From the NCBI GenBank assembly GCA_016871175.1, contig VFZL01000038.1, positions 1-39,771 on the forward strand: DNA of 39,771 bases. The letters are read 5' to 3'. Each line of letters opens with the position of its first letter. Position 1 is the stretch's first letter. The position numbers and the translations under genes were made by a program. The notes beneath the pieces are model-generated. The model searched no databases. It was given only the letters and a program-made list of their open reading frames with translations, and was not told the origin of the DNA. Origin of the DNA: Acidimicrobiia bacterium (GTDB lineage Bacteria; Acidobacteriota; Vicinamibacteria; Vicinamibacterales; CAVVIG01). Positions 1-39,771 of this stretch are shown here, piece after piece.

Positions 1-415
<415 letters not shown>

Positions 416-602
416 AAGCCGTTCGCCATTGCCCGGGGTTGCGCCAGGGCTCCGGCAGAACTGTTTAACGCGAGGCCGATTGGCTCTGCGTTGTTCAATC
501 CGTGTTGTGTGTCGTGGTTTGCCGCCCATCGCCCTCGTCCGGACTGACGACTCGGGTCGACCGACTCTGCGGCACCACGCGCTGACTCTCATTGTCCGCC
601 GC

Positions 603-620
603 CGCTGGCTGACGCCAGCG
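603..620 (-). other. Hairpin in the rRNA leader
   Basis: A perfect inverted repeat has 7-bp arms CGCTGGC/GCCAGCG and a 4-nt loop. It lies between boxA and the 16S 5' end in the transcript. It may help fold or process the leader, but its role is inference. Confidence 0.4.
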
Positions 621-658
621 TCGGCGAGACGGGTTGTGTGTGCTTGCACGCACTATCT

Positions 659-672
659 AGTTTTCAAAGAAC
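659..672 (-). promoter_or_regulatory. boxA antitermination site of the rRNA leader
   Basis: The minus strand reads GTTCTTTGAAAACT, a close match to the bacterial boxA (core TGCTCTTTGAAAA or GTTCTTTGAAAACT) that loads the Nus factors on rRNA transcripts. It lies about 245 nt upstream of the mature 16S 5' end and downstream of the promoter at 772-800, as expected in an rrn leader. Confidence 0.75.
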
Positions 673-771
673 CCGACCGAACGCTCGGGACCAGGCCGCA
701 TCGCAGCCTGCGCCGAACTGCCCCGTCTTGCCGCCGATGTCACCACCGACCGCCTTCTGGGGAACCTTTCA

Positions 772-800
772 AGATTACAGAGGCGGAGGGACCGTGTCAA
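772..800 (-). promoter_or_regulatory. rRNA operon promoter (sigma-70 type)
   Basis: On the minus strand a perfect -35 TTGACA (795-800) is followed by exactly 17 bases and a -10 TAATCT (772-777). Transcription would start near 765 and run through boxA into 16S. The -35 and spacing are ideal, while the -10 matches TATAAT at only three of six positions. Position and direction support the call. Confidence 0.65.
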
Positions 801-924
801 TCACTTTCTGGGCATTTCTTGAGCGCCCGGGCCTGCCCCTCCGACTAGCGAACCCAGGAAATGCTGAGGTTCATTACACCGTTCACCGGCGTTTATCTGC
901 TGATCGATTGGCCCGAGGCCCTCG

Positions 925-2193
925 TCAAGCGAGGCGGAGCAGCGACTGCTGCCGAGCCCCTTTCCGCAGGAGCACCAGCCGCCCTCCCATCGCGCTTGCC
1001 GTCGTCACGCGCTCTTGCGCATCGCTCACCCGACGGTTGTTCACGTAGACACCACCAGACTGGAGCAGGCGGCGAGCCTCGCTCTTCGATGGGGCCAGCT
1101 GCGTCCGGACCAGGAGATCGGCGAGCGGGATTCCGGCGGCCAACTCAACCGCAGGGACCTCCATCGACGGGACGTCATCCAAGACCGCCATCAGGTCGTC
1201 AACCGGCAGGCTCGCGATGTCCTCGCCAAAAAGCAGCGCCGATGCGTGCTCGGCACGCCGGACTTCATCGGCCCCGTGCACGAGCGCGGTGACCTCGCGT
1301 GCCAACACTCGCTGCGCTTCGCGCTTCTCGGGATGTGCGGCCACGGCCGAATACAACTCGTCGATCGCATCGCGCGTGAGGAACGTGAAGAACTTCAGAT
1401 AGCGGATCACGTCCCGATCGTCTGTGTTCAACCAGAACTGATAGAACCGGAATGGCGACGTGCGTTCGCGATCGAGCCAGACTGTACCGGCTTCCGTCTT
1501 CCCGAACTTCGTTCCGGATGCCGAAGCCACCAGCGGCACCACCAGTCCGTGCGTCTTCTTCGATCTGAGTCGGCGAATCAACTCGATACCCGCTGTAATG
1601 TTCCCCCATTGATCGCTCCCGCCCATCTGGGCGTTACACCCGTAGCGATCGAACATCTGCAGAAAGTCGTACGCCTGCAGGAGGAGGTAGCTGAACTCAG
1701 TGTAGGAGATGCCATCCTCGTTCTCGAGCCGCCGGCTCACTGATTCCTTCTGAAGCATCGAGCTCACGGTGAAGTGCTTGCCGACGTCGCGCAGGAACGT
1801 CATCAGATCGAGCGAGCCAAGCCAGTCTACGTTGTTGACGATGCGTGCAGCGTGAGGACCCTCGAAGCGAAGAAAGCGCTCGAGCTGGCCGCGAATTCCA
1901 CCCAGGTTGAGTTCCACCTGCTCGGCCGACTGCAGCGTCCGCTCTTGCGACTTGCCGCTGGGATCGCCGATCATGCCCGTCCCGCCGCCAACGATCGCGA
2001 TGGGCGCGTGACCGGCACGCTGCAAGCGCGCCAGCGTCATCATCTGCAGGAGCGAGCCAACATGAAGACTGGACGCGGTCGGATCAAAGCCGATATACAC
2101 CGTCACGGGACCGGCCCTCAGCAGGTCAAGCAGACCCTCGGTCACGTCGTAGACGAGACCGCGCCAGGTCATCTCGTGAAAGAAGTCGTTCAT
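925..2193 (-). CDS. tyrS: Tyrosyl-tRNA synthetase
   Basis: It charges tRNA-Tyr with tyrosine using ATP in the cytoplasm. The 422-residue product has a class I Rossmann domain with YIGFDPTASSLH at residues 33-44, a HIGH-type motif HVGS (44-47), the tyrosine/tRNA site segment GGSDQWGN (191-198) and a KMSKS-type loop KFGKT (229-233). A C-terminal S4 RNA-binding domain (about 355-415, around SKSEARRLLQSGGVYVN) completes the usual TyrS architecture and length. The ATG at 2193 was chosen because the family starts just before the first helix; an in-frame extension to 2244 adds 17 residues without family character. The gene is divergent from the phosphoesterase at 2259, and its last codons approach the rRNA promoter region. 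Confidence 0.97.
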   Translation of the reverse strand: MNDFFHEMTWRGLVYDVTEGLLDLLRAGPVTVYIGFDPTASSLHVGSLLQMMTLARLQRAGHAPIAIVGGGTGMIGDPSGKSQERTLQSAEQVELNLGGIRGQLERFLRFEGPHAARIVNNVDWLGSLDLMTFLRDVGKHFTVSSMLQKESVSRRLENEDGISYTEFSYLLLQAYDFLQMFDRYGCNAQMGGSDQWGNITAGIELIRRLRSKKTHGLVVPLVASASGTKFGKTEAGTVWLDRERTSPFRFYQFWLNTDDRDVIRYLKFFTFLTRDAIDELYSAVAAHPEKREAQRVLAREVTALVHGADEVRRAEHASALLFGEDIASLPVDDLMAVLDDVPSMEVPAVELAAGIPLADLLVRTQLAPSKSEARRLLQSGGVYVNNRRVSDAQERVTTASAMGGRLVLLRKGARQQSLLRLA

Positions 2194-2245
2194 GTGGGGC
2201 TCGCAGGCTCGACCGTGCGCCGGACTCCTGCGCGTCGGCCGCACT

Positions 2246-2254
2246 ACTATATCA
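2246..2254 (-). promoter_or_regulatory. Possible extended -10 promoter of tyrS
   Basis: The minus strand reads TGATATAGT, an extended -10 (TGn plus TATAGT, 5/6 to TATAAT), which would start transcription about 45 nt before the tyrS ATG. No good -35 is visible. The AT-rich core is shared with a possible -10 for the divergent gene. Confidence 0.35.
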
Positions 2255-2258
2255 GTCG

Positions 2259-3074
2259 ATGGACATCAGCCGGCGGACCGTCCTGAAGTCGTTCCTCGCC
2301 GCCGGCGTCGGCGGTGTCACGGGCGTGGCCGCGTACGGCTTCGTCTATGAGCAGCGGGCTCTCATATGCACTCGGCAGGCAATGACCGTCTCGGGTTGGC
2401 CCGCCGCTCTCTCCGGATTTCGCATCGGCTTCATGACGGACATCCACCGAAGCCAATGGGTCTCCGAGATCGACGTTCGCCACGCGGTGGACCGCCTGAT
2501 GGCCGAACAGCCGGACCTCATCGTCCTGGGCGGGGACTACGTGACGTTCGCCGATCGTCGCTACATCGCAGCGGCCGCTGAAGCGCTGGCACGACTCGCC
2601 GCGCCACACGGCGTATTCGCGGTACTCGGCAATCACGACGACGACCGTGAGGTACCCGCAGCGCTGTCACGACAAGGGATTGAAGTCCTGCGTGACGCGA
2701 GAACGGAGCGGCGCGTGCGCAATGAGCGTATCGATCTGATCGGGATTCGATACTGGACGAGGCGTGGCACCGACATCGCCGCTGCCGCGCGCGGCGCCAG
2801 CCCTCACGCGATACTGCTCGCCCACGACCCACGACGGCTCAGAGAAGCGGCAGCGCTCAAGATCCCCTTCGTGCTTTCGGGCCACACGCATGGCGGGCAG
2901 GTCGTGCTCCCGGTCCTCGGCGCGGTCGCCGCGCGTAAGTTCCCCGTCGTGGCGGGCCCTGCGTCCCTTGGCGCGACACGCATCTTCGTCAGCCGCGGCG
3001 TGGGAACCGTCTACGTCCCGGTCCGGATCTCTTGTCCGCCAGAGGTCGTCGTCCTGGCGCTCCAGTCGGCTTAA
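2259..3074 (+). CDS. Tat-exported calcineurin-like metallophosphoesterase
   Basis: This 271-residue metal-dependent phosphoesterase resembles the YkuE/YaeI group, several of which act at the membrane on lipid or nucleotide phosphates. The N-terminus has a twin-arginine signal (SRRTVLKSFLAAG, residues 4-16) with a hydrophobic stretch to about residue 30, so export in folded form is likely. The metal-site motifs appear in order: D61-x-H63, GGD (91-93), GNHDD (124-128), LAHD (187-190) and SGHTHGGQ (207-214). It stands alone, divergent from tyrS and convergent with purN. The start has no Shine-Dalgarno sequence; an AT-rich TACTAT lies about 8 bases before the ATG. The substrate cannot be told from sequence. 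Confidence 0.9.
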   Translation: MDISRRTVLKSFLAAGVGGVTGVAAYGFVYEQRALICTRQAMTVSGWPAALSGFRIGFMTDIHRSQWVSEIDVRHAVDRLMAEQPDLIVLGGDYVTFADRRYIAAAAEALARLAAPHGVFAVLGNHDDDREVPAALSRQGIEVLRDARTERRVRNERIDLIGIRYWTRRGTDIAAAARGASPHAILLAHDPRRLREAAALKIPFVLSGHTHGGQVVLPVLGAVAARKFPVVAGPASLGATRIFVSRGVGTVYVPVRISCPPEVVVLALQSA

Positions 3075-3120
3075 GCAATCGGGGCAGCCGCGCGAGAGGA
3101 GCCCGACGCCGCCGAACGGA

Positions 3121-3744
3121 CTACGTCGAAAGGCGGGGCGCGTGGCGCACGAACCGGCGGCCCTCAATCGTCCATCCTCCGTCGAGGACCGCCTTGATGG
3201 CTTCTGGATAGATCCGGTGCTCTTCGACCAGGATTCGCGTCGCGAGCGTCTCAGGCGTGTCGTTGTCGAGGACGGGGACCGCCGCCTGCTCCACGATTGG
3301 TCCGTCGTCGAGTCCGGGCGTGACGACATGAACGGTGGCGCCGCTGAGACGCACGCCGTGCGCGAGGGCCTGCGCCTGGGCCTCCAGGCCGGGAAACGCG
3401 GGGAGCAATGACGGATGAACGTTCAGCACCCGCTGCGGATAGGCCTCGAGCAGCGCGGGGCCGACGAGACGCATGTACCCGGCGAGGCAGACCAGGTCGA
3501 CACCGCGCGCGCGCAGCGCCTCCGCTACCGCGCGATCATACGCGTCTCGGTCGGGGTAGTCCTTGGGACGAATGACGAGTCTCTCGACCCCCGCTGCTGC
3601 CGCGCGCTCGAGTCCGCCCGCATCGGATCGATTCGAGATGACCAGGCTGACACTCGCGTCGAGTCGACCGGATGCGATGGCGTCAATGATCGCCTGCAGG
3701 TTGCTGCCGCGACCCGAGATGAGGACCCCCAATCGACGGTCCAT
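3121..3744 (-). CDS. purN: Phosphoribosylglycinamide formyltransferase PurN
   Basis: It transfers a formyl group from 10-formyl-THF to GAR, giving FGAR, the third step of purine synthesis. The 207-residue protein has the family motifs: GRGSN near residue 11, the catalytic segment NVHPSLLPAF carrying the active-site Asn and His, and GLDDGPI with the catalytic Asp. The length is typical (E. coli about 212). The ATG at 3744 overlaps the purM stop (TGATG); a GTG three bases upstream is equally in frame. It is the last gene of the purine operon. Its stop is 46 bases from the end of the convergent phosphoesterase, with no clear terminator between them. Confidence 0.97.
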   Translation of the reverse strand: MDRRLGVLISGRGSNLQAIIDAIASGRLDASVSLVISNRSDAGGLERAAAAGVERLVIRPKDYPDRDAYDRAVAEALRARGVDLVCLAGYMRLVGPALLEAYPQRVLNVHPSLLPAFPGLEAQAQALAHGVRLSGATVHVVTPGLDDGPIVEQAAVPVLDNDTPETLATRILVEEHRIYPEAIKAVLDGGWTIEGRRFVRHAPRLST

Positions 3745-4766
3745 CACTGATACCGAACGCCGCTCCCACGTTCCACGGCGCCAATGACGGCCGCCGTGCC
3801 TTCTCCCGCTGCAGTCAGGCCGTCAAACACCGCCTGCGTGTCTCGCTCGCCACACACGACGATGAGGCCCACGCCCATGTTGAAGGCGCGCAGCATCTCC
3901 GCGTCCTCCACCCTCCCGAGTCGCTGAATCAGGCGAAAGAGTGGCGGAACCGTCCACGTGCGGCGATCGACGACGGCGCCGCACCCCGCTGGCAGCACTC
4001 GGGGCAGGTTTTCGGTGATGCCGCCACCGGTGATGTGCGCCATGCCCTTGACGAGTGTCGCAGCGAGGAGCGGCCGCACTGGGCGCAGGTAGGAGCGATG
4101 TGTCGCCAGGAGTGCCTCGCCGACCGACATGCCGAGCTCGGCCTGATGCGTCGAGGGCGACAGGCCGGCGACGTCGAACAGCACGCGCCGCGCGAGCGAA
4201 TAGCCGTTCGTGTGCAACCCGGAAGACTGAAGGCCAATCAGCACGTCGCCAGGCGCGACTCGGCGCCCATCGACAATGCTGGCACGTTCAACCGCACCAA
4301 CGATGAAGCCGGCGATGTCGTATTCACCGTCCGCGTAGAACCCTGGCATCTCGGCGGTCTCACCACCGATGAGCGCGCAGCCATTCTCACCGCACGCACG
4401 CGCGACGCCCGCGATCACCTGCTCGGCCACGTCGGGAGAGAGTCGGCTCGTCGCCAAGTAGTCGAGGAAGAAGAGCGGAGAGGCCCCTTGAACCAAGATG
4501 TCGTTCACACAGTGATTGACGAGGTCCGCGCCGATGGTGTCGTGCCGCCCCGTCATGAAGGCGACCTTCAACTTGGTGCCGACGCCGTCGGCACTCGACA
4601 CCAACACCGGCTCACGAAACTGCAGCGGATCCAACGCGAACAGACCACCAAAGGATCCGATGTCCGAGAGCACACCACGCGTGAAGGTGGCCCTCGCGAG
4701 CGACTTGATACGTCTGACCGTTTCGTTGCCCGCGTCGATGTCGACGCCCGACTGTCGATAATCCAT
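3744..4766 (-). CDS. purM: Phosphoribosylformylglycinamidine cyclo-ligase (AIR synthetase)
   Basis: It closes the imidazole ring, converting FGAM and ATP to AIR. The 340-residue product has the PurM signature N-terminus (GVDIDAGNETVRRIK), the ATP-site loop SADGVGTKLKVA, GGETAEMPGFY and the C-terminal AHITGGGITENLPRVLP. Length and motif order are those of bacterial PurM. Its ATG lies directly after the stop of the HEAT-repeat gene (stop 4769-4767, start 4766), and its own stop overlaps the purN start, so translation through all three genes is probably coupled. Confidence 0.98.
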   Translation of the reverse strand: MDYRQSGVDIDAGNETVRRIKSLARATFTRGVLSDIGSFGGLFALDPLQFREPVLVSSADGVGTKLKVAFMTGRHDTIGADLVNHCVNDILVQGASPLFFLDYLATSRLSPDVAEQVIAGVARACGENGCALIGGETAEMPGFYADGEYDIAGFIVGAVERASIVDGRRVAPGDVLIGLQSSGLHTNGYSLARRVLFDVAGLSPSTHQAELGMSVGEALLATHRSYLRPVRPLLAATLVKGMAHITGGGITENLPRVLPAGCGAVVDRRTWTVPPLFRLIQRLGRVEDAEMLRAFNMGVGLIVVCGERDTQAVFDGLTAAGEGTAAVIGAVERGSGVRYQ

Positions 4767-5984
4767 CTAGAAGTCCAGATCTCGAATGAGCGACTTCATG
4801 AATACCCTGGACGGCGAACCTTCTTGGGCGCTCCAGTACCCGCGCCGAACGAACGCGAAGAAGTGCTCTTCGTCCAGGTCTTCCTCCAGCATGTCGAACC
4901 CCTCGCCAACCAGCGCCAGCGCGGCCTTGCGATCCGGGTGTGCCTCCAGCACCGGCAGCATGACGGCCGTGTTTCTCAGCGCGACCGTCGCAGCCGCCAA
5001 CGCCACCGGTGCGCGAGTCGAATCCTGCGAAGGGACGCCGACCGCGAGGAGCGCCTGTGCGGCCGTCGGTCGACCCTTGACTGCGAGCGCCGCCAGCCCA
5101 TTGGCGGCGTTACGCAGTAAGGCTTGGAACCCTGCGTGGCGATCAGAGAACTTCAGCGTCTCAATGAGGAAGCCTTCGTGCGATCCGCAATTGACCTCCA
5201 GAAGGCAGATGCCTGCCGCAATCGCCGGTTGACGCGCGCGTGGCGCGCTGCGCTGCAATCCCGCAAGCGCCTCAAGGGATCGCTTATCGCCGATCCGGCC
5301 CAGCGCGATCGCGGCATTGTCCTGCAGTGGCCCATCCTGCAGAGCAACTTTCGTGATCGCGTCCAGCGCGTATTGGGCCTTGTGCTCCCCAAGCGCTTCG
5401 ATGACGGCGCTTCGAAAAAGACCCTCGCCTCGCCCGACGTCACGGACGAGCGGTCCCTGCACCCGGGGATCGCTGCCGTGGGCCGCCAACGCGCGCACTA
5501 GGGCGGGTCGAACAAACTCCGCCACTTCTGTGTCCAACGCAGCGAAAAGCTGGGGCACCAGCGCCGGGTCTGGATTGCGCTCGAGATAGCGATACGCCAC
5601 CGTGCGCAGCCGATCATTCTGGCTGACCAAGGACTCGCGTACGGCATCGCGCGTTCGCACATCGTTGAAGCCGGTCAAGAGCACGAGCGCGCGAAACCGG
5701 ACGTATCCGTCTCGGTGCTCGGCGACAGCCTGCAGCAGCGCGGGAACCGCCTGGGGGCCAGGCACGCGGCGCACGAGGCTCGACGCAGCGATTCGAATGT
5801 CGTAGTTCAGATCCCCAAGCTGATCGATCGCCCGCGCAAGCTCTCCAGCGGGTATCTGCCGGGGTGCCTTCGGCTCGGCCGTCCGAGACTGACTCGAGGC
5901 GCCGCCGACGCACAGCAAGAGAACGGCGCAGGTAGCGGGCACAAGCCCGCCGCACGGCCGTAAACGGGGAAACCAGAACGACAT
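4767..5984 (-). CDS. Exported HEAT-repeat protein within the purine operon
   Basis: The function is not recognised. The 405-residue product has a hydrophobic signal-like N-terminus (about residues 14-31, ending near GASSQS) and is then built from repeated helical pairs of HEAT type. The units are visible as segments such as AVPALLQAVAEHRDGYVRFRAL, RDAVRESL...LRTVAYRYL and ALDAITKV...DNAAIALGRIGDKRSLEAL. It lies between purF (3-base gap) and purM (no gap), so it is co-transcribed with purine genes although the predicted location is outside the cytoplasm. Proteins of this build often act as binding scaffolds. No catalytic motif is visible, and the last ~60 residues (LEEDLDEEHFFAFVRRGYW) are acidic and aromatic, and look less repeat-like. 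Confidence 0.75.
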   Translation of the reverse strand: MSFWFPRLRPCGGLVPATCAVLLLCVGGASSQSRTAEPKAPRQIPAGELARAIDQLGDLNYDIRIAASSLVRRVPGPQAVPALLQAVAEHRDGYVRFRALVLLTGFNDVRTRDAVRESLVSQNDRLRTVAYRYLERNPDPALVPQLFAALDTEVAEFVRPALVRALAAHGSDPRVQGPLVRDVGRGEGLFRSAVIEALGEHKAQYALDAITKVALQDGPLQDNAAIALGRIGDKRSLEALAGLQRSAPRARQPAIAAGICLLEVNCGSHEGFLIETLKFSDRHAGFQALLRNAANGLAALAVKGRPTAAQALLAVGVPSQDSTRAPVALAAATVALRNTAVMLPVLEAHPDRKAALALVGEGFDMLEEDLDEEHFFAFVRRGYWSAQEGSPSRVFMKSLIRDLDF

Positions 5985-5987
5985 CGT

Positions 5988-7418
5988 TCAGCTCGAAACG
6001 GGCTCCTTCTCGATCTTGTCCAGCTTCAAGGCGAGCTGCAGGTACGAACGTTCGTTCTGCGGGAACACGACAGGGTACACGCCGGTATAGCACGAGGTGC
6101 AGTAGTGCTGACAGCCGCTCCCTACAGACCTGAGCAGGCCCTCCAAGCTCAGGTAGCCGAGGGTGTCCGCTTCCACGAAGTCGCGAATGCCTTCGACCGA
6201 GTGCGTCGCGCCGATGAGCTCCGACTTGCTCGGCGTATCGACGCCGTAGTAGCAGGGAGAGATCGTCGGAGGACAGCTGATGCGCAGGTGCACCTCTCGC
6301 GCGCCGGCCGCGCGGACCATCTTGACGATCTTCCTGCTCGTCGTGCCCCGCACGATCGAGTCGTCGACGAGCACAACCCGCTGGCCATCCAGGATGCTGC
6401 GGACGGGATTGAGCTTGACCTTCACGCCGAAGTGGCGAATGGACGATTGCGGCTGGATGAACGTTCGGCCCACGTAGTGATTGCGAATGAGCCCCATCCG
6501 CAAAGGGATGCCGGATGCCTCCGCATAACCCATTGCCGCGCAGACCCCAGAGTCTGGCAGCGGCACGACGACATCGGCGATGGCGGGCTGCTCCCGCGCC
6601 AGCTCGCGCCCCAAATTGGTGCGAATCTCGTTGACGCTGCGACCGAACACATCGCTGTCCGGACGCGCGAAGTACACATGCTCGAAGACGCAGTGGGAGA
6701 GCGGCGCCGCCGGGAACGGCTTGAACGAACGGAGGCCGCTGCGATCGATCACGAGCAACTCCCCCGGCTCGACGTCGCGAATGTACGTCGCGCCGATGAG
6801 ATCCATCGCACACGTTTCCGAACAGACGACGTACGCATCACCGAGCCGACCGAAGGCCAATGGCCTGAACCCGTGAGGGTCACGAACGGCCATCAGTTTG
6901 TCGCGAGTCATGAGCACGAGGGAGAACGCACCCTGGAGCTGCGAGATCGACTCGACTAAGGCGTCCTGAGCGGTGGGGGCTTTCGACCGTGCGTACAGGT
7001 GCAACACCACCTCGGTGTCGGTGCTCGACTGGAAGATCGAGCCCTGCAGCACCAAGTGCTCGCGAAGCTCACCCGCGTTGACGAGGTTGCCGTTATGGCC
7101 GATGGCAATCTGGCCGTGTGCGCAATCGATGAGGATCGGCTGGGCATTGGCGAGACGACTCTCTCCGGCGGTCGAGTACCGCACGTGGCCCATCGCCAGG
7201 TCGCCTGGCAGCTTCGCCAGCGTCTCACCGTTGATGGTGTCAGCGATATAGCCCATCGCGCGTGAGACCCGGACCTGCTCGCCATCCGATGCCGCGATGC
7301 CTGCGCTCTCTTGCCCGCGATGCTGGAGCGCATAGAGCCCCAGGTAGGTCATGTTGGCCGCTTCGGGATGTCCGAAGATGCCGAAGACACCGCATTCGTC
7401 TTTGAACTTGTCCAGCAT
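5988..7418 (-). CDS. purF: Amidophosphoribosyltransferase PurF
   Basis: This is the first committed step of purine synthesis: PRPP plus glutamine gives phosphoribosylamine. The 476-residue product begins MLDKFKDECGVFG, so Cys9 would become the N-terminal nucleophile after removal of a short propeptide, as in the Bacillus type. The N-terminal Ntn glutaminase domain (about 9-240) is followed by a phosphoribosyltransferase domain with the PRPP loop VVLVDDSIVRGTT. Four cysteines match the [4Fe-4S]-containing subfamily: one in LSHCVFEHVYF, one in RISCPP and two in YCTSCYTG. It is preceded by purL (21-base gap) and followed by the HEAT gene (3-base gap). Confidence 0.98.
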   Translation of the reverse strand: MLDKFKDECGVFGIFGHPEAANMTYLGLYALQHRGQESAGIAASDGEQVRVSRAMGYIADTINGETLAKLPGDLAMGHVRYSTAGESRLANAQPILIDCAHGQIAIGHNGNLVNAGELREHLVLQGSIFQSSTDTEVVLHLYARSKAPTAQDALVESISQLQGAFSLVLMTRDKLMAVRDPHGFRPLAFGRLGDAYVVCSETCAMDLIGATYIRDVEPGELLVIDRSGLRSFKPFPAAPLSHCVFEHVYFARPDSDVFGRSVNEIRTNLGRELAREQPAIADVVVPLPDSGVCAAMGYAEASGIPLRMGLIRNHYVGRTFIQPQSSIRHFGVKVKLNPVRSILDGQRVVLVDDSIVRGTTSRKIVKMVRAAGAREVHLRISCPPTISPCYYGVDTPSKSELIGATHSVEGIRDFVEADTLGYLSLEGLLRSVGSGCQHYCTSCYTGVYPVVFPQNERSYLQLALKLDKIEKEPVSS

Positions 7419-7439
7419 GCGTGTCCTTCGTCGGTCTGG

Positions 7440-9689
7440 TTAGGCGACGCGCTGGGTGAATCGATCAGCGATGGCCGACGCCCACGGCCGCTCCGCCTCT
7501 TCCACCTGAAGGTCGACTGCTGTGCGGCCGCCAATCGCGATCCTGAGCCGGCCGCCGCCGGTGTTCCCGATGACGCGCGCGGGCACGCCTGCGGCCGTCG
7601 CCCGCGCCAGGACTGCGGGCACGTCGCTCGCTCGTGCTGACACGACAATACGTGAGGCCGACTCACCGAACAAGGCCCCAGCATCATTGATGGTGTCTCG
7701 CGAGCTGACGCGGACACCATCAATCTGGACATCCGCACCGACCCGCGCGTCGAAACAGCACTCCGCCAAAGCGACGGCTAGTCCGCCGTCCGAGCAATCG
7801 TGGGCCGATCGGACCAGCCTGGAGTCGGCCAGCCCGACAATCAGCGTCTGCAGCGCTCGCTCCTTGTCCAGGTCAAGGCTGGGCGGCGTTCCCTTGACGA
7901 TGCCGTGAACCGTCGCGAGGTATTCGCTGCCCCCCAGCTCGCCGTGCCCTTCTCCGAGCAACACAATCGCGTCGTCGGGGCCGACGAACCGGCGGCCCAG
8001 GGCTCGGTCGGCATGCGGCAACAAGCCCACGACGCCCACGACCGGCGTCGGGAAGATCGCCTTCCCGTCGGTTTCGTTGTAGAGGCTCACGTTGCCGCCC
8101 GTGATGGGAATCGAGAGCGCGCGGCACGCGCTCCCCAAGCCCTCGACAGCCTGCGCGAACTGCCACATAATCGCGGGCTTCTCGGGATTACCGAAGTTCA
8201 GGCAGTTGGTCGCCCCGAGGGGTCGGGCCCCCGCGCACGCGACATTGCGGGCTGCTTCAGCTAGCGCGTGCATCGCGCCCAGGCGTGGATCCAAGTAACA
8301 GTAACGGCTGTTGCAGTCCACCGACATCGCCAGCGCCGCGTCAGTTCCCTTCACGCGCAACACGCCGGCGCCCATGCCGGGCAGGACCACGGTGTTGGTC
8401 TGGACCATGTGGTCGTACTGCCGGTAGATCCACCGCTTGCTGGCAATCGAGGGCGATCCGAGGATGAGCAGGAGCACGCGGTTAGTCGTCGCGACGTCCG
8501 GCGCCGACGCGATTGGCAGCGCCTCCAGATCCAGTGTCTGCGCCGTCTCGAGGGACGCGGGCCGCTCCGTTGGGCGCCGATAGACGGGAGCTTCGTCGGT
8601 CAAGGCGCGATTCGGAATCTCGGCAACAACGGCGCCGCGCTCCTTGACGCGCAACATCCCATCCGCCGTCACCTCGCCGATGCGAACGGCGTGGAGATCC
8701 CATTTCTCGAAGATTCGCTCGACTTCGGCTTCACACCCTTTCTTCACGACGAGCAGCATCCGCTCCTGCGATTCCGACAACATGATCTCGTAAGGCGTCA
8801 TGCCGGTCTCGCGCTGTGGCACGTGGGACACGTCGATCTCAACACCGGCGCCGCCACGTGAACCCATTTCCGTCGTCGAGCATGTCAATCCGGCGGCCCC
8901 CATGTCCTGGATACCGATGAGCGCGTCGGTCTGCATCACCTCGAGACAGGCCTCGAGCAGCAGCTTCTCCATGAACGGGTCGCCAACCTGGACCGCGGGC
9001 CGCTTCTCGGCGCTCCTCTCATCGAACTCGGCCGAGGCCATCGTGGCGCCGTGAATGCCGTCGCGTCCCGTCTTGGCCCCAACATAGTAGACAGGATTGC
9101 CAACGCCGGAGGCGACGCCTTTGATGATGTCGCTCGTCTTGGCGATCCCGATACAGAACACGTTGACGAGCGGATTCCCTGCGTAGCAAGGATCGAAGGC
9201 GACCTCGCCGCCAACGGTCGGAATGCCGATGCTGTTGCCATAGCCGGCGATGCCGGCGACCACCCCTTCGAGGAGTCGCTTGGTCCCGGGTGCGTCGAGC
9301 GCGCCGAAGCGCAGCGAGTTCAACAGGCCGATGGGCCTCGCCCCCATCGTAAAGATGTCGCGAATGATCCCGCCCACACCAGTCGCCGCGCCTTGATACG
9401 GCTCGATGAACGACGGGTGATTGTGCGATTCGATCTTGAAGACCGCCGCCAGGCCGTTGCCGATGTCGACGGCGCCGGCGTTCTCACCGGGCCCTTGCAC
9501 GACCTGGGGCCCCTCGGTCGGGAGCGTTCGCAAGTGGACGCGCGAGCTCTTGTAGCTGCAATGCTCCGACCACATTACGGAGAAGATGCCGAGCTCGGTG
9601 ATGTTGGGCTCTCGTCCGAGAAAGCCGACGATGCGGTGGTACTCGTCTGGGGTGACACCGTGACGTTCGAGAACCGTCGCGTCGATCAT
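7440..9689 (-). CDS. purL: Phosphoribosylformylglycinamidine synthase large subunit PurL
   Basis: This is the ATP-dependent synthetase half of the FGAM synthase complex, which works with PurQ (glutaminase) and PurS. The 749-residue length is that of the small PurL type, which needs separate PurQ and PurS; both are encoded just upstream. Visible motifs include [14 protein letters not shown] near residues 37-50, the ATP/metal segment [36 protein letters not shown]-like [18 protein letters not shown], and the second-half [15 protein letters not shown]. The ATG at 9689 lies 9 bases after the purQ stop. Confidence 0.98.
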
Positions 9690-9698
9690 GACTGGGCT

Positions 9699-10451
9699 TC
9701 ACCGCGTGGGAGAAGTCGAGGCCGTTGAACTCGTCGTCGCCACATCTGCAGGGTTCGCGCCCGCAGCGACGGCATCGACGACCGATTGAAGGATGACGAG
9801 ACCGTCAGTGCCCCCGAGGAGCCGTTCGCACGCTCGCTCGGGATGCGGCATCATGCCAACCACATTGCGGCGCTGGTTGCAGATGCCGGCGACGTTGTGG
9901 ACCGAGCCGTTCGGATTGGCCGCGTCGTCGACCTGACCCGACGGGGAACAGTAGCGAAACACCACCTGGCGATTGGACTCCAACCGCGACAGCACGTCCG
10001 CGTCCGCGTAGTAGTTCCCCTCACCATGACCGATGGGGATCCGAAGCACTTGCCCCGCCTGTGCGCGACGCGAGAACGGCGTGTCGGTCTGCTCGACGCG
10101 GATGTACAGGTGCTCGCAGCGATACTTGAGCTCTCGATTGCGAAGCATGGCGCCCGGCAGCAATCCGGACTCGAGCAGGATCTGGAAGCCGTTGCAAATC
10201 CCGAGCACGGGACCACCACGATCGGCGAACGCTTTGATGGCCGGCATGATTGGCGAGAAGCGCGCCATCGCACCCGTGCGCAGGTAGTCACCGTGCGCGA
10301 ACCCCCCAGGCAAGATCACGACGTCCGCGTCGTGCAGACTCGTGTCCTTGTGCCAGACGAGCTCAGCGCGCTCGCCCAACACTTGCGTCGCCGCGTGATA
10401 CGCGTCGTGATCGCAGTTCGAACCCGGGAAAACCACAACGCCGAATGTCAT
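9699..10451 (-). CDS. purQ: Phosphoribosylformylglycinamidine synthase glutaminase subunit PurQ
   Basis: This class I glutamine amidotransferase supplies ammonia to PurL. The 250-residue product begins [14 protein letters not shown], as the family does; an upstream GTG at 10475 would add eight residues not seen in PurQ. The nucleophile is Cys86 in GICNGFQ, and the His/Glu partners lie in PHPERACE near the C-terminus. A further ~15 residues at the end are Ala/Ser/Thr-rich and probably disordered. It is separated from purS by 109 bases, the largest gap inside the purine operon. Confidence 0.96.
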
Positions 10452-10560
10452 TGTCCTAGTGGCGCTCCGTCCCACGCCCCCACAACGCCCTCACCGGCTC
10501 CGACGCGTCGGCGGACAGGACGGCTCGAGTGCTCGAATCCTTGGTCATTTCGGGCCTCGC
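10452..10560 (-). other. 109-base spacer between purS and purQ
   Basis: This is the only sizeable gap inside an otherwise tightly packed purine operon. I see no terminator with a T-run, no promoter of good quality and no small gene in it. It may hold a translational signal for purQ (ACGGAG upstream of the ATG) or simply be loose spacing. Confidence 0.3.
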
Positions 10561-10800
10561 TTACTCCACCTCGACGCGGTAGCTCTCGATGACCGGGTTC
10601 GCCAGGACTTTATCGGCGACCTCGGCGGCCAACGCCTTCGCGGCATCGACCTCGGTCGTCTGCAAGTCGAGCTCGAAATACTTCCCTTGCCGCACATCGT
10701 CCACGTTGGCGTAACCCAGGGAGTGCAAGGCTTCGGCAATCGTTCGACCCTGCGGGTCGAACACGGATGGTTTAAGCGTGACGTACACGCGTGCGCGCAT
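10561..10800 (-). CDS. purS: Phosphoribosylformylglycinamidine synthase subunit PurS
   Basis: This small subunit bridges PurL and PurQ. The 79-residue product matches PurS throughout: an N-terminal strand ARVYVTLKPSVFDPQG, then EALHSLGY, the strand VRQGKYFELDL, and the end segment ADKVLANPVIESYRVEVE. Length and pattern are typical. The ATG at 10800 directly follows the purB stop codon with no spacer, so translation is probably coupled. Confidence 0.96.
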   Translation of the reverse strand: MRARVYVTLKPSVFDPQGRTIAEALHSLGYANVDDVRQGKYFELDLQTTEVDAAKALAAEVADKVLANPVIESYRVEVE

Positions 10801-12123
10801 TCAGCTCCTCGACAAGGTGTGCACGGGCTTAGACGCGAACACCCGGTTGAAAATCTCGTCCACGTGCCGGAACTGCTCCTCCAAGTCGAACGCCTGCTCG
10901 ATCTCGGCCAGCGAGAGCACGCGGGCGACGTCCGGATCGGCCAGGAGGAGACCCTTGAACTCTCTTTGCTCCTCGAACGACCGCATGGCGTTCCGCTGCA
11001 CCCACTCGTAGGCCTGCTCGCGCGAGATGCCACGCCGAGCCAACTCCAGCAGCACGGTGCCCGAGAACACGACGCCACGCGAGCGTTCGAGATTCTCGCG
11101 CATCCGGTCGGCGTACACCACCATGCCTTGAACGATGCGCGTGAAACGCCGAAGCATGTGGTCGAGCGCGATGAAGCTGTCCGGCAGGATCACTCGCTCC
11201 ACCGAAGAGTGCGAGATGTCGCGCTCGTGCCAAAGCGCGATGTTCTCGAACGCGGCCTGGCAATTGGCGCGGACCACCCGGGCCAAACCCACGATTTGCT
11301 CGCAGCCGATCGGGTTGCGTTTGTGTGGCATCGCCGAGGAGCCCTTCTGTCCCTTCGCGAACGGCTCCTCTAGCTCGCCGATCTCGGTCTTCTGCAACCC
11401 ACGGATCTCGAGAGCGAACGTTTCGAGTGATGCCGCGGTGATGGCGAGGGCAGCCAGCAGCTCGGCATGGCGATCGCGTTGGATGATCTGGGACGCCACC
11501 GGCGACGGCTGCAGGCCCAGTCGCTGGCAGACATCGGCTTCGACCGAGGGCGGCAAATGGGCAAACATCCCGACGGCGCCGGAGAGCTTGCCAACACTGA
11601 CGCCGGCTTTGGCGCGCTGCACACGCTCGACGTCGCGTTGCAGCTCCGCGTACCACAACGCGAGCTTCACACCAAGCGTCATGGGCTCGGCGTGCACACC
11701 GTGCGTACGGCCGATCATGGGTGTGCGGCGGTTCTGGAAGGCTCGGTCCTGAATGGCCGCACCCAAACGTTGAAGGTCCCCGAGGATGACGTCACAGGCT
11801 TCCCGCATCTGCAGCGCCTGTGCGGTGTCGATGACGTCGGACGAGGTCATGCCGAAGTGCATCCACCGTGCCGAGGGCCCGACCTTCTCGGCCACGGCGG
11901 TGGTGAACGCGATCACGTCATGTTGGGTGATCTGTTCGATTTCCTCGATTCGGGCGATGTCGAACGCGCCTCGCTCACGGAGGTCTCGCGCGGCCTCGGC
12001 CGGGACGATCCCGGCGGCCGCCATGGCCTCGGCCGCCGCAACCTCCACGCGCAACCATGTTTCGTAGCGACGCTGGTCGCTCCAGATGCAGCCCATTTCC
12101 GGGTGGGTGTAGCGGGCAATCAT
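10801..12123 (-). CDS. purB: Adenylosuccinate lyase PurB
   Basis: It cleaves SAICAR to AICAR and adenylosuccinate to AMP, releasing fumarate. The 440-residue product is of the fumarase/aspartase superfamily, with the catalytic-histidine segment RTHGVHAEP (His141), TSSDVIDTA (93-101) and the mobile signature loop GSSAMPHKRNP (261-271). The ATG at 12123 overlaps the stop of the M16 peptidase (ATGA), and its stop abuts the purS start. Confidence 0.98.
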   Translation of the reverse strand: MIARYTHPEMGCIWSDQRRYETWLRVEVAAAEAMAAAGIVPAEAARDLRERGAFDIARIEEIEQITQHDVIAFTTAVAEKVGPSARWMHFGMTSSDVIDTAQALQMREACDVILGDLQRLGAAIQDRAFQNRRTPMIGRTHGVHAEPMTLGVKLALWYAELQRDVERVQRAKAGVSVGKLSGAVGMFAHLPPSVEADVCQRLGLQPSPVASQIIQRDRHAELLAALAITAASLETFALEIRGLQKTEIGELEEPFAKGQKGSSAMPHKRNPIGCEQIVGLARVVRANCQAAFENIALWHERDISHSSVERVILPDSFIALDHMLRRFTRIVQGMVVYADRMRENLERSRGVVFSGTVLLELARRGISREQAYEWVQRNAMRSFEEQREFKGLLLADPDVARVLSLAEIEQAFDLEEQFRHVDEIFNRVFASKPVHTLSRS

Positions 12124-13391
12124 CCGACGTCCAGGCGCTCCCGATGAATCTGCAGTCCGTTGGCGTTGCCGAGAACAGTGGCCGACAGCGCGTCACGCTG
12201 GAAGAGATCGGTCGCCACACGCTGAATGTCAGCCGCCGTCACGGCCTCGATACCGGCCAGCGCTTCGTCGAGCCCGTACAACCGATCGAAGTAGATGGCC
12301 TGGCCGGCCAGGTGAAACATGCGGTTCGAGGTACTTTCCAAGCTGAGGACGCGGCTCCCCTTCAGGTGATCCTTTGCGCGTCGCAACTCGGCGGCGGATA
12401 CCTCGTCGCGCTTCACCGCGCGCAGCTCTTCGACCACCAGGTCGAGCACCTCGCCCACGGCCTCGTTGGCGCATCCCGCATACACCGTGAACGCGCCGGC
12501 GTCACGGTATGCGTGATAGCCGGAGAAGACGGCGTACGCCAACCCACGTCGCTCACGAATGTTCTGGAACAACCGCGAGCTCATCGATCCACCGAGCAGG
12601 GTGTTCAGCACGCTGATCGTGTAGCGCTCGGCGTGGTCCTGCGGATAGCTGTTCGCGCCGATGCAGATATGACTCTGTTCGAGCTCCTTGTTCCGGATGA
12701 TCACCTTGGGAACGACCACCGGAGGCGTTTCGTCCGCTCGGCCACTCCCTGGACGCAGGTCACCGAACCGTTCGTTGACGAGATCACGCAGCCGAGCGTG
12801 ATCCAAGTTGCCGACAGCCGCGACGATCAGATTCTCCGGCGTGTAGGCCTGTCGGAAATACGATGACAACAACTCGGAGGTGAACGATTCGACCGTCTCC
12901 CTGAGACCGAGAATCGGTCGTCCGAGCGGGTGGTCCTCCCAGAAGCCTTGCGTGAACAGCTCGTGGACGAGGTCATCGGGTGTGTCCTCGACCATCTTGA
13001 TTTCCTCGAACACGACCTTCTTCTCGCGATCGATGTCATCCGGGGCGAACGCGGGATTCCGGACGATGTCGGAGAGGATGTCCAGCGCGAGGGGGAGATG
13101 CTCGTCGAGCACCTTGATGTAATAGCTGGCGTACTCGCGCGCCGTGAACGCATCGAGCTGTCCGCCAATCGAATCGATGACCTCGGCTATGTCCTGTGCC
13201 GAGCGCGATTCGGTGCCCTTGAAGAGCATGTGCTCGACGAAGTGTGCGATACCGCTGCGCTCCAGCGTTTCGTGGCGCGACCCCCGCGTCAGCCAGACCC
13301 CAATTGTGACCGAGCGCACCTGTGCAACCTGCTCTGTGAGGATTCGCAGGCCGTTGTCCAGCGCGTCGGTGACAATGGGTGAATTCGGCAA
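12120..13391 (-). CDS. M16-family zinc peptidase (processing-peptidase type), first gene of purine operon
   Basis: This 423-residue zinc metallopeptidase resembles bacterial homologues of mitochondrial processing peptidase and B. subtilis MlpA/YmxG. The inverted zinc motif HFVEH is at residues 50-54 (Glu53 as base), followed by the downstream acidic helix EKKVVFEEIKMVEDTPDD. The C-terminal M16 domain includes SHICIGANSYPQDH and GGSMSSRLFQNIRERRGLAY. I chose a TTG start at 13391: GGAG lies 7 bases upstream and the product then begins PNSPIVTDALDNGLRIL, as relatives do. The open frame runs on to 13769 but that part is Arg-rich and unlike the family. No signal peptide is seen, so it is probably cytoplasmic. 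It overlaps purB by four bases. Confidence 0.9.
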   Translation of the reverse strand: MPNSPIVTDALDNGLRILTEQVAQVRSVTIGVWLTRGSRHETLERSGIAHFVEHMLFKGTESRSAQDIAEVIDSIGGQLDAFTAREYASYYIKVLDEHLPLALDILSDIVRNPAFAPDDIDREKKVVFEEIKMVEDTPDDLVHELFTQGFWEDHPLGRPILGLRETVESFTSELLSSYFRQAYTPENLIVAAVGNLDHARLRDLVNERFGDLRPGSGRADETPPVVVPKVIIRNKELEQSHICIGANSYPQDHAERYTISVLNTLLGGSMSSRLFQNIRERRGLAYAVFSGYHAYRDAGAFTVYAGCANEAVGEVLDLVVEELRAVKRDEVSAAELRRAKDHLKGSRVLSLESTSNRMFHLAGQAIYFDRLYGLDEALAGIEAVTAADIQRVATDLFQRDALSATVLGNANGLQIHRERLDVG

Positions 13392-13449
13392 TAGAGAGCT
13401 CCGCAGCCTACGCGAAGGTGAACGGAATCGGCTGACGTGGCGTAGAGGC

Positions 13450-13479
13450 ATTGGAACACGGCGCTCCGCGCTCTGGCAA
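13450..13479 (-). promoter_or_regulatory. Possible promoter of the M16-purine operon
   Basis: On the minus strand TTGCCA (13474-13479, 5/6 to TTGACA) is followed after 18 bases by TCCAAT (13450-13455, 4/6). It would start transcription about 50 nt before the TTG start of the M16 gene. Its -35 sits on the same bases as the -35 proposed for rlmN on the other strand. This is tentative, and no purine-repressor operator is recognised. Confidence 0.3.
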
Positions 13480-13501
13480 GCCTGCGTGCGCATGATAAGA
13501 T
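13473..13501 (+). promoter_or_regulatory. Possible promoter of rlmN
   Basis: CTGGCA (13473-13478) is separated by 17 bases from TAAGAT (13496-13501), which also carries an upstream TG (extended -10). Transcription would start near 13508. That is after the GTG at 13505 and so favours the later rlmN start at 13547. Confidence 0.4.
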
Positions 13502-13546
13502 CGAGTGTCGGCTCGACCAGCGACCTCACGCGTGGAGGCTCAGACC

Positions 13547-14650
13547 GTGCACGACCCCGACCCCGTTGACCAGCAGACGCGGCCGGACCTCGCCGAGCTG
13601 GAACGTCCCGCCCTAGAGGCGTGGCTTCGCGCCCACGATCACGAACCGTTCCGGGCTCGGCAGATTTTTCGCTGGCTGTACCGGCACGGCGTGACCGACC
13701 CGGCTGGAATGAGTGACCTCTCGATCGGGTTACGCGCGACGCTGGCCGCCGAGTGTCAGGTGTCCACACCCCAGATCGCGTCCCGGGAACGGTCCGGGGA
13801 CGGCACTGAGAAGTTCGCGCTGCGGTTGGGGGACGGCCGCGTCATCGAGTCGGTGTTCATCCCGGATACGCCGGCGATGACCTTCTGCGTGTCGACCCAG
13901 GTGGGATGCGCGATGGCGTGTGCGTTTTGCCTCACCGGCAAGATGGGTCTCGTGCGCCATGTCACGGCGGGCGAGATCGTCGGCCAAGTGCGCGTGCTCG
14001 CCAATGCCCTGGATCTCCAGTCGACGCCGTTCAACATCGTGCTGATGGGGATGGGTGAGCCGCTGCACAACTATGACGAAACGATGAAAGCGCTGCGCAT
14101 CCTGGCCGACGAGCACGGCATGGCGCTACCGATGCGCCGCGTCACCTTGTCCACGGTGGGCGTCCTGCCGGCCCTCGAGCGCCTGGCACGTGAACCCCTG
14201 ATGCCGAACTTGGCGATCTCACTGCACGCGCCGACCGACACACTGCGCGGCCAGCTGGTGCCCATCAATAGGAAGTACGGCGTGGCCGAGATCATCGATG
14301 CCTGCAAACGGTTCCCGCTGAAACGCCGCAATCGGATCACGTTCGAGTACGTCCTGCTGGCTGGTGTCAACGACAGCGTCGAGGACGCGCGACGACTCGC
14401 CGCTCTGCTGACAGGTGTCAGGGCGAAGGTGAACGTCATCCCGCTCAACGCCGCAGCAGGTATTCCGTTCGAGCGGCCGTCGGACGCCGCCATCGACCGG
14501 TTCGCGAGGACCCTGGCCGACCGAGGAGTGGTCGTTTCCGTTCGCAAGAGCCGTGGGCGCGACATCCGCGCGGCGTGCGGGCAACTGATCGTCGAAGGGC
14601 AGAGACGCTCCCCGGGTCAGGCGCTCGCCCTGGCCGCCTTCGGCGGCTAG
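13547..14650 (+). CDS. rlmN: 23S rRNA (adenine-2503-C2) methyltransferase RlmN
   Basis: This radical-SAM enzyme methylates A2503 of 23S rRNA and A37 of some tRNAs. The 367-residue product has the N-terminal helical domain (ARQIFRWLYRHGV), the radical-SAM cluster motif C121-AMA-C125-AF-C128, the GMGEPLHN SAM motif and a C-terminal RAACGQL that carries the second catalytic cysteine. The GTG at 13547 was preferred because a GGAGG sits 8 bases upstream (13534-13538); a GTG at 13505 has no such site. It is divergent from the purine operon and convergent with mtaB. Confidence 0.96.
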   Translation: MHDPDPVDQQTRPDLAELERPALEAWLRAHDHEPFRARQIFRWLYRHGVTDPAGMSDLSIGLRATLAAECQVSTPQIASRERSGDGTEKFALRLGDGRVIESVFIPDTPAMTFCVSTQVGCAMACAFCLTGKMGLVRHVTAGEIVGQVRVLANALDLQSTPFNIVLMGMGEPLHNYDETMKALRILADEHGMALPMRRVTLSTVGVLPALERLAREPLMPNLAISLHAPTDTLRGQLVPINRKYGVAEIIDACKRFPLKRRNRITFEYVLLAGVNDSVEDARRLAALLTGVRAKVNVIPLNAAAGIPFERPSDAAIDRFARTLADRGVVVSVRKSRGRDIRAACGQLIVEGQRRSPGQALALAAFGG

Positions 14651-14720
14651 CCCAGGCGAGTGGCCTGTCCGCGCCAAGCCTGCGAGCCCGTGAGCGTTTG
14701 AACAGGCGACAAAGTGAGCG

Positions 14721-15995
14721 CTACGAACTGACCTCGCCAATCACGCCGTCACCGGACGCAGAGGCGATTGTCACGTCGAGCCATTGATTTCTCGCGTGAC
14801 CACTGGGAATCCGCACCTTCAAGTAGTTGCCAGTCACGGCAAGGGTGCCGTCCTCAATCGTCAGCGCCCGATGCGTCGTTCCTACCTGACTGGCTCGAAA
14901 ACTCGACGTCAGCGTCGACGCCACCGCACGGACGCTGCGAGCGCGCTCCCGAATGACCGTGCCGGGCACCTTGTGGGGCATCGTCGACGCCTCGGTCCCC
15001 GGTCGATCCGAGTACGGGAAGACGTGCACGTGCGTCACGGGGGATGCACGGAGGTATCGCGTCAGCTCGTGGAAATCCTCGTCAGTCTCACCCGGGAAGC
15101 CGACGATCACATCCGTGCCAATGCTGGCGAGCGGCAGGTCGCGCCGGATGCGATCCACCAGATCGGCATAGTCGCGCAGCGTGTACGGTCGGCGCATGCG
15201 CGTCAGCATGCGATCGCTGGCATGCTGGAGCGGCAGGTGAAAGTGCGGGGCGAAGCAGGATGACTCCCGTACGAGCTCGGTAATGTCGGATCCACAATCC
15301 ATGGGCTCGAGCGAGCTGATCCGGAAGCGCATATCGGCGGACGCTGAATCCCGAAGTGCGCCCAACAGATGCGCCAAAGAAGTACGGGGCGACAGATCGC
15401 GCCCGTACGAGCCCAGGTGGACGCCGGTCAGCGCGATCTCGCGATACCCCGCGCGACGGGCCTCGTCGACCTGTCGCAGCAAGTCACCAATCGGGACGCT
15501 ACGTGGGGCTCCCCGCGTGACCGGGATGATGCAGTAGCTGCACGCCTCGTCGCAGCCCGTCTGCACGCGAACGGTCAATGCGGTCCGCCCCGCAATACCC
15601 GGCTCGAGGTGTGCTCCGCAGGCGCCCTCACCCGTTCCAAACCGCTCAGCGGTCGTCGTCAACCCGAGCTCGTCGACCATGCGTGCGAAGTCATCCTTGT
15701 CTGAGTTGCGCACGACCCAGGCGACGTTCGGGAGCGCCTTGACTTCGTCCTCACATCGAGTGGCGTAACACCCCGTGAGGATGATGCGCGCGTCCGGATT
15801 CGCGCGAGCAATGCGACGCACGATCTGGCGGGCGCCCTGGTCAGCCGACGCGGTCACCGAGCACGTGTTGACAAGCACCACGTCCGCGGATTCGGCCGGC
15901 GCGGGTTCTCCGCCACGGCCCAGGAGCGCCGATTCAAGGCGCAAGGAATCGGCCTGGTTCACGCGACAGCCGAATGTGACGACGGCGTACTTCAT
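14721..15995 (-). CDS. mtaB: tRNA t6A37 methylthiotransferase, MtaB type
   Basis: This radical-SAM methylthiotransferase converts t6A37 to ms2t6A37 in ANN-decoding tRNAs. The 424-residue product has the three N-terminal domain cysteines (Cys10 in TFGCRVNQAD, Cys45 in VNTCSV, Cys76 in LTGCYA) and the radical-SAM motif C148-DEA-C152-SY-C155. The FGCRVNQ start and the NTCSVT segment favour MtaB over MiaB or RimO, and the C-terminal TRAM-like segment is present. The ATG overlaps the purD stop (ATGA), so it is translated with purD. The 70 bases between it and rlmN hold a short CAGGC/GCCTG stem but no clear terminator. Confidence 0.92.
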   Translation of the reverse strand: MKYAVVTFGCRVNQADSLRLESALLGRGGEPAPAESADVVLVNTCSVTASADQGARQIVRRIARANPDARIILTGCYATRCEDEVKALPNVAWVVRNSDKDDFARMVDELGLTTTAERFGTGEGACGAHLEPGIAGRTALTVRVQTGCDEACSYCIIPVTRGAPRSVPIGDLLRQVDEARRAGYREIALTGVHLGSYGRDLSPRTSLAHLLGALRDSASADMRFRISSLEPMDCGSDITELVRESSCFAPHFHLPLQHASDRMLTRMRRPYTLRDYADLVDRIRRDLPLASIGTDVIVGFPGETDEDFHELTRYLRASPVTHVHVFPYSDRPGTEASTMPHKVPGTVIRERARSVRAVASTLTSSFRASQVGTTHRALTIEDGTLAVTGNYLKVRIPSGHARNQWLDVTIASASGDGVIGEVSS

Positions 15996-17293
15996 GAGGG
16001 CTGCGCCGCCCGCTCCCCGGCCAACAGCGCTTTGCGACCGATGTCTCGACGGTACTGCATGCCGTCGAACGACACGAGATCGACACCCTCGTAGGCGCGG
16101 CGGATGGCCTCGTCATAGGTGCGAGCGCCGCCCACAACCGTCAGGACTCGCCCACCCGCCGTCACGATGTGGCCTTCGCGCAGCGAGGTGCCGGCGTGGA
16201 AAACGCTTACGTTCGACAGCCGTGCGGCGGCCTCGAGACCCAGAATCACGCGACCAACGTCTGATCGCTCCGGGTAGCCTCTTGACGCGAGCACCACGCC
16301 GACGCGCGTCTCGGCAGCCAACCGCACAGGCGCGGCGCGCAGGCGGCCCTCGGCCGCTGCCATGAGGAGCGGCAGCAGCGGCTCATCGACGAGCGACAAG
16401 ATGACTTGCGCCTCGGGGTCCCCGAGCCTGACGTTGAACTCGATGACCTTCGGTCCATCCGGCGTCAGCATCAAACCGACGTAAAGAAACCCACTGAATG
16501 GATGCCCCTCGGCGGACATCCCGGCAAGCACGGGGCAAACGATCTCGCGCACGATGCGGTCGTGTAGACCCGCCGTAACGAGGCGACTCGGCGCAAAGGC
16601 GCCCATGCCACCGGTATTGGGGCCTTCATCGTTGTCGAAGATCCGTTTGTGATCCTGAGCCGTGCCCAGCGTCAGGGCCCGGATACCGTCGCAGAGGGCG
16701 AAAAACGAAACCTCCGGGCCGGTCAGGCACTCCTCAAGGACAACCCTCGCGCCGGCCGATCCGAAGCGCTGCTCAACCATCGCCTCTCGGATGGCCCTTT
16801 CGGCGCTCTCCATCTCAGACGCGATCACCACCCCTTTGCCGGCCGCCAAGCCGTCGGCCTTGATCACTAACGGGAACCCAAGGATCGCCGATTTGGCCAT
16901 GTCGAGCGCCTCGCGGTGAGTGTGGCAAGTGAGAAAGCGGGCGGTGGGCACCCCGTGTCGGTGCATGAACGCCTTCGCGAACGCCTTGCTCGTCTCGAGT
17001 CCTGCGGCGGCTCGTGTCGGACCCACAATGGCGCGGCCGGCTGCGTGAAAGCGATCGACGAGTCCGACGCTGAGGGGCAGCTCTGGACCAACGATCGTGA
17101 GGTCAACCCGCTCGCGGTCTACGAGCGCGAGCACCGCCTCCGCGCTCAGAGGGTCGACATCGATCAGCCGAGCCACCCTGGCGATGCCGGGATTCCCCGG
17201 GGCGGCGAGCACAGACGCGGGGCCGACCTCCGCAGCGCATCGCGCGGCCAGCGCGTGCTCGCGCCCTCCACTTCCGATGACGAGAACATTCAT
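15992..17293 (-). CDS. purD: Phosphoribosylamine-glycine ligase PurD
   Basis: It joins phosphoribosylamine and glycine with ATP, giving GAR, the second purine step. The 433-residue ATP-grasp enzyme begins MNVLVIGSGGREHALA as in the family, with PLSVGLVDRFHAAG, the ATP-binding segment FPLVIKADGLAAGKGVVIA, GPEVSFFALCDG and the metal-site segment IEFNVRLGDPEAQ. It heads a two-gene unit with mtaB, apart from the main purine operon. Upstream is the 182-base divergent spacer shared with rpsU; I saw no convincing promoter for purD there, although a small stem with a T-loop (CTGGA...TCCAG) lies at about 17319-17334. Confidence 0.97.
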   Translation of the reverse strand: MNVLVIGSGGREHALAARCAAEVGPASVLAAPGNPGIARVARLIDVDPLSAEAVLALVDRERVDLTIVGPELPLSVGLVDRFHAAGRAIVGPTRAAAGLETSKAFAKAFMHRHGVPTARFLTCHTHREALDMAKSAILGFPLVIKADGLAAGKGVVIASEMESAERAIREAMVEQRFGSAGARVVLEECLTGPEVSFFALCDGIRALTLGTAQDHKRIFDNDEGPNTGGMGAFAPSRLVTAGLHDRIVREIVCPVLAGMSAEGHPFSGFLYVGLMLTPDGPKVIEFNVRLGDPEAQVILSLVDEPLLPLLMAAAEGRLRAAPVRLAAETRVGVVLASRGYPERSDVGRVILGLEAAARLSNVSVFHAGTSLREGHIVTAGGRVLTVVGGARTYDEAIRRAYEGVDLVSFDGMQYRRDIGRKALLAGERAAQPS

Positions 17294-17358
17294 GAAATCA
17301 GCGAGTTAGGTTAGAAGACTGGAAAAAAATCCAGGGGCAAGGGGACCGGACTATTTCG

Positions 17359-17387
17359 TTGACCTAGGGGATGAATGCGCCTAGAAT
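17359..17387 (+). promoter_or_regulatory. Strong sigma-70 type promoter of rpsU
   Basis: TTGACC (17359-17364, 5/6) and TAGAAT (17382-17387, 5/6) are separated by exactly 17 bases, so a start near 17394 is expected. That gives an rpsU leader of about 80 nt. It is the best promoter match in the window after the rRNA promoter. Confidence 0.7.
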
Positions 17388-17418
17388 CCGCTCGGCTTCG
17401 TGCTAGCCTAACATATTT

Positions 17419-17438
17419 GGTCACTTGCCAATGTGACC
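17419..17438 (+). promoter_or_regulatory. Leader hairpin of rpsU
   Basis: Perfect arms GGTCAC and GTGACC surround an 8-nt loop in the middle of the predicted rpsU leader. It may be a protein-binding or folding element. It has no T-run, so it is not an ordinary terminator. Confidence 0.4.
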
Positions 17439-17449
17439 CCGATCCGAGC

Positions 17450-17466
17450 CACCCGTGAAAGGGGTG
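17450..17466 (+). promoter_or_regulatory. Hairpin covering the rpsU ribosome binding site
   Basis: CACCC (17450-17454) can pair with GGGTG (17462-17466), which is part of the likely Shine-Dalgarno region AAAGGGGTG, 9 bases before the GTG start. Pairing would mask the site and could allow feedback control of S21 synthesis. The pairing is visible; the regulatory role is inference. Confidence 0.4.
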
Positions 17467-17475
17467 TGATGATTC

Positions 17476-17673
17476 GTGGCTGAAGTGAAGATCCAGGAGG
17501 GTGAATCGATTGAGAGCGCCCTTCGCCGGTTCAAGCGGAAGGTTCAACAGGAAGACATCATCAAGGATATTAAGAAGCATTCCTTCTACTTGAAGCCGGG
17601 CGACAAACGCCGAGCCAAACAGGCTTTGGCACGCAAACGCAATCGGAAGAAGCTCCGACGCGAGCTCGAGTAA
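17476..17673 (+). CDS. rpsU: Small ribosomal subunit protein bS21
   Basis: This 65-residue basic protein of the 30S subunit helps mRNA binding near the anti-Shine-Dalgarno end of 16S. The sequence matches bS21: EGESIESALRRFKRKVQQEDI at the N-terminal half and a Lys/Arg-rich tail RRAKQALARKRNRKKLRRELE. It starts with GTG, preceded by the AAAGGGGTG ribosome binding region. It is the first gene after the promoter at 17359-17387 and is followed 55 bases later by a zinc-ribbon gene. Confidence 0.97.
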   Translation: MAEVKIQEGESIESALRRFKRKVQQEDIIKDIKKHSFYLKPGDKRRAKQALARKRNRKKLRRELE

Positions 17674-17728
17674 CGAGTTCGCACAGGAATAGCCGGATCG
17701 AAGACCGACCCCGACGAGGTAGCGACCG

Positions 17729-18043
17729 ATGGAGTTCCAGGACAGGACCCTCAGGTGCGTGGACTGCGGTGCGGAATTCGTTTGGGCGGCGGGCGAGCAG
17801 CAGTTCTTCGCCGACAAGAACTTCAAGAACGAGCCAAAGCGTTGCAAGGGTTGTAAGGTCAAGCGGGCCAGTCGGCCGGCAGGTCCGATCAGTCCGGTGG
17901 CTCGGGAACGTGTCGAGACGGTGACCAGCTGTTCGGCCTGCGGCAGGGAAACCACCGTGCCTTTCCGGCCGACCCAGGGTCGTCCCGTCTTCTGCAGAGA
18001 GTGCTTCCAGTCCCGGAAGTTTGCCGGGGCTGGCGGCCTGTAG
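17729..18043 (+). CDS. Double zinc-ribbon protein of unknown function
   Basis: The 104-residue product carries four CxxC pairs. CVDC and CKGC form one ribbon (about residues 10-48), and CSAC and CREC form a second (about 67-95). The pattern, with FFADKNFKNEPKRCKGCK and VPFRPTQGRPVFCRECF, resembles the small CxxC-x(n)-CxxC zinc-binding proteins common in environmental bacteria, whose role is unknown; nucleic-acid or protein binding is plausible. GAGGT lies about 8 bases before the ATG. It follows rpsU by 55 bases on the same strand and probably shares its transcript. Confidence 0.8.
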   Translation: MEFQDRTLRCVDCGAEFVWAAGEQQFFADKNFKNEPKRCKGCKVKRASRPAGPISPVARERVETVTSCSACGRETTVPFRPTQGRPVFCRECFQSRKFAGAGGL

Positions 18044-18154
18044 CCTCCAGCGGTTCTCCTCAGATGAACATGGACCCCCGCGCGGAGCCCCAGCCCGGCG
18101 CCGCGTGTGGGGTGTGCTAAGCTCACCCGACGCGCGAAAAAGTGGAGCTTGTTC

Positions 18155-18508
18155 ATGCACATCGAAGAACGAGCTGTCGGCGACGTGACAGTGCTCGACC
18201 TCAAGGGTCGGGTCACTCTCGGCGAAGGCGATGAGCTCCTGAAAGACAAAATAAACAGTCTTATCAATCAAGGGCGGCGCAAGCTCGTGCTGAACCTGGC
18301 TGAGGTGCCGTACGTCGACTCGGCTGGTCTGGGCGAAATCGTTCGCACCTATACGACCGTCAGCCGCCAGGGAGGTAGTCTGAAACTGCTCGGCTTGACC
18401 AAGCGGATCCAGGATCTGCTCTCCATCACGAAACTCCTAACGGTATTCGAGCACTTCGAGTCGGAGCAGGAAGCCGTCAAGAGCTTCTCCGCATCGGCGA
18501 AGGTCTAG
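18155..18508 (+). CDS. STAS-domain anti-sigma-factor antagonist
   Basis: This 117-residue single-domain protein is of the SpoIIAA/RsbV type. Such proteins bind an anti-sigma factor kinase and are switched by phosphorylation of a serine. The signature VPYVDSAGLGEIVRTY is present, with Ser56 in DSAGL as the expected phospho-site. The ATG at 18155 was chosen because it starts the domain (MHIEER) and GTGGAG lies about 7 bases upstream; an in-frame extension to 18107 has no family match. No partner kinase or sigma factor gene is seen nearby, so its circuit is not known. Confidence 0.9.
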   Translation: MHIEERAVGDVTVLDLKGRVTLGEGDELLKDKINSLINQGRRKLVLNLAEVPYVDSAGLGEIVRTYTTVSRQGGSLKLLGLTKRIQDLLSITKLLTVFEHFESEQEAVKSFSASAKV

Positions 18509-18534
18509 TGTCCGCCTAGCGCCCACAGCACCCG

Positions 18535-18565
18535 CGCGAGCCGACTTCCGCAACGTCGGCTCGCG
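18535..18565 (+). promoter_or_regulatory. Strong 11-bp hairpin before the glycosyltransferase operon
   Basis: CGCGAGCCGAC (18535-18545) and GTCGGCTCGCG (18555-18565) are perfect 11-bp arms around a 9-nt loop, set between the STAS stop and the next ATG (14 bases after the hairpin). No T-run follows on either strand. It could end or stabilise the STAS transcript, or limit entry into the operon. Confidence 0.5.
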
Positions 18566-18578
18566 GCCAACCCAAGCG

Positions 18579-19580
18579 ATGTCTGATTTCACCGTGCGTG
18601 CCGATTCGGTCAATGTCGAACAGATCATGGACCAGATCCGCGCTCGTATCCGCGAGAAGCGCGGTGTCGACTACACGGAACAACAGATCCGCGAGATGGC
18701 GACGGCCAAGCTCAAGAAGTTCCTGGATCCGCGCGGCGTGCGGTCAGATCTGCTCGAGCGGTTTCGCAGCGCGCAGCCGATCTACACGCCGCCCGAGTTG
18801 CCGAACTACGCGTTCGAGGAACAGACACTCTTCGATTCGCATCGTGGCCCACTCCGGGCGATCCGTCGGCTGCTGCGGCCCATCCTGAAGTTATTCTTCA
18901 ATCCTGGTCCGCTGATTCAGGCACTGAACATCCAGTCTCGACTCAATACGCTCCAGGCCGAGCGTGAGGCGCGCCGCGAGGCCGCGCGTCACGGCATGGA
19001 GCAGCTGTACTACGAGGTGATGCACAACTTGGTCGTCGAGACCACCCGCATGGCCATCGAGGTGAAGAACCTCAAGATGAAGGTGGAGTCGCTCACAAGC
19101 CGGCTGGAGTTCAATGAGCGCCGCGCGCGGGCTCTCGAAAGCGTCGTCGTGTACAAGCCGAGCGAGGCAGGGGCAGCCACCGATGTGGCGCCGCAGTTTA
19201 CTGAGCTGCTCCGGTCCAGCGAAGCGGGCACAACCTCACCAACCCCCGCCGGATCGGGCACCAGCGCTGGTGCTCCCGAAGGCCCGGGCCAACGCAGTCG
19301 TCGGCGTCGACGGCGTCGAGGACGGCGAGCCGGTGGACCGGCCGCCGCGCTGATGGCCGGCGCCACGGGAATGACGAGCGGCGGCGGGACCAGTACCGGG
19401 GACACGCAGGGGGGTCCAGGCGCAGACGCGGACGATGGTGGTGCAGATGACGACGGTCCGGACACCGAAGGCGCCGCGAACGAGGCGACCCACGCGGAAA
19501 CACCTGGGGCCGAACCAATCACACCCGCGGACGAAGGCTCGCCCACGGTCGACCGTGGACCGGATCCCGATAGGCAGTGA
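18579..19580 (+). CDS. Unrecognised coiled-coil protein with Arg-rich disordered tail
   Basis: I cannot name this 333-residue protein. Residues 11-50 (VNVEQIMDQIRARIREKRG...) form charged helices of a kind I recall at the N-termini of proteins in bacterial polysaccharide clusters. Residues 90-115 (AIRRLLRPILKLFFNPG) are amphipathic or hydrophobic and might touch a membrane. Residues 115-190 are a long helix with coiled-coil character. From about 195 the chain is low-complexity (Ser/Thr/Gly/Pro), contains an Arg cluster at 239-250 (RSRRRRRRRGRR), and ends in an acidic Gly/Asp/Glu/Thr tail. Its stop overlaps the next start (GTGA), so it is the first gene of the glycosyltransferase unit. It could be a scaffold or chain-length/assembly factor; that is inference. 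Confidence 0.75.
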   Translation: MSDFTVRADSVNVEQIMDQIRARIREKRGVDYTEQQIREMATAKLKKFLDPRGVRSDLLERFRSAQPIYTPPELPNYAFEEQTLFDSHRGPLRAIRRLLRPILKLFFNPGPLIQALNIQSRLNTLQAEREARREAARHGMEQLYYEVMHNLVVETTRMAIEVKNLKMKVESLTSRLEFNERRARALESVVVYKPSEAGAATDVAPQFTELLRSSEAGTTSPTPAGSGTSAGAPEGPGQRSRRRRRRRGRRAGGPAAALMAGATGMTSGGGTSTGDTQGGPGADADDGGADDDGPDTEGAANEATHAETPGAEPITPADEGSPTVDRGPDPDRQ

Positions 19581-21088
19581 AGCTCGCGATCGTCGTTCAA
19601 CGCTACGGCGAATCGATCAACGGCGGCGCGGAACTGCATGCGCGTTACGTCGCCGAGCGATTGGCGCGCCACGCCACTGTCGAGGTCCTGACCACCTGTG
19701 CCCGTGACTACGTCACGTGGAAGAACGAGCTGCCAACCGGAGTCGAGACCGTCAACGGCGTTCAGGTCCGGCGGTTTCCGGTCCGACGCGAACGCGACCC
19801 CCTCATGTTCGGACGCCTGTCCGAGGCGGTTTTCCGGCGCCAGCATTCGGTAGACGACGAGCTTCGCTGGCTGGAATCGGAAGGGCCCGATAGCCCGGGG
19901 CTCATCTCGTACTTGTCCAAGCACGCCTCTGAATTCGACTACTGCATCATCTTCAGTTACCGGTATCACCATGCCTATCACGCCGTCCGTGCGGTTCCGA
20001 ACAAGGCGATTCTGGTACCCACCGCGGAGCGCGATCCGGCTGTGGGGTTACGGATCTTTGGTCCGATTTTCCGAGGCGTGCGGGCCCTGATGTACAACTC
20101 GCCCGAAGAGCGGGCCATGATTCAGGCGGTGTCGCAGAATGACGCTGTGCCCTCGGTCGTGGTCGGCGTCGGTTCGGAGATTCCGGCGAACCCGCAACCT
20201 CAACGGTTCCGGCACAAGTTCAACGTCCGCGGACCGTTCGCGATCTACGTCGGTCGCATCGATGAGAACAAGGGCTGCAAGGAGCTCTTCGATTTCTTCG
20301 GCACCTACCTCGACGAAGGTCGAGGGCGATTGTCGCTCGTGTTGATCGGCAACGCGATCCTGCCGGTGCCGCCGCATCCACGCATTCGGCACTTGGGCTT
20401 TCTCGAGGATGCGGACAAGTTCGACGCGATTGCGGCGGCGGACCTGCTCGTCATGCCGTCGTACTTCGAGAGTCTGTCCATGGTGGCACTCGAAGCGTGG
20501 GCGCTCGGTCGGCCGGTTGTGGCCAACGGTCGATGTGACGTGCTGCGCGGCCAATGCGTACGCAGCCACGCGGGGCTGTACTACGAGAACCGTCAGGAGT
20601 TCGTCGAGACGCTGCGAGCGCTGGAGCGAACGCGATGGCTCAACGTGACGCTTGGGCGCAACGGGCGAGAGTTCTACAAGGACCAGTACGATTGGCCCGT
20701 GATCGAGAGGAAGTACCTCGACGTGATCGGTCGCTTGAGCGGGAGCTCTGGGGCCGACATCGAACCCCTTCCGGGTTGGTTTGACCGTCTACGCCCCGAA
20801 TGTCCGGCGTCGGCCGACGTCGTCGCTGCGCTGCCAGCCGGTCCCGTCGTGGCGCAGGAGATGGGGCGGGAGCCGTACGTCACGCCGCCCACGCCCCCAC
20901 CAAGACGGATCCCGGAGGGCACCCGGCCTCGACCCGTCCACCAATCGCACGGCAACCGCCCAGCGCCTCAGGCGCCGGCCTCCAGCGCCGACCGCGGTGG
21001 TAGGCAGGGGCCGCCGCGATCGTTCCACAGCCGGCGCGGGCCGCACCGCGGGCGACCTCGAGGCGGCAGCCCACGGAGCGGCGCATGA
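19577..21088 (+). CDS. GT4-type glycosyltransferase with Arg/Gly/Pro-rich tail (copy A)
   Basis: This GT-B fold retaining glycosyltransferase probably adds a sugar from a nucleotide-sugar donor at the cytoplasmic side. The N-terminus has the glycine-rich acceptor loop (VVQRYGESINGGAELHA). The donor domain has FAIYVGRIDENKGCKELFDFF and the E-x7-E motif in ESLSMVALE. About residues 425-503 are an added tail rich in Arg, Pro, Gly and Ser that is probably disordered. It starts with GTG overlapping the previous stop, and its stop overlaps the next ATG. It is a paralogue of the gene at 23459, sharing VEVLTTCARDYVTWKNE. Donor and acceptor cannot be told. Confidence 0.88.
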   Translation: MKLAIVVQRYGESINGGAELHARYVAERLARHATVEVLTTCARDYVTWKNELPTGVETVNGVQVRRFPVRRERDPLMFGRLSEAVFRRQHSVDDELRWLESEGPDSPGLISYLSKHASEFDYCIIFSYRYHHAYHAVRAVPNKAILVPTAERDPAVGLRIFGPIFRGVRALMYNSPEERAMIQAVSQNDAVPSVVVGVGSEIPANPQPQRFRHKFNVRGPFAIYVGRIDENKGCKELFDFFGTYLDEGRGRLSLVLIGNAILPVPPHPRIRHLGFLEDADKFDAIAAADLLVMPSYFESLSMVALEAWALGRPVVANGRCDVLRGQCVRSHAGLYYENRQEFVETLRALERTRWLNVTLGRNGREFYKDQYDWPVIERKYLDVIGRLSGSSGADIEPLPGWFDRLRPECPASADVVAALPAGPVVAQEMGREPYVTPPTPPPRRIPEGTRPRPVHQSHGNRPAPQAPASSADRGGRQGPPRSFHSRRGPHRGRPRGGSPRSGA

Positions 21089-22341
21089 GCGTGGCCGGCC
21101 AACGGCCAGCCGTGCATCAAGTATTGGCGACGCTCGGCTACGGTGACGCGATCGGCCACGAGGTCCTGGGGATTCAGCGTGTGCTGCGCACGGCGGGTCT
21201 CGAGTCAGATATCTTTGTGGAGACTGCGGATCGTCGTCTCGAGCCGCTGACGCGCGACTACCGCGAGCTGGTCGACGCCAGTCATCCGGACAATCTACTG
21301 CTCCACCACTTTTCGATCGGCTCCAAGGCGTCGCGAACAGCGTACGCGTTGCCCGAACGGATGGCTCTCATCTATCACAACATCACGCCTCCGGAATACT
21401 TCGTCGGCGTGCACCGCACGCTCGCGCGCCAGTGCTTTCGCGGGCGGCGAGAGCTGCGTGCATATGTCGACCGGTGCGAACTGGCGCTCGGCGATTCGGA
21501 ATTCAATCGGCAAGACCTCGAGATGCTCGGCTTCCCTCGGACCGAAGTCCTGCCGGTCGTTCCGGACCTTTCGAGGCTCGACCTTCCGCCGAATCCATTC
21601 GTGGCGCATCAATTCGACGACGACTGGACGAACATCCTGTTCGTCGGTCGGGTCATCGCCAACAAGAAGGTCGAGGATGCGATCCGCGCGTTCCACGCGT
21701 ACCACACGCTGATCAACCCTCGGTCACGGCTGCTCATCGTCGGCATCTTCAGCCTGTTTGAGCGGTATCTCGCGTCGCTCAACCACCTCGTCGCCGAGCT
21801 CGACCTGCATCACGTGCACTTCACGGGGCACGTAACCGATGAGGAGCTCGTTGCGTACTACGAGATCGCCGATCTCTTTCTCTGCCAGAGCGAGCACGAA
21901 GGCTTCTGCGTGCCTCTGGTCGAGGCGTTTTACATGAGGGTGCCCGTTCTCGCCTACGCGGCAACCGCCGTTCCTGACACGATGGATGGCGGGGGCGTGC
22001 TCTTCCACGACAAGGATCCGATGTACGTCGCGTCGCTGATGGACGCGATCCTGTCAGACGAGGCGCTCACCGACGCGATTCTCGAGCGGCAGGACGCGGC
22101 CGTCGAACGGCTCCGGAGGAAGGACTTCGAGGGCACATTACTCCGCTTCGTCGATCGCATGCTGAAGAGTCCACGGACGGGACGTGGCCGCGTGGCGTTC
22201 GACTTCTGGGAACAGTTCGACGATGGCGAACGGCTCGAGGCACTGCGATTGTATCGACCGTCCCTGTACAAGGCCCTCCCGTTTCCCGCGGAGGCCGACG
22301 GCGACACCGACCCCAGGCGTGCGGCCGGAGTGCGATCGTGA
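21085..22341 (+). CDS. GT4-type glycosyltransferase (copy B)
   Basis: This 418-residue GT-B fold glycosyltransferase has the donor-domain strand WTNILFVGRVIANKKVEDAIRAFH, a GHVTDEELVAYY segment and the E-x7-E motif EGFCVPLVE, followed by VLAYAATAVPDTMDGGGV. The N-terminal half has the acceptor-domain features LLHHFSIGSKASR and YHNITPPEYF. Both ends overlap neighbours by four bases (ATGA and GTGA). It is a close paralogue of the next gene, which has the same YHN-TP, LFVGR, NKKIED and SEHEGFC motifs. It probably adds one sugar in the chain built by this operon. Confidence 0.9.
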   Translation: MSVAGQRPAVHQVLATLGYGDAIGHEVLGIQRVLRTAGLESDIFVETADRRLEPLTRDYRELVDASHPDNLLLHHFSIGSKASRTAYALPERMALIYHNITPPEYFVGVHRTLARQCFRGRRELRAYVDRCELALGDSEFNRQDLEMLGFPRTEVLPVVPDLSRLDLPPNPFVAHQFDDDWTNILFVGRVIANKKVEDAIRAFHAYHTLINPRSRLLIVGIFSLFERYLASLNHLVAELDLHHVHFTGHVTDEELVAYYEIADLFLCQSEHEGFCVPLVEAFYMRVPVLAYAATAVPDTMDGGGVLFHDKDPMYVASLMDAILSDEALTDAILERQDAAVERLRRKDFEGTLLRFVDRMLKSPRTGRGRVAFDFWEQFDDGERLEALRLYRPSLYKALPFPAEADGDTDPRRAAGVRS

Positions 22342-23462
22342 TCGTCAACCAGTGGGTCCCGGCGGCGCACCGGGGCGATGCGATCGGTGACAGCGCACGA
22401 CGGATGCGTTCAATCTGGCGCGAGCTGGGGCATGCGTCGGAGATCTATGCGCTCACGATCGACGACGACCTCGAGGGCGACGCCCGTCCCTTCTCCGATC
22501 CGGGGGCCTCGACGGGTGACATCACCCTGTTCCACTACGCGTTGCCGTCAGCGATGACGGAAGCCTTCGCGCGGCTGCGCCGGGGCGGGCGCGTCTTGCA
22601 GTATCACAACGTGACGCCAGCCGCGTTCTTTGCTCCGTATGATCCCGCGCTGTTCCGTCTCGCGTCGCTGGCTCGCGCCGAGCTTGCCACCCTCGTCGGG
22701 CGGGTCGATCTGGCCCTTGGCGTCTCGAACTACAACCGCGAGGAACTGGAGGCGCTCGGCTTTTCGCCCACCGGCGTGCTGCCCCTGGCCGTCGACACGG
22801 GCCGTGTGACGCGCGCGTCGGCAAGTCCCGCCATCGACAAGATGCTGGACGATGAGTTCGTGAACTTCCTGTTCGTCGGTCGCGTCGCGCCGAACAAGAA
22901 AATCGAGGATTACATCCGGCTGGCTGAACACTACAAGCGCTACGTCGACGCGTTCTATCGATTCATCTTCGTCGGGCGGTATGACGTGGTGCCGCGGTAT
23001 TATGCGATGGTTCGTGCGCTCATGACCGACTATCGCCTGCTCCACGAGCGGTTCATCTTCACCGGCCCGGCGTCAGACGAGGAGCTCGCGTCGTACTACA
23101 GGCACGCAGCCGTGTACATCTCGCTCAGCGAGCATGAAGGCTTCTGTGCACCGTTGCTCGAGGCGATGGCCGTGGACCTGCCGGTTCTCGCGTACGCGGC
23201 CGCGGCCGTGCCGGAGACGCTCGGCGGGGCCGGTGTGCAGTTTGCGCCCAAGGATCTCGAACAGGCCGCGGAGCTCCTGGGCGTGCTCGCCTTCGATGAA
23301 GGCGTCAGGCAATCGGTCATCGCGGGCCAGCGACGCCGTCGGCAAGACTTCGCCGAGGAGCATCTCGTGCAGGATTTGGCGGCGCTGGTGGGCTACACAG
23401 GTGGATCGTTCACGCCACGGACGGGACGAGCGACAGCGGCCTCGGACTACCCACCGGCATGA
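22338..23462 (+). CDS. GT4-type glycosyltransferase (copy B')
   Basis: The 374-residue product starts with GTG (IVNQWVPAAHRGDAIGDSARRMRSIW) and is a paralogue of the gene before it: LFHYALPSAMTEAF, QYHNVTPAAFFAPYDP, NFLFVGRVAPNKKIEDYIRLAEHYKRY, GPASDEELASYY and SEHEGFCAPLLEA (E-x7-E) occur in the same order. The GDAIGD segment matches the acceptor-side loop GDAIGHEVLG of copy B. It overlaps both neighbours by four bases. Sugar specificity is unknown. Confidence 0.9.
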   Translation: MIVNQWVPAAHRGDAIGDSARRMRSIWRELGHASEIYALTIDDDLEGDARPFSDPGASTGDITLFHYALPSAMTEAFARLRRGGRVLQYHNVTPAAFFAPYDPALFRLASLARAELATLVGRVDLALGVSNYNREELEALGFSPTGVLPLAVDTGRVTRASASPAIDKMLDDEFVNFLFVGRVAPNKKIEDYIRLAEHYKRYVDAFYRFIFVGRYDVVPRYYAMVRALMTDYRLLHERFIFTGPASDEELASYYRHAAVYISLSEHEGFCAPLLEAMAVDLPVLAYAAAAVPETLGGAGVQFAPKDLEQAAELLGVLAFDEGVRQSVIAGQRRRRQDFAEEHLVQDLAALVGYTGGSFTPRTGRATAASDYPPA

Positions 23463-24757
23463 AGATCGGCATCGTCATACAGCGGTATGGGGCCGAGGTC
23501 CTTGGCGGCTCGGAGCAGCTGTGCCGGCTCCTGGCGGAACGGCTCTGCACGCATCACGACGTCGAAGTCCTGACGACGTGCGCGCGCGACTACGTGACCT
23601 GGAAGAACGAGTATCCGGAGGGCTCAGACCGCATCCGCGGGGTCACGGTCCGACGTTTCGGGAACGCGAGGATCCGTGACCTGGAGGCGTTCAACCGGTA
23701 TTCCGACTGGATCTACCACAATCCGCACACACGCACGGACGAGATCGAGTGGTTGAAGCTACAGGGTCCGTGGTGCCCGGCGCTCATCGAGCACCTCCGC
23801 AAGCACCACCAACAGTTCGACGTGCTGATGTTCTTCACCTACCTCTATGCACCCACGGTGATGGGTCTGGACGTGTGTCCAGGCAAGAGCATCCTCGTGT
23901 CGACGGCGCATGATGAGCCGGCGATTACGCTCGAGGTGTTCAAGGACGTCTTCAGTCGGCCGGCGGCGATCTGTTACCTCACCAACAGCGAGCGCGAGTT
24001 CGTCCAGGAACGGTTTGTCGACCGGCCGTTACTCGAGGACGTGATCGGCGTCGGCATCGATCTGCCGCAGCAACAATACTATCCGCGGATGCCGCCGGCG
24101 CCGGACGAGACCGGTGACGGATCGATCGAGCCGGTCGACCACCGCACGTTGCTGCCAGGCGACGCGGAGCCTCCGGCGCACGTGCCCCCGCATCTCCTCA
24201 CCCGTGGGTCGGTCTTCCGCAGGCGTCATCGGTTGTACGGGCCAGTGATGCTTTATGGCGGCCGCATCGACCCCGGTAAGGGATGTGAGGAGCTGCTGCA
24301 GTACTTCAGTGAGTACGTCAGGGAAGGCGGCGAAGGCACGCTGGCGTTGATGGGGGCGAAAATGATGCCGCTCCCAACCGAGCCGTACGTGCGGTTCGCC
24401 GGACTTCTCTCGGAGCGGGAACGCGTCCAGGCTCTCGAAGCCGCGACGGCGGTGGCGTGCCCTTCACCCTACGAGAGTCTGTCGCTTTTCGCGCTCGAGG
24501 CGATGTCGGTCGGCACGCCGGTCTTGGCCAACGCCCGTAGCGCGGTCTTGGTCGAGCATTGCACCAACAGCAACGCGGGCCTGTGGTACGCGAATCGCGA
24601 TGAGTTCGTCGAGTGTCTGAAGCTGCTGGTGAAGGATGCCCGCTTGCGGGAGGCGCTCGGACGAAACGGTCGCGAGTACGTCAAGCGCCACTACCGCTGG
24701 GACGTCGTGCTCGGCAAGTACGAGCACCTGTTCGCGAAGGTCCGCAACGGTCGCTGA
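23459..24757 (+). CDS. GT4-type glycosyltransferase (copy A')
   Basis: This 432-residue GT-B fold glycosyltransferase is paralogous to the gene at 19577. The N-terminus reads IVIQRYGAEVLGGSEQL, then VEVLTTCARDYVTWKNEYPEG. The donor domain contains VMLYGGRIDPGKGCEELLQYF and the E-x7-E motif ESLSLFALE. It lacks the Arg-rich tail of copy A but has an insertion (about residues 205-260) rich in Pro, Asp and Arg between its two domains. It is the last gene of the unit, ending 20 bases from the convergent response-regulator gene. Confidence 0.9.
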   Translation: MKIGIVIQRYGAEVLGGSEQLCRLLAERLCTHHDVEVLTTCARDYVTWKNEYPEGSDRIRGVTVRRFGNARIRDLEAFNRYSDWIYHNPHTRTDEIEWLKLQGPWCPALIEHLRKHHQQFDVLMFFTYLYAPTVMGLDVCPGKSILVSTAHDEPAITLEVFKDVFSRPAAICYLTNSEREFVQERFVDRPLLEDVIGVGIDLPQQQYYPRMPPAPDETGDGSIEPVDHRTLLPGDAEPPAHVPPHLLTRGSVFRRRHRLYGPVMLYGGRIDPGKGCEELLQYFSEYVREGGEGTLALMGAKMMPLPTEPYVRFAGLLSERERVQALEAATAVACPSPYESLSLFALEAMSVGTPVLANARSAVLVEHCTNSNAGLWYANRDEFVECLKLLVKDARLREALGRNGREYVKRHYRWDVVLGKYEHLFAKVRNGR

Positions 24758-24777
24758 GCTTCGGAGTCTCGGACCGT

Positions 24778-26220
24778 TCAACTGGCGTCGTCAGCGCCGC
24801 CGCCCTCGCCTCCTCCAGACGGATGCCGCCTCCGGCGCGGCCGGATGTCGTACCGCTTGATCATCTCGCTCAAGGTCGTCGGCTTGATGTGCAGCAACTC
24901 GGCGGCTCGCTTCTGCACACCGCCTGCTGTCTCAAGCGTCGACTCTATCAGTCGCTTCTCGAAGCCCGTGATGACCTCTTTGAACGAAATGCCTTCGGGT
25001 GGCATGACGAATGACGGCGGGTAGAACGCCGACGGCCTCCGCACCTGATCGGGGAGAAGGTCCACGCCAATTCGAGGTCCAGCCGTCAGCACCGCCGCCC
25101 GCTCGACGACGTTCTCAAGCTCACGAACGTTACCCGGCCAGTCGTACTCCGCGAGCACGTCAAGGGCCTCGGACGTCAACTCCAAGACGCCTTTACGGTT
25201 CTCGTCGCCGTGTTTCAGCAGGAAGTGCCGCGCTAGGAGGGGGATGTCGTCTCTTCGATCCCGTAGCGGCGGCATGTCAATCGAGACGACATGGAGGCGG
25301 TAGAAGAGGTCCTCTCGGAACCGTCCCTCGGTCATGAGCTGCCGTAGGTCGTGAGTCGTCGCGGCAATGATGCGCGCGTCGACGCGGATCGTTTCCACGC
25401 CGCCCAGACGCATGAACGCGCGATCCTGGATCACGCTCAGCAGCTTGGCTTGCGTGTCGATCGGGACGTTGGCGATCTCGTCGATGAAGATCGTGCCGCG
25501 ATCCGCCAGATCGAACAGGCCTTTCTTCGGGCCGTCCGCGCCTGCAAAGGCTCCCGCCACATGGCCGAAGAGCGTGGACTCGAGCAACTCAGCGGGCTGA
25601 TTGCCGATGCTGACCGTCACGAACGGGCATTCGGAACGCGACGAGTTGGAGTGGATCGCCCGCGCGACCAACTCCTTCCCCACGCCGCTCTCGCCATGTA
25701 GCAGGATGGGCGAACGGCTGGGCGCGGCCTGGATGATCAGATCGAACACCTGGCGCATCCGAGGGCTCTTGCCGATGACGTTGCCGAACTTATGGTACCG
25801 CTCCTGGATGTTCTGGCGAAGGTTGCGGTTCTCGTGCACCAGGCGGCGACGCTCGAGGGCGTTTCGGACGACCACCAGCACTTCATCGTTCTTGAACGGC
25901 TTGGTGATGTAGTCGAAGGCCCCCGCCTTCATGGCCGAAATCGCGCTCTCCACCGAGGCAAAAGCCGTGATGATGATCACCGCCAAGTCCTCGTCAATCC
26001 GTTTCAGCTCGTCAAGCGTGGCGATGCCGTCGAGGCCGGGCATCATGATGTCCACGATGGCGGCATCGAATGGCAGCGATCGAGCCAGCGCCAGGCCCTC
26101 CTCGCCGGACGTGGCGAGACGGACCGTGTACCCTTCTCTGGAGAGCAGCGCTTCGAGGATCTCGCGCATGATCTCCTCGTCGTCGACGACGAGGATCGTG
26201 CCGTTTTTTTTCGTGACCAT
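24778..26220 (-). CDS. NtrC-type response regulator with altered GAFTGA loop
   Basis: The 480-residue protein has three parts. A receiver domain (1-120, phospho-acceptor Asp57 in AIVDIMMPG) is followed by an AAA+ sigma-54-interaction domain (about 148-390) and a C-terminal Fis-type helix-turn-helix (about 415-460, GGVQKRAAELLHIKPTTLSEMI). Walker A is GESGVGKE (176-183), Walker B is GTIFIDE (242-248), and the arginine finger region is REDLFYRL. The sigma-54 contact loop reads GAFAGA at 223-228 rather than GAFTGA, and nearby segments (VTVSIGNQPAELL, DEIANVP) are also off the usual consensus. A short Gly/Asp-rich tail follows the helix-turn-helix. Its start is one base after the sensor-kinase stop. 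Codons 4-6 contain an eight-A run. Confidence 0.93.
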   Translation of the reverse strand: MVTKKNGTILVVDDEEIMREILEALLSREGYTVRLATSGEEGLALARSLPFDAAIVDIMMPGLDGIATLDELKRIDEDLAVIIITAFASVESAISAMKAGAFDYITKPFKNDEVLVVVRNALERRRLVHENRNLRQNIQERYHKFGNVIGKSPRMRQVFDLIIQAAPSRSPILLHGESGVGKELVARAIHSNSSRSECPFVTVSIGNQPAELLESTLFGHVAGAFAGADGPKKGLFDLADRGTIFIDEIANVPIDTQAKLLSVIQDRAFMRLGGVETIRVDARIIAATTHDLRQLMTEGRFREDLFYRLHVVSIDMPPLRDRRDDIPLLARHFLLKHGDENRKGVLELTSEALDVLAEYDWPGNVRELENVVERAAVLTAGPRIGVDLLPDQVRRPSAFYPPSFVMPPEGISFKEVITGFEKRLIESTLETAGGVQKRAAELLHIKPTTLSEMIKRYDIRPRRRRHPSGGGEGGGADDAS

Positions 26221-26221
26221 A

Positions 26222-29122
26222 CTATCCGCGCGTGGCGGAGCGCGCCGCCGCCGTGGCGCGTGGGAACGTCATCGTGAATCGCGTGCCGTGACCCAGTGTG
26301 CTGTCGCACTGGAGGGATCCTTGATGCTCTTGCACGATGCCGTACGTGATCGACAGGCCCAGACCGGTACCGCGACCGATGGCCTTGGTCGTGAAGAACG
26401 GATCGTAGATGCGAGCGAGCTGCTCGGGCGGAATGCCGGATCCCGTGTCCGATATCTCGGCCACGATCTGACCGTCCTCGACGCGAGTCAGGACGGACAA
26501 CCAGCCGCCGCGAGGCATGGCGTCGCGCGCGTTCAAGAACAGATTGAGGAACACCTGTTGGAGCTGGTGCTCGATGCCGAGCACGATGGCAGGCATAGGC
26601 GAGAGTTCACGCCGGACCTTGATACGACCCATTTCAAGCGGATGCTCGAGCAGCGAGAAGACATCACCGATGACCGTGTTGAGGTCGACGATCGTGCGAT
26701 CGCCGCCCGGAGTTCCAGGGCGAGACAGGGTCAATAGACCATTGACGATCTTGGCGGCACGGAACGTTTGGCGCTCGATCTTCTCAAGAAGCAACGTCTT
26801 CGGATCCCCAGGCTCGGCACCCTCGAGGAGCATCTGCGTGTAGCTGGAGATCCCGGTCAACGGCGTGTTGACTTCGTGGGCGACGCCGGCCGCGAGCAGA
26901 CCGAGCGACGCCATCTTCTCGGAGATCTGCAACTGCTCTTCGAGACGGACGCGATCTGTCATGTCCTCGACGAGCAGAATGGTCCCTTCCGACCCATCCA
27001 ACGCGGAGGGATTCTGAAGCGGGACGACCGTGGCGTTCACAAGAAGCCGCGGGGAATCCCCGGTAGGTGTCGGGCGGCGGCTCGTCAACGGCACCTTGAA
27101 CAGCGTGGCCCCGTCCGGATGATCGCGACGCGCGGCGCTCAAGGCCTCGACGAACGGCCCCTCGAAGACGTCCGCGAGCGTCCGACCGACCGCCTCGGAC
27201 GGCCGGACACCGTAGATGCTCGCGAGCGCGTGGTTCCAACGGATGATCCGCTGGTCACCATCGAACACGACCAGCCCGTTGTCGAGCGACTCGAGGATGT
27301 TGTCGTTGAACTCTCGCATGCGGCCGAGCTCTTCGGCCTTCAAGTGCAACTGGCGGTACAGGCGGCCGTTCTCGATGGCAGTCGCGACCTGCGCAGCCAC
27401 GGCCGTGAGCAACGCGAGATCCTCGCTATTGAATGGCTCGTCGTCTTCCTTCCGACTCAAGGCCAGCGCAGCAATCGCCACGCCCTCGAAGATACACGGC
27501 ACGAAGTAGTAGATGCCCTGGTCGCGCCAGAACTCCACTTCTTCAGCTGAGAATCGCGTGGCGGCGATCGGATCGTCCAGTGCGACCGTATGGCCCGCGT
27601 CCAGCCGCGGTACCCAGCTGGAACCGCGCAACAACCGGGGAACGGAGGTCGAGAACCCGAACTCGCTAATCGGCCGGAAGTCTCCCTCCCGATCGTCCGC
27701 GAGCATCAGCGCCATGCGGTCGACGACGAGCGTCTCGACGACCCGCGACACCAGCCGCTGGCTGAGCCTCACCACATCCAGGTCTGCGTTCAAGTCGCGC
27801 GCGAACGCGACGAGCGCGCGGCGATAATCGTACCGGTCTCGGTAGAACATCCGATCGAGACCGTTCTGCATCGCGACCCGAACCGGCTGCGCGACCAAGA
27901 CGACGATGATGGTCGCCAGCAGCGCGATGATCCAGTTGTGCGGATCGGTCTGGCCTCCCGTCAGGAAACCGACCATCTTCAGCATGGCGACATACAGCAC
28001 GACGCTCGCCATGAGAAACGCCGTGTATCCAAGGCCGCGCTTGATGATGACTTCGACGTCGCGGAGGCGGTACCGAACGATCGCCGAGGCAAAGGTCAGT
28101 GGCACGAGCCCCAGCGGAATCGCCGTCAGCTGCAGGGCAAGGGGCGGGTTCATGCCGAGCGCCCACGGCAGTGCGTATCCGAGGACAAACGGCCCCACGC
28201 CGAGCGCCGTTCCCCAGGCAATCCAGCGTAGTTGCCGGCGTCCCGTCAGCGAGGTGATCTGTCCAAACGCTCGAACCAACACCACGACGGCGGCGAGCCC
28301 GCACAACAGCAGGTAGAGAAGCTCGGCGCGATCGAGGAGCTCGACCAGCTGCGCAAAACCGCTGCCGTCAACCTGGGCGCCTCTTGCAATCGCCAGCACG
28401 CGCGCGGGACCCAAGGCGGCGGCCGGAGTATAGAGCAACGGCACCCAGAAGCGGCCTGGCCCGGTGCGTCGCTCCGGGAAGACGAGCGTGAAGTGCAGGA
28501 GCAATGGCGGCAGCACCGTCATCGCAATCGCGTCTCCCCAGTAGAACACCCAGTCGAGGCGATCGAGCGGGCCGTTGAAAGAGAACGAGAACGCTCCAAA
28601 AAAGCTCACACACAGCCAAAAAAAGTGGAGCGTGGCCTGATCAGTCGGCCGGAGGAGACGGACGGACGCCCCGACGAGCAGCGTGAACAGCCCGACCGCG
28701 GCGAGCGCGTAGTACATCGCTCTGGGGGCAGGCAACGGAGCGAGCGAGACCGTAAGCGCTCGACGCTCACCTAACCGCACGAGCGAGTAATCCAGTCGAG
28801 TGCCGGCCCGGCCGCGGTGGTGAAATGCGATCACGTCGGCGACCGTTTCGATGGGTTGCCCATTCACGGCAACGAGCAAATCGCCGGGTCTCACGCCCGC
28901 ACGTGCCCCCGCCGATCCACTGGCCACCTCCGCGGCGGTGACACCTTCCGCTCGGGTGCTCCACAGAATGCCGTCCTCAACCGCGTGCCAACCGGATCGG
29001 AGCGTGATGTTCGCGACACCAAGCACGATGAGCAGCGTCACCACGGTCAGGGCCAAGGCGGACCCGCTCACGGAGCGAAAGCGCGCCTGGTGCCGAGCGG
29101 GCGTCATCGGGAGGAGGGCCAT
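26222..29122 (-). CDS. Membrane sensor histidine kinase with PDZ, GAF and PAS domains
   Basis: The 966-residue partner of the adjacent response regulator. In order: one N-terminal membrane helix (about 20-42); a PDZ-like domain (about 55-120, AGARAGVRPGDLLVAVNGQPIE); a block of membrane helices (about 135-405); a GAF domain (about 425-590); a PAS domain (about 602-725, NILESLDNGLVVFDGDQRIIRWN); a HisKA domain with the phospho-acceptor His749 in HEVNTPLTG; and a catalytic ATPase domain with NLFLNARDAM, SDTGSGIP and GTGLGLS. The PDZ looks external, like a protein- or peptide-sensing module. The ATG at 29122 was taken; ATG 29107 is also possible. Neither start has a clear ribosome binding site. 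The two genes form one operon. Confidence 0.94.
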   Translation of the reverse strand: MALLPMTPARHQARFRSVSGSALALTVVTLLIVLGVANITLRSGWHAVEDGILWSTRAEGVTAAEVASGSAGARAGVRPGDLLVAVNGQPIETVADVIAFHHRGRAGTRLDYSLVRLGERRALTVSLAPLPAPRAMYYALAAVGLFTLLVGASVRLLRPTDQATLHFFWLCVSFFGAFSFSFNGPLDRLDWVFYWGDAIAMTVLPPLLLHFTLVFPERRTGPGRFWVPLLYTPAAALGPARVLAIARGAQVDGSGFAQLVELLDRAELLYLLLCGLAAVVVLVRAFGQITSLTGRRQLRWIAWGTALGVGPFVLGYALPWALGMNPPLALQLTAIPLGLVPLTFASAIVRYRLRDVEVIIKRGLGYTAFLMASVVLYVAMLKMVGFLTGGQTDPHNWIIALLATIIVVLVAQPVRVAMQNGLDRMFYRDRYDYRRALVAFARDLNADLDVVRLSQRLVSRVVETLVVDRMALMLADDREGDFRPISEFGFSTSVPRLLRGSSWVPRLDAGHTVALDDPIAATRFSAEEVEFWRDQGIYYFVPCIFEGVAIAALALSRKEDDEPFNSEDLALLTAVAAQVATAIENGRLYRQLHLKAEELGRMREFNDNILESLDNGLVVFDGDQRIIRWNHALASIYGVRPSEAVGRTLADVFEGPFVEALSAARRDHPDGATLFKVPLTSRRPTPTGDSPRLLVNATVVPLQNPSALDGSEGTILLVEDMTDRVRLEEQLQISEKMASLGLLAAGVAHEVNTPLTGISSYTQMLLEGAEPGDPKTLLLEKIERQTFRAAKIVNGLLTLSRPGTPGGDRTIVDLNTVIGDVFSLLEHPLEMGRIKVRRELSPMPAIVLGIEHQLQQVFLNLFLNARDAMPRGGWLSVLTRVEDGQIVAEISDTGSGIPPEQLARIYDPFFTTKAIGRGTGLGLSITYGIVQEHQGSLQCDSTLGHGTRFTMTFPRATAAARSATRG

Positions 29123-29136
29123 GAGACGTTCGCGCT

Positions 29137-29145
29137 ATTACATCA
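29137..29145 (-). promoter_or_regulatory. Possible extended -10 promoter of the two-component operon
   Basis: The minus strand reads TGATGTAAT (TGn plus TGTAAT, 5/6 to TATAAT). A start about 7 bases downstream would leave fewer than ten bases before the ATG at 29122, so the mRNA could be almost leaderless. No good -35 is seen. Confidence 0.3.
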
Positions 29146-29234
29146 TGCAACTTCAAGCAAGATAATGGGTTCAAGTCGACTCCCCTGAACAGCTTCGGCC
29201 ACGATCCAACAGGATGGATGATCGATCGCGATTC

Positions 29235-29340
29235 TGGCTGAAGCCTCCGCCACCGGCACGGAGGGCACGCCCGCGAAGGAGCGGAGTGGGGCGTCGGAGC
29301 CCCCGCGCCGCGGCTGAGCCGGGGTTCGGGCCGGAGCCGA
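29235..29340. repeat. GC-rich hairpin-rich intergenic segment, possible dispersed repeat
   Basis: This segment between the barrel-protein stop and the kinase promoter contains GGGGC...GCCCC (29288-29303) and a larger imperfect stem CGGCT...AGCCG (about 29311-29339). It also holds a GAAGCCTCCGCCACCGG-type sequence that I recall from intergenic DNA of related genomes. No T-run is present. It may act as a transcript end for the barrel gene. Repetition elsewhere cannot be tested from this window. Confidence 0.3.
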
Positions 29341-29346
29341 TTGAGA

Positions 29347-31311
29347 TTAGAAATGCAGTGTGACGCCGCCGATGATGCGCTTCGGCGGCTGGACCGTGAG
29401 CAGCTCGTCGTACACCGTTTGTTCGCTGCTGACGTCGCGAAAGGAGTTGCGGACCGCGATGAGCGCCTCCCACTTCGCGCTCGTAAAGTTCAGGAACGGC
29501 AGGCTCTGCCTCACCTGCACATCGAACCGGGCGTCGACGCGCGATTCGTCGCCGTCCCCTGGTTGCGCGTACCCGTTGCCCACGCGGTAGAAGACCAAGA
29601 TGCGGGTGGCGGTCTCCGGCACTTCCGCCCGCATCGTGGTCGTGACGTCCTGCAGCCGTTCCCTGCGCGCGCGCACAGCCGACGGCGGGACCACCAGGAT
29701 GTACCCAGCGTCCCGCGGCCCGGTCATCTGAGCCAGCGCCGCCGAATACACCACAGACGCGTGGAATCGCGGTCCGAATTCCGTGCGCATGGCCACCGAA
29801 CCACCGCGCGCGTCGACGTCGCCGGCCGTCGACACGACGTAGTGGCCGATCTGCATTCCTAGAACATCCGGCGCAACCGCGCCGAACACCGTCACCATCT
29901 GCCGGTCGGCGCGCTGTGTAAACGCGCGGACCGCAATTGTCGTCGGCCCCCACTCGCGCTCGGCGGACGCGCTCAGTTGCGTGGCGCGCTGGGCCCGAAG
30001 GGAACGTCCGTGGTCCGCGGCGGAGAAGGTGCGCTGCGGAGGCAGCCAGATGCCTTCTTCGCTCGGGGGCTGAAACTCCTGCGCGCCCGGAGCGTCCGCG
30101 CGACTCGACAGCGCCACCGCCACGCGCGTACGCGCGAGCGGCTTGATCGTGACTTCGACCCGCGGGCTGAGCAGATTTCGCTCATCTAGGTAGTCGAAAC
30201 GCTCGTACCGCCCGCCATATGCGACGGCGAGCGCCGGCGTCAGCGTCACGGTCTCGAAGCCGTAGATGCTGCCCGCATTCCGCGATCCTTCGCGTACGGC
30301 GCGCAGCGCGAGCGGGTTCCCCCCTTCGTAGCGCTGCGTGCTGTAGGACATGCCGACGTCTCGAGCGCGGTGCGCTGCGCTGCGAGTTTGATAGGCACCG
30401 GCGATGATCCACGATGACAGATCGCCCTCATTCAGCGCGCCACGGATGATCCAATCCGCGTCCTCCCCGACCGGCGCGCCGACCTTGATGTACGCGATGC
30501 CGCGGGCCATGCTCGCGCCCGACAACAACTGCTGCGGCGAATCGAACAGATTCGTGGTCAGCAGGTTGACCTGACCGAAAAGCGGCGCGTCGGCAAAGAA
30601 ACTCGTCGCGGCACGCGCGTGGGACGACACCGCGCGACCGAGCCGCACGGCCACTGCCCGCGTGGTGTCGAGCGAATCCTCATCGTCGTCGATCGGGTCG
30701 CCGGGGATTGAGACGTCGCGCAGGACGCCGCGCCGCAGGTGACGAAGACGCCAAGCGGTGTCACCGTGGTCGTCTTCCGCGGAGCTTCCAGCCGTCACCG
30801 AAGGTGCCGGGGCGGTTGACGCAACTTCAGGCTCCGGTTCTGGTTGCGCGCTCGCGGCGACACCAATCCCAGCGGCCAGGATCGTCGGCGACGGACTCGA
30901 CTTTCGGATGGCAAATGACGATGCGGTGCGCGTCCGAGGACGGACGTCGATCAAGCGAGGTCTCGGCGAGATGTATCCGCTGAAGTGGGCGCGAACGAGG
31001 TAGGGACCAGGAGTGAGGGTCGTCAGCTCGAAGCGACCGCGCTCGTCGGTCACGGCGAATGTTGTCGTGGCGCCGATCACCGTGACGACCGCGCCCGCCA
31101 CAGGCTCACCGCGATCGTTTCGGACCGTCCCGGCTAACGATCCGACCGGGCCGGGCGCCACGTCACGTGGGACGAACCCAGGCGACGCAGGCTGACCCAG
31201 AACCTGCCACCCGGAGAGGGGCGTGCGCTGTGCCCAGACGTCCTGAGACGCCGCCAGGAACACGAGACCGCTCAGCAGTCCGACCGCCGATCGCATCCCT
31301 GTTCCAGACAT
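29347..31311 (-). CDS. Outer-membrane barrel protein with carboxypeptidase-regulatory-like domain
   Basis: The 654-residue protein has a signal peptide (about 1-28, cleavage after DVWAQ), a short linker and an Ig-like carboxypeptidase-regulatory domain (about 55-130; GSLAGTVRNDRGEPVAGAVVTVIG, TDERGRFELTTLTPGPYLVRAHFSGY). After a Pro/Ala/Glu-rich linker comes a long region of alternating strands ending in the aromatic terminus GGVTLHF, as in outer-membrane beta-barrels. It resembles the TonB-receptor-like proteins of Acidobacteriota but is short, and I see no convincing plug domain or TonB box. An internal ATG at 31296 is another possible start. Ligand and role are unknown. Confidence 0.7.
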   Translation of the reverse strand: MSGTGMRSAVGLLSGLVFLAASQDVWAQRTPLSGWQVLGQPASPGFVPRDVAPGPVGSLAGTVRNDRGEPVAGAVVTVIGATTTFAVTDERGRFELTTLTPGPYLVRAHFSGYISPRPRLIDVRPRTRTASSFAIRKSSPSPTILAAGIGVAASAQPEPEPEVASTAPAPSVTAGSSAEDDHGDTAWRLRHLRRGVLRDVSIPGDPIDDDEDSLDTTRAVAVRLGRAVSSHARAATSFFADAPLFGQVNLLTTNLFDSPQQLLSGASMARGIAYIKVGAPVGEDADWIIRGALNEGDLSSWIIAGAYQTRSAAHRARDVGMSYSTQRYEGGNPLALRAVREGSRNAGSIYGFETVTLTPALAVAYGGRYERFDYLDERNLLSPRVEVTIKPLARTRVAVALSSRADAPGAQEFQPPSEEGIWLPPQRTFSAADHGRSLRAQRATQLSASAEREWGPTTIAVRAFTQRADRQMVTVFGAVAPDVLGMQIGHYVVSTAGDVDARGGSVAMRTEFGPRFHASVVYSAALAQMTGPRDAGYILVVPPSAVRARRERLQDVTTTMRAEVPETATRILVFYRVGNGYAQPGDGDESRVDARFDVQVRQSLPFLNFTSAKWEALIAVRNSFRDVSSEQTVYDELLTVQPPKRIIGGVTLHF

Positions 31312-31376
31312 GTTCTACCCAATCCCCGATCACACCGGCTCGGTCTCATCCGCCAAACGCTGTCTTCGCAGCGGTT

Positions 31377-32402
31377 CTAGGATCCGCTTACGGAGAAGTT
31401 CACGTCACGCGTCAGCGTCTTGCTCGCGAGCTTGTCGGTGACCTTAATCTCGAGACGATAGTCGCCTTCCGGGAACGAGGCGAGCGGCACCGCCTGTCCG
31501 GTCTGCAACTGATGCCCGGCCGCGAAATCGAACCCGGGCGGCAGCGTCTGTGCATTGAGCGCCTGCGCGTTGGTCTTGTTGAAGAACTTCTCGGCGCCGT
31601 TCTGCTTGACGTAGAAGCTGTAATCGACCGTGACGTCAGGCTTGTTCGCCGCATCTACCCGGGCGTTGTAGATCAGCATGAAGGTCGACAACTCCTGCTG
31701 CTTGGAGAACCTGCCATTCAGGTTCGGCTTGATCTCCATCGCGCCCATGGCATACGGTCGCTCGGCCTGCTGCTGCGGCGTCAGGGGTGCGGGAAGTTCC
31801 TCGATGTTCCCTAGCAGGATCGAGCTGGTCGTCAGCTCGGCGGTCCAAAGGTTCGGGATTTCGATGCTCTGTTTGATCAGCGACATCTTGGGCGCGGGAG
31901 CCTTTTTGTCCCTCGGGGTCGGTTCCTTCGCCACAACCGTGATCTCGTAGTTCCCCGGTGCCACGGTGAACGAGCGATGGATATTGGCGAGACCGCCGCC
32001 ATCAAGCGCGGCCATCGTCATGTCCTCGTAGGCGTACGCATTCTTCTTCTTGTTCTTGTCCTTGTCCTTGTCGTCCTTGCCGGCCGGCGGCGGATTCTTG
32101 TCGACGACGCGCCAGTAGAGCGCCACCTGCTTGCCCGGGATCTTGGCGGCGTCCACCGCGACAGTGAACGGCACGTACTGCATGTTGCCTTGAGCCTTGA
32201 GGAGATCGTTGTGGACCCATGAAAGCGCTAAGTCGTTGGCAGCGGGTTGACCGGTTGGGGGGCCGTCGACGACCTTGACGATCGTCTGGAATTCCTTCTT
32301 TTCCGCGTCGCTCAGCTTGCGCTCGCCCTGTGCGAGCAGGCTCGCCGCTGTCACCAGAACGGCTCCAATTCCGAGCACCAGTGCGCTGCGCTTATTGACC
32401 AT
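31377..32402 (-). CDS. Exported protein of unknown function
   Basis: The 341-residue product starts at ATG 32402 with a signal peptide (VNKRSALVLGIGAVLVTAASLLAQ), preceded by GGAG a few bases upstream; a frame extension to 32471 lacks family character. The body is mostly beta-strand. The segment MAALDGGGLANIHRSFTVAPGNYEITVVAKEP and the part from IPNLWTAELTTSSILLGN to the end resemble the exported beta-rich C-terminal regions of proteins common in Acidobacteriota. A Lys/Asp/Asn-rich stretch lies at about residues 105-122 (GKDDKDKDKNKKKNAY). No enzyme motif is seen. It lies 65 bases upstream of the barrel gene on the same strand, so the two may act together at the cell surface. Confidence 0.75.
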   Translation of the reverse strand: MVNKRSALVLGIGAVLVTAASLLAQGERKLSDAEKKEFQTIVKVVDGPPTGQPAANDLALSWVHNDLLKAQGNMQYVPFTVAVDAAKIPGKQVALYWRVVDKNPPPAGKDDKDKDKNKKKNAYAYEDMTMAALDGGGLANIHRSFTVAPGNYEITVVAKEPTPRDKKAPAPKMSLIKQSIEIPNLWTAELTTSSILLGNIEELPAPLTPQQQAERPYAMGAMEIKPNLNGRFSKQQELSTFMLIYNARVDAANKPDVTVDYSFYVKQNGAEKFFNKTNAQALNAQTLPPGFDFAAGHQLQTGQAVPLASFPEGDYRLEIKVTDKLASKTLTRDVNFSVSGS

Positions 32403-32518
32403 GACTCCATTTCTCCCCATAAAGGACTTGCACAACCCGTTCATCATAGGCAGGCTGGCACACCAAGTCAAACCGTTCTCCCGTCAGCACTTCAGCCACA
32501 AATCTGCGGCGTCGACCG

Positions 32519-32527
32519 TGCTATGAT
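32519..32527 (+). promoter_or_regulatory. Possible extended -10 promoter of glgC
   Basis: TGCTATGAT (TGn plus TATGAT, 5/6) lies about 50 bases before the glgC ATG, in the 173-base divergent spacer. No clear -35 lies 17 bases further up. It would give a leader of about 42 nt. Confidence 0.4.
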
Positions 32528-32575
32528 CGCAGGCTGGATTGCGGCGGCCACCGGCACGTCGGCGTCCGCTTCGCT

Positions 32576-33865
32576 ATGTCCGCTCTCCTAGACGACTGCC
32601 TCGTCATCGTGCTGGCCGGAGGCGCTGGGGAGCGGCTGTACCCCCTCACCAAAGAGCGCGCCAAGCCGGCGCTCTACTTCGGCGGCCCGTACCGGGTCAT
32701 CGACTTCGCGCTCAGCAACTGTCTGAACTCAGGTCTGCGCAGAATCTTCATCGCCACGCAGTACAAATCGCTCTCCCTGAACCGGCACATCCGGATGGGA
32801 TGGAGCATTGTGTCGGAGGAGCTTGGCGAGTTCGTCGAGATCTTGCCGCCGCAGAAGCGCGTCAGCGAGCATTGGTACCAGGGGACGGCGGACGCAGTGT
32901 TTCAGAACCTGTACTCGATCGTACGCGAGAACCCGCGCTATCTCATCATTCTGTCCGGCGATCACGTGTACAAGATGGACTACGCGCGGATGCTGCGCAG
33001 CCACCAAGAACGCGGGGCCAAGGTGACGTTAGGAACAATCGAGGTTCCCGTCGAGGACGGACGTCGCTTCGGTGTCATCGCGATCGACGAAACCGAGCGT
33101 GTGACCGGATTACAAGAGAAGCCCGACAACCCCGCGCCGGTTCCCGGCAATGCCGACGTGGCGCTGGCTTCGATGGGCGTCTACATCTTCGATACCGACG
33201 TCCTCATCAGGGCGCTGGAGGACGACGCGGGTCAGCCGACCGCGCACGACTTCGGCAAGGACATTATCCCCGCGCTCATCAGGAAGCTGCCGGTCTATTC
33301 GTACCGGTTCTACGACGAAAACAAGAAGGCGGCGAAGTACTGGCGCGACATCGGGACGCTCGACGCCTACTACGACGCCAACATGGACCTGTGCCACGTC
33401 AGCCCTGACTTCAACTTGTACGATCCCGAGTGGCCGCTTCGCACGTATCAGCCGCAGGCGCCTCCGGCGAAGTTCGTGTTTGCCGAAGCCGGCACACGGT
33501 GTGGCCAGGCACTCGACTCGATCATCTCGCCCGGCTGTATCGTCTCCGGGAGTTCGATCTACGGGAGCGTCCTGTGTCCCAACGTCCGGGTGCACAGCTT
33601 CTGTCAGATCGAGCAGTGCATTCTGATGCCTGGCGTCCGCGTGGGGCGTCACGCGCGTATCCGGCGGGCGATTATCGACCGCGACGTGCTGATCCCGCGT
33701 GGCGCGCGCGTCGGCTACGACCCCGAAGAAGACCGACGGCGCCACACCGTGACCGACGCCGGCGTTGTCGTGGTCGCCACCGATGAAGAGCCGTTCATCG
33801 GTCCCATCGAGGAAGAAGCGCTACGCCTGGAGGCAGAAGCCGACCGGCGGGGTGCCAGCGTCTGA
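32576..33865 (+). CDS. glgC: Glucose-1-phosphate adenylyltransferase (ADP-glucose pyrophosphorylase)
   Basis: It makes ADP-glucose from ATP and glucose-1-phosphate, the first committed step of glycogen synthesis. The 429-residue product has the nucleotidyltransferase loop VLAGGAGERLYPLTKERAKPAL (about 12-33), YRVIDFALSNCLNSG, HWYQGTADAVFQN, LSGDHVYKMDY, and a C-terminal left-handed beta-helix (about 300-400, ISPGCIVSGSSIYGSVLCPNVRVHSFCQIEQCILMPGV). These are the GlgC hallmarks. The ATG has no close Shine-Dalgarno sequence. It is followed 45 bases later by eno. No other glycogen genes are in view. Confidence 0.95.
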   Translation: MSALLDDCLVIVLAGGAGERLYPLTKERAKPALYFGGPYRVIDFALSNCLNSGLRRIFIATQYKSLSLNRHIRMGWSIVSEELGEFVEILPPQKRVSEHWYQGTADAVFQNLYSIVRENPRYLIILSGDHVYKMDYARMLRSHQERGAKVTLGTIEVPVEDGRRFGVIAIDETERVTGLQEKPDNPAPVPGNADVALASMGVYIFDTDVLIRALEDDAGQPTAHDFGKDIIPALIRKLPVYSYRFYDENKKAAKYWRDIGTLDAYYDANMDLCHVSPDFNLYDPEWPLRTYQPQAPPAKFVFAEAGTRCGQALDSIISPGCIVSGSSIYGSVLCPNVRVHSFCQIEQCILMPGVRVGRHARIRRAIIDRDVLIPRGARVGYDPEEDRRRHTVTDAGVVVVATDEEPFIGPIEEEALRLEAEADRRGASV

Positions 33866-35206
<1,341 letters not shown>

Positions 35207-35216
35207 AGGAGGGAAC

Positions 35217-35960
35217 GTGCATCGGGTGGTGCTGCTGCGACATGGCGAAAGCACGTGGAACAGGGAGAACCGCTTCACCGGGTGGACCGATGTCGACCTC
35301 TCGCCGAGAGGCGTGACCGAGGCGGCGGAAGCGGGCCGTCTGATGAAGGACGCCGGTTACGCGTTCGACATCGCGTACACCTCGGTGTTGAAGCGCGCCA
35401 TTCGGACGCTGCATCTCGCGCTCGAAACGATGGATCTCGCCTGGATTCCCGTCGTGAAGAATTGGCGATTGAACGAGCGTCACTACGGTGCCTTGCAAGG
35501 GCTCGACAAAGCCGAAACCGCCGCCAAGCACGGGGAGGAGCAGATTAAGATCTGGCGCCGCAGCTACGACGTCCCCCCTCCGCCGATGACGTTGGACGAC
35601 CCACGCCATCCGTCGCGCGATCCGCGATATGCGTCGCTTTCCGCATCGGAGCTGCCGTTGACGGAGTCGCTCAAAGACACCGTCGCTCGCTTCCTGCCCT
35701 ACTGGCACGGCACCATCGCCCCAGAAGTTCAGTCGGGGCAGCGCGTGCTGATCGCCGCGCACGGCAACTCACTGCGCGCACTGGTGAAGTACCTGGACGA
35801 CCTGTCTGAGACAGAGATCGTTGAGCTCAACATTCCAACCGGAATTCCGCTGGTGTACGAGCTGGACGAAGATCTGAAGCCACTCCGCCACTTCTATCTG
35901 GGCGACGCGGACGCTGCTGCGGCTGCCGCCGCGAGAGTGGCGAATCAAACGAAGTGGTGA
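35217..35960 (+). CDS. gpmA: 2,3-bisphosphoglycerate-dependent phosphoglycerate mutase
   Basis: It interconverts 3- and 2-phosphoglycerate. The 247-residue product begins [14 protein letters not shown], with the phospho-histidine in RHG (residues 8-10), then [22 protein letters not shown], the long loop [20 protein letters not shown], and the second active-site His in [15 protein letters not shown]. The GTG start at 35217 is preceded by GAGGAGGG. The protein ends with an Ala-rich helix. Its stop lies six bases from the end of a convergent small gene. Confidence 0.97.
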
Positions 35961-35966
35961 GGGAGC

Positions 35967-36269
35967 TTATTCGACTGGTTCGGTCGTCTCGTCTGCCGCG
36001 ATCCGCAAGGAGCGCAGGAACCGCCGATCGTTGGCGGTAATCTCAAGGATTCGTCGCGGGGGCACCACCCGAGGGGGAGTGGCCACCTTGGTCAACGTGG
36101 CCGTCTGCGAGCGATTGACGAATCCTACGACGGCCTCAAGCGTCAGCTTCATTTCAAACCCGGCGGCGCGCGCTTTTTCCCGGCACGCCTCGACCTGAGC
36201 GTTCTCGGCAACTGCCGCCGCGATCGCGTCGGCCAGCTCGCGCGCGAACCGGTTCACCACGTCGTCCAT
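35967..36269 (-). CDS. Small protein of unknown function
   Basis: I do not recognise this 100-residue protein. The N-terminal half is helical (DDVVNRFARELADAIAAAVAENAQVEACREKARAAGFEMKLTLEAVVGF), and the rest is a Pro/Arg-containing linker (TPPRVVPPRRILEITANDRRFLRSLRI) with an acidic end. The ATG has a good ribosome binding site (GGGAGGT about 8 bases upstream), which supports a real gene. It is convergent with gpmA and divergent from the mutase gene. Confidence 0.65.
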   Translation of the reverse strand: MDDVVNRFARELADAIAAAVAENAQVEACREKARAAGFEMKLTLEAVVGFVNRSQTATLTKVATPPRVVPPRRILEITANDRRFLRSLRIAADETTEPVE

Positions 36270-36583
36270 GACTCGCTACCTCCCAGGGCGCCGGGTCTCG
36301 GAAGTTGCCGGGGCATCGGCGCGTTGGCATCTCGCTCACGATGCCGTGGCGGCGAGCCACAAGTTCAGATCGGGCTTCCTGCCCGGCAATCTTGAGTCTA
36401 AGCCCAAGGGTCCATGTCGTCAAGCACTTACGGCGATCTGGGGCAGGGTTCGCCACGAAAAGGGCAACTCTGGCACGGCAAGCGTCGCCGTGTCCCGAGT
36501 GTGACGCCAGCGGTGTGCCAGAGCCAGCGCCGTCAGAGGGGCGCGGAGGAGGTGCCCGGCTGGTCAGGCTACAATGCCGCCAC
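36270..36583 (+). other. 314-base divergent spacer upstream of the mutase gene
   Basis: No gene is supported here. The mutase frame stays open back to 36305, but the translation has none of the family's N-terminal character. The segment holds GGAGGAGG at 36545-36552 and a -10-like TACAAT at 36570-36575, just before the mutase ATG. Otherwise I see nothing clear. Confidence 0.4.
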
Positions 36584-38101
36584 ATGTCCGAACTCGGCCT
36601 CCCAGGGGAGTTTCCTTTCACCCGAGGCATCCAGCCCACGATGTATCGCGGCCGGCTCTGGACCATGCGCCAGTACGCCGGATTCGGGACCGCCGCCGAG
36701 TCCAATGCACGGTACCGCTATCTCCTCGAGCAGGGCGTCAGCGGCCTGAGCGTGGCATTCGACCTCCCCACACAGATGGGCTACGACTCGGACCATCCGC
36801 TCGCCCAGGGCGAGGTGGGCAAGGTGGGTGTCGCCATCGATTCCATTGAGGATATGGCGCAACTCTTCGACGGGCTCCCGCTGGGCAAGGTGTCCACGTC
36901 AATGACCATCAACGCCACAGCGGTGATCCTGTTGGCCCTGTACGTCGCGGTGGCGCGCCGACAACGGGTGGCCGCGGCCGCGCTCAGTGGCACCATTCAG
37001 AACGACATCCTCAAGGAGTACGTGGCGCGGGGCACCTACATCTACCCGCCGCGCGCCTCACTGCGGATCGTCACCGACATCTTCGCCTACTGCGCCAAGG
37101 AGCTGCCCAACTGGAACACGATCTCGATCAGCGGGTATCACATCCGCGAGGCTGGCTCGACCGCGATCCAGGAGGTCGGTTTCACCTTCGCGCATGCGAT
37201 CGCCTACGTGCAGGCCGCGGTCGACGCGGGGCTCGACGTCAACACGTTCGGGCAGCGAGTATCATTTTTTTTTAACGCGCACAACGATTTCCTTGAAGAG
37301 ATCGCGAAGTTCCGCGCTGCTCGTCGATTGTGGGCACACATCATGCGCGACCGCTTCGGCGCCACCCATCCACGTGCGCAGCAGCTCCGTTTCCACACAC
37401 AGACCGCCGGCAGCTCATTGACCGCGCAGCAACCCCACCACAACATCGTCCGCGTGTCGCTGCAAGCCCTTGCCGCGGTGCTCGGCGGCACGCAGTCGCT
37501 TCATTGCAACGGGTTCGACGAGGCGCTCGGACTTCCGACCGAGGAGGCCGCACGCCTGGCCCTTCGGACCCAACAGGTCATCGCCGCTGAGACCGGCGTG
37601 ACCAACACCGTCGACCCTGTCGGCGGCGCGTACGCCATCGAGGCCGCAACGGATGACATCGAGCGTGGCGCACGCGAGATCCTCGATCGCATTGACCGCC
37701 TCGGCGGCACGCTCACCGCGATCGAAACCGGGCTGATTCAGCGCGAAATCCAGGAGTCCGCCTACCGTGCTCAAGTCGCCATCGACTCCGGCACGTCCAC
37801 AGTCGTCGGTGTCAACCGCTTCACCGATGGGAACGGGCGGGAACAGGGCTCGGGTGTGGAGGTCTTTCGCGTCGACCCCAGTATGGAGCGTGATCAAGTC
37901 GGGCGGTTGCGCGCCCTTCGTGAGCGGCGGGACGCTGAGTCGTGGCGTCGAGCGCTGGACGGCGTCCGCGACGCCGCGCAGAACGGATCCAACGTCGTCG
38001 CGCCAATCGTGCAGGCGGTCGAAGCCTCTGCGACGGTCGGCGAGATCTCCGATGTGCTGCGCGGTGCTTTCGGCGAGTACGCCGAAACGGCCACGCTGTG
38101 A
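36584..38101 (+). CDS. Acyl-CoA (methylmalonyl-CoA type) mutase large subunit
   Basis: This is the substrate-binding barrel subunit of a B12-dependent acyl-CoA mutase, which rearranges methylmalonyl-CoA to succinyl-CoA or a related pair. The 505-residue product has the family segments [118 protein letters not shown] and [11 protein letters not shown]. The C-terminal B12-binding domain is absent, so a separate small subunit is expected; none is in the window. The ATG at 36584 was chosen by family start. It has no nearby ribosome binding site. A nine-T run (37265-37273, codons for FFF) is in frame. Confidence 0.93.
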
Positions 38102-38123
38102 TGTGCGTTCGCCCGAGACGCTG

Positions 38124-39093
38124 ATGCTCGACGTCGAACACCTGACCACCATCTTCGATCTGCCGTCGGGTCCCGTGCCAGCCGTGAACGACGTGAGCTT
38201 CATCGTCGGGCCTGGCGAGACACTGGGGCTGGTCGGAGAATCGGGCTGCGGCAAGTCGGTGACCGCGCTGTCGATCCTGCGGTTGGTCCAGCCGCCCGGG
38301 CACATTGCTGCCGGCCAGATCCGATTCAAGGGACGCGACCTGCTCTCGCTTCCAGAAGTCGAGATGCGCAGGGTTCGAGGCGCCCAGATCGCGCTGATCT
38401 TCCAAGAACCCTCGACCGCGCTCAATCCCGTGTTCACCATCGGCGCTCAGATCGCCGAAGCCCTGCTCGTGCACGGGAAGGCCACGAAGGCTGAATCGGG
38501 CGGTCGAGCTCTTGGAATCCGTGCACATGCCAGACGCCGCAGCTCGCGTGCGGTCCTACCCCCGTCAGCTCTCGGGTGGGCAACGCCAACGCGTGCTCAT
38601 CGCCATGGCGCTCGCGTGTCGGCCCTCGCTCATCATCGCGGACGAGCCGACCACGGCGCTGGACGTCACGATCCAGGCACAAATCCTCGATCTTCTGCGC
38701 GAGATGCGCTCCTCGCTGCAGCTCTCGCTCCTGCTCATCACGCACGACCTCGGGGTGATCGCGGAGATCGCCGACCGCGTGGCCGTCATGTACGCCGGTC
38801 GAATCGTCGAACACGGTCCTGTTCGTGAGGTGCTCCGTCGGCCGCAGCACCCGTATACGCGCGGTCTGCTGGCGTCGATGCCGGGTCGCTCCAAGGGACG
38901 GCTTCGTGCGATTGACGGTTCCGTTCCGTCGCTCGGGGCGTTGCCGAGGGGGTGTGCGTTCCATCCACGCTGCCCCGATCGATTCGGGCCGTGCGCCACG
39001 AGCGTGCCGGAGGACTTCACCGTTGGCTCCGCACACGGCGTCCGCTGTCATCTGTACGCCAAGCTGCCGGGCGACGTCCATGCCGCTCGTTGA
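38124..39093 (+). pseudogene. Oligopeptide ABC transporter ATPase (DppD/OppD type), frameshifted
   Basis: The two halves of this ATPase lie in different frames. From ATG 38124 the first reads [25 protein letters not shown] (Walker A) and [11 protein letters not shown] (Q-loop) up to HGKATKAE. After about 38496 the frame shifts, and the second half gives [26 protein letters not shown] (signature), [12 protein letters not shown] (Walker B), LLITHDLG and the C-terminal oligopeptide-transporter motif [14 protein letters not shown]. Joined, they give about 322 residues, the normal length. The shift equals one extra base (T38496) or two missing bases and falls between Q-loop and signature. It may be a true mutation or a sequence error. 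It overlaps the next gene by 14 bases. Confidence 0.8.
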
Positions 39094-39644
39094 AGTCGAA
39101 CACATGGTCAAGCAGTTCGTGAGCGGAGGCGGGCTCCTGCGCCGAGGGCACACGATCACCGCAGTCGACGACGTCAGCTTCACAATCGAACTGGGAGAAA
39201 CCTTCGGGCTGGTCGGCGAATCAGGCAGTGGGAAGACGACCACCGGACGCTGCGCGTTGCGGCTGATCGAACCGACGTCGGGGCGGGTCCGCTTCAAGGG
39301 AGACGACGTGCTGCAGTTCTCTACTCGGCGGCTGCGTGAGGCGCGGCGCCAGATGCAGATCGTTTTCCAGGATCCCTATTCATCGCTGAATCCGCGGATG
39401 CGCGCGCGTACGATCGTCGAGGAGCCGCTGGTCATTCACCGGATCGGCACGCGGGCGTCGCGCCGCGCGCGCGTCGCCGAGCTCTTCGCGCTCGTCGGGC
39501 TGGATCCCGCGCACATCGAGAGGTATCCGCACGAGTTCAGTGGCGGACAGCGCCAGCGCATTGGGCTCGCGCGCGCGCGCCAGCCATCGTTTCTGGTGCT
39601 CGACGAGCCCGTGTCCACCCTCGATCTGTCGATTCAGGCCCAGG
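39080..39644 (+). pseudogene. Oligopeptide ABC transporter ATPase (DppF/OppF type), cut by an insertion element
   Basis: From ATG 39080 the product reads as a DppF/OppF-type ATPase: [19 protein letters not shown] (Walker A), [14 protein letters not shown] (Q-loop), [17 protein letters not shown] (signature) and [19 protein letters not shown] (Walker B and D-loop). At 39645 the family sequence stops and insertion-element DNA begins. The frame then runs about 21 codons into the element to a TAA at 39707-39709. About 100 C-terminal residues, including the switch His region, are lost. Between signature and Walker B it reads LARARQPSF where the family has about two more residues, at a GCGC repeat. 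Confidence 0.85.
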
Positions 39645-39771
39645 TGACCTGCCCGGTTTCTTCGGACCAGTCGCTATTGGAGAACAGCGCCGGTACGGGC
39701 CTCCGTTAAACAGCCGCTCTTGATCTGCAGCTGGGCTTTGAACTCGGCGGGCGTCAGGTCGCCGAGGCTCA
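39645..39771. mobile_element. End of an IS3-family insertion element (cut by window edge)
   Basis: The homology to the ABC ATPase breaks at 39645, where TGACCTGCCCGGTTTCTTCG begins. That resembles the terminal repeat of many IS3-family elements. About 30 bases inside, a minus-strand reading frame ends that matches the transposase C-terminus. The other end and the target duplication lie outside the window. Confidence 0.75.
39674..39771 (-). CDS. IS3-family transposase, C-terminal end (partial)
   Basis: On the minus strand the visible C-terminus reads [19 protein letters not shown] and ends in TGAVLQ with a TAG stop at 39676-39674. The SLG-LTPAEF segment is the usual end of the rve integrase domain of IS3-family OrfB (after the RPHSSLG motif). 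The DDE catalytic part is outside the window. Confidence 0.75.

Follow-up and report, generated by a model that had tools for sequence, protein, structure and literature searches.

A family of predicted coiled-coil proteins is the near-constant partner of a four-glycosyltransferase operon in Acidobacteriota

The window, i.e. the whole stretch of 39,771 nt that was analysed, is an entire contig (G000:C38) of a 4.44-Mb draft genome, and its features are collected in Table 1. The candidate gene is an open reading frame (ORF) whose translation runs through 333 codons with no internal stop, as an earlier note made from the letters of this DNA had described, and it opens a five-gene unit in which all four junctions are 4-nt overlaps (GTGA, ATGA, GTGA and ATGA, in gene order), the stop codon of the candidate overlapping the GTG start of GTa. 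Glycos_transf_1 scored above its curated cutoff in all four of GTa, GTb, GTc and GTd, and the coupling to four glycosyltransferases (GTs) that the note had read from the GTGA overlap is confirmed. Neither a terminator gene nor an exporter gene lies within the five-gene unit; an ABC_tran gene was found 14 kb away, at 38825-39709, in the part of the window genes that was scanned. Genes for the STAS-domain protein and a sigma-54 regulator are close to the candidate, and no UbiA-family gene lies between STAS and candidate in the window (18509-18578), nor was one found in the own genome by a single-query search run without positive control. Between STAS gene and candidate, an 11-bp stem without mismatch closes a loop of 9 nt (18535-18565); no T run accompanies it, and its fold z-score is only -1.4. 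An ORF of 318 aa on the minus strand (17311-18267) was dropped as a likely antisense artefact; by eye, we take the genes opposite to it to encode a bS21-like ribosomal protein and a zinc-ribbon protein (17729-18043), ahead of the STAS gene.

Table 1. Coordinates of the operon genes, of the upstream neighbour and of the predicted segments of the candidate protein in the window
Feature	Position	Strand	Remark
Candidate gene ('TGT')	18579..19580	+	333 aa, operon gene 1
Head, residues 1-65	18579..18773	+	two to three short helices
Basic amphipathic helix, residues 90-107 (GPLRAIRRLLRPILKLFF)	18846..18899	+	predicted interfacial membrane binder
Continuous predicted helix, residues 109-189, 81 residues	18903..19145	+	heptad periodicity measured over 140-189
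Arg cluster, residues 238-249, low-complexity tail	19290..19325	+	typical of the window's order
GTa, GT4 glycosyltransferase	19577..21088	+	4-nt overlap with candidate
GTb, GT4 glycosyltransferase	21085..22341	+	Pfam Glycos_transf_1
GTc, GT4 glycosyltransferase	22338..23462	+	Pfam Glycos_transf_1
GTd, GT4 glycosyltransferase	23459..24757	+	Pfam Glycos_transf_1
STAS-domain protein	18107..18508	+	upstream neighbour in 38/40 order loci; outside the phylum-wide unit

In alignments, conservation of the candidate is confined to residues 1-195, and the tail (residues 196-333), of low complexity, varies between members. Across the family, a conserved head, whose motif in the candidate lies around VDVEQIMxQIRxRIREKRGVDYTE, is followed by a Pro-rich linker that varies and then by two further conserved parts, the basic amphipathic stretch and the helix, and the segment between amphipathic helix and conserved coil differs in length among lineages. 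AlphaFold2, supplied with 49 and then with 56 sequences, modelled the protein alone with mean pLDDT of 71 and 76 and pTM of 0.41 and 0.48. The second model predicts helices at residues 13-28, 34-48, 57-65, 90-98 and 100-106 and the continuous helix over 109-189; the latter is the best predicted part (block means of pLDDT 79-96) and the first 70 residues are the worst (46-76). Over residues 140-189 a period of 3.5 was the strongest among ten tested. Residues 90-107 carry a net charge of +5, with a hydrophobic moment that was reached by 1 of 500 shuffles of their own residues. A net charge of at least +2 is kept in this stretch by all 49 sequences from the order and all 36 distant ones, with mean charges of +4.1 and +5.2 and mean moments of 0.59 and 0.48, respectively, and low moments of 0.19-0.25 occur in three distant stretches (L130, L139 and L141). 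By the model, the moment and the periodicity, the N-terminal helices, amphipathic patch and long coiled-coil helix described in the note are present as predictions.

A transmembrane-like segment was not found in the window protein, in which the maximum 19-residue Kyte-Doolittle mean is 0.98, and 55 of 56 family members stay below 1.6 in this measure; signal peptides were assessed by eye. Pfam assigned no family to the candidate, and hence no GT, methyltransferase or kinase catalytic domain, while NCBIfam gave two matches far under cutoff, i.e. RNase E (E = 0.0033) and the coil of TIGR03007 (E = 0.0045), the latter covering the coil only, with 15.3 bits against a cutoff of 278.85. When 49 family members were scanned with Pfam, 35 families appeared at E up to 1, the best at E = 0.012 and none convincing, and in neither Pfam scan did a DNA- or RNA-binding domain score convincingly. 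A profile search of solved structures returned a prefoldin subunit at best (E = 0.16), then haemagglutinin and others, and Foldseek against the PDB gave no match at E ≤ 0.001 for either AlphaFold2 model. The statement that the protein has no enzyme motif therefore holds, and a confident match to a known unrelated family emerged from none of Pfam, NCBIfam, the structure profile search and Foldseek.

Searching with residues 1-195, we found relatives in 137 of 149 related genomes, own included; since they are so widely kept, the candidate is a real gene and not a chance ORF. Most of the 137 genomes have a single copy, the best-match identity ranges from 94% (same genus) down to 37% (G140), and the 12 genomes without match are 57-97% complete. 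Neighbourhoods were compared in 40 stretches from 39 of these 137 genomes (G063 twice). The common order is STAS, a UbiA-family gene, the candidate and GTa-GTd, often with a divergent sigma-54 response regulator and histidine kinase; STAS is found in 38, UbiA in 34 and an operon GT gene in 37 of the 40 loci, and the three loci without GT gene (L047, L063 and L071) are cut off by the contig end right behind the candidate. Two UbiA examples, L035 from the order and L113 from another class, score above the NCBIfam cutoff for decaprenyl-phosphate phosphoribosyltransferase. The operon is split in G063, where one locus has the candidate with GTd and the other a diverged copy (34% identical) with GTa (L058 and L059). 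A GTc match was not found in G063, G126 and G128 by a search that had no positive control. Three loci from one family of the order (L061, L062 and L064) encode an Arg-rich N-terminal extension, GRRGPDRR, and have GTa and GTd, with GTb and GTc not seen. The own genome contains a second, shorter relative of 160 aa (G000:C50, L159:5659-6141, minus strand; profile E = 7e-8), which lies directly upstream of another GT4 gene, and L104, L135 and L140 look like its counterparts in other genomes.

Linkage was also read from the other side, with GTa alone as the query. A scan of the species-genome collection confirmed 286 GTa loci, of which the best 80, mostly from Acidobacteriota and chiefly from Aminicenantes, were retained; four of the 80 have no upstream sequence, two of these with downstream GTs. 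Within these best 80 of 286, a family member lies directly upstream of GTa in 58 of 58 loci that have GTb, GTc or GTd downstream and usable upstream sequence (57 of them by direct calls and L223 through a read-through frame that contains the family; L187 is counted by its short head ORF only), and in 0 of the 17 GTa loci without downstream partner, which comprise 15 lone GTa copies and two rearranged GTc-GTd-like-GTa strings (L216 and L221). In L201 the family is present and the locus ends after GTa, and it was counted apart from the 58. The overlap between family gene and GTa is exactly 4 nt in 48 of 58 directly called loci, being ATGA in 33, GTGA in 14 and TTGA in one. Rearranged GTc-GTd-like-GTa strings without upstream family member number four in total (L150, L152, L216 and L221), and the genomes of L150 and L152 (G373 and G244) have a family copy ahead of GTb elsewhere (L122 and L119). 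A family member is likewise missing ahead of the GTa copies in L151, L153, L155 and L158, and in L154 the sequence before GTa is short.

Among the 59 family-bearing loci of the GTa scan, 41 lie outside the Vicinamibacteria-like set, which was divided by locus number from titles and kinship. These 41 have no STAS and no UbiA gene, and all have GT genes (GTa in 41, GTb in 40, GTc in 40 and GTd in 41, at loose thresholds that make cross-matches between GT4 families possible); because the loci were chosen for family presence, the contrast with STAS and UbiA is informative and the family's own 41 of 41 is not. UbiA is not strictly confined to that set, since it also neighbours the family in L109, L113, L156 and L157. 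In Aminicenantes, a separate ORF of ~70 aa that matches the head (profile positions up to 68) stands directly before the longer member; 33 such short head ORFs were found in 33 of the 80 GTa loci (L162-L208, mostly Aminicenantes), with L166 and L177 clipped by contig starts. Because of this separate ORF, the head seems to be a unit that can move on its own, and in Aminicenantes it would exist in a split or duplicated form. Two records titled Clostridiales and Chrysiogenales (L183 and L211) have GTa copies that resemble those of Aminicenantes, L183 with the whole operon, and they are perhaps mislabelled MAGs.

With the family profile as query, 69 of 297 phylum genomes had a match, which outside the order is mostly without the long tail. 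Candidate and GTa occur together in 65 of the 297, the candidate only in 4, GTa only in 8 and neither in 220 (Fisher p = 3e-51, not corrected for shared ancestry). Four of the eight GTa-only genomes have a divergent family member directly upstream when the profile includes distant members (L142-L145); as for the others, the contig of G401 starts 85 bases before GTa, and the three remaining matches are GTd-like. A family member is present in 39 of 40 distant stretches (L102-L141), next to an operon-family GT gene in 30 of the 39, many of them in the full candidate-GTa-GTb-GTc-GTd order with different flanks; copies adjoining a single GT gene exist as well. No ORF matched both the candidate and a GT profile at the thresholds applied, i.e. 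no natural fusion was found, and the long frames L055, L103 and L223, considered as fusions, were rejected as read-through or extended frames from their coordinates. A tblastn search of the plasmid collection with three queries (the N-terminus of the L136 methyltransferase, the window protein and the second relative from the own genome) gave no match.

The repeated linkage to GT4 genes that the note had named as support for a scaffold is thus seen in both directions, in 58 of 58 GTa-first loci (best 80 of 286) and in 30 of 39 distant candidate-first loci, and homologues do not lie mostly away from glycan genes. Together with the 4-nt overlap to GTa, it bears out the proposal of a pathway shared with the GTs: the candidate is a near-constant partner of the GTa-GTd operon, and there is good support for its having a role in the GT pathway.

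The strongest argument against a role confined to GTs comes from the nine of 39 distant copies that lie away from operon GT genes. One of them is a methyltransferase fusion (L136). Four (L107, L110, L117 and L132) form a paralogous branch by ~1000-aa proteins, with a PD40 beta-propeller in the two that were scanned (L107 and L110), and other non-GT neighbours are BatA/VWA (L108), SpoIIE (L111), BacA (L114) and an M16 peptidase (L115). Such copies would be expected if the family were a general envelope-organising coil of several systems, with the GT link as one use among several, and genome G208 fits this explanation: both of its copies were found away from GT genes, and its GTa has no copy upstream. 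Both G208 and the four GT strings in rearranged order count against the link being obligate. However, five of the eight unfused non-GT copies come from genomes (G213, G232, G149, G173 and G159) where another copy precedes a GT gene, and for this reason they look like diverged paralogues; the remaining ones are the two in G208 and one in G223. Weighed also against the unbroken presence of the family where GTa is followed by GTb, GTc or GTd with upstream sequence at hand (58 of 58, best 80 of 286), we consider a general coil unlikely.

A regulator or an accessory protein would likewise be compatible with membership of the operon taken alone. The tail of the window protein has an Arg cluster followed by an acidic C-terminus. 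Both elements had been described in the note and are present in the window protein, but the Arg patch turns out to be typical of the order: at a threshold of at least 8 Arg/Lys in 12, 45 of 49 order members keep it, and none of the 30 distant members has it after the coil. The four order members without it have tails of 27-31 residues, three lying at contig ends and one being a paralogue; among the distant members L106 reaches 6, and the tails of L109 and L112 look basic by eye. That the candidate is an RNA- or DNA-binding regulator of the operon would agree with the Arg cluster, with the very weak RNase E similarity (E = 0.0033) and with the nearby STAS and sigma-54 regulator genes. Yet the Arg patch does not reach the threshold in any of the 30 distant members, a STAS neighbour occurs in 2 of 39 distant candidate-first loci, DNA- and RNA-binding domains gave no convincing score, and the N-terminal half is common to methyltransferases; we regard this explanation as very improbable. 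The tail has also to be considered as a substrate, since the first gene of a GT4 operon with S and T in a low-complexity tail may encode an acceptor or primer that the GT4s glycosylate, e.g. on a Ser/Thr/Pro-rich tail. In the 30 distant members measured, however, the tail after the coil is 33 residues or shorter and the linkage persists, and the conserved part is helical and charged, with no transmembrane-like segment in the window protein, which makes an acceptor very improbable.

The N-terminal half of the family is, as judged from sequence comparisons, common to some methyltransferases of Acidobacteriota glycan clusters (e.g. L136, L244 and L257). The L136 protein (421 aa) matches the family profile (E = 4.5e-5) and carries Methyltransf_23; a methyltransferase of 379 aa beside a GT gene in L147 has a similar N-terminal motif (profile E = 0.0036), and a search with the latter matched 79 of 199 genomes. 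Nine of 30 methyltransferase N-termini match the family profile with E values, calculated for the set of 30, no higher than 4.2e-5, and at least 4 of these 30 loci have too little N-terminal sequence in this test. When the family N-terminal half, with the coil removed, was aligned by hhalign to 10 methyltransferase N-termini, the probability was 96-97 with E from 1.4e-9 to 3.7e-11, compared with 0.2 or below in column-reversed controls; eight of the ten had been picked for profile matches, which inflates the agreement, but not to the size of the gap from controls. The match spans head and amphipathic helix. A second group of 11 methyltransferases gave no match, with hhalign probabilities of 7-20.

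Methyltransferases that share this half could be terminators, and this brings in a further explanation, in which the candidate is a chain-length ruler or spacer whose coil sets the distance from the GT4s to a terminator encoded elsewhere, like the coil of WbdD. The predicted long helix and amphipathic helix agree with it, as does the WbdD precedent. But the five-gene unit of the window includes neither a terminator nor an exporter gene, the segment from amphipathic helix to coil varies in length between lineages, and some copies adjoin a single GT gene. We find a ruler rather improbable.

Taken together, the candidate is probably a coiled-coil protein without catalytic activity that forms oligomers, is peripheral to the cytoplasmic membrane and gathers the co-translated GT4s there into a complex that builds a lipid-linked glycan, and the specific scaffold or anchor mechanism is our best inference. 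In this mechanism, the basic amphipathic helix would lie in the surface of the inner leaflet, as its composition and conservation suggest, and the 81-residue helix is predicted to oligomerise and to project into the cytoplasm. The helical head, the coil or both may then bind the GT4 enzymes, with the 4-nt overlap presumably giving matched, co-localised synthesis, and the Arg/acidic tail might, speculatively, have been added in particular lineages for contacts through charge. A link to envelope chemistry with lipid-linked sugars is hinted at by the phosphoribosyltransferase of the order, by BacA (L114) and by sulfatase-type genes upstream in L124, L134 and L142, none of these being a constant partner. 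A wider reading, which we put forward as possible and somewhat short of an even chance, is that of a hitherto undescribed glycan-assembly complex, widespread in Acidobacteriota, in which a dedicated non-enzymatic scaffold assembles four GT4s on the membrane; the scaffold module would be fused elsewhere to a methyltransferase, so that WbdD-like scaffold and terminator functions would be separate, recombinable parts.

Membrane scaffolds for polysaccharide GTs have already been described in enzymes such as WbdD. If the scaffold reading is true, a stand-alone scaffold free of catalysis would offer a simple system for how peripheral glycosyltransferases are ordered on the membrane, and would point to a widespread glycan in the soil-abundant phylum Acidobacteriota. 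The analysis also supplies a profile for a gene without Pfam or NCBIfam assignment. No description of the operon or the family was found in searches of an open-licence paper library, and subscription papers could hold one.

Among known systems, the XrtA chain-length determinant of TIGR03007 and the Wzz-type co-polymerases resemble the candidate in having a long helix, reflected in the weak, coil-only match. Wzz-type co-polymerases carry two transmembrane segments, whereas the window protein has no transmembrane-like segment and does not reach the curated TIGR03007 score. Some of the methyltransferases described above have a homologous N-terminal module of head and amphipathic helix, but continue into a methyltransferase domain that the candidate does not have. 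WbdD, the O-antigen chain terminator and scaffold of E. coli O9a and K. pneumoniae O3/O5, is the nearest characterised analogue. This coiled-coil protein is termed a membrane-associated scaffold, and its coil keeps the catalytic sites apart from a region that contains an amphipathic helix and a site where the polymerase is recruited (PMC11231755); WbdD brings WbdA to the membrane (PMC3482155), its non-catalytic part being what recruits the polymerase (PMC3482155, PMC11231755), and it forms trimers (PMC5082667). The likeness claimed here is one of architecture, namely an extended coiled coil, in the candidate by prediction only; the conserved basic amphipathic stretch of the candidate may play the membrane-associated part that the amphipathic helix has in WbdD. 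Unlike WbdD, the candidate has no methyltransferase or kinase domain, and unlike the WbdD cluster its five-gene unit has no ABC exporter (wzm/wzt) gene; the order of parts also differs, being head, amphipathic helix, coil and tail in the candidate, whereas in WbdD the catalytic domains come first and the membrane region last. Since the catalytic part is missing, we do not class the candidate as a WbdD member, and suggest instead that it works like the non-catalytic part of WbdD.
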